Source of the DNA: Promethearchaeota archaeon
Lineage (GTDB): Archaea; Asgardarchaeota; Lokiarchaeia; Sigyniarchaeales; SOKP01
DNA: 37,709 nucleotides
Assembly (NCBI GenBank): GCA_013375485.1
Contig: JABXKB010000005.1
Coordinates: forward strand, 1-37,709
Direction: 5' to 3'
Below are positions 1 through 37,709 of this stretch, piece after piece. The position numbers and the translations under genes were made by a program. The notes beneath the pieces were generated by a model. The model saw only the letters and a list, made by a program, of their open reading frames with translations. It did no database searches and was not told the origin of the DNA. Position 1 is the first letter of the stretch. Each line of letters starts with the position of its first letter.

Positions 1-1
1 T

Positions 2-262
2 AATGGAACTTCATTAATTTTAGATTTTCATCCAAATAATCTTAAACAAGATATTTTTATTCCATTGATTAAATCGTATTTTGAACCTGATGGAGGATAT
101 CATATCCAATTTAATGTTGTTGGCAAAGATACGTTATGTAAAGCTCAAGAAAATCCTGATGATTATCGTGGTTTAGTGGTAAGAATTGCAGGATATTCAG
201 TTTTGTTTACAGAGCTCACAAAAGCCGCACAAAATGATATAATCGCGAGAACTCAATATTAA
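2..262 (+). CDS. Glycyl radical enzyme (pyruvate formate-lyase family), C-terminal fragment
   Basis: The reading frame is open from base 2 to the TAA at 260-262, so the gene begins before the window and only about 86 C-terminal residues are present. The end carries the glycyl-radical loop: VRIAGYS, with the radical-bearing Gly followed by YS, preceded by HIQFNVV and DYRGLVVR and followed by IIARTQY. This matches the conserved tail of pyruvate formate-lyase/glycerol-dehydratase-like enzymes, which a radical-SAM activase converts to the oxygen-sensitive radical form. The substrate cannot be told from the tail because the catalytic Cys region is outside the window. The TTG at 65 is an internal Leu codon, not the start. 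Its presence suggests anaerobic metabolism. Confidence 0.88.
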   Translation, partial: NGTSLILDFHPNNLKQDIFIPLIKSYFEPDGGYHIQFNVVGKDTLCKAQENPDDYRGLVVRIAGYSVLFTELTKAAQNDIIARTQY

Positions 263-404
263 TCCTTTTTTCTATCTTTTTTTGTTTTTTTAATGAATTT
301 TCAGTTTAATATTTTACATAAACAAGAATAATTTAAATTTAATAGTTTTAAATGAAAAATTTGAAAATTTTAAGTGATTTTTTGTTTAAATCTGTTTAAT
401 TCTA

Positions 405-1757
405 TTGAATTATAATGAAAAAAGAAAAAGACTATCAACAATTTTCATTAAAAATAAAAATCTAATAATTAGAGAGAAGAAAATTCGAATCGAAAAGAAT
501 ATGAAAGTTAAAAGACCATCAGATGATTTAATTAAAAGAAACTTAATTCGACAATATAGTCAAGATAAATACAATAAAATGAAGGTAATTGTAATAGAGC
601 AATTGCAGAAATATTCTAAAAGTGGTGAGCGATTACATAAAATTAGTGATGTAGTGATACGTAGTGAAGACGCTATACAATATGCGAAACTAATATTGGA
701 AGAAATCTTCAGAGATAGAAGTAGAAGCGAAATTATTTATGATTTAATTTTTGGTCGAGCTTGTACATCATACAAAAAGGTTAGCATTGACTGTAATAAC
801 GCTGGATTTAAGTTAAAAACTACCCCATTAGAATGGTTTAAATTAGTAAAAAATAGAAAAAATTCTGGAAAGGGAATGAAAAGAGAGCTAAAGGTAAAGG
901 TAGAATGCAAGAGAAATGGTCATGAAACATATAAAACTATTGAAACTATTAATAGATTTGGTTGTAAAATTTGTGGTGGATTAATAGGAGCTGAAAATTT
1001 GCCTCGAAAAACTATAGAGTACTATAAATTGTTAAATCTTATTGAGGACACTCCTTTTAAGTTAATATCTACCAAAAAACAGTTTAAAGATGCTATTAAT
1101 GAAGCCAAATCTAAAGGTAAGAGATCAAATTATGCTTATTTAGAATGGAGGCACGAATGTGGTCATGAATTTGTAAGAACCTATCATAATTTTATACGCT
1201 ATTTAAGTTGTCCAAAGTGTAACCAATGGAAGAATCAAAAAATCACTCATACTTTTTGTGAATACGCCTTTGAATGTCCTTTTGAAGTCGAAAAAAGTAT
1301 GAGAAAGATATTTAATATTGAAAAAAATCCTGAAATAAAAGATTTACATGATAATGTACATATTGATATTTTTCAGGAGTTGTCAGATTTAAGAGATAAA
1401 AATGGAAATATTATTATGTTAGGAGTTAGATACAATGGAAAGCAACATGATAATAATCCAGAAGGATTTGATACTTATAAAAAAATTGTTGGAAGTCCAA
1501 ATGTAGAATATCGAAGCGAGAGATGGAGATTATTATGGAAGGATTGGAGGAAATTGATTAAGACTGATGAAATTAAAAGAGTCATTTTTGTAAAGAATAA
1601 AAAATATGGATATTATCTTATCGAAGTTGATTATAGAATACCTCCAAGCCAAAGATTGAGTTATATTATTTCTGAATTTGAAAGAAAAACTGGGGTGAAA
1701 TTACCAAATAAAGAAAATGTTGATTGGAGAGAGTTATTATACAAATACAGATCATAG
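405..1757 (+). CDS. Double zinc-finger, Vsr/PD-(D/E)XK-like endonuclease homolog
   Basis: Protein of about 450 aa from a TTG at 405; an ATG at 501 (residue 33) is an alternative start. Two treble-clef/zinc-ribbon units are visible: C168, H173, C187-x2-C190, and C252-G-H254 with C269-x2-C272 (CPKC). The C-terminal part resembles Vsr-like/EDxHD homing endonucleases: FECPFEVEKS, then HIDIF (D321), then GVRYNGKQHD. In most relatives the last block reads IEYDGxQH; here the Glu position is Arg342 and the Asp position is Asn344, while Q347-H348 are kept, so nuclease activity is uncertain. The N-terminal ~120 residues are basic and helical and match nothing I recognise. It is a lone gene 123 bp upstream of an intron-bearing tRNA gene, a plausible site for a mobile element, but no terminal repeats were seen. 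Confidence 0.6.
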   Translation: MNYNEKRKRLSTIFIKNKNLIIREKKIRIEKNMKVKRPSDDLIKRNLIRQYSQDKYNKMKVIVIEQLQKYSKSGERLHKISDVVIRSEDAIQYAKLILEEIFRDRSRSEIIYDLIFGRACTSYKKVSIDCNNAGFKLKTTPLEWFKLVKNRKNSGKGMKRELKVKVECKRNGHETYKTIETINRFGCKICGGLIGAENLPRKTIEYYKLLNLIEDTPFKLISTKKQFKDAINEAKSKGKRSNYAYLEWRHECGHEFVRTYHNFIRYLSCPKCNQWKNQKITHTFCEYAFECPFEVEKSMRKIFNIEKNPEIKDLHDNVHIDIFQELSDLRDKNGNIIMLGVRYNGKQHDNNPEGFDTYKKIVGSPNVEYRSERWRLLWKDWRKLIKTDEIKRVIFVKNKKYGYYLIEVDYRIPPSQRLSYIISEFERKTGVKLPNKENVDWRELLYKYRS

Positions 1758-1904
1758 TCTTACTTTGATTATGATATTATTTGATTTAAGAAAATAATAA
1801 AGAAGTAATTTGAGATTTTCTCCACTTTATCAAAAAATATAATTAATTTCGTTTATTATAATAATAAATATGATATCAGTGGGCCTGTAGATCAGTGGAA
1901 GATC

Positions 1905-1936
1905 ATAATCATATTTCATGATTTGAATCTGAAATC
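1905..1936 (+). other. tRNA-Ala intron 1, non-canonical (near position 25/26)
   Basis: About 32 nt separate the D stem (ends 1904) from G1937, which serves as position 26. The insert contains a hairpin AATCAT / ATGATT with a 5-nt loop, as expected for the intron side of a bulge-helix-bulge substrate of the archaeal splicing endonuclease. ATC occurs at both ends (1902-1904 and 1934-1936), so the exact junction can slide by 3 nt. Confidence 0.75.
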
Positions 1937-1954
1937 GCTTGGTTCGCATCCAAG

Positions 1955-1983
1955 ATATCAAATCTTTTGATTTGATCTGGAAG
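1955..1983 (+). other. tRNA-Ala intron 2, non-canonical (near position 43/44)
   Basis: About 29 nt between the 3' strand of the anticodon stem (ends 1954) and the variable loop (starts 1984). It holds a perfect 8-bp hairpin, ATCAAATC / GATTTGAT, with a TTTT loop (1957-1976). AAG precedes both ends and A follows both, so the cut site can slide by up to 4 nt. It does not sit at the canonical 37/38 position. Confidence 0.75.
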
Positions 1984-2045
1984 AGGTCACGGGTTCAATT
2001 CCCGTCAGGTCCATTCTACTATTATACATCTAAAAAGGATTTTAA

Positions 2046-4649
2046 ATGGCACAAGAAAAAATATATCCAAAACGTTTTAATTTTAAATTAGTTCAAGAGA
2101 AGTGGACGAAATATTGGGCTAAAAATAAGATTTATGCATTTGATAAAAGCCGGAAAGATGAAGTTTTCACAATTGATACACCACCTCCATTTGTTAGTGG
2201 AGTATTGCATATTGGACAATATTTAAATTATGCTTGGATAGATTTTGTAGCAAGATATCGGCGAATGAAAGGAGAAAATGTATATTTTCCTCAAGGATGG
2301 GATTGTCATGGATTACCTGTTGAATTAGCAGTAACAAAAAACTATGGAATATCTAAAGATAATCGCGAAAACTTCATAGAGAAATGTAGAGAATGGGTAG
2401 AAAATAATATTCAAAACATGACTAAACAATTGGACGAGATAGGATATTCAACAGATTGGGATTATACTTATCGAACAATGAATGATGATTATAAACGAAA
2501 AGTTCAATTATCGCTTTTAGATTTTTATGAAAAAAGTTTGCTTTATAGAGATAAATTTCCAACTCATTTCTGTGTGAATTGTGAAACCTCTGTAGCGAAA
2601 GCAGAAGTAGGATATCAAGAGGGGTCTGGAAAATTATGGTATTTAAAGTTACCAATTGTAGGGAGAGAAAATGAATTTATCACTATAGCTACAACGCGTC
2701 CTGAATACATGGAGGCTTGCGTTGCTGTAATAGTTCACCCAAATGATGAACGTTATTATGATATTTCTGCTGCTGAGATAGAAATTCCTTTTACTAACCG
2801 TACTGTTCGAGTTTATATGGATACTACAGTAGATATGAATTTTGGTACTGGTGTTGTTTATGTTTGTACTTATGGAGATGAGATGGATATTAGATGGAAA
2901 CTTGAATATGATCTGGATGAGATCCAAATTTTCACTGAAGATGGCCATATGAATGAAAATTCCAAATATCAAGGGTTAACTATTATGGAAGCACGAGAAC
3001 AAATAGTTAAAGATCTTGATAGAATGGGATTGATCGAAAAAATTGAAGATTATGAACATAGTATAATTATACATTCAGAACGATCATCTTGTAGGAAACC
3101 TATAGAATATTTACCTGTAAATCAGTGGTTTATTAATGTTAAGGATTTCACAGATGAAATTATAGAATCTGGAGAATTAATGAAATGGTATCCCGAAAAA
3201 CAAAAACAAAGATTAATAGATTGGGCAAAAGGTTTAGATTGGAATTGGGCAATTTCACGTCAGCGTTTTTTTGGTACTCCAATCCCGTTTTGGTTTTGTA
3301 ATGAATGTGGTGAAATAATTCCACCAAATAGGGAAGATTTACCATTAGATCCTAGGGAAGTTTCATCTCCATTAAAAGAATGTCCAAAGTGTAAAAGTAA
3401 TAATATTATTGGTGAAAAGGATATATGTGATTGTTGGATTGACTCAAGTATTTCTCCTTTAGAAATATCAAGATGGACAGAGGATGATAACTTTTTTAAA
3501 AGGACATATATAAATGCAAAAGTTCATCGCTCACAAGGTTATGAAATTATTCGTACTTGGTTATTTTACAGCTTATTTCGATGTAAGATTTTAACTGGAA
3601 AAGCTCCTTTTTATGAAGCAATGATTAATGGGATGGTTGCTGGTCCGGATGGAAGGCATATGTCAAAGAGTCTTGGAAACTATATTTCCCCAGAGGAAGT
3701 TATGCCTGAATTTGGGGCTGATTCAATAAGATATTGGACTGCGATGGGATCACTCGGAGATGATTACCCCTTTGAATTCACTTGGATAAATTTGCAAAAC
3801 AAACAACCCGTATCAAATGAAATTATATTGAGAGAAATAGAAAAGCTTCCAGAAGATAAATTTAACAAAAAGTATCGTAGGAGATTTGAGCAATTAATTG
3901 GGGCTTCAAGATTTTTAACTAAGATTTGGAATGCGTATAGATTTTTATATTTAAATTTAAATAAGATAAAATTGAATAATATTGATATTAATCTTAAGGA
4001 ATTATCGACAATTGACTGCTTTTTCTTTTCAGAATTTAATGAAAATTTAAATTTAATTACTAGCTATTTTGATGGGTATAATTGGCACGGTGCTACGATG
4101 ATCTTACGTACATTCTTTTGGAGTGAAATCTGTGATAATTATATCGAAGCTATAAAGCATAAATTTTATGCTGAGGATCAAAGAACAAGAGAAATTTCCT
4201 TAAAGAATGCTTTAAACCTTTTTTACAAATTATTAACCATATCTTCTGTTATAATGCCTTTCATTGCAGAAGAAATATATTCTATTCTCTATAAACAATT
4301 TAAAGACTTAGATTCTATACACTTAGAAAATTGGCCAATGTCTTACGAGGATATAGCTGAAGGATTAGCTGAACATGGTAAATTAGGTATTGAAATCATT
4401 AAATTTCTAAGGACGTTAAAGTCAAAACTTCAAATACCATTGAATCAGAGTGTTGGAAGAATAATTTTAATATCAGAAACAAATCAACTTAAAAATATTG
4501 AGATCTTAAAGGAAGATATAAAAAATACCATAAGAATAAAGGATTTAGAGATAATTGGGAAACAATTAGAAAAATCTATTAAAGAGAAACCAGATTTAAA
4601 AGAAAATCTAGAAGAACAAAATATTATAGTTTATTTTTTTAAAGAATAA
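2046..4649 (+). CDS. valS: Valyl-tRNA synthetase, archaeal type
   Basis: Class Ia synthetase charging tRNA-Val; 867 aa, normal for the archaeal family. The ATG follows AAAGGAT. The Rossmann-fold HIGH-like site is HIGQ (H55-Q58) in PPPFVSGVLHIGQ, where archaeal ValRS often has HIGN. GWDCHGLPVE follows. The CP1 editing domain starts near residue 215 with TTRPEYMEACVAVIVHP, the ValRS form of the TTRPE motif. ISRQRFFGTPIPFW (~400) is ValRS-specific and precedes a zinc-ribbon-like CxxC pair. The KMSKS loop is HMSKS (~538-542) in GPDGRHMSKSLGN. An anticodon-binding helical domain follows, then a short Lys-rich C-terminus. IleRS shares the GWDCHGLPVE block, but the editing and ISRQR blocks favour ValRS. 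Its stop faces the end of the convergent ScpB gene, 18 bp away. Confidence 0.95.
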   Translation: MAQEKIYPKRFNFKLVQEKWTKYWAKNKIYAFDKSRKDEVFTIDTPPPFVSGVLHIGQYLNYAWIDFVARYRRMKGENVYFPQGWDCHGLPVELAVTKNYGISKDNRENFIEKCREWVENNIQNMTKQLDEIGYSTDWDYTYRTMNDDYKRKVQLSLLDFYEKSLLYRDKFPTHFCVNCETSVAKAEVGYQEGSGKLWYLKLPIVGRENEFITIATTRPEYMEACVAVIVHPNDERYYDISAAEIEIPFTNRTVRVYMDTTVDMNFGTGVVYVCTYGDEMDIRWKLEYDLDEIQIFTEDGHMNENSKYQGLTIMEAREQIVKDLDRMGLIEKIEDYEHSIIIHSERSSCRKPIEYLPVNQWFINVKDFTDEIIESGELMKWYPEKQKQRLIDWAKGLDWNWAISRQRFFGTPIPFWFCNECGEIIPPNREDLPLDPREVSSPLKECPKCKSNNIIGEKDICDCWIDSSISPLEISRWTEDDNFFKRTYINAKVHRSQGYEIIRTWLFYSLFRCKILTGKAPFYEAMINGMVAGPDGRHMSKSLGNYISPEEVMPEFGADSIRYWTAMGSLGDDYPFEFTWINLQNKQPVSNEIILREIEKLPEDKFNKKYRRRFEQLIGASRFLTKIWNAYRFLYLNLNKIKLNNIDINLKELSTIDCFFFSEFNENLNLITSYFDGYNWHGATMILRTFFWSEICDNYIEAIKHKFYAEDQRTREISLKNALNLFYKLLTISSVIMPFIAEEIYSILYKQFKDLDSIHLENWPMSYEDIAEGLAEHGKLGIEIIKFLRTLKSKLQIPLNQSVGRIILISETNQLKNIEILKEDIKNTIRIKDLEIIGKQLEKSIKEKPDLKENLEEQNIIVYFFKE

Positions 4650-4667
4650 AGAATTTTGAAGACATAT

Positions 4668-5708
4668 TTATTCTTCAATTTCTTCATTTTTACTTATAGG
4701 GTCATTTTGACTCCCTTCTTCAATTTCACCTAGAGTTTCATTTAGATCATCCTCTTCAATTTCACCTGGAGGTTCACTTAAATCCCCTTCTTCAATTTCA
4801 CCCGAAGGTTCAATCTGACCTCCTTCTTCTAGTCCTAATTGAGATATCATAACACTTTTCATTTGTCGTATATCTTTTGGTAACCCAAACATATCAGCAT
4901 ATTTATCTGTGGTGGTTAATTCGTGAGATCTTCCTTTTTTTGTAGCATTTATAAATCCATAATCTAAAAGGTACTTTACGTGTTCATATGCTCCAGTACC
5001 TCTCAACTTAATAACCATTGATTTTAATATTGGTTGTTTTATAGCAATAACTGTCAAAGTTCTTAAATATCTTTCTGCTATTGCCCCTCCTTTAGCAAAC
5101 TTCGAAACTTTTTCTGTGTATTCTGGTCTAATCTGCATTTGATATCTCTCACCAATTTGTGCGATAATTAAAGCAGTAGGGCGCTCTAAATAATCGAAGG
5201 CTAATTCATTTACTAAAATTTCTACTTCCTTTTTAGGAAATTCTAATTTTGTTGATAATTCTTCTATGGTTAAAGGTCCACCAGCAGCATAAAGAGCAGC
5301 TTCAATTAAATTTCGATGAAAAGCTCTTGTTTCAAGTTCTAATGATTTTTCGTCAAGAACTGTGCTATCTGATGTGACTTCAGCTGAGTTTGTATCAGTT
5401 TCAAACTTTTGTTCTTCTATAGATTCTTCAATTAATAGACTTACTGGTTCTTGCTCTAATTCTTCAAGATTTACAAGATTTTCTATTTCTTCAGAATCTC
5501 CTTCTTGTTCTTCGATAATCTCGCCTTCAATTTTTTTTATTGAATCATTTGAGTCTATTTGTTCAAATTTTTCAATTGATTCTTCTTCATTAATCTTTTC
5601 TACTTCTTTAATTTCTTCACTAATTTCTTCTATATCTTCTTCCTCAGATATGTTTTTAGGGATATCTTCTATTTCCTCATTATTTTCTTCATCGGAATTT
5701 TCTTCCAT
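4668..5708 (-). CDS. scpB: ScpB-like condensin subunit with long acidic tails
   Basis: Winged-helix (kite) protein that would bind the ScpA kleisin in the SMC-ScpAB complex. The ScpB core is residues ~122-292: FHRNLIEAALYAAGGPLTIEEL (wHTH 1), YLRTLTVIAIKQPILKSMV and TGAYEHVKYLLDYGFI (wHTH 2). Unlike ordinary ScpB (about 180-220 aa), this 346-aa protein has an N-terminal ~120-residue tail made mostly of E, I, S and D, and a C-terminal ~54-residue acidic tail containing 12-residue repeats of the form GEIEEGDLSEPP. ATG start with GGTGA four bases upstream; ScpA ends 41 nt upstream, so the two are probably co-transcribed behind SMC. The acidic tails may mediate contact with basic partners or compete with DNA (inference). 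Confidence 0.9.
   Translation of the reverse strand: MEENSDEENNEEIEDIPKNISEEEDIEEISEEIKEVEKINEEESIEKFEQIDSNDSIKKIEGEIIEEQEGDSEEIENLVNLEELEQEPVSLLIEESIEEQKFETDTNSAEVTSDSTVLDEKSLELETRAFHRNLIEAALYAAGGPLTIEELSTKLEFPKKEVEILVNELAFDYLERPTALIIAQIGERYQMQIRPEYTEKVSKFAKGGAIAERYLRTLTVIAIKQPILKSMVIKLRGTGAYEHVKYLLDYGFINATKKGRSHELTTTDKYADMFGLPKDIRQMKSVMISQLGLEEGGQIEPSGEIEEGDLSEPPGEIEEDDLNETLGEIEEGSQNDPISKNEEIEE
4718..4825 (-). repeat. Three 36-bp tandem repeats inside scpB
   Basis: The plus-strand string CTTCAATTTCACC recurs at 4718, 4754 and 4790, an exact 36-bp period, encoding three 12-residue units (GEIEE followed by variable acidic/Pro residues) in the acidic C-terminal tail of ScpB. The units have diverged at third positions but keep the period, as expected of slippage-derived coding repeats under selection for acidic composition. 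Confidence 0.85.
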
Positions 5709-5749
5709 ATTTTCACCACATATGATAATTATTCTTTAAGATCTAATTT

Positions 5750-6751
5750 TTATTTAAGATTAATTGAAATATTTTGAAAATCTTCTTCTTGACTTAAAGT
5801 TAATTTATTTCCTGTAGACAGGAACATTAGAGCTAAAAACATCCTTACTAAAGAAAATTTCCGTCCAATACTGGTTTCTTCTTCATCTTTAATAATATTT
5901 GTTAAATCAAATATATTAGATTCGTTATTATTTAAATTAATTGTAGCTTTTATTCGATTATACCATGAATCATGCAATTCTTGAACTGTTTGTTCCCTTC
6001 CACTAATGTGTTTTAGAAGTTCTTTAGGTAATTGTGCTTTAGACTTCATTTGGATTTTTTGTTGTTTTAGTTCATCTCTTCTCATCTTCCTTCTTCTTAA
6101 TTTTTCCTTATTCTGCATAACTTCTATAATAGCAGATCTCATTGCGTCAAATAATTCATCTTTTGTGGCAATTTGCATTTTAGGTGAAATTGGTTGGGGT
6201 AATGCTTTGGGAATTGATCTAGAATGTCTTTGTCTAAATCTTTCTAATTCTTCTCTTTTCTGGATTTGCTCTTCTTCTTTTATAATGCTGGAGATTTTAT
6301 AATGATGCAAAGTTGCAGAGGTTTTAAGCGCTATTCCAGAGATTTTATAATTAATCAAGTCTTCATGAAGCATATTATCAAAAAAGGTATCAACCAACTT
6401 TGACAAATCATAAAAAGCAATTTCTGACTCTTTAGCTAATTCAGTATCTAAAAGACTTGAAAATGGTGGTTTCTGCCAAAATTTCAATTCTACCTTGTCC
6501 TTTCTCAATAAAGCAAGATCTTCCTCATCATCAAAACTAGCCACTAGTTCTTCTTCCAATTCCTCTGGTTCCTGAGATCGATCAATGAAGTCAGGATGAG
6601 ATACCACATTCTGAAGAAGTTCAACAATATCTTTTTTCTTAGACTTTGAAGAAATTTTTATATTATTTTTCGAGGCAAAATCCCTTAAATCTTTGACTGT
6701 CCATTCATTAAACTTATATTCTTTATTAGCATTTTGTTCATCATTCGAAAT
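5750..6751 (-). CDS. scpA: ScpA kleisin with N-terminal SAP-like motif; probable ATT start
   Basis: Kleisin that bridges SMC heads. The core is recognisable from ELAKESEIAFYDLSKLVDTFFDNML and INYKISGIALKTSATLHHYKI (N-terminal kleisin helices), a charged Arg/Lys/Gln-rich linker, and a C-terminal winged helix ending LVRMFLALMFLSTGNKLTL...FQNISI. The first standard start codon is GTG at 6607, but the frame is open for 50 more codons back to a TGA at 6758-6760. These codons read as protein: WTVKDLRDFASKNNI then KKKDIVELL, a SAP-like helix-extended-helix DNA-binding motif. No ATG/GTG/TTG lies in that stretch. An in-frame ATT at 6749-6751 sits 6 nt after GGTGA, giving 333 aa. If translation really starts at 6607 the protein is 285 aa and lacks the motif. 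It follows SMC by 31 nt. Confidence 0.8.
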   Translation of the reverse strand: MSNDEQNANKEYKFNEWTVKDLRDFASKNNIKISSKSKKKDIVELLQNVVSHPDFIDRSQEPEELEEELVASFDDEEDLALLRKDKVELKFWQKPPFSSLLDTELAKESEIAFYDLSKLVDTFFDNMLHEDLINYKISGIALKTSATLHHYKISSIIKEEEQIQKREELERFRQRHSRSIPKALPQPISPKMQIATKDELFDAMRSAIIEVMQNKEKLRRRKMRRDELKQQKIQMKSKAQLPKELLKHISGREQTVQELHDSWYNRIKATINLNNNESNIFDLTNIIKDEEETSIGRKFSLVRMFLALMFLSTGNKLTLSQEEDFQNISINLK

Positions 6752-6757
6752 TTTTGC

Positions 6758-6762
6758 TCACC
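6758..6762 (-). promoter_or_regulatory. Shine-Dalgarno (GGTGA) for scpA
   Basis: GGTGA on the minus strand, 21 nt past the SMC stop and 6 nt before the ATT at 6749-6751. The same GGTGA motif precedes scpB (spacing 4) and the gene starting at 21650 (spacing 7), so it is a working signal in this genome. It supports initiation near 6751 rather than at the GTG 150 nt downstream. Confidence 0.6.
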
Positions 6763-6782
6763 AATTTTGATTATTATTGTTA

Positions 6783-9700
6783 TTACTCTGTAATTGTTGG
6801 CTCGATATCCTCAAGTTCAAGAAGTCTTTTGGCTTCTTCCTCTAAATCAACACTAAAAATATCCGTTATCCCACTTTGCTGCATTGATACACCGTAAATT
6901 CTATCTGAGTTAACGATATTTTCCTCACGATGACTAATCACCATAAATTGAGCTTGTGAAGCAAATTCCTTTATAACCATTGAAACTCGATGTACATTTG
7001 GACCATCGAGTGCGGCATCAATTTCATCCATAACATAGAATGGAGCGGGATAAAATTCTTGTACAGCAAATATGAAAGATAAAGCAACTAAGGTTTTTTC
7101 TCCTCCGCTTAGAATCTCCAAACTTGAGATTTTTTTCCCGCGAGGTCTAGCTTCAATGCTAATTCCCCCCTCGAAGGGTTTATCTGGACGATCTAAAATC
7201 ATTTTAGCTGAACCTCCGGGACTGAGCTTTTGAAAAATTCTACTAAATTCTCTGTTAATTTCATGATAAGCTTTCATGAATGTACGTGTTTTTTCAAGTT
7301 CAATTTTATCAATGGCATCTAGAATTGATTTTCTTTCTCGTTGAATTGTTTGACGTCTCATATCTATCTCATCAAATCTTTCTTTCACTGTATCATATTG
7401 TTCAATTGCTTTTAGATTCACAGGTTCAAGGGTTTTTTTCTTCTTTGTTGATTCTATGATCTCTGATTGTAACTCTGCTTCTGAAAGATCCTCAGTTACA
7501 GGAGGTAACGAACCATATTCTTTAGATCGTTGGAATAAAGTTTCAATTTGGTCAATGCACATTATCTTTTTTGTTTCAAAATTATTTATTTTAGAGTTTT
7601 CCATAGAAAGATCTGATTTTAAGTCGGTTAAAATCTTCTGATATTCTTTTTGTTTTTTCCAAGATTCATCCTTTTCTTGAGTATATTTGTCAATCTCCTT
7701 TTGTTTTTCATCTTTTTTCATATTTTCATTATCTAAATTTTCTTTAAAACTTACTAATTCTTTTGATATTGACTCTACTTGTTCTTCAGTGTCCTTTATA
7801 TCTTGACCTAATCCTACAATTTTTTGTTCTCTTTCTTTATTTTTATTTAGCTCATTTAATTTTCCTTGAGATTTCTGTAAATCTTTATTCAATTTGTTTA
7901 ATTTTTTTTGAGCTGCTTTTTGTGATTCTAACTCTTCAGTTTTTTCATCTCTTAGAGAATCTATTACTTGTTGTCTCTGATCAACATTTTTTTGAATTTC
8001 TTCTACTTTAAAATTCAATCCTTCAATGTCATTTAAACAAGTTTCTATTTTATTATTCGCGTCAGTGTTTTCTTTTTTAATATCTTCGATAGAGTTGATT
8101 ATCCTCATTACATTTTCAAGTGCTCTTAAACGATCCATTGTATCTTCAAGTGTTTTATTTTCTTCATCTATTTGTTTTCGTAAATTCTCCGTAATTTCCC
8201 AAAAATTCTCTTTTTTAAGAATAAGATCATCAATACGTTTTTGGAAGGAATTTTGTTCAGCTTGTATATTTTTAATATTTTCTTCAGTGTTTATAATTAA
8301 ATTTTTCTTTTCTCCGATAAGATTATTCAATTTTTCTACATTTTCATCAATTTCGGTAATATTGTCAAATAAATTTTGAATCCCGTGTAATTCATGTAGT
8401 TTATCTCTCATATTTTCTTGTTCTTTTTGTTTAATATCAATGTCGTCTTGGATCTTAGAAATTCTATCCCAATATGTATCTTTAAGTTCTTTCAATTTGT
8501 TAATCTCATCATCTAAACTGTTGACTTCCAGTTGTTTATTGCTTATATTTTCTTCTCTTTCATGAATTTCTCCCTCTGCTTTTTTAATTCTTTCGTTTAA
8601 CTGATTAGTTCTTTTATTAATTTCTTCAAGTCTCTTATTATAAGCAGAAAGATTTTCAGAATAATGCTTTTTTAAAATATTACTTTCGGATAATTGTCTT
8701 TCAATTTTGTTGTAGTCATCCATTTGTGATTTAATATTTTCTGAGATCTCTTCCAATTGTTTGTATAATTCTTGACTTTTTGACATCGTAAGTTTTCTTA
8801 ATGATAAGTAGACATTTTCCAAGATCTCCATTAGATCTTGAACAAAACTGTCGAACGTAGAAGTCGATGATTGTACTTCTATATCAGCTGATTCTTTTAC
8901 TTTATCAATTAATTGATTAATTGTATCATCAGCATTATCTGTAAATAATTTTAAAGTCTGCATTATAGAATTAAGCATATCTGTCATTTCAGTAGACTTT
9001 TCTTCATCAGCGCCAACATCCTCAACTGTCTTCATAATATCAATTATATCTAGAATGTACTTTTTGAAATCTTCAGCAGATGATTCAATGGCTTCTGCAT
9101 TTGATTGTTGGATATTACCTTTAATAGATTCAACTGAGATATTAATATTCTGAGTAAGCATATTCAAAATTTGTAGAATTCCTGTAATATCTTTTGTATT
9201 TTTCTCATATTCTTCTTCAGATGACTCTATTTTTTGAGCCAGATTTTCTCTTTCTTGTGAAAGTTCTTCTAAACGTCTTTGAACATTCTCTTTTTTGTAT
9301 ACCGATTTTTCTGATTCACTGGTTACATTTATAAGATTATTATTTAAGGAATCAACTTGTAATTCTAAATTATTCTTCTCCCGATCTAATTTTGTTAATT
9401 CTTTTGTGAGAATTTTTAATTCTGTATTAATATTATCAATCTTTGCATTGTTATCATTGATTTCTGACTCGTAGGAATAGTTCTTCATTTTTACCAATTC
9501 TAAATCTTGCTCGTTTTTCCTAAAAACTGAATTTTCTTGCTTCAAGATTGCCTTTAATTTACTTAATTCTTTATTAATAGTCTCATTTTCTTTCAGTAAT
9601 TCTTTTACAGCTTTCTCAGCATCTCTACCTTTACTCAAATCTGTAATTTTCTTCTCAATAGAGGTTTTCTTTTCATTTAACTCTTGTATATTGCCTTGAT

Positions 9701-11234
9701 TCATTTTTATTTCCGTGTTTAATGATGATAAAGAAGCTTGAAAATCTATTAATTTAGAATTCAATTGATTTTTTTCTGCTTGAATGTTGTTTATATTATT
9801 TTCTAAATCTTTTTGGTTTTGATTTTCTTTAGATATTTTGGCATTTAAACCATTTATTCGTTTTCTAATTTCCGATTCTATTTTTTTCGTTGCTTCAATG
9901 GCTTCATCAATACTCTCAGCGTCTTTTTTTAATTTTTGTAATTCATTTTCTAATTTTTCCTTCTTTTCTTCATTTTTTTTAATACTTCCTCTAAGCATTT
10001 TAATTTGAGCGTTATTAGATGAAACATTTTGTTGTATTTTTGAAATTTCTGCATTAAAAAGAGATTTCTCATCCTCAGTATTTTTTATTTTGATATCGAA
10101 GTCAGCCTGATTTTGTTGTCTTTTTTCAATTTCATTTTTGGCTTCTTCAATATGATTCTCATATTCTAAAATTTCTTCTGAAACGCTCTCTATCAATGAA
10201 TCAAACGTTTGTCCTTCCTCAAGTTTCATTTGTTTGCTTTCTAGATTTTCAATCTCTTGAGTTAATTTGGTAATTGATTTTTTTGCTAAAGTTAAAGTAG
10301 TTTGACTGGAAGAAATTTCCGTCTTAATTTGAGTAATTTTTTCGGTTATCTCCTCTCTTTCTTTTTCTTTATCTGAAATGGTTTTTTGAATGTTATCCAT
10401 AACAAGTGATTCTTGTTTTAATACATCTTCTTGTCGGTTTATTTTTTCTTGCAATTCTTCAATGATTTTTAAGGATTTTTCGATTTTTCGTTCCAATTCA
10501 TCTTCTTCTTCCCTTAATTTTGATATTTTTAATGCAATCAGTTGAGAATTTAAAAAATTTATTTGTTCATCAATTTCTTTCCAAGCTAAAGCATCATTTT
10601 TCTCTTTTTCAACCTTCTTCAATTGAGCAGACACTTCTTTGAAAATTGCTTCAAATTGTCCTAAATCTCTTTCAGCTTTTTCTAATTCCTTTAATGTTGC
10701 ATCTTTCATTTCGTCATATTTTTGGAGACCTATTAATTCTTCAATAAAGTTCCTTCGATCTTCCGCATTCATATGGGTTAGTTCCACAATTTTTCCCTGA
10801 AGGACAAATTGATTACTACCATCTGGATCAACATTTGCTGCTGCTAATGCGTTAAGAATTTGTTGGCGAGTAGCTTTTTTTCCATTCATTTTATAACCAC
10901 CCCCACCACCTCTCTTGATTGTACGTGTAATTTCAAAATCATTAGGGCTTCCGGGAAAAACATTATCAGAATTATCGAAATATAAAGTGACAGAAGCTCT
11001 TTGAGAGGGATTCTTTCCTCGTGAACCAGCAAAGATCAGATCTTCTAAACTCTTAGCCCTCATCGTCTTTTTACTCAATCTTCCTAAAGAAAAACAAAGA
11101 GCATCAATAATATTTGATTTTCCAGCACCATTAGGTCCTACAATGCATGTAAATCCACTTGAAAGACGAATTGTAACAGTTCTATCTCCAAAACTTTTAA
11201 ATCCGCTCATAGAAATTTTCTTAATATAAGTCAA
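6783..11234 (-). CDS. smc: SMC chromosome condensation ATPase, long, no recognisable hinge
   Basis: 1483 aa from a TTG start with GGAG 7 nt upstream. N-terminal head: FKSFG, Walker A GPNGAGKSN (33-41), QGKIVEL (146-152). C-terminal head: signature LSGGEK (1375-1380), Walker B FYVMDEIDAALD (1399-1410), then ISHR. Between them lie two very long coiled coils (~200-680 and ~820-1260) rich in E, K, N, I, L. Typical SMCs are about 1150-1200 aa with a globular hinge carrying conserved glycines. Here the middle (~685-815) is an acidic, Ser/Thr/Met-rich, apparently helical segment with only two glycines and no hinge motif; there is also no CxxC zinc hook, so it is not Rad50. scpA and scpB directly downstream make it the operon's SMC. 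Confidence 0.93.
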   Translation of the reverse strand: MTYIKKISMSGFKSFGDRTVTIRLSSGFTCIVGPNGAGKSNIIDALCFSLGRLSKKTMRAKSLEDLIFAGSRGKNPSQRASVTLYFDNSDNVFPGSPNDFEITRTIKRGGGGGYKMNGKKATRQQILNALAAANVDPDGSNQFVLQGKIVELTHMNAEDRRNFIEELIGLQKYDEMKDATLKELEKAERDLGQFEAIFKEVSAQLKKVEKEKNDALAWKEIDEQINFLNSQLIALKISKLREEEDELERKIEKSLKIIEELQEKINRQEDVLKQESLVMDNIQKTISDKEKEREEITEKITQIKTEISSSQTTLTLAKKSITKLTQEIENLESKQMKLEEGQTFDSLIESVSEEILEYENHIEEAKNEIEKRQQNQADFDIKIKNTEDEKSLFNAEISKIQQNVSSNNAQIKMLRGSIKKNEEKKEKLENELQKLKKDAESIDEAIEATKKIESEIRKRINGLNAKISKENQNQKDLENNINNIQAEKNQLNSKLIDFQASLSSLNTEIKMNQGNIQELNEKKTSIEKKITDLSKGRDAEKAVKELLKENETINKELSKLKAILKQENSVFRKNEQDLELVKMKNYSYESEINDNNAKIDNINTELKILTKELTKLDREKNNLELQVDSLNNNLINVTSESEKSVYKKENVQRRLEELSQERENLAQKIESSEEEYEKNTKDITGILQILNMLTQNINISVESIKGNIQQSNAEAIESSAEDFKKYILDIIDIMKTVEDVGADEEKSTEMTDMLNSIMQTLKLFTDNADDTINQLIDKVKESADIEVQSSTSTFDSFVQDLMEILENVYLSLRKLTMSKSQELYKQLEEISENIKSQMDDYNKIERQLSESNILKKHYSENLSAYNKRLEEINKRTNQLNERIKKAEGEIHEREENISNKQLEVNSLDDEINKLKELKDTYWDRISKIQDDIDIKQKEQENMRDKLHELHGIQNLFDNITEIDENVEKLNNLIGEKKNLIINTEENIKNIQAEQNSFQKRIDDLILKKENFWEITENLRKQIDEENKTLEDTMDRLRALENVMRIINSIEDIKKENTDANNKIETCLNDIEGLNFKVEEIQKNVDQRQQVIDSLRDEKTEELESQKAAQKKLNKLNKDLQKSQGKLNELNKNKEREQKIVGLGQDIKDTEEQVESISKELVSFKENLDNENMKKDEKQKEIDKYTQEKDESWKKQKEYQKILTDLKSDLSMENSKINNFETKKIMCIDQIETLFQRSKEYGSLPPVTEDLSEAELQSEIIESTKKKKTLEPVNLKAIEQYDTVKERFDEIDMRRQTIQRERKSILDAIDKIELEKTRTFMKAYHEINREFSRIFQKLSPGGSAKMILDRPDKPFEGGISIEARPRGKKISSLEILSGGEKTLVALSFIFAVQEFYPAPFYVMDEIDAALDGPNVHRVSMVIKEFASQAQFMVISHREENIVNSDRIYGVSMQQSGITDIFSVDLEEEAKRLLELEDIEPTITE

Positions 11235-11273
11235 AATTTATCTCCATTTCTACTCTTTACTATTAAAAAAATA

Positions 11274-11296
11274 GTGTGATCACACCTATAAATATA
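11274..11296 (-). promoter_or_regulatory. smc promoter: TATA box abutting a 12-bp palindrome
   Basis: The perfect palindrome GTGTGATCACAC (11274-11285) begins right where a TATA-like element ends (minus strand TATATTTATAG, 11286-11296). The expected transcription start, about 25 nt beyond the TATA box, falls just past the palindrome, some 30 nt before the smc TTG. That is the classic position for an archaeal repressor operator controlling the smc-scpA-scpB transcript. Confidence 0.55.
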
Positions 11297-11410
11297 TAAT
11301 ATACCCTATTAAAAAAATCTGTTTTACATTTTCCTATTTTCGAAATCGTTTATGATTAAAATTTTCCATTGGGACTAGAAAACGATCAGATTAAACCTTA
11401 AAATTATGTA

Positions 11411-12613
11411 TCATTGGTTGAAAATTGTATCAATTATAAGCTTAATTTGTTTAGGATTTATCAATATGAAGAATAGATCATAATTTGCATTGGAATAATT
11501 ATGATAAGTATTTCTTTGGCGATATGTCCTTTTTGAAGGTTTAATTATTCCAAAATTTAAAAGTTCTTCTGTTAATTTACTAAATTCATTAAAATCTTTT
11601 TTATACTCCAAAGTTTCGCAAGAAATTTCATATAATTGTTGTAACTCGTTAACAGAAATATAATAATTCATTTTACTCATAAAATAATTCGAAAGGTTGT
11701 CTAAGAATATAATTGTTAATATGTCTTCTTCAGAAAGATAATTCAACACACTAAACTCATCAGAAATTTGAAAATTTTCAAATTCATCCTGACAAATTTC
11801 TAATAATTCAATTTTATTAAAATTGTTTTTAATTTTTAAGATTGGGTATAAATCTCGAAGAATTTCAATTCCTTTACCAGGGACAGGGACATGTTGCTCA
11901 CAGATTAAGTCTGTTATATATCTAATTAAATGTTTATCAATTTCATGAGAAAAGCTCAATAGGACTCTTTGTTTAAGAATAGCATAAAGTTCATAATAAG
12001 TGAAAAAATTTAACTTATTTTTAAAATCAAATTCAGAAAGTAAATCTATAGTCCCTGGTCTTATAATTTTATTCGTTGTAGAGATCAAAGTTATATTTGT
12101 TTCTCTACTGAATTGTAAGAATTTATTAAAAGTTTCAGGTTCTAAATATTCAATATTATTAAACATGAAAAATAAATGTGAGTTGACTTTATTGCATATA
12201 AACTTAAAAGTATTCCATAAATGGGGGATATTTGAATTTAAGATAGTTCGAAAATCGATATCAAAATCAGTAAAGGTATTTATTTCACTTAACAACGAAA
12301 AAATTAGTTCTTCAAGCTTTTTCTCTTTACATTCTACAAAAATATTATTAATTTGAATGAATTCTTTATTTTGAATTATAATATCATTTAAGACTTTATT
12401 TACTATTGCTTTCTTTCCAATTCCGTCAATTCCTTGATATAATATATTAAGGGAATACTCATCAGAAATTGAATCATTTAAAATTGAAAAGAGGGAATTT
12501 TCTTCTTTTTTTCTGTATAATAATCGCGGTGGGACATAGTTTGGGTCAAAAAGAGCTTTAGGTCCTATATATTTATTATTTACGTTAGATTTTGCAATCA
12601 TATCTTTGACCAT
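11411..12613 (-). CDS. Orc1/Cdc6-like protein with degenerate AAA+ ATPase motifs
   Basis: About 400 aa from the ATG at 12613; an in-frame GTG at 12652 would add 13 residues. The N-terminus PKALFDPNYVPPRLLYRKKE matches the Orc1/Cdc6 entry motif (arm, Y-x-P, then R-x-x-E). The AAA+ P-loop is GIDGIGKKA (G61-K68): the Thr/Ser after the Lys is replaced by Lys. Walker B reads FFMFNNIEYL, with Asn-Asn where Asp-Asp/Glu is expected. Sensor-1-like LISTTN and FTYYELYAILKQRV (lid) follow, then a winged-helix-like C-terminus ending near FGIIKPSKRTYRQRN. ATP hydrolysis therefore looks lost or altered. It lies 177 nt upstream of smc on the same strand; the palindromic smc promoter lies between them. It could be an origin-binding paralog or a recruiter for the condensin complex (inference). 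Confidence 0.72.
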   Translation of the reverse strand: MVKDMIAKSNVNNKYIGPKALFDPNYVPPRLLYRKKEENSLFSILNDSISDEYSLNILYQGIDGIGKKAIVNKVLNDIIIQNKEFIQINNIFVECKEKKLEELIFSLLSEINTFTDFDIDFRTILNSNIPHLWNTFKFICNKVNSHLFFMFNNIEYLEPETFNKFLQFSRETNITLISTTNKIIRPGTIDLLSEFDFKNKLNFFTYYELYAILKQRVLLSFSHEIDKHLIRYITDLICEQHVPVPGKGIEILRDLYPILKIKNNFNKIELLEICQDEFENFQISDEFSVLNYLSEEDILTIIFLDNLSNYFMSKMNYYISVNELQQLYEISCETLEYKKDFNEFSKLTEELLNFGIIKPSKRTYRQRNTYHNYSNANYDLFFILINPKQIKLIIDTIFNQ

Positions 12614-12632
12614 TGTTTTATATGATTTTAGA

Positions 12633-12665
12633 TAAATATATTTAAACCCCACCCCCAGGGAGGTG
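12633..12665 (-). promoter_or_regulatory. Promoter of the Orc1-like gene with GC-rich dyad
   Basis: A TATA-like stretch (minus strand TTTAAATATATTTATC, 12631-12646) is centred about 26 nt before the ATG at 12613, fitting a leaderless transcript. Immediately upstream is a GC-rich block in otherwise AT-rich DNA with imperfect dyad symmetry: minus strand CACCTCCCTGGGGGTG (12650-12665). It may be a TFB recognition element, an operator or an origin recognition box. Confidence 0.4.
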
Positions 12666-12705
12666 ACTAAAAGTAAATTTAAATTTTAAATTAGAGGATT
12701 TTTAA

Positions 12706-12810
12706 ATAAGAAAGATAATCTTCAAAAAAATTGAGAAGAAAACCATTATTGAGGAATTAAAGTCCTTTAAAACAAAATTGGAATATTTAAAGGAGAGTTT
12801 TAATTTATAA
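12706..12810 (+). CDS. Possible 34-aa helical peptide (speculative)
   Basis: Plus-strand frame between two minus-strand genes, bounded by a TAA at 12703-12705 and a TAA at 12808-12810. It reads as a Lys/Glu-rich amphipathic helix (KKTIIEELKSFKTKLEYLKE). There is no ATG/GTG/TTG near its beginning, but AGAGGA lies 7 nt before an in-frame ATA at 12706. In DNA this AT-rich a lysine-rich open frame of this size can occur by chance, so this is only a candidate. Confidence 0.18.
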   Translation: MRKIIFKKIEKKTIIEELKSFKTKLEYLKESFNL

Positions 12811-12817
12811 ATGAAAT

Positions 12818-13774
12818 TTAATCAAAACTTTCTAATAAATTTTTTAAATTATTTGCTAGTAATGGTAAATATTCATAAGATTTAATTTTCACTTTTTTAT
12901 TTAAACAGAGCGCAACTAAATATAGTCTGGTATCACCTATATCCAATTTTCTAAGGAAAATAATACCTTCTTTTTGAAATTTTGATTGTTTCTCTGGAAA
13001 TTCAATATTTGTTACAATATCGATTGTATTTATATCCCATTCTTCTAGTTTTTCTAATGCTTGAGTTAATCTTGGAGCAATAGCTTCACAAATTTTTTGA
13101 TAATCCTCATTTGTTGTTCTACTGGCAATTATAAAGCAATTTTGATCTAATAAAAGCATAGAACTATTGTAAGTTTTACCCATATAATCCTTCAATAAGG
13201 ATTCAAACATTTTGGATTTGTGTGTTGCATAAAAAACGCCATCAGAGAAAGCCTTTAATAAACTCGGTTCATCATATATAGAAGTTTTAAAAATAGAAAA
13301 CTTAACATCTTGTATAATATGTGAGATTTCATTTTCTAAGTAATTTACTTGATTTTTAATGTTTTCATTTTCTTTAATATCAGGATCATATTTATGGAGT
13401 AGTATTAAAAATTGAAAATTATCGGCATGTGAATCTGAGATGATACTTTTAATATCTCTAAGAAATATCAATGATTCTTCAAACTTCTCTGGTGCTTGAA
13501 CATCAATTACATAAAAAATTGATTGCATTTCAGTAAAATATTTACTTTTATCTCCCAAATATATTTTTCTATAATTCTTTTGACCACCCAAATCCCAACG
13601 GACAATTAAAGTTCCCAATAAGGAGTTTGTATAAAAAGTTCTTTTTGCTTTTATTGTAGGTTTTACTGTGGATAATAAACTAAATTTTTTATCTAATAAA
13701 AGCAAAATTGACGTTTTTCCGCCACTTTCTAAACCACAGAAAAGTATTTTTTTAAGTTCTCTTGATCCATTCAT
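12818..13774 (-). CDS. Rag/Gtr-like small GTPase with C-terminal roadblock-like domain
   Basis: 318 aa. P-loop GLESGGKT (14-21); switch I PTIK with T40; switch II WDLGGQ (60-65); the NKxD position is HKYD (127-130). HKxD instead of NKxD, and the following FSIFKTSIYDE block, mirror eukaryotic RagA/B (HKMD; CFRTSIWDE). Residues ~195-318 form an alpha/beta region (MLLLDQNCFIIASR onward) consistent with the roadblock CTD of Rag/Gtr proteins. Eukaryotic Rags act as heterodimers on the lysosomal roadblock scaffold Ragulator to signal amino acids to TORC1; in Asgard archaea the role is unknown. No membrane segment or lipidation motif is seen. It follows the nitrilase gene by 25 nt on the same strand. 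An Arf-like label is also possible, but the HKxD and CTD favour Rag. Confidence 0.85.
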   Translation of the reverse strand: MNGSRELKKILFCGLESGGKTSILLLLDKKFSLLSTVKPTIKAKRTFYTNSLLGTLIVRWDLGGQKNYRKIYLGDKSKYFTEMQSIFYVIDVQAPEKFEESLIFLRDIKSIISDSHADNFQFLILLHKYDPDIKENENIKNQVNYLENEISHIIQDVKFSIFKTSIYDEPSLLKAFSDGVFYATHKSKMFESLLKDYMGKTYNSSMLLLDQNCFIIASRTTNEDYQKICEAIAPRLTQALEKLEEWDINTIDIVTNIEFPEKQSKFQKEGIIFLRKLDIGDTRLYLVALCLNKKVKIKSYEYLPLLANNLKNLLESFD

Positions 13775-13799
13775 ATCAATTTAACATATAATATTTAAT

Positions 13800-14618
13800 T
13801 TATTTATTAATGATTTTGACTTTTATATTATTTTTACCGATTTTTTCTTTAAGTCGAATTTCTCTAAGTTTTCTCGGAAATTTTAAATCGATATTATCAA
13901 AAATAAAACCACTTGCGTTTATTGGGCCCTCTACAATTTTTAATTTTGATGGGGATATATTTCCTTCATAAAAAGAAATAATTTTACTGTTCCCTAAAAA
14001 TTTTCTTTTAAAATAATTACCAAAAGTATTACAGGCCACCACAGGCACTCTATTTTCAAGTGCACGTGCTTGTAGATAAATATGCCAATTTACCATTCCA
14101 TCTTCTCTTATTTGAGTTGGTGAAAACAGGATGTCTGCCCCCTTTTCTACAGATAATCGAGGAGTTTCAAAAAAAACCATATCAAAACAAATAAGAATTG
14201 CAAAATAATAGAGGTTATTAAGTTTAAACAAGTTCAATTCTTTACTTGGCTCAAAATAGGCACGTTCATACGCATAAAGGTGAATTTTATCTTGTCTACC
14301 GATTTCTTCGCCATTTTCATTAAAAAAATAACAAGTTATCACAGGTTTTTTTGAATTAGTTCTTTTTTCCCAGATTGCTCCAGATATGAATTTCGTATTG
14401 TAATCTTTTGCTAAGTTCTTAACAAAAAAATAATCATTACCTCTTTGATCTTGAAAATTTTGAGTTGAATCTCTAAAAAAAGGAACCCATCTTTCTGGTA
14501 AGCATATGATATCGCATTTATTATGTTCTCTAAATAATTCTTTTAAGATTCGTTCAATTTCATCATAACATTTTGTTCTTTTTTTATAAATTTGGGGTTG
14601 AATACAAGCAACTCTCAT
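13800..14618 (-). CDS. Carbon-nitrogen hydrolase (nitrilase superfamily amidase)
   Basis: 272 aa, normal size for the family. The catalytic triad is visible: E42 in CLPERW, K111 in RQDKIHLY, C144 in ILICFDMVF, with the supporting Glu in the QARALENR helix (~190). Enzymes of this fold hydrolyse nitriles, amides, ureides or N-acyl groups in the cytoplasm; substrate cannot be read from sequence. ATG start with GGTAA upstream; only 8 nt after the HAD phosphatase gene, so the two are co-transcribed, and the Rag-like GTPase follows. Confidence 0.9.
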   Translation of the reverse strand: MRVACIQPQIYKKRTKCYDEIERILKELFREHNKCDIICLPERWVPFFRDSTQNFQDQRGNDYFFVKNLAKDYNTKFISGAIWEKRTNSKKPVITCYFFNENGEEIGRQDKIHLYAYERAYFEPSKELNLFKLNNLYYFAILICFDMVFFETPRLSVEKGADILFSPTQIREDGMVNWHIYLQARALENRVPVVACNTFGNYFKRKFLGNSKIISFYEGNISPSKLKIVEGPINASGFIFDNIDLKFPRKLREIRLKEKIGKNNIKVKIINK

Positions 14619-14626
14619 TTTATAAC

Positions 14627-15382
14627 TTACCCTAAAGATTCTTTATTGTTAATCTCATTGATTATATCAAATAATTCATCCATACCAGAGATCTCATAAT
14701 TAGGCTTAAAATCCCCTTGTAATTTATGTTCTCCTTTATAATTGTCATATTTTCCTCCTCTATGAAGATAAACACTATAAATTTTGTTTACATTAGCGGG
14801 CATTATATCTTTATCGATTCTATCTCCAACATATATAGCTTCCTGACCTTTTACTCCAAATTTTTTCAAACAATAATTAAATAGTTCTGGATTTGGTTTT
14901 TTAATTCCTATTTCATCTGAAATAACTACTAAATCAATTAATTTATCAATTTTGAGTCTTAATATCTTTTCATATTGCTTTATTGGGATCCCGTCAGTTA
15001 TAATCGCTGTTTTTATTGTTAAATCTTTTATTCTCTTTAAATTATATTCAACATCATCATATAATCTTATTGAACTTACTTTTTCTTGGTGGTATGCCAT
15101 GACAGCTGCAGCAACATATTTATAAAGATCATTATACGTGATGTACTCTATATTTTCATCCACCAGATTCAATCTTCTTATAAGTATATTATAATGTTTT
15201 GAGAAATTTGAACCATATTCTTTTACAATTTCTTTTAATATCTGTTGTGCTTTCTTTTTATCTATTTTTAAGCCTAATTGAATCATTGCATCAAGTCCTT
15301 TAATTCTAGCTCTTTTGGATAATCCCGTTGAGTCAAAGAGACAATCATCTAAATCAAATCCAATTAATTTTATGGGAGTCAT
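14627..15382 (-). CDS. HAD-superfamily phosphohydrolase
   Basis: 251 aa. Motif I is FDLDDCLFDS with nucleophile D10 and acid/base D12; motif II IITDG (~117-121); motif III Lys in IGIKKPNPELF; motif IV VGDRIDKDI. A helical cap of C1 type lies between motifs I and II. The layout resembles phosphoglycolate phosphatase or nucleotidase-like HADs; the substrate is unknown. ATG start; first gene of the HAD-nitrilase-Rag cluster. The 192-bp gap to the divergent longin gene at 15575 has AT-rich promoter sequence for both but no clear operator. Confidence 0.88.
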   Translation of the reverse strand: MTPIKLIGFDLDDCLFDSTGLSKRARIKGLDAMIQLGLKIDKKKAQQILKEIVKEYGSNFSKHYNILIRRLNLVDENIEYITYNDLYKYVAAAVMAYHQEKVSSIRLYDDVEYNLKRIKDLTIKTAIITDGIPIKQYEKILRLKIDKLIDLVVISDEIGIKKPNPELFNYCLKKFGVKGQEAIYVGDRIDKDIMPANVNKIYSVYLHRGGKYDNYKGEHKLQGDFKPNYEISGMDELFDIINEINNKESLG

Positions 15383-15574
15383 TATCAGATTCCAATTTTA
15401 TCTTTAATTCATTAAAATAATTTAAGTTGATTGCTTATATTAATTATTCTAAGATATTAGAGGTTAAGTTGAGATAAATTTATTTATCTTTAATAATATA
15501 TAATCTTCAATATTAATTTATTTTAGGTTAAACAGAAAAAAAAGCTGTTCTTGTTATTTATTAAATAAATCGTA

Positions 15575-16801
15575 ATGGAGATTCATTACTTGAAAACGAT
15601 CGTCACTTTATCATATTTTCATCGCAAAATTGGTCCATTAGTTTTTTATTCTTATCCAAAAAATACATTAGAAAAAGATTTATCTCTAAAAATTGCTAAT
15701 ATCATGGATCAGCAATTTAGTGAAGGCTTTTTCACTCATTCCTTTGAAAATCTAAAATCAATGAATTATTACTTTGAAATTCATTCAGATTGGGCTCGAG
15801 GAAATAAAGAAATGTTGATGGCTTCAATTATTCTAGAACAGCAAATTACTCCTGAAGTTGAAGAAAAAATTTCAATTTTATGTAATGAATTTTCAGAACA
15901 GTTACAATCAAATGAAGAAATTTTTACAGCTTTTTACATAAATGATATAAATAATTTTGATGAAAATGATCAGGAGAGCATAGTAAAAAACGAATCTTTA
16001 ATAAAACTGTGGGTAACTAATTTCTATTGGAATATTTTAGAATATACAAGGGAAAAAACCGAAGAAGAAAAAATTGGGTTTTTGTTAAAAGATAAACACA
16101 TATTTAAATCCTTAGAAAAGTTATCAAATGGTCCTATTCCTTTAGAGTGGTTAAGAGAATGGTTTATTGAAAAGTTTCCTGAAAAAGATTTCAATGAGAT
16201 TATAGAAATATTAGATGATCGGCAATTTATTTTTGTTAATCAAATAGGATTAGTAGAAAAATACGTACTTTTAGTAAAAGAAGTCAATGCTGAAAGAATA
16301 CCACCAGATAGTGTCATTGAATATATTGATGATAAACCAGAATTGATTGAATTACTCCTCCCCAAAGTTCAAGAATATTTTAGTGAATATGAAAAGAAAA
16401 CTAAAGAAGATATAAAGGAAGATGCTTTTACACTTTATCAAATTATGGCAGATTCAAAAAAATATAATGTTCTTTCAGAATTACGAAATGGCTTAATATC
16501 AAAAAATAACTTACCTAAATTAGTATCAAAAAAGTCTCTGGATTCATTAATGGAAAATATTGAATTTCTAAAAAAATTTGATGTAATTGAAGAATTAAAC
16601 TATAATGGGGAAACGTATATAGTTTTAAAGACAAATTTACAAATTACTACTGCTTTTCCAGAATGGATGAGAAAATTGTTGCCTAAAGAGGCAGAACCGG
16701 TAGTAACAAATAATTATCTTACTAAAGGTAAAGAAGGCAAAGAAACTTCAAAAAGTAAAAAAGGTAAAAATTCTAAAAAAAAATTAGCTCCAAAAAATTA
16801 A
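15575..16801 (+). CDS. Longin-like domain / winged-helix protein (Asgard)
   Basis: 408 aa, ATG start, no SD. The N-terminal ~120 residues resemble a longin/roadblock-type fold, beginning TIVTLSYFHRKIGPLVFYSYP, a motif (F-H/D-x-x-x-G-P-x-x-x-Y-x-x-P) also seen at the start of NPRL2/NPRL3-type longin domains. Residues ~160-260 and ~275-355 each look like helix-rich winged-helix modules (ISKNNLPKLVSKKSLDSLMENIEFLKKFDVIEEL is one such segment, split here by its turn). The tail after ~370 is Lys-rich and probably disordered (KSKKGKNSKKK). No transmembrane segment. Family assignment beyond longin-like is inference. It is followed 54 nt later by a small winged-helix gene on the same strand, possibly the same transcript. 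Confidence 0.55.
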   Translation: MEIHYLKTIVTLSYFHRKIGPLVFYSYPKNTLEKDLSLKIANIMDQQFSEGFFTHSFENLKSMNYYFEIHSDWARGNKEMLMASIILEQQITPEVEEKISILCNEFSEQLQSNEEIFTAFYINDINNFDENDQESIVKNESLIKLWVTNFYWNILEYTREKTEEEKIGFLLKDKHIFKSLEKLSNGPIPLEWLREWFIEKFPEKDFNEIIEILDDRQFIFVNQIGLVEKYVLLVKEVNAERIPPDSVIEYIDDKPELIELLLPKVQEYFSEYEKKTKEDIKEDAFTLYQIMADSKKYNVLSELRNGLISKNNLPKLVSKKSLDSLMENIEFLKKFDVIEELNYNGETYIVLKTNLQITTAFPEWMRKLLPKEAEPVVTNNYLTKGKEGKETSKSKKGKNSKKKLAPKN

Positions 16802-16855
16802 TTTCAATAAAATAGAATCACATTTTTTATAAAATTTTTATACAAACAATTCATA

Positions 16856-17101
16856 ATGTCTGAAGAAGAAACTCAAGAAGATTTAAAAAATCTTGTAGGT
16901 TATATGGGAATTGAAATAATTGTTGCAATTAAAAATGGAGCAAAAAATTATGAAACAATAAAATTATTCTCTGGTTTGCCAATTTCCTGTATAAACGGGA
17001 GAATCCCTGTTTTACTTGATTTAGGCCTTATTAAAAAGAATAATGATGAGTACTTTTTAACAGAAAAAGGAGTTCTTTTTCGTAAAAGATTAGAAAAATA
17101 A
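16856..17101 (+). CDS. Small winged-helix DNA-binding protein
   Basis: 81 aa, ATG start. Compact wHTH: a first helix (LVGYMGIEIIVAIKNG), a turn-and-recognition segment (NYETIKLFSGLPISCINGRIPVLLDLGLI) and a beta wing (KKNNDEYFLTEKGVLFRKRL). The LLDLGLIKK...YFLTEKG pattern is typical of archaeal ArsR/MarR/PadR-like minimal regulators. The four acidic residues at the N-terminus are its only extension. It probably acts as a local transcription regulator; target unknown. Downstream of the longin/winged-helix gene. Confidence 0.7.
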   Translation: MSEEETQEDLKNLVGYMGIEIIVAIKNGAKNYETIKLFSGLPISCINGRIPVLLDLGLIKKNNDEYFLTEKGVLFRKRLEK

Positions 17102-17114
17102 TTATTATAAAGGG

Positions 17115-17195
17115 ATGACATCAGTTTGGGGCGACATTGCCATCGCTACCGAGCAAGCAGCTAACTTTGTCATAAGTTCATCATTTGTCAAATGA
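17115..17195 (+). other. GC-rich islet; possible 26-aa ORF or structured RNA
   Basis: Within an AT-rich convergent intergenic gap, about 60 nt (17115-17172) are markedly richer in G and C. On the plus strand the stretch is an ORF starting ATG ACA TCA at 17115 (peptide begins MTSVWGDIAIATEQAANF). On the minus strand another 22-codon ATG ORF covers 17105-17173. Codons such as GCC, ATC, ACC and GAG are unlike the neighbours. Short complementary pieces (GCGA/TCGC) could also form stems. Neither a C/D-box pattern nor a riboswitch core that I know fits. Confidence 0.3.
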
Positions 17196-17196
17196 T
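17180..17196. repeat. Inverted repeat between convergent genes
   Basis: ATCATTTG-T-CAAATGAT, 8-bp arms around one base, two bases before the stop of the minus-strand gene. Its position suggests a bidirectional transcript-end or protein-binding site. T-rich DNA follows only weakly, so a terminator role is tentative. Confidence 0.4.
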
Positions 17197-17197
17197 A

Positions 17198-17683
17198 CTA
17201 ATCGTCATTAGTATTTAATTTTTGATTTTTAGGGTTCTCTTTGTAATATTTTCTCATGTAATATCCTGGTCGTTTAAAACCGCCACTTTCATTAATGAGC
17301 CTGTCTAATCCGTCTTCTTGAGAAATAATATTTCTGTAATTGTTATAATCCTCCATGGAGATTTCATTCTTTTTCAATAGATAATCTAAAATCTTTATTA
17401 CCTCCTCTTTTGTCGTACATCTTCTAATAAAATCAACTGCTCCAGGATTATATAATTCATTTGGATATAAATCATTGGAACCTTGAAGTTTTTCTTCGTA
17501 TTTTTGCTCAATTTCATTATTAAACGAATCAATTTTTATTGATTTCTTCTTTTCAAACACTTCTTTTATCAAATGTGGAAAAATCTCATCTAATTCTTTC
17601 CTATCATATGAAACTAAGAATCCCTCTTTATCTTCAATTTTGATTTTTTTATTCGATTTTTTATTCTTATCCTCTTTTTCCAT
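17198..17683 (-). CDS. DUF2095-like archaeal protein
   Basis: 161 aa, ATG start. The N-terminal ~25 residues are Lys/Glu-rich. The middle contains LDEIFPHLIKEVFE and a conserved-looking block: NPGAVDFIRRCTTKEEVIKILDYLLKKNEIS, followed by a C-terminal GGFKRPGYYMRKYY. The order of an FP-x-L helix, an IRRC-T-x-EEA/V helix, a 'yL-x-x-x-x-EI' turn and a final GYY matches my recollection of the archaeal DUF2095 family, whose function is unknown. Soluble; no metal motif. Convergent with the winged-helix gene across the GC-rich islet. Confidence 0.55.
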   Translation of the reverse strand: MEKEDKNKKSNKKIKIEDKEGFLVSYDRKELDEIFPHLIKEVFEKKKSIKIDSFNNEIEQKYEEKLQGSNDLYPNELYNPGAVDFIRRCTTKEEVIKILDYLLKKNEISMEDYNNYRNIISQEDGLDRLINESGGFKRPGYYMRKYYKENPKNQKLNTNDD

Positions 17684-18077
17684 AAATTTGATAACTCCTA
17701 TCTTGTGATTTAAGAAAACTCTTAATTTTCATTGTCTTTTACACGTTCTAAATCCTTTTATTTCCAAATTAAATATAGACAGGGACCCTCTAGATATTGA
17801 TTAAAAAAGTTATGATTCTCTCAATTAGAATCTTTAGAATTCTACATAAAATTCTTTAAAGAGTTAAAAGAATTCTATAAATTTAAATCTCTATAATTTT
17901 GTTAAAAGTGAATTTTTAGAACTACTTGATTTTAATTTTTTTCAGATAAAGTGAATTAAGCTTTCTTAGGAAATTAATAAATTGTTAACATATTCTTTTT
18001 AATAAATAAAATTCTTTAAGTAAATTTAGGACTTTTATTAATTAACCTATATAAATTTGATAAACTAAAAGAGAATA
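17684..18077. other. Divergent intergenic region (394 bp)
   Basis: Extremely AT-rich with stops in all frames and no RNA gene seen. AATTCT-containing motifs recur at about 17838, 17848 and 17872. A TATA-like element on the plus strand (CCTATATAAATTT, ~18046-18058) is about 25 nt before the TTG of the next gene, fitting a leaderless transcript. Confidence 0.5.
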
Positions 18078-18806
18078 TTGATATTGCTTAAGATAAAAAC
18101 TTTTATACATCAAAATATTCCTTATTCATTTAACTGGAATAAGATACACCATAAGCAAAAATATTATCAATTAAATACTAATAGAGAAGAATTAAATAGG
18201 CTTAAGAATCATTTTAAAAATGTATACCAGGGATTAATCCCTAATTATTTATTTAATTCAAGAGAATTTCCAAGAGCATCTCAATTTAAAATTAAAGGGA
18301 TAAAATCTGCTTTTATAGGAAGTTTTAGCAAAAAATTACTTAGATCTGGAAAAATTCAATATCATAATTCAAATTCAAAATTACCGAGATATGCTCAAAA
18401 TGTCTTTAACATATATAGAGTAAATAAATTTATGAATATCCCAGGTCATGAACCAATTTTAAAAAATATTTTAATTAAGGATAAAGATGCTCTCGCAATA
18501 GAAATACCTATTTGGAATGAAGAAAAGAATAAAGAAATTACAGGTCATATTGATTTGGTTCAAATTGAAAATGACGTCGTTAAAGTGATTGATTATAAAC
18601 CAGAGGGGAATTTTTTACTTTCTCTCCCGCAAGTTGCTATGTATGGGCTTTTAGTTAAATCAAAATTACATCTTAAAAAAGTTAAGTGTATCTCATTCAA
18701 TAAACAAGGAGCATGGGAATATGACCCAACTATATTAAAATTAGATGTAAAAGAATATTTGATCTCCCAACATATTAGTGACCGTCAATGGGAGCTATTA
18801 ATTTGA
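18078..18806 (+). CDS. RecB/Cas4-type PD-(D/E)XK nuclease-like protein
   Basis: 242 aa from a TTG (18078); a second in-frame TTG lies at 18084. Motifs of the RecB-like nuclease core are in order: GHIDLVQ (D159), VIDYKPE (D172-x-K174) and Q185-xxx-Y189 in LPQVAMYGLLV. Together these form the D...DxK...QxxxY active site of Cas4/RecB-family exonucleases. There is no Cys quartet for the Fe-S cluster typical of Cas4, no helicase domain, and no CRISPR or cas gene nearby. The N-terminal ~100 residues are basic and may be the DNA-facing part. It is monocistronic; its stop is 12 bp from the end of the convergent membrane-protein gene. Likely role is DNA processing or repair. Confidence 0.7.
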   Translation: MILLKIKTFIHQNIPYSFNWNKIHHKQKYYQLNTNREELNRLKNHFKNVYQGLIPNYLFNSREFPRASQFKIKGIKSAFIGSFSKKLLRSGKIQYHNSNSKLPRYAQNVFNIYRVNKFMNIPGHEPILKNILIKDKDALAIEIPIWNEEKNKEITGHIDLVQIENDVVKVIDYKPEGNFLLSLPQVAMYGLLVKSKLHLKKVKCISFNKQGAWEYDPTILKLDVKEYLISQHISDRQWELLI

Positions 18807-18818
18807 ATTTGCCACTAA

Positions 18819-19094
18819 TTATTGTTGTTTACCTTTAGATTTAGACGGTTCAGATTTTTCTTCTGTTTTTAAATATTCCCGAAAAAGAAAATAACATAAA
18901 AGTAATGAGATAATTTCGGTAATAATACCGAATAAAGTAATAATTGTCCCGTTAAATCCTAAATATCTTATGAATAAAGCACATCCCAAACCGGCAGATG
19001 CTAAAATTACTAAGATAAGTCCTTTAATAATTTCAAAAAAAGAATCTTTCAAATACATAAGTTCCTTTTTAATCCACGTAAACACTAAGACCAT
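18819..19094 (-). CDS. Small two-helix membrane protein
   Basis: 91 aa, ATG start. A short amphipathic N-terminus (WIKKELMYLKDSFFE) precedes two hydrophobic segments, ~21-43 (EIIKGLILVILASAGLGCAL) and ~49-70 (GTIITLFGIITEIISLLLCY). The C-terminal tail is charged (EEKSEPSKSKGK) and likely cytoplasmic. No family recognised. Confidence 0.6.
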   Translation of the reverse strand: MVLVFTWIKKELMYLKDSFFEIIKGLILVILASAGLGCALFIRYLGFNGTIITLFGIITEIISLLLCYFLFREYLKTEEKSEPSKSKGKQQ

Positions 19095-19250
19095 GAGAAC
19101 ATTCTCTTTCTATCTATTATATTAATAAGTTAAAGAAAGAATATTTTAATATCTTTCTAATTTCCAAAGGAAAGTTTAAAAATAATGAATTCAAGAAAGC
19201 AATTGTAGATTTTTTCTGGAAACATATATTTTATTAAAAAATGATTGTTT

Positions 19251-21650
19251 CTAAAAAGATTTTTGTTTACTTTTAAATTTTGTGTATAATGCTTTATCTA
19301 ATAAACGACCAATCTTTATTGCAATTTGGTTACCAATTTCGTATCGTTCTCCATCGAGTAAATTACTTTTTTGTTTGGAAGTGGGAATTGTTCCTAATCT
19401 TTTTGTTAATACTTTTTCAGCAATATTATTTACAATATCCTTGATGTTCTCATAATTCGGTAATTTAATCTCTGAAGTAAAATTCTTAATTTTTTCTATA
19501 GCAAAATTAAAAAATTGGCTAATCAACTCAATTGGATCTCCTTTTAATTCACTATGAAGTTTAATATTATCAATAGCTATTTTTGTATCTTTTACTTGCC
19601 AATATAACTGATTTGGATTAATTCCTGGACTGTTAATCCTCATCAAGGAACTTGTGATTCTACGCTCAATCCAATTTAAAGTGCTTAATTCTTGTTCCTC
19701 ACGGAGTTTTTTTGCCTTCTCCTCTTTTTCTTTCTCTTTCGATTCAATTATATGTTCTACTTCTGATTTCCGGGTTTCCTCAAACTTTTCGAATCGCTTA
19801 ATTATATCATATCCTATACAATATGAAATTGGAGATATTAAATCAGAGTTCAACCTTAATGGAACTATACCTTCATATATTGGGCTGATATTATTTTTTA
19901 ATTCCGAAACTGCTTCGTTTAAAGATATTTCCATAATCCGTGCTAATATGAATCCATTAACTAAAAACGGTTGATTATTTGCGTTAAATACAATAACTAA
20001 TTCTTCTTGCCTCCTATTCAAACGTTTAATGATTAATTCTTCAAGTTTGATTTTAATCCATTCTTCTGAATCAGTTGTTCCATCGATTTTTTTCAACGCT
20101 AAAAGAAATAATGATCTATCATTAGAAACTTTAAGATATAACTCTATTATTCTACTTAACTGCCTTAAAATCTTGGATAAAATATAAAAGAAAATGTCTT
20201 TTGCCAATTCATTTATTATCTCGTCAAATTCTAAAATAAATAAAATGTGAGAATAGTTTTTCAATTTTAATTCATCTAAAAAGACTTTGTCAATAGCTTG
20301 CTTTTTTCTAATGTAAAGCCTTAAATCATTTATGCTAATTCCCGTTTTTTCTTCTAAAACTTTTGATAAATTTGGATATTTATCAATATCTTGATTTATT
20401 AATTTTAATAAGCCATATTCTGAAGTTGTATCAGATTTTTCAACAAATTCTTTGAGAAATTGAAAATCTATCTCAGAAATTGCTTTTTTTGCTAAATAAA
20501 TAAGATTCTGTTTATTATCATTTAAAGATACTATATCTAGTTTTTTGATATTATATCTTACCATATTTCTTTTTACTTTTTCTGCCAGATCTTCATCTAT
20601 ATTTACGAAATGTAAAACATTATAGACTCCATATTTCTGTAATGTGTATATTATATCATCAAAACCACATTCATTTATACTTTGTAAGAAATAGATGAAA
20701 TCATTTGGATTCTCTTTCAATTTTTTAACTAACACAAACTTTAAAAAGTTCAATATTTTTAATTCGAAATGATCATAATCTATTTTTTCTTTAAGACCAT
20801 CGTCAATTTTTTTTATTAAATCTTTTTTTAGATTATTAGCTTCTATAAAAATATTCAAACCAGGGATTGATATAGGAAACTTGTTAAAATTATAATCTAA
20901 TATCTTTCTCTTAATCATTCTTACTGGCATTGCTTCAATTTGTAATTCTTTATACGATTTAAATTCAAAATCAGACCGTATCTTATTAATTAATCTATCC
21001 AATGTCGCTAATTCTATGAATTTATCTTCTTTTTCTTCTAACTCTAATTTCTTCTCTAACTCAACAGAAATATCCTTAAAAGCAGCAGTTTCTTCCAATA
21101 TTTCTTTTTTTATTTCATTATTTAGACCAATTAAATCACCTATTAAATCATAAAAGTAGAATGGGGGATAATTCATTATGATTTCCTGTAATTCTTGTTC
21201 AATTTTTCCTTCAATATTTTTTATTATTTGTTGCTTTTGGATCTCTTGGATTTCCTCCTTTCTTTCTTCAATTAAAAAAGATATGAACTGATTTTCTAAA
21301 TCAATTATCTTGTTGAGAAGATTTACTTCTAGATTTAAGGAATTTTTTAATAGTGAATCAACTTCTTCAACAATAATCTTTTTTTCTTCAATCTCTAAAT
21401 TCTTAGTAGAATCGAATGTAAATTTATCCTGATCTAAATGTTTTTGAACTCGAATTCCCAAATTGTGATAAATATGAATAGTTGCGGTAGATATTAGTAA
21501 ATCATTAAAATTAGTTTTTTGAGTAACAAGTTCAAATATTTTGTTTTTATCAGCTTCTCTTTTAAAATGAGAAATTATTAGATCAACTGTTTGAAAAAAT
21601 CTGAACGTGCTTTCAACTGCAGTTGTTTTTCTTTTTACTCCACTAATCAT
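19251..21650 (-). CDS. Uncharacterised large helical protein B (799 aa)
   Basis: Starts best at the ATG at 21650: it overlaps the upstream stop as ATGA and has GGTGA 7 nt before it. An ATG at 21665 would add five residues and lies before that SD. The protein is predicted almost entirely alpha-helical, rich in I, L, K, E and N, with no transmembrane segment, signal peptide, ATPase motif or zinc site. A charged coiled-coil stretch lies near residues 630-670 (ESKEKEKEEKAKKLREEQEL). Near ~560-600 there is a more conserved-looking segment (FNANNQPFLVNGFILARIME). Translational coupling to the 768-aa protein implies a stoichiometric complex. I recognise no family; scaffold, tether or solenoid roles are conjecture. 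Confidence 0.75.
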   Translation of the reverse strand: MISGVKRKTTAVESTFRFFQTVDLIISHFKREADKNKIFELVTQKTNFNDLLISTATIHIYHNLGIRVQKHLDQDKFTFDSTKNLEIEEKKIIVEEVDSLLKNSLNLEVNLLNKIIDLENQFISFLIEERKEEIQEIQKQQIIKNIEGKIEQELQEIIMNYPPFYFYDLIGDLIGLNNEIKKEILEETAAFKDISVELEKKLELEEKEDKFIELATLDRLINKIRSDFEFKSYKELQIEAMPVRMIKRKILDYNFNKFPISIPGLNIFIEANNLKKDLIKKIDDGLKEKIDYDHFELKILNFLKFVLVKKLKENPNDFIYFLQSINECGFDDIIYTLQKYGVYNVLHFVNIDEDLAEKVKRNMVRYNIKKLDIVSLNDNKQNLIYLAKKAISEIDFQFLKEFVEKSDTTSEYGLLKLINQDIDKYPNLSKVLEEKTGISINDLRLYIRKKQAIDKVFLDELKLKNYSHILFILEFDEIINELAKDIFFYILSKILRQLSRIIELYLKVSNDRSLFLLALKKIDGTTDSEEWIKIKLEELIIKRLNRRQEELVIVFNANNQPFLVNGFILARIMEISLNEAVSELKNNISPIYEGIVPLRLNSDLISPISYCIGYDIIKRFEKFEETRKSEVEHIIESKEKEKEEKAKKLREEQELSTLNWIERRITSSLMRINSPGINPNQLYWQVKDTKIAIDNIKLHSELKGDPIELISQFFNFAIEKIKNFTSEIKLPNYENIKDIVNNIAEKVLTKRLGTIPTSKQKSNLLDGERYEIGNQIAIKIGRLLDKALYTKFKSKQKSF

Positions 21651-23953
21651 AAATCGCTCACCCATTCTCTGTATACTTCTTTAAAATTATCTGATAATTC
21701 AAATCTAACATTATTGTGCCAAAATTTGAAGTCTATTATATGAAAGAGATCACCTTTAAAAAGTTCTTTTTCTTCATTTGTTAAAGTATGTTTTAGTATT
21801 ACATTTAAAGGTCTTGGAATTAATTTTGAAAAATATTTTAATTCTGTATTTTTAATATAGTTGTAAAATGTCTCAGCTTCGTCTAAACTAAAATAATTAA
21901 AAGGAGAAGTATTCTCTATTTGAGGATTCAGATTGTTTAACTCACTTTTAATATGATTTTTTACATATTTCGGAAATTCGATATTGATTTCAATACTAAG
22001 TTCATATTTTTTATAAAATTCAAGTAATAAATTTTTTTGTTCGGGATCTTGTATCTTTGCGATATAAATATTCAAAAATTTTAAGAAATTTTCGATTTTT
22101 CGCTCCTTTAATTCTCGCTCTTCAAAATATTCAATAAAATCATTATATACTTCTGCTAATGTCCATCTTCTTTGTTCTTCTGGCTTAAGATATTTCCTAG
22201 AATAGTCCTTAATCCAATTTAGAATATAAAATTTCCATTCTAGATTTATACCTCCAATTCTTTTTTCTAAAAATCTATGAAATCTATTTGAAAAGGTAAC
22301 AGGATCACTAATTTCTTTATCAGGTTCTTCTTTAATATAACGATTTATTGTAGAATGTCTTAAAACATAACTTAATAAATAATTTAATTCTTTTGAAAAC
22401 TTCTTAAATTTTTCTATATGATCTCTTATTCTAGTTATATCAGATTCCATCTGGATTTCAGCAAAAGAAACCAAATTTTCTATTTTTAATTCAATTTTAT
22501 TAAAAAATGGATCAATGTTCTTATCACTTAAGGAATAAAACTCTTTTATCAAGTCTTTTTCATTATACTTAAGATTCTTTTCTAAAAGAATTGAGTGTGT
22601 TTCAATTTGATTAAAGAGAAAGGATTTAAAATCACTTATTATTTTCTGTCCTAGAATTTTTGCTGGCTTCTGTTCTTGAACAAACTTGTCATGTAAATTT
22701 TTCATCAATTCTATAGTAAGTGATTTTAATCTACGATAAGAAAGATATCTTGGAAGCGATATTCGAATGATATTAAGACTTTTATTTATAATTTCTGTAA
22801 AGTAATTGAAAACTGAACTTAATTCTATTATTCTTAAACTTTTTTTTTGAGATATAGTTTGTTCAATAAATTCTTTTGCTATATTACATATATTCTCAAA
22901 TTCTTCGCTTTCTAATTTTCCTTTGTTTGATATATAATGTACATACTTGCTTAATAATTCATCTAAATCACCCATTTCTCCTGTACTAAGAAAATTTCTA
23001 GAATATTCTAAAAATTTATTTAAATATCCTTCTAAATCAATTAAAAACTTATTTACACTGGAGATTAGCCATTCTGCTGTATTAGGTTCACTATAGTCTT
23101 TTATTTTATCCTCTATATAATTTACAATAAAAATTATTATTTCGTCAAGAGATTCATCTAAAGTACCTGTATTTGCTAAATTAATGAGATTAGTCCCTAA
23201 ATTTAAAGTCTTATCGACAATGAAACCTATACTAGGTTCTGATATTGAAAATTTAAGATGTTCAATAGCTTGCTGGCCCTCAAATGGAATTTTAATCTTT
23301 TGAAACTTAGGATTTAAAAAATTAATCTCCATAGGTTTTTTATACCATAAAATCTCAACATTAGAAATAACTTTTACATACGTATTCAACATTTCCTTTT
23401 CTGTAGGGAGAGTTTTACTTAAGCCAATTAATTTTTTATTCCACTTATCCTCTATTAGTTCACCATATAGTTTTTTACTAAATCTAGAAGCAAATTTATT
23501 AAATACTAATTGTTTATTCTCTTTTTTTAACTCTGGTCGATTAGAAAGTTCTTCTACTTCAAAGAATAATTTACTTATATTATTTAGTGATTCTCTAGAC
23601 TTATGAATATCTAGTACACCAGTTTCTGGTTTTAAAGCAAGTAATAGACTTTCACATTCTTTAAATTTACCTGGAATAAAAATCATTGATTGTGGGTATA
23701 TATTAGTTCGAGCACTTTTCTCATCAATATTGTATAAATCAAATTCAATGCTGAATAACTCTGCTCCTGTATAATCCCGTAATATTGCATTATACATAGT
23801 TAAAAATTTTATAACTTCTTGTGAGAGTTTATTTACCTTTTTTCTTGTTAATCTTCCTGGACCGATTACATCTCCAGCAATAACGTCATTAGGAGACGAA
23901 TATCCAAATATTAATGAAAACTGGTAACTTATAGATTCACGTGTTGTTATCAT
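21647..23953 (-). CDS. Uncharacterised large helical protein A (768 aa)
   Basis: ATG at 23953 without SD. The first ~120 residues look different from the rest: FGYSSPNDVIAGDVIGPGRLT, then a segment with predicted strands (ELFSIEFDLYNI, SMIFIPGKF) suggesting a small alpha/beta domain. The remaining ~640 residues are helical, with hydrophobic spacing typical of a repeat or bundle solenoid and no transmembrane helix. A Trp-containing patch WKFYILNWIKDYSRKYL (~575) is distinctive. The gene overlaps protein B by 4 nt. The pair probably forms one transcript and one complex. No homolog recognised; length and composition recall eukaryotic tethering or scaffold subunits, but nothing in the sequence proves that. 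Confidence 0.75.
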   Translation of the reverse strand: MITTRESISYQFSLIFGYSSPNDVIAGDVIGPGRLTRKKVNKLSQEVIKFLTMYNAILRDYTGAELFSIEFDLYNIDEKSARTNIYPQSMIFIPGKFKECESLLLALKPETGVLDIHKSRESLNNISKLFFEVEELSNRPELKKENKQLVFNKFASRFSKKLYGELIEDKWNKKLIGLSKTLPTEKEMLNTYVKVISNVEILWYKKPMEINFLNPKFQKIKIPFEGQQAIEHLKFSISEPSIGFIVDKTLNLGTNLINLANTGTLDESLDEIIIFIVNYIEDKIKDYSEPNTAEWLISSVNKFLIDLEGYLNKFLEYSRNFLSTGEMGDLDELLSKYVHYISNKGKLESEEFENICNIAKEFIEQTISQKKSLRIIELSSVFNYFTEIINKSLNIIRISLPRYLSYRRLKSLTIELMKNLHDKFVQEQKPAKILGQKIISDFKSFLFNQIETHSILLEKNLKYNEKDLIKEFYSLSDKNIDPFFNKIELKIENLVSFAEIQMESDITRIRDHIEKFKKFSKELNYLLSYVLRHSTINRYIKEEPDKEISDPVTFSNRFHRFLEKRIGGINLEWKFYILNWIKDYSRKYLKPEEQRRWTLAEVYNDFIEYFEERELKERKIENFLKFLNIYIAKIQDPEQKNLLLEFYKKYELSIEINIEFPKYVKNHIKSELNNLNPQIENTSPFNYFSLDEAETFYNYIKNTELKYFSKLIPRPLNVILKHTLTNEEKELFKGDLFHIIDFKFWHNNVRFELSDNFKEVYREWVSDL

Positions 23954-24318
23954 AATATAATTCCATTAGCAATTTGTAATTCCTAAATTAATAAATAGTA
24001 GTCTTTAAATATTTAACACAACCTGAAAAATAAATAAATGATTGTTTTAAATATTTTTAAGTTTATAAAGTATTAAAATTTACTTTTGAATTCTAAATAA
24101 AGTCCTCGTATAAAAATATTACAGCAGAAATGAGATAATAGAAAAAAAGCTATTTAAAACATAGATTTTCTAACTTATACAAAATTTAAAATATGAGATC
24201 TATTAATACTAGGATTTTTTATTAAAATAAAATTTAAAGTGAATTTAAAACCCTTAATTATTAATTTCACCTTAGGAAGAATCTTCATATTTTAAAATAA
24301 AATTATAATAAGAAAAAA

Positions 24319-24338
24319 ATTATTATAATTATAATAAT
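24319..24338. repeat. 20-bp A/T palindrome upstream of the roadblock gene
   Basis: ATTATTATAATTATAATAAT is a perfect palindrome 37-56 nt upstream of the proposed ATT start, i.e. over the expected TATA-box position. It may be an operator or just low-complexity promoter DNA. Confidence 0.35.
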
Positions 24339-24360
24339 AATTTTAAAATCTAAAAGCACA

Positions 24361-24367
24361 AAAGGTG
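24361..24367 (+). promoter_or_regulatory. Shine-Dalgarno (AAAGGTG) for the roadblock gene
   Basis: AAAGGTG lies 7 nt before the in-frame ATT at 24375 and over 110 nt before the first standard start codon in the frame (GTG 24480). It supports a start well upstream of that GTG. Confidence 0.5.
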
Positions 24368-24374
24368 TGAGCTT

Positions 24375-24779
24375 ATTCAATTTGGGTCTGATTTAGGAAT
24401 CAATCAAGACGATATCGAAAAAATAAGTCCTCAAATTACATTCATAACCTCTAACGCAGATATTGAAGCAATAGCGCTTGTGAGTTTTGAAGGTTATCAA
24501 ATAGCATTCTCTGCTTTACCACAATATCATGTTGATGGGGATCAATTTTGCGGGCTAGCTAGCGCATTATTAATGACAGGGAGATCAACAATTCAAACTT
24601 TATTTCAAGAAGATTTAAGTGAGATAATAGTACGAGCAGAAAATGGTTATATTGTTATTACAAATGCAGGGAGGTTAGTAATTGTTTGTGCTGGAACGAT
24701 AATTGATACTCTAATGAAGTCTGTAAAAGTTATGAGAATTGCGGCGAAAAATCTCTATAAAATTTTTGAAAATCGCTAG
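24375..24779 (+). CDS. Roadblock/LC7-domain protein; probable ATT start
   Basis: The frame is open from 24354 to TAG 24779. The fold signature is clear: DIEAIALVSFEGYQIAFSALP (helix 1 end, strand 1, strand 2), CGLASALLMTGRSTIQTL (helix 2), IIVRAENGYIVITNAGRLVIVCAG (strands 3-5) and a final helix. The only standard start, GTG 24480, lies inside strand 1 (LVSFEG) and would delete helix 1 and half of that strand. Upstream codons contribute the missing helix (DLGINQDDIEKISPQITFIT). The likely start is ATT 24375 with AAAGGTG 7 nt before, giving 134 aa, normal for the family. Roadblock proteins act as dimers regulating small GTPases (MglB, Ragulator). It is divergent from the large-protein pair and about 10 kb from the Rag-like GTPase. 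Confidence 0.8.
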   Translation: MQFGSDLGINQDDIEKISPQITFITSNADIEAIALVSFEGYQIAFSALPQYHVDGDQFCGLASALLMTGRSTIQTLFQEDLSEIIVRAENGYIVITNAGRLVIVCAGTIIDTLMKSVKVMRIAAKNLYKIFENR

Positions 24780-25019
24780 TATTTATTGTTCCTCTTATTT
24801 TTTGTTGAAAACTCATTCTATGATAGATTTAATTCTAAATAAAAAAATTTGAATATTCAAACAATTTTTATGAAATGTCAATAGAATTAAATTTTATTAA
24901 TGAATAATTAAGATAAAATTTTTCTTTTCTTTTTTTCGTAATAAACATTGATAATCAACGAGAAAATCTTAAAATTAAAGAATTCTTTAAATAGTAAAAC
25001 CTCATGAGTTTGGCAGTTA

Positions 25020-26090
25020 TTGAACGTTCTTTCAATATTAATTGTTAGCATTTTATATTCTTATGGATTTCTGCTTCTTTATATTACTTATTTAGCAAGA
25101 AAGAAACAAGAAATGGGTGCCTTTATCAATAACTTAGCGAACGGATTAGTTCTAATAATCTCAATTACAGTAAATCTCATATTAATTAAAGTTACACACC
25201 TTTTAAATGATGAATTTATAATATTTCCTTTTAATATTTTGATGATTGGTTTTATTGGTTTATTTTTTCCATTGTTTTATCTTTTTGTTTCTCGAGAGAA
25301 ACATAGATTGAAAAATGGAAAGAAGGTCTTTCTTGAGAATAACTCTCAGCTATTCGCAGAACTCCCTCTTAAATTTGATATTTATAGGAAATTAACTCAT
25401 TTAATTGTATTAGGAATAATATTCTTTTATTTTATTCTTGGCTTTTTAATCCAAAATGTTTTCGTGTATATTGTAGAATTGATTCCGGATTTCATTTCTA
25501 GACTTTTCCAAGTTGAAGGTGATATTATGATCTTTACTCAAAATTTGGTTGTATTTTTAGTTGGAATTTCATTAATTGGGTTATTAACAGCGGATATTGT
25601 AAGGATATTAACACCTGAGATATATCCATTGAAACAAGTTAATCAGATATTGCGAGAAAAAGAATTACATTTAAGATTAGGGCCACATATTTCTATGGGT
25701 ATTGGATGCTTTTCAATTATTTTATTATATGGCTTAGTTCAACCCATAGGACCAGTAATAATCTGTACATCGATGGTAATGGCTATTTCTGGAGATATAA
25801 CATCTAATTTAGTTGGTAGGACAATAGGTCGAAGAACAATTAGAAAGACAAAAAAAACTTATGAAGGTTTAATTGCTGGAATAATAGTTTCCTTTCTCTC
25901 AGGAATATCTGTATTATATCTATTAAGGAATTTTTATAATTTCAAAATACTGGGATTATTGTTAAATCCTATTATAGGTGCGATAGTTATTGGATTATTA
26001 GATTATCTAGACTTAGAGATTGATGATAATCTCTCGTTTAATTTCTGTTTGTCTACAATTTTGTTTTTCATTTCAATTTCTTTATTTTAA
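25020..26090 (+). CDS. Dolichol kinase/CDP-DAG synthase-like polytopic membrane protein
   Basis: 356 aa from a TTG at 25020; a TATA-like TTTAAATAG about 30 nt upstream fits a leaderless mRNA. About nine hydrophobic helices. Two family marks: DIYRKLTHLIV (~120), like the RKxxH motif of SEC59/DGK1/VTE5 polyprenol, phytol and diacylglycerol kinases, and SGDITSNLVGRTIGRRTIRKTKKTYEGLIAG split over ~256-285, the GD-x-x-x-x-x-x-GR...KT-x-EG CTP-binding signature shared with CDP-diglyceride synthases (CdsA/CarS). The likely reaction is CTP-dependent phosphorylation or cytidylylation of a membrane lipid or isoprenoid alcohol; which one is unresolved. Not obviously in an operon; PyrI starts 63 nt later. 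Confidence 0.75.
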   Translation: MNVLSILIVSILYSYGFLLLYITYLARKKQEMGAFINNLANGLVLIISITVNLILIKVTHLLNDEFIIFPFNILMIGFIGLFFPLFYLFVSREKHRLKNGKKVFLENNSQLFAELPLKFDIYRKLTHLIVLGIIFFYFILGFLIQNVFVYIVELIPDFISRLFQVEGDIMIFTQNLVVFLVGISLIGLLTADIVRILTPEIYPLKQVNQILREKELHLRLGPHISMGIGCFSIILLYGLVQPIGPVIICTSMVMAISGDITSNLVGRTIGRRTIRKTKKTYEGLIAGIIVSFLSGISVLYLLRNFYNFKILGLLLNPIIGAIVIGLLDYLDLEIDDNLSFNFCLSTILFFISISLF

Positions 26091-26153
26091 AAAATTAAAA
26101 TTTTAATTTCACTATCATAAATTTTTTCAAGAAAGCTAATTTTTTTATTGAAA

Positions 26154-26657
26154 ATGTTAGAAGAAAAATTAAAAATTGATAAAATTTCTAAAGGAACAGT
26201 TATTGACCATATTGATGCCGGATATGCATTAACCATTCTTAATCTTACTGGAATTGATGAATCGAAAAATTTGATGACAATTGGGGTTAATGTTTCATCA
26301 AAGAAATATTTAACAAAAGATATCATAAAAATTGAGAATGTTTTTTTGAATGAAACTCAAATGCAACAAATATCTATACTCTCACCTAATGCTACCATTT
26401 CATTAATCGAAAATTATAAAGTAATAGAAAAAAAAAAGGTAGAACTTCCCCAGATAATTAAAAAATTAATTTTATGTGTCAATCAGACTTGCATTTCAAA
26501 TTCAGAGGAACCGATTGATACTGAATTTTTAGTTTTAGAAGAAAAACCTTTGAAAATACAATGCATTTATTGTGAACGGATTTATAAATTAGAGGAAATA
26601 GTTTTTACTTCAAAAGAAAAAAAAGAGAAGAAAGTTATACAAAGATTACATCTATGA
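26154..26657 (+). CDS. pyrI: Aspartate carbamoyltransferase regulatory chain
   Basis: 167 aa from the ATG at 26154; an in-frame TTG at 26148 would add two residues. The allosteric domain has GTVIDHIDAGYALTIL and the block KKYLTKDIIKIENVFL; the core continues with SPNATISLIENYKVIEKK. The zinc domain carries C108-x4-C113 and C137-x2-C140 (CVNQTC, CIYC). In the holoenzyme PyrI binds nucleotides and controls catalytic PyrB trimers in pyrimidine synthesis. pyrB is not adjacent here, unlike in many archaeal pyrBI operons, so it must be elsewhere. The tail after ~150 is Lys-rich. Confidence 0.93.
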   Translation: MLEEKLKIDKISKGTVIDHIDAGYALTILNLTGIDESKNLMTIGVNVSSKKYLTKDIIKIENVFLNETQMQQISILSPNATISLIENYKVIEKKKVELPQIIKKLILCVNQTCISNSEEPIDTEFLVLEEKPLKIQCIYCERIYKLEEIVFTSKEKKEKKVIQRLHL

Positions 26658-26674
26658 AGATGATTCAATTATTT

Positions 26675-27121
26675 CTATAAATAAAGTTCAAGAATTGAAG
26701 AAAAATTCGGTATAAAATAAAGAATTGTATGAAGAAAAACACCAACAATCATAAATGAAAAGAAATAAATACCTATCCCGGGGAGAATAATATTTTTCCA
26801 AGTCCATTCTTCCTTATCATATTCATATTTTAATATTAAAAAACTTACAGCAAAGGGAAATAAAAACCACCATACTAGCATCCACAGAAATAAGAACCAA
26901 CCAATTAAACCAAACAAGATTCTTCCTATGAGCGCACTAAGGGCTCCAGTGAGAGCTCGAATCCAATATAACTTCGTTTCCTTTTCTAAACGAAGATCTA
27001 ATTCGGTTAATGGTTTTTTTTCAATTTGATTTGAGTTTATCTGAAGTTCCTTCTTCTTCTCTTTTAATAATTTCTGTCTTCTTTTTCTAATATCGACCTT
27101 CTTATGCTTTCCCATAATCAT
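26675..27121 (-). CDS. Three-helix membrane protein, EMC6-like (tentative)
   Basis: 148 aa, ATG at 27121 (second ATG at 27115). A basic cytosolic N-terminus (KHKKVDIRKRRQKLLKEKKK) of ~50 residues is followed by KLYWIRALTGALSALIGRI, a hydrophobic Trp/Phe-rich helix pair (~70-95), a charged loop KYEYDKEEWTWK and a last helix ILPGIGIYFFSFMIVGVFL. The order of an Arg-containing small-residue helix with G-x-x-G, a second helix, a charged loop and a G-rich third helix resembles EMC6/Rab5IF-type insertase partners. The similarity is by eye only. Divergent from rqcH across 62 bp. Confidence 0.4.
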   Translation of the reverse strand: MIMGKHKKVDIRKRRQKLLKEKKKELQINSNQIEKKPLTELDLRLEKETKLYWIRALTGALSALIGRILFGLIGWFLFLWMLVWWFLFPFAVSFLILKYEYDKEEWTWKNIILPGIGIYFFSFMIVGVFLHTILYFIPNFSSILELYL

Positions 27122-27183
27122 TATAAATATTATTTATTATAAAAATCATTATATATATTGAAAAACGAAAAACTAAACAAAAA

Positions 27184-29244
27184 ATGATAAAACTGGGAAG
27201 AGAATTTTCGAATTTTGACGTATTCGCAATTGTTAAAGAATTAGATTTGATCTTGCTTAATGGTACAATTCTAAATATATATGAAATAGAAGATTTATTG
27301 ATTATTAAAATCAACACAAATTCTGGAAAAAAAAATTTAATTGTTAAAAAAGATACGCGGATTAATTTAACTGAATATGATTATCCAATCCCTAATTATC
27401 CGAGTCAATATATTAGTTCTTTAAGAAAGTTTTTAAAAAATCGACGGATTTTAAAAATTTCTCAGCATAAATTTGATAGAATTATTGTGATTGAATTAAG
27501 TAGTAAGGATAACCAGCCATGGAAATTTGTTATAGAACTATTTAATAAAGGGAATTTTCTGTTGTTAGATGAAGAAAATATTATAAAAATCGCTAAAAAG
27601 TATAGAAAATTTAGAGATAGAGAACTTTTAGCTAAAAGAGTTTACAATTTTCCCAAATCTCAAGGAACTAATTTTTTAACAATAAATAAAGAAGAATTTA
27701 AAGAATTATTTAAGAACTCGGATGCACAAATAGTCAGAGATATATCTAGAAAAATTCATATTTCTGGTCTATATAGCGAGGAAATATGTTATAGAGTCAA
27801 TATAAATAAATTAACAATTGGAAAAAATCTCACTGAAGAAGAATATGAAGACTTGTATGATTCATTCAAAAGTTTAAGAAATCAACTGCTTTTCAGTCAA
27901 ATAGATGCACAGATTGTTTTTGATCAACAGGGGAAACAAATTTCAGTACTTCCTTTTGAAATACACATTCTTAAAGATTATGATAAAAAAAAATTTACTT
28001 CATTTAACGCAGCTGTTGATGAATTTTTTTCAAAAGTTGATTCTGAGCTTTTAAAAAACCCAAAAGAGCAAAAGGTTGATGAGCAAATTAGTTCTCATAA
28101 AAAAATTTTAAAAAATCAACAGGAATATCTTATAGAGCTTAAAGATAAAAAGGAAAAATATTACAACATCGGTGAAATAATATTTGCAAATTTAAATTCA
28201 TTAGAAAAATTAAGAAGTGTACTTATAGATGCTAAGAAAAAAGGTTATTCATGGGAAGAAATTAATACTAAACTAAAAATAGCAAAATTAGAACATTTAA
28301 ATGGATCGGAATTCTTCGAAAAAGTTATTCCATCAACTAATCAACTCTTAATAAAAATAAACAATAATGATGTTTATATAGATTTAAAGAAAAGCTTGGG
28401 AGAAAATGCTAATAATATTTATTCTAAGGGAAAAAAAGCTGAAAAAAAAATTGAGGGAACAATCACTGCAATCGTTAAAACCAGAAAAAAAATTGATAAA
28501 TTAAAATTTGAGAAAGAGTCATTGGAAGTTGAAATCGATTTTCTAATTAAGAAACCAAAGAAAAAATGGTATGAGAGGTTCAGATGGTTTGTTTCTTCGG
28601 ATGGATATCTGATTATAGGTGGAAGAGATGCTACTTCTAATGAAATCATTTTTAAAAAATATATTGAACCCAACGATTTAGTTTTTCATACAAATTTCCC
28701 AGGTTCTCCTTTAGTGGTAGTTAAAAATATAGAAAATAAGAAAATTCCATTAAATACTATCAAAGAGACGGGTGATTTTGTAGCAAGCTTTTCACGAGCA
28801 TGGAAAGAGACTTGGGGGATTGTAGATATTTTTTATATCCACCCAGATCAAATTTCAAGAAATCCTCCATCAGGTGAGTTTTTACCAAAAGGATCTTTTA
28901 TAATTTCTGGTAAAAAGAATTTTATTAAAAACGCGAAAACAGAATTAGCAATTGGATTAAATTTTATTGAATTGAAAGAAGATTCTAAAAGTACTCGTAA
29001 AATTTTTTTCCCTAAAATTATTTCTGGTCCAGAAACCGCAATAAAAAAGCAAACAAAAAATATTATAACTATCCTTCCATCAAAATCGGGTGGTTTTACA
29101 AAAGGAAAGCTAGCCAAAGAAATTAAATCTTACTTTATAAGAAATATTGATAAAGAATTAAAAATTTGGGTTAAATTACTATCCATCGATGACATCCTCC
29201 TTTATTTACCTAGTGGAATCTCAAAATTTAAATCACAGAATTAA
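27184..29244 (+). CDS. rqcH: Archaeal Rqc2/NEMF homolog (NFACT protein)
   Basis: 686 aa, ATG start. NFACT-N occupies roughly 1-270, including SNFDVFAIVKEL and HKFDRIIVIEL; D98-R99 matches the Asp-Arg pair conserved in Rqc2/RqcH and needed for C-terminal tailing in studied homologs. HhH-like and coiled-coil parts follow (~285-455). NFACT-R begins at KKWYERFRWFVSSDGYLIIGG (~460) and runs through NDLVFHTNFPGSP and KETGDFVASFSRAWKE. The C-terminus has a Lys-rich NFACT-C-like tail. The family binds the 60S/50S subunit with peptidyl-tRNA and recruits tRNA in ribosome-associated quality control. Stop overlaps the convergent GDPD gene by 4 nt. Confidence 0.92.
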   Translation: MIKLGREFSNFDVFAIVKELDLILLNGTILNIYEIEDLLIIKINTNSGKKNLIVKKDTRINLTEYDYPIPNYPSQYISSLRKFLKNRRILKISQHKFDRIIVIELSSKDNQPWKFVIELFNKGNFLLLDEENIIKIAKKYRKFRDRELLAKRVYNFPKSQGTNFLTINKEEFKELFKNSDAQIVRDISRKIHISGLYSEEICYRVNINKLTIGKNLTEEEYEDLYDSFKSLRNQLLFSQIDAQIVFDQQGKQISVLPFEIHILKDYDKKKFTSFNAAVDEFFSKVDSELLKNPKEQKVDEQISSHKKILKNQQEYLIELKDKKEKYYNIGEIIFANLNSLEKLRSVLIDAKKKGYSWEEINTKLKIAKLEHLNGSEFFEKVIPSTNQLLIKINNNDVYIDLKKSLGENANNIYSKGKKAEKKIEGTITAIVKTRKKIDKLKFEKESLEVEIDFLIKKPKKKWYERFRWFVSSDGYLIIGGRDATSNEIIFKKYIEPNDLVFHTNFPGSPLVVVKNIENKKIPLNTIKETGDFVASFSRAWKETWGIVDIFYIHPDQISRNPPSGEFLPKGSFIISGKKNFIKNAKTELAIGLNFIELKEDSKSTRKIFFPKIISGPETAIKKQTKNIITILPSKSGGFTKGKLAKEIKSYFIRNIDKELKIWVKLLSIDDILLYLPSGISKFKSQN

Positions 29245-29984
29245 GTTTTACTTAACCAACATTTAATTTTAACAATATTTCTATGGTCATCAAACAATAA
29301 ACCATCAATACCCATATTAATCATAGATTTAATGATAAATAATGGATCATCGTAAGAGACGAAATCCCATGCTAAAGATTTTATATTATTTATATGGCAT
29401 GTTTCGATGAACTCAACATTTACTAAATTAGATCGTAAACTTATCATATCTGGTTTAAACTTCAACTTTTTAAGTTTACCTAACCTCATAAACTCGGTGA
29501 TTTCTAATCCTAATCCTTTTGTAATATTATAACAGATTTTAGTGTTGGGGTAAGCTGATTTTATATATTCCAAAACGGTTAAATTCCTCCCACTAAAAAT
29601 ACAATCATCTAACAAGTTAAAATTTTTAACCATATCAAGTATTGTATCTTTTAAATCGTCCTCTTTTAATTCAATCATAAATTTAATTCTCCCCTTTAAA
29701 CTCTTTAAAGTTTCAGATAGGAGGGGAATTTTATATTTATGATTCTTAGTTCCAGGTTTCAATACTTCATTATAATTCAAATTTTTTATTAATCCAGAAC
29801 CATTTGTGGTTCTATCTAATGTTGAATCATGGATTATTACTATTTTTTCATCTTTGGTTTTTCTTACATCGAATTCAACATAATTCGCTCCAAATTCTAA
29901 GGCTTTCTTAAAAGCTTCGATTGTATTTTCATCAGAATTGGTTCTAGTCCCCCTATGCCCAATAAATAATAATTTTGTAGTCAT
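29241..29984 (-). CDS. Glycerophosphodiester phosphodiesterase
   Basis: 247 aa, ATG start; no signal peptide, so cytoplasmic. Catalytic and metal residues of the GDPD TIM barrel are all present: IGHRGTR (H10, R11), ENT (E19), EFDV (E37, D39), IHDSTLDRTTNGSG (H52). Further barrel blocks: KFMIELK and the C-terminal GIDGLLFDD. It hydrolyses glycerophosphodiesters to sn-glycerol phosphate and an alcohol; in archaea the physiological headgroup or stereo-isomer is unknown. It converges on rqcH with a 4-bp overlap; 26 nt separate its start from the next minus-strand gene, which could put it in that transcript. Confidence 0.93.
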   Translation of the reverse strand: MTTKLLFIGHRGTRTNSDENTIEAFKKALEFGANYVEFDVRKTKDEKIVIIHDSTLDRTTNGSGLIKNLNYNEVLKPGTKNHKYKIPLLSETLKSLKGRIKFMIELKEDDLKDTILDMVKNFNLLDDCIFSGRNLTVLEYIKSAYPNTKICYNITKGLGLEITEFMRLGKLKKLKFKPDMISLRSNLVNVEFIETCHINNIKSLAWDFVSYDDPLFIIKSMINMGIDGLLFDDHRNIVKIKCWLSKT

Positions 29985-30010
29985 AATCGAAATTTAAAAA
30001 TAATAATAAT

Positions 30011-30427
30011 TTAAATTTCTTGAACTACATATAGGTAAATTAAAATTATTATGAGCCCGAAAAGAGTAAAAACAAAAACAACAGGATTTAAAATTGTCTG
30101 TCCAATTGAAAGTATTATTAGTAAAAGCAATTCTTTCCAACTTAATGGTTTACCAATTAGTTCTTTATAATTACCTATACTTGTTGTTATGAATAAGAAA
30201 AAGAGTAATATTATAATTACTTTTAAAGAAATATCAATAAATGTCCAAAATATATTAATGTTCATAAACATAGAAATAATCTCAATATTGAAGAAAATCG
30301 ATATTATATAAAAAATACCTCCTAATATAGCTGATATTAATATAGATCTATATGCAAATTCTTCATCTGACCGATGTTTCTCCTTTGATTTTTTTTTTTT
30401 TTTAGGTTGTTTAGGAATTTTTGACAT
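30011..30427 (-). CDS. Membrane protein with polylysine N-terminus
   Basis: 138 aa, ATG start, beginning one base after the stop of the upstream surface-protein gene, so they are cotranscribed. Residues 5-20 are almost all Lys/Pro. Three to four hydrophobic helices follow: ~28-50 (ILISAILGGIFYIISIFF), ~58-85, and ~103-135 split by a Pro (ILNPVVFVF). The polylysine is encoded by a run of A/T bases that is prone to slippage. No family recognised. Likely works with the surface protein. Confidence 0.7.
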   Translation of the reverse strand: MSKIPKQPKKKKKSKEKHRSDEEFAYRSILISAILGGIFYIISIFFNIEIISMFMNINIFWTFIDISLKVIIILLFFLFITTSIGNYKELIGKPLSWKELLLLIILSIGQTILNPVVFVFTLFGLIIILIYLYVVQEI

Positions 30428-30428
30428 T

Positions 30429-31223
30429 TTATCTTTTAATTTTTTTTATATTTCTTTTTAATCTAAAAATTTTATAAATAAAATAACAATATAGAACGCC
30501 AAGAAGGCTAAAAATTACAATACATATTATTAAAATAGTTATGTCAGTAAATGGTGTAACTGAAGTCGTAGTTGATTTGATGTTGATGAGAATTGTTGTA
30601 CTTTTTTTCACTCCAGTTTGATAAATTGGTGTTTCACCATAAGTAATATTAAAGGCATAAGTATTACCAAAATCTAATGCTGCATCTTGTTCACTTATAT
30701 TAGAAGTTTTAATAGGAATGGAGAATTCATAAGTAGAAGTAATTTCATCTAATTTTGCTGCTCCCTCACCATCTACATTTGTATCATTTAAGAAATTACC
30801 ATTATCAATATAATAATCAGAATAAACAAATTCATTTCTTGAGATATTAGAAAATTGAATGATTTTAGCATCTATAAACTCTTCTTTATTCTCAGAAGAA
30901 CTATTTGAAATAATAAGGCCTATATATTCGCTTAAACTATGGTATTCAACTGACAAATCAAACTGGACTGATATGTAGAGATTTTCATCATTTTGTAAAA
31001 CTCTTAATATAATAGGTAAATCCTCTAAAAATATATCTTCTCTTGCTGCTTTATTCCATTCTCGGTCCAATAGATCAATATATCCATCAATTACAGGGGA
31101 TTCTCCAATCTTAGAATCGATTTCATCAATTGTACTATAACCATTTGATACAAGAAAAAAGGATATAACAAACACATTTATAATAAAAATACAGATTAAG
31201 ACTCTAAAATTTATTTTCTTCAA
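30429..31223 (-). CDS. Cell-surface protein with CBM9/DOMON-like domain
   Basis: 264 aa from a TTG. An N-terminal hydrophobic signal segment (residues ~7-27, VLICIFIINVFVISFFLVS) is followed by an extracellular domain starting SPVIDGYIDLLDREWNKAA, the typical entry of CBM9/DOMON-like beta-sandwich domains that bind sugars or haem. More strands follow (LYISVQFDLS, TYEFSIPIKTS, TYAFNITYGETP), with several N-x-S/T sequons (N-glycosylation is known in archaea). A C-terminal helix ~228-252 (ILIICIVIFSLLGVLYCYFI) and a basic tail anchor it, type I topology. The next gene, a membrane protein, follows with a 1-bp gap. Ligand unknown. Confidence 0.65.
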   Translation of the reverse strand: MKKINFRVLICIFIINVFVISFFLVSNGYSTIDEIDSKIGESPVIDGYIDLLDREWNKAAREDIFLEDLPIILRVLQNDENLYISVQFDLSVEYHSLSEYIGLIISNSSSENKEEFIDAKIIQFSNISRNEFVYSDYYIDNGNFLNDTNVDGEGAAKLDEITSTYEFSIPIKTSNISEQDAALDFGNTYAFNITYGETPIYQTGVKKSTTILINIKSTTTSVTPFTDITILIICIVIFSLLGVLYCYFIYKIFRLKRNIKKIKR

Positions 31224-31416
31224 GATTTAAAATCCATATATTTTTCAATTGTTCTATTTTCTCTATTACCAAATATTAAAATTGATAATTAAAATTGAAT
31301 TTAATATTTTTCGTATATTCTTTGAGTTCTTTTAAATACACGACATTAAAAATAGCTAGTAAAAGTAAATATCTAAGATATCATTATTTGATTATATTGA
31401 TTCAAAAATCGTTAAT

Positions 31417-31866
31417 TCAATGAAGATAATTAGGAAGCATAATAACGCAATTAAATTTATTCAAATAAACAATGATATAATTTATTAATTGTTTTGTTTC
31501 TCGCTTTGCTTCCTGTAAATTCTTGGTATTATATTCGGCAAACGGTTTAGGACCTATAGCTACAAGTAAACCAGATAAATCTTTTTCTCTTTTAATAAAA
31601 AACCAAAAAGGTTTTTTTTTTTCATTATCTTTTACAATTATAAGCATCCAAGGATTAAGTGTCCAGTCGTCATTATCTGGGCCTACAACCTTATCTATAG
31701 TCTTTTGAGTAAAATATTTTTTAGTCATACCGATTGTTTTAGAAAGAGCATTAAAATAGCTTCTTTTAATCTTTAAATATCCTCCAAAATATGTTTTAGC
31801 ATCAAATAATTCAAGCTCTTTTTCTTCTCCATCCGAGAATTTCAAAAATACTTTCCAAATATCCAT
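31417..31866 (-). CDS. Uncharacterised protein (RNase P operon, 4th gene)
   Basis: 149 aa from the ATG at 31866, 8 nt after the upstream stop; a TTG at 31896 would overlap that gene by 23 nt and is less likely. Alpha/beta mix: IWKVFLKFSDGEEKELELF, a Lys-rich segment (YFTQKTIDKVVGPDNDDW), then NPWMLIIVKD and KPFWFFIKREKDLSGLLVAIGP, and a last helix with LQEAKRETKQLINYIIVYL. No transmembrane segment or known motif. Position suggests co-expression with RNase P subunits; function unknown. Confidence 0.65.
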   Translation of the reverse strand: MDIWKVFLKFSDGEEKELELFDAKTYFGGYLKIKRSYFNALSKTIGMTKKYFTQKTIDKVVGPDNDDWTLNPWMLIIVKDNEKKKPFWFFIKREKDLSGLLVAIGPKPFAEYNTKNLQEAKRETKQLINYIIVYLNKFNCVIMLPNYLH

Positions 31867-31873
31867 GATTATT

Positions 31874-32308
31874 TTAATTTGCTTTTTTAAGTCCAATTTC
31901 TTCTATTTTTATTTCATTAAAAATATTTTTAATCTTATTTAAAGATACATTTAGTTCTTTAGCTTTGGTTTCATTTAAACTTAAATTCAAATAACATTCA
32001 TAAAATAAATTTTTTTCAATTAATAGAACTCCTGTAGAATGAATCACATGATAATGTTGTAGAACTTTAGAGATCTCATTAAAACTATTTTTTGAAAAGT
32101 CAAATCCTGAAAAAGTTATCTTAAGAATCTTCTCCTTCTTTAATGGATAAATTGATAATTTTATAGAATTCTCTATAGTTGATTGTACTATTAAAAGAAA
32201 GGGATAGTTCTTTGGGTCTTTAATATCTAATAATGAAATTTGTAATTCTGTTGTAGGAAAATCATTAATACGCTGAACATAAGCTTCTGTTAATTTATAT
32301 AATCTCAT
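31874..32308 (-). CDS. Uncharacterised protein (RNase P operon, 3rd gene)
   Basis: 144 aa, ATG start, 45 nt after pop5. The sequence alternates strands and helices: LQISLLDIKDP, YPFLLIVQST, IKLSIYPLKKEKILKITF, NEISKVLQHYHVIHSTGVLLIEKN, FYECYLNLSL and a C-terminal amphipathic helix. The beta-alpha-beta-like order with HVIHSTGVLL is faintly ACT-like, but no ligand motif is present. Cytoplasmic. Function not assignable. Confidence 0.65.
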   Translation of the reverse strand: MRLYKLTEAYVQRINDFPTTELQISLLDIKDPKNYPFLLIVQSTIENSIKLSIYPLKKEKILKITFSGFDFSKNSFNEISKVLQHYHVIHSTGVLLIEKNLFYECYLNLSLNETKAKELNVSLNKIKNIFNEIKIEEIGLKKAN

Positions 32309-32353
32309 TATTAGTTAAAATATAACCTTTTCATATCATTCTAATTTTCCTTT

Positions 32354-32677
32354 CTAATTAGCTCTTTTTATCGATCGTATAGTTCCTGACGTTTTTAAAG
32401 GCGATAGTATCACCTTAATTCCATTAATTTCTCTTACTAAACTCAAAGCTGAAATAATAGTCTCTTTAGTCTGGTGTGAACATCTTATAATTCCGTATTC
32501 TTTATCTAAATTAAGTTCTATTAACCATAATCCAATTTTATTTGCCTCTTTTAATCCAAAATATCGCCAAATCGAATGCCATATTGATTTCAAAAGAGAA
32601 TTTTGCGTGAAATTCACATTATTTTCTTTAATTATTTTAAATAAAATATATCTTTGCCTTTCTTTTCTAACTATTAT
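32354..32677 (-). CDS. rnp2: RNase P protein component 2 (Pop5); probable ATA start
   Basis: The C-terminal half is diagnostic: IGLWLIELN, EYGIIRCSHQTKETIISALSLV, SGTIRSIKR. Pop5 folds with Rpp30 in archaeal RNase P, which trims tRNA 5' leaders. The first standard start, GTG 32617, would remove the conserved N-terminal strand (RKERQRYILFKIIKE), which is encoded in frame upstream. Between a TAA at 32690-32692 and that strand the frame reads GGG AGG GGA AAT ATA ATA GTT AGA, with no ATG/GTG/TTG. GGAGG lies 6 nt before the first ATA (32677) and 9 before the second (32674), inside the end of rpp30. An ATA start gives 107 or 106 aa, the family's usual size. Unless the sequence is wrong, this is AUA initiation coupled to the Rpp30 stop. 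Confidence 0.88.
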   Translation of the reverse strand: MIVRKERQRYILFKIIKENNVNFTQNSLLKSIWHSIWRYFGLKEANKIGLWLIELNLDKEYGIIRCSHQTKETIISALSLVREINGIKVILSPLKTSGTIRSIKRAN

Positions 32678-33402
32678 ATTTCCCCTCCCTTAATTAGTTT
32701 TACCTCCGGTTCAAAATCCTTATTATTTCGTCTTTTTATTCGCTCTAATAACAAAATTGGGTTTACTTTATAAATTTCTTTAGCTCTATCTATAGGAATT
32801 CCTAAAAGAGTATGACATATGCTTAATAATGATCTTGGATGTCTAAAATCATACATATTATCAAAATTTCCACTAATAATACAATTTACTTTTGATTTTA
32901 GGGCTAATTGAATAAATCTATATAAGTTTCTAAAATTTTTTGATTGATTTATCCTATTTTTTACCATAAGTGGAGCAAGAGAAAATTCTAAAAACGAATT
33001 ATTTTGTTTAATAAGTGAAATTACTCCCGGAGTAAGTGTTTTTATTACTTCAGGATTAGAAAAAGAGACAATATCAACTCTAGTGTCTCTCGCAGCAAGT
33101 AATTGGACTTCTTTTTTTAAAGATTCAATTGAAAGTATGTCTGAAAAATTATTAAAGTGCCGAATCCTTCTTTTAAAATCTTCTCGATTATTTAATCTTA
33201 AGTTTATCCGATAGAAGGTATTTATCTTCGTCTCTACTCTTAGTTTACTTTTAATTTCTAATGGAATTGCCACTATTTTGTTTTCAGGTTCTAAAATTAC
33301 ATTTTTAATACCTAATTTCTCACAAATTTCTAATTTTTTTTTAATATCATTAAAATTATCGAAATTTGCTAGTAACCTTGATTCAAAATATGACAAAAGC
33401 AA
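32674..33402 (-). CDS. rnp3: RNase P protein component 3 (Rpp30)
   Basis: 242 aa, TTG start at 33402 with GAGGT 4 nt upstream (a second TTG two codons later is spaced at 10). TIM-barrel PHP-like fold of the Rpp30 family: LLAARDTRVDIVSFSN, PGVISLIKQNNSFLEFSLAPLM split across ~124-145, and the hallmark C-terminal blocks CIISGNFDNMYDFRHPRSLL and LLGIPIDRAKEIYKVNP. With Pop5 it forms the subcomplex that activates the RNase P catalytic domain. The 3' end overlaps the start of pop5. First gene of the operon. Confidence 0.93.
   Translation of the reverse strand: MLLSYFESRLLANFDNFNDIKKKLEICEKLGIKNVILEPENKIVAIPLEIKSKLRVETKINTFYRINLRLNNREDFKRRIRHFNNFSDILSIESLKKEVQLLAARDTRVDIVSFSNPEVIKTLTPGVISLIKQNNSFLEFSLAPLMVKNRINQSKNFRNLYRFIQLALKSKVNCIISGNFDNMYDFRHPRSLLSICHTLLGIPIDRAKEIYKVNPILLLERIKRRNNKDFEPEVKLIKGGEI
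32682..32688 (-). promoter_or_regulatory. Shine-Dalgarno (GGAGGGG) for pop5
   Basis: A perfect GGAGG core on the minus strand, embedded in the last codons of rpp30 and 6 nt before ATA 32675-32677. It is the strongest SD in the operon and fixes the Pop5 start near 32674-32677, far upstream of GTG 32617. Confidence 0.75.
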
Positions 33403-33412
33403 TATTACCTCA

Positions 33413-33432
33413 AAAGAACTACTTGGTTCTTT
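33413..33432 (-). promoter_or_regulatory. Inverted repeat between TATA and start of the RNase P operon
   Basis: AAAGAAC and GTTCTTT, 7-bp perfect arms with a 6-nt spacer. On the minus strand it follows a TATA-like ATAATTATAAAG (~33431-33442) and ends 11 nt before the rpp30 TTG, next to the SD GAGGT. It could be an operator covering the transcription start, or a 5'-UTR hairpin if transcription begins upstream. Confidence 0.4.
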
Positions 33433-33522
33433 ATAATTATGTTAAGAAAGGGAAAAATAAATAAATTTTATTATCAATAAATATTTAAAATGTAAATTTT
33501 TGAAATTAAATGATGATTTCTA

Positions 33523-34812
33523 GTGGTTAAAAAAAGAAAACTTTCAGAAATCAGAAAAAAGATTAAGAATGGTTCTGCAGTTGTATTGACCGTTCAAGAA
33601 TTGTTAGAGCGGATTAATGAAGGCGAGAAGGTTAAATTTGAAGATGTAGATGTTGTTACAACCGCTACTAAAGGACTTATGAGTGGAATTATGGGGATCT
33701 TCTCTTTTCGACTCTCACCACCTAAAACATTGAGAAAATTTACTGAAGTTGATATTAACGGAATACCCGCCTTTCCTGGACCGTGCCCAAATGAATATTT
33801 AGGTATCGTAGATCTGATTATCTATGGTACTACTCAAAGTAAAACAATAGATAATTATTGTGGCGGTTCTCTTTTTAGAGATATCGTTGAAGGAAAATCA
33901 GTAACAATTGTAGCTATGAGCGCTGAGGGTGATACTATTGAAAAACAATTGAAATTAGAAGATATGCAATTTGCTAAATTAGTAGGTACTAGACAAGCTA
34001 TTAAAAATTATAATGCAATGATTAATTGTGAAACACATCAAGTTAATACTATTTTCTCCTGTCTGCCTTTTTCGCCTAATAAAGCAGAAATAACTTTTTC
34101 GGGATGTGGTGCGCTTAATCCTTTTCAAAATGATCCCGAATTCGAATCATTTGGAGTTGGATCTCCTGTTCTTGTAAATGGAACTATTGGGTATCTAATG
34201 GGTCCTGGAACTCGTAATTATATAGAAAAGCCAAACATGATGACAATTGCTCCATTTGAAGGAATGAAGCAAGAATATATGGGTGCTTTCAAAACTTCTT
34301 ATGGTTTAGAACCTATCTGTAGTATAGCCCTTCCTATTCCCATACTAAATGAAAAAATATTCAATAATATTGTAAAATCTGATAAATTTGTTAAATTAAC
34401 GATTTTAAGTCTTGTAGGGCGTGAAAAAGTAGGAGAAATGACTTATGGTGATGTTTGGGATAACAATTTTATTATGAAGTTTAACTCTGATGCGTGTAAA
34501 AATTGTGAAGAATGTAAAGCTATTGATAAATGTCCTACTGATGCTTTTATTATAAAAGATGGTAAGATCTCTGCTGTAGATCGTTCTCGTTGTTTTAATT
34601 GTGGTAATTGCACTCATTTATGTCCAGAAGCGTTTGATTTAGATTTAAAATTAGTAAGATTCGAAGATACAGATGTCCCAATTGTTTTAAGACAGTCAGA
34701 TAGATATGGTGCGATAAATTTAGCTGAACAACTAAAATTGATGATTCTAAAGGGGGAATTTCCCTTAAGAAAACCAATTAGTAAATTACTATTTGCAGAA
34801 ACAGTAAAATAG
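33523..34812 (+). CDS. DUF39/COG1900 homocysteine biosynthesis protein fused to 2[4Fe-4S] ferredoxin
   Basis: 429 aa from a GTG; a TATA-like AATAAATATTTAAA ~35 nt upstream fits a leaderless mRNA. The first ~310 residues are COG1900: VTTATKGLMSGIMGIFS, PAFPGPCPNEYLGIVDLIIYG, NYCGGSLFRDIV, TFSGCGALNPF and GTIGYLMGPGTRN. The family converts aspartate semialdehyde to homocysteine by sulfide/persulfide transfer in methanogens; conserved Cys in PGPC, NYCGG and SGCG are candidate persulfide sites. Residues ~325-375 are a bacterial-type ferredoxin with CKNCEECKAIDKCP and CFNCGNCTHLCP. In methanogens the ferredoxin is often a separate NIL-ferredoxin protein, while fusions also exist. The NIL domain is absent here. 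Implies anaerobic sulfur assimilation. Confidence 0.85.
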   Translation: MVKKRKLSEIRKKIKNGSAVVLTVQELLERINEGEKVKFEDVDVVTTATKGLMSGIMGIFSFRLSPPKTLRKFTEVDINGIPAFPGPCPNEYLGIVDLIIYGTTQSKTIDNYCGGSLFRDIVEGKSVTIVAMSAEGDTIEKQLKLEDMQFAKLVGTRQAIKNYNAMINCETHQVNTIFSCLPFSPNKAEITFSGCGALNPFQNDPEFESFGVGSPVLVNGTIGYLMGPGTRNYIEKPNMMTIAPFEGMKQEYMGAFKTSYGLEPICSIALPIPILNEKIFNNIVKSDKFVKLTILSLVGREKVGEMTYGDVWDNNFIMKFNSDACKNCEECKAIDKCPTDAFIIKDGKISAVDRSRCFNCGNCTHLCPEAFDLDLKLVRFEDTDVPIVLRQSDRYGAINLAEQLKLMILKGEFPLRKPISKLLFAETVK

Positions 34813-34935
34813 AACTCAAGGACACTACAGATGTTTTAGGGGATTATCTTGAATTTATTGCTTTCTAATTTATAAATATTTGTTGATTCCCTTTTTTATA
34901 ATAAACTTTATTTTTTATTTATAATAGGTCTAAAT

Positions 34936-36669
34936 ATGTCAAATCAAATGTTAAATGGTGGCGATTTGCTTGTTAAATGCCTAATAAAAGAAGGCATTAC
35001 CAAAATTTTCGGTCTTGTTGGTGGAGAATTACTAAAGATTTATGATGCTATTGAACGCTGGGGTCGTGAAGAGGGAATTGACACTGTAATGGTCCGGCAC
35101 GAACAAGCCGGAGCACATATGGCAGACGCATGGGCAAGAGCAACTGGAGAAATCGGGGTTTGTTTAGGGACAGCAGGACCTGGAGTCACTCATTTGATTC
35201 CAGCTGTTGCAGCAGCGAATGCAGATTCGATACCAATGTTGGTAATTGGTTCTCAAATCGCTAGAATGTTTGATAATATTGGAATATTACAAGGCGATTT
35301 AGACCAGATGAGTCTAATGAAACCTATTACTAAATTGCAAATTTCAGTAGAAGATCCATATGAAATACCACATGCGGTTCAAAGATGTATAAGAACTGCA
35401 ATGACTGGAAGAAGAGGTCCTGTATTTCTCGAGTTGAGGGAAACAGCGTTAGTTAGGGAAGCTACGGAGGATGACTTTAAAAGAATTATAGATCCAGAAT
35501 ATTACCGTCCATTATGTAGACCTGCTGGAAATATAGAAGGCATAATTGAGGCAGTAGAGCTTTTAAAGACTGCTGATAAACCTTTAATTGTAGCTGGGGG
35601 CGGTATCAATGCTTCAGAAGCTTTTGATGAGCTAAAGAAGTTATCAGAAACATACAATATTCCTGCTGGAACAACTTTAAGTGGAATAGGAGTAGTTACA
35701 ACAGATAAAACATTTGTAGGGGGAAAATTGACAGCAATGGCATATAGAAGAGCTGCTATTGAAGCAAATGTAATTCTATCTCTTGGGTGTAAATGGGACT
35801 ATACGATTATCTACGGAGCTTCCCCGCTTTGGAACCAAGATCAAAAAATTATCCAAGTTGATATAGACCCAACTGAAATTGGTAAAAATAGACCTGTAAA
35901 CGTTGGTATTGTTGGAGATGCAAAAGCTGTCATTAATCAACTATTAGAAGAAATGGAAAAGAATCTTCCTAAAGAAAAAGTTACTGAATGGTCTCAATGG
36001 AATGAATATTTGCAAGATGTAAGGAAAAATGATAAAGAACAGCTAGAAAAAATGTTAAAATCTCATAAATTACCTATGAAACCTCACAGACTTATATATG
36101 AAGTCTTAGATTTCATACCAGATGATACACAATTAGTCATCGATGGAGGAGATATTTTTGTTTTTTCATGGGATTTAATAAGCCTTAAACCACGCCCTCC
36201 AAGAAGTTTTTATCGCTCTGTTTCAATGGGTCATTTAGGTATTGGGATACCGTATGCTATTGGTGCACAAATGGCTAAACCAGATAAACTAGTCATATGT
36301 ATTACTGGAGATGGTAGCTTTATGTTTAATGTACAAGAATTGGAAACCGCAGTAAGGTTAAATCTACCAATAATTACTATAATCGGAAATAATTGTGCGT
36401 GGGGTATGATAAAGTCAAATCAAAAGCTTAATTTGGGTAAAAGATACTGTGATGTAGATTTTCCACCAATAGATTATGCAGAAATTGCTCGAGGTTTTGG
36501 ATGCCACGGAGAGAAAATAAGTAAACCTGAAGATATAAAACCAGCACTGCAACGTGCCATTGATTCAAAAAAACCGGCAGTCATTGATGTAGATATCGCT
36601 TTTGAAACGCCCCCTGCAATGAAATTACTTGGTCTCTATAAGAAGAATAAAGGTTTATTTGGAAAATAA
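34936..36669 (+). CDS. ThDP-dependent acetolactate synthase-like enzyme
   Basis: 577 aa, ATG start. PYR domain: FGLVGGELLKIYDAI and catalytic E56 in VRHEQAGAHMADAWAR, then GVCLGTAGPGVTHLIPAVAAA. Central FAD/ADP-like domain ~190-330 (KPLIVAGGGINASEAFDEL). PP domain with the ThDP motif GDGSFMFNVQELETAVRLN ending in NN at ~457-487. Full-length for the acetohydroxyacid synthase/oxalyl-CoA decarboxylase/benzoylformate decarboxylase superfamily. No IlvN-type regulatory subunit is adjacent; instead an SDR follows by 23 nt, so a role outside branched-chain amino acid synthesis (2-oxo acid decarboxylation or carboligation followed by reduction) is plausible. Exact substrate unresolved. Confidence 0.85.
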   Translation: MSNQMLNGGDLLVKCLIKEGITKIFGLVGGELLKIYDAIERWGREEGIDTVMVRHEQAGAHMADAWARATGEIGVCLGTAGPGVTHLIPAVAAANADSIPMLVIGSQIARMFDNIGILQGDLDQMSLMKPITKLQISVEDPYEIPHAVQRCIRTAMTGRRGPVFLELRETALVREATEDDFKRIIDPEYYRPLCRPAGNIEGIIEAVELLKTADKPLIVAGGGINASEAFDELKKLSETYNIPAGTTLSGIGVVTTDKTFVGGKLTAMAYRRAAIEANVILSLGCKWDYTIIYGASPLWNQDQKIIQVDIDPTEIGKNRPVNVGIVGDAKAVINQLLEEMEKNLPKEKVTEWSQWNEYLQDVRKNDKEQLEKMLKSHKLPMKPHRLIYEVLDFIPDDTQLVIDGGDIFVFSWDLISLKPRPPRSFYRSVSMGHLGIGIPYAIGAQMAKPDKLVICITGDGSFMFNVQELETAVRLNLPIITIIGNNCAWGMIKSNQKLNLGKRYCDVDFPPIDYAEIARGFGCHGEKISKPEDIKPALQRAIDSKKPAVIDVDIAFETPPAMKLLGLYKKNKGLFGK

Positions 36670-36692
36670 TATCAAATTAAGAGTAAAATAAT

Positions 36693-37490
36693 ATGTTAGA
36701 AGAAAAATTTTTGGAAGGAAAAGTAGCTCTTGTTACAGGAGCCGGAAGTGGATTTGGTCGTGAAATGGCAATTGCTTTCGCAAGTAAAAGCGCCAATTTA
36801 GTATTAAATGATATAAACCTTGAGAGTATTGAAGAAACTCGGGATATTATTCTAAAATCGAATAAAGTTGAAATTTTACTTGAACAGGCAGATATATCTG
36901 ATGAAGAACAAGTAAATATCATGAGTAAGAACATTTTTCAAAAATTTGATAATTTGTTTATTTTAGTTAATAATGCAGGTATAAGAGGAGGTTCCTCAAG
37001 TCTCAAGACTAAAACTAACGATTACAATAGAGTTATGGATGTAAATGTGAAAGGTCCTTGGAATGTATCAAAAGCATTTTATAGGAAAATGAGTAAACAA
37101 AAATTTGACCCAATAGCAGGTAAAATTATTAACATAACATCATGTGCAGGTACCGAATGTGGTTTAAACCCCTTTATAGGAATGTATAGTGTTAGTAAAG
37201 CTGCGCTTATTGCTTTTACGAAGCTTTGGGCACTTGAATTGGGACCGAGCAACATAACTGTAAATGCGATTTGCCCAGGAATTTTCCTCACGCCGATATA
37301 CAATAATGATCCTGATTTTATTAGGGAATGGATTAAATTACGGAATATTAAACTTCCAATTAACCAAATTGGAGAGGCTAGACAGGTCGCAGACGTTGCT
37401 TTGTTCTTAGCGTCGCCAGCATCAGATTATATTACAGGACAAAATATAATAATTGATGGCGGAATGACAATCAGTATCAACAAGCTCTAA
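36693..37490 (+). CDS. Short-chain dehydrogenase/reductase (SDR)
   Basis: 265 aa, ATG start, 23 nt after the ThDP enzyme on the same strand. Classical SDR: cofactor loop TGAGSGFG (15-22), NDINLES after strand 2 (acidic Asp, favouring NAD), NNAG (93-96), catalytic S150 in NITSCAG, Y165-x3-K169 in MYSVSKAAL, and the C-terminal GQNIIIDGGMT typical of FabG/glucose dehydrogenase-like members. Reduces a carbonyl or oxidises an alcohol; it may act on the product of the preceding ThDP enzyme. Confidence 0.92.
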   Translation: MLEEKFLEGKVALVTGAGSGFGREMAIAFASKSANLVLNDINLESIEETRDIILKSNKVEILLEQADISDEEQVNIMSKNIFQKFDNLFILVNNAGIRGGSSSLKTKTNDYNRVMDVNVKGPWNVSKAFYRKMSKQKFDPIAGKIINITSCAGTECGLNPFIGMYSVSKAALIAFTKLWALELGPSNITVNAICPGIFLTPIYNNDPDFIREWIKLRNIKLPINQIGEARQVADVALFLASPASDYITGQNIIIDGGMTISINKL

Positions 37491-37565
37491 TCTTTTAATG
37501 ATAAGGTACATTAATGCGCTTATAATTTTCTGAGTTTGTTTCAAATAAAAAAAGAGAGAAAATAT

Positions 37566-37582
37566 ATTCCGCATAGCGGAAT
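37566..37582 (-). terminator. Intrinsic-type terminator hairpin
   Basis: ATTCCGC-ATA-GCGGAAT, 7-bp arms. On the minus strand it is followed by a T-rich stretch ending in a run of seven T (plus-strand A-run ~37547-37553). It overlaps the stop codon of the micro-ORF just upstream on the minus strand. On the plus strand the following bases are not a T-run, so it serves the minus-strand transcript. Confidence 0.6.
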
Positions 37583-37617
37583 TATTTTGCTGGGGGATCG
37601 GTATATCCTGCTGGCAT
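37582..37617 (-). CDS. Possible 11-codon micro-ORF with strong SD
   Basis: ATG at 37617, stop TAA at 37582-37584; the peptide is MPAGYTDPPAK. GGAGG (plus CCTCC 37626-37630) lies 8 nt before the ATG and a terminator hairpin begins at the stop. The frame is open 17 codons further upstream and hydrophobic there (LITFIVLTTPFLEAL), so it may instead be the end of a ~28-residue hydrophobic peptide. GC content is above the surrounding DNA. Regulatory leader or microprotein; function unknown. Confidence 0.35.
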   Translation of the reverse strand: MPAGYTDPPAK

Positions 37618-37709
37618 CTTTAAGGCCTCCAAAAATGGTGTGGTTAATACTATAAATGTAATAAGATTCTATCTTTTCGGAACGTGTCAAGCTATCAATA
37701 ATAATTAGT

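Follow-up and report, generated by a model that had tools for sequence, protein, structure and literature searches.

A tRNA-Ala(CGC) gene with two introns at unusual places in a Lokiarchaeon, and the differing introns of its close relatives

Between a glycyl-radical enzyme gene and valS in the analysed 37,709-nt stretch of Lokiarchaeal DNA (the window), 133 nt on the forward strand (1881-2013, sequence read directly) resemble a tRNA whose body is interrupted twice, which raises the question of whether a functional tRNA gene is present and which one. The Rfam model RF00005 spanned exactly 1881-2013 (+) with 42.7 bits (E 6e-6) and two insertions; apart from tRNA, no family reached its threshold in the Rfam search of the window. 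An exhaustive two-intron search, scored on stems and ortholog consensus, excised 32 and 29 nt and yielded a single mature sequence of 72 nt, GGGCCTGTAGATCAGTGGAAGATCGCTTGGTTCGCATCCAAGAGGTCACGGGTTCAATTCCCGTCAGGTCCA. This spliced form is a complete cloverleaf with all stems paired, the anticodon CGC, the pair G3:U70 (G1883 opposite T2010) and the discriminator A73; the CCA end is not encoded by the gene. Insert lengths, cloverleaf and G3:U70 pair are those that the first-pass annotation, made from the letters alone, had proposed. The locus is a genuine tRNA-Ala(CGC) gene with two introns at unusual places, and its precursor is probably spliced normally. The features, all on the + strand, are as follows.

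65-262, +: glycyl-radical enzyme, C-terminal end; upstream neighbour, synteny conserved (neighbourhood comparison)
1881-1901, +: exon 1, tRNA positions 1-22, acceptor 5' strand and D arm to the first base of the D-stem 3' strand (two-intron search, Rfam; same sequence in L045 and other orthologs)
1896-1899, +: predicted central bulge-helix-bulge (BHB) helix of intron 1, exonic strand, pairing with 1928-1931 (boundary search, fold/shuffle analysis)
1902-1933, +: intron 1, 32 nt, best placed at 22/23; bulges AG-A and AA-A (hyphen at the cut)
1928-1931, +: predicted central BHB helix of intron 1, intronic strand (boundary search, fold/shuffle analysis)
1934-1954, +: exon 2, positions 23-43 (direct reading, two-intron search)
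1938-1942/1950-1954, +: anticodon stem, within exon 2; G31-C39 where orthologs have A31-U39
1945-1947, +: anticodon CGC, within exon 2
1949-1952, +: predicted central BHB helix of intron 2, exonic strand, pairing with 1978-1981 (boundary search, fold/shuffle analysis)
1955-1983, +: intron 2, 29 nt, best placed at 43/44; bulges AG-A and AG-A
1957-1964/1969-1976, +: intron 2 hairpin, 8 bp (boundary search)
1984-2013, +: exon 3, positions 44-73, variable loop, T arm, acceptor 3' strand and A73 (direct reading, Rfam, two-intron search)
2046-4649, +: valS, valyl-tRNA synthetase, downstream neighbour, synteny conserved (class I synthetase domains by Pfam; presumably valyl-specific, a call made from its archaeal ValRS-like sequence)

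ARAGORN reported no tRNA in the window without introns and, with introns allowed, took the unspliced gene for a tRNA-Ser(UGA) containing a single 54-nt intron. A different cloverleaf with another anticodon, of which this call is an example, is hardly credible, since Ser(UGA) matches no ortholog, whereas the two-intron solution agrees with the ortholog consensus at a score of 133 of 135 and an ortholog from isolate 9R3_44 (L061) carries the form of that solution without introns. On the spliced 72-mer, ARAGORN itself called tRNA-Ala(CGC). The identity first assigned is thus borne out by the Rfam match, the unique mature solution, this call and the intronless syntenic ortholog. The accompanying warning that scanners could miss or mistype the locus was right as well, given what ARAGORN returned for the unspliced gene, and in practice ARAGORN-like scanners will overlook or mislabel such genes.

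The exact splice sites follow less directly, because short direct repeats at the junctions make 4 x 5 = 20 boundary combinations equivalent, with intron 1 anywhere from 22/23 to 25/26 and intron 2 from 40/41 to 44/45. Boundaries other than ours, with intron 1 at 25/26 or intron 2 elsewhere within its range, would leave the mature tRNA the same and change the excised RNAs; this degeneracy and the use of 25/26 in L052 and L065 count in their favour. We applied a BHB rule that requires a 4-bp central helix and places the cut on each strand after the second bulge base, two bases beyond the helix on its 3' side. In the window sequence all four central pairs form only at 22/23 (UGGA/UCUG) and 43/44 (UCCA/UGGA), which makes the other boundaries unlikely. 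The best place for intron 1 thus appears to be 22/23, which falls within the 3' strand of the D stem. It had been described as lying after the D arm. The site implied by that description, 25/26, gives no central helix in the window sequence. Neither best site is 37/38, as the first reading also held.

With 4/4 central pairs and a 3-nt bulge on each strand, both junctions are BHB-like as expected, in a relaxed form in which helices do not directly flank both sides. The intron hairpins are offset from the central helix by the unpaired base 1927 in intron 1 and a U.C mismatch (1956/1977) in intron 2, no outer exon helix for intron 2 was found in the fold analysis, and two of the central pairs of intron 1 are G.U. 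Relaxed forms count as accepted members of the archaeal BHB tRNA introns (PMC4090602). Among 5000 trials with shuffled introns, 3 reached the scores of both central helices. The same rule gave 4/4 central pairs in most other Lokiarchaeal tRNA-Ala genes and 3/4 in some, with introns at 22/23, 24/25, 25/26, 27/28, 32/33 or 37/38; site 22/23 and the motif of intron 1 recur in the tRNA-Ala(UGC) genes of L039, L031 and L035. Folded as a whole, the precursor has its predicted energy minimum (-40.6 kcal/mol) in a structure other than the double-BHB fold, which reaches -33.3 kcal/mol; the introns may therefore have to be cut in a set order or during transcription.

This predicted fold and the weak central helix of intron 1 would also suit a dead tRNA gene that carries two insertions and has lost splicing. 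We consider such decay very improbable: the 72 exon bases depart from the ortholog consensus in a single, compensated pair, all stems pair, the place before valS is kept, and the gene is the only tRNA with such a body found in the assembly by an Rfam search in which 150 of 343 candidates were scored. The existence of another tRNA-Ala(CGC) had been raised as a point to check; that search, within the 150 of 343 candidates scored, found neither a second tRNA-Ala(CGC) nor a UGC gene with the same body, nor any tRNA-Ala(UGC) in this genome (G000). Relatives have a tRNA-Ala(UGC), and its absence here probably reflects a gap in the assembly, which comprises 457 contigs. Ten of the 24 Rfam tRNA matches among the same 150 of 343 candidates exceed 100 nt, the window gene included, and one of them is possibly a tRNA-Ser with an extended variable arm. 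A rough one-intron solver gave plausible, non-unique boundaries for the other tRNAs of the genome and, predictably, could not solve the two-intron gene; its rough solutions place introns in Lys and Arg tRNA genes at about 43/44 to 46/47, so site 43/44 is probably not unique to the window gene. ARAGORN additionally called a tRNA-Sec (UCA) at L022 1501-1588.

The orthologs were drawn from 21 Lokiarchaeota records obtained by a valS search (L045-L065). Of these 21, 20 (all but L059) carry a tRNA-Ala(CGC) ahead of valS, either adjoining it or separated from it by an insertion; in the window, 32 nt separate the tRNA from valS. In these relatives the tRNA is in turn preceded by the end of the glycyl-radical enzyme gene; L057, whose contig starts too late, could not be scored. 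Compared with the 72-nt intronless gene of L061, the spliced window tRNA has five differences (31, 39, 49, 65 and 67) with base pairing kept at all of them, and compared with L045 only pair 31-39 differs, A-U having become G-C. Exons are near-identical across the relatives, and introns differ in site and sequence. The valS-linked copies of L061, L054-L058 and L063 are intronless, 72 nt each; L045-L051, L060, L062 and L064 have a single intron at 32/33 (central pairs 3/4 in L051, L060 and L064), L052 one at 25/26 and L053 one at 27/28, and L065 two, at 25/26 and 37/38. Against these states of the 20 valS-linked relatives, the window has two introns at 22/23 and 43/44.

In a ValRS tree the window fell among the 32/33 carriers in a 9-row clade (support 100/99), with its exact place inside the clade less sure (87/89). 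The simplest reading would be that the 32/33 intron of most close relatives was lost here and those at 22/23 and 43/44 were gained, all at the same syntenic locus and inside one genus, and we give this reading an even chance. If it is true, the locus catches Asgard tRNA intron gain and loss nearly in the act. The comparison shows the intron sites of a single orthologous gene changing within a genus. No copies of either intron, as a sign of transposition, were found at up to three mismatches in the own genome or 20 related ones. That close relatives have different introns, or none, in the same gene is the new part, and the turnover is more interesting than the non-canonical introns themselves; the syntenic series, with 0, 1 or 2 introns at six sites, offers material for testing archaeal tRNA intron gain and loss.

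The surroundings of the gene vary too. A 450-aa ORF at 405-1757 (+) has a weak match to a phage HNH endonuclease (phrog_559, E 3e-5) with a treble-clef hint; it separates the glycyl-radical gene from the tRNA in the window and in none of the 21 related loci, and a relative (62% identity) makes up the C-terminal portion of a larger G022 protein (L087). A link between the insertion of this HNH-like gene just upstream and the intron change is possible. L046 and L065 have a gene between tRNA and valS, by eye isoprenylcysteine methyltransferase-like, followed by a partial copy of the tRNA 3' end (3039 and 3863 in L046, 3038 and 3863 in L065) that might be a remnant of integration at a tRNA. ScpB-like, ScpA-like and SMC genes (by eye) lie in a row at 4668-11234 (-), adjoining valS.

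Two EndA-type genes are present in the window's genome, as in most of the other 55 genomes searched, together with the RtcB ligase. EndA alpha aligns with chain 3p1z_B of an Aeropyrum pernix-type tRNA-splicing endonuclease (E 4e-35) and has the catalytic residues Tyr138, His146 and Lys177; EndA beta lacks the catalytic His. The alpha stretch LGINKPR aligns to the Lys44-Pro45-Arg46 loop, which has been connected with a broad substrate range (PMC12397907). Separate catalytic and structural subunits with the lysine loop in alpha point to an (alpha beta)2-type enzyme, and thereby to the broad BHB specificity that the first-pass annotation had suggested looking for. The series of loci could serve to test how much an Asgard EndA loosens its substrate requirements.

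Altogether, this is with high confidence a functional tRNA-Ala(CGC) gene whose precursor would contain two BHB introns, because Rfam match, unique mature form and intronless syntenic orthologs agree, A31-U39 is compensated by G31-C39, exons are conserved and introns variable, shuffles rarely match, the cut rule fits most orthologs, and the EndA pair and RtcB are encoded. We infer splicing in the cell, with its transcription, cutting order, ligation and charging, as follows. A precursor with BHB-type introns at 22/23 and 43/44 would be cut on both strands by the (alpha beta)2-type endonuclease, two nucleotides beyond the 3' end of each 4-bp central helix, RtcB would ligate the three exons, and the 72-nt product would fold into the cloverleaf and be charged by AlaRS via G3:U70.

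Archaeal introns of this type have been described before, and the two-intron gene itself is not a new phenomenon. Introns interrupt 92-95% of the tRNA genes of Atabeyarchaeia and Freyarchaeia, and more than half of all their tRNA genes have several, often non-canonical ones (PMC11291895), so the gene belongs to a known kind and the rarity outside crenarchaea and thaumarchaea first claimed for it is out of date. It shares with these Asgard lineages non-canonical introns and more than one of them per gene; unlike that report, the present analysis resolves the splice sites of a single gene, in a Lokiarchaeon, and follows that gene through its syntenic orthologs. Non-canonical multi-intron tRNAs thus occur in Lokiarchaeia, on whose tRNA introns our literature search found no dedicated paper. 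tRNAscan-SE 2.0 handles such genes with BHB models trained on other phyla (PMC8450103). Crenarchaeota, e.g. Thermoproteales, have up to three introns per gene and likewise combine short introns at 22/23 and 25/26, both already listed as archaeal sites, with relaxed motifs that accompany alpha2beta2 endonucleases (PMC4090602, PMC8450103); the window host belongs to a different phylum, and 43/44 is not among the sites named in the PMC4090602 passage that lists them. According to PMC4090602, the split tRNA-Ala(CGC) of Caldivirga maquilingensis, cut at 29/30, has the same isodecoder, a non-canonical break and BHB processing; its exons lie in separate genes, whereas those of the window are all in one precursor.
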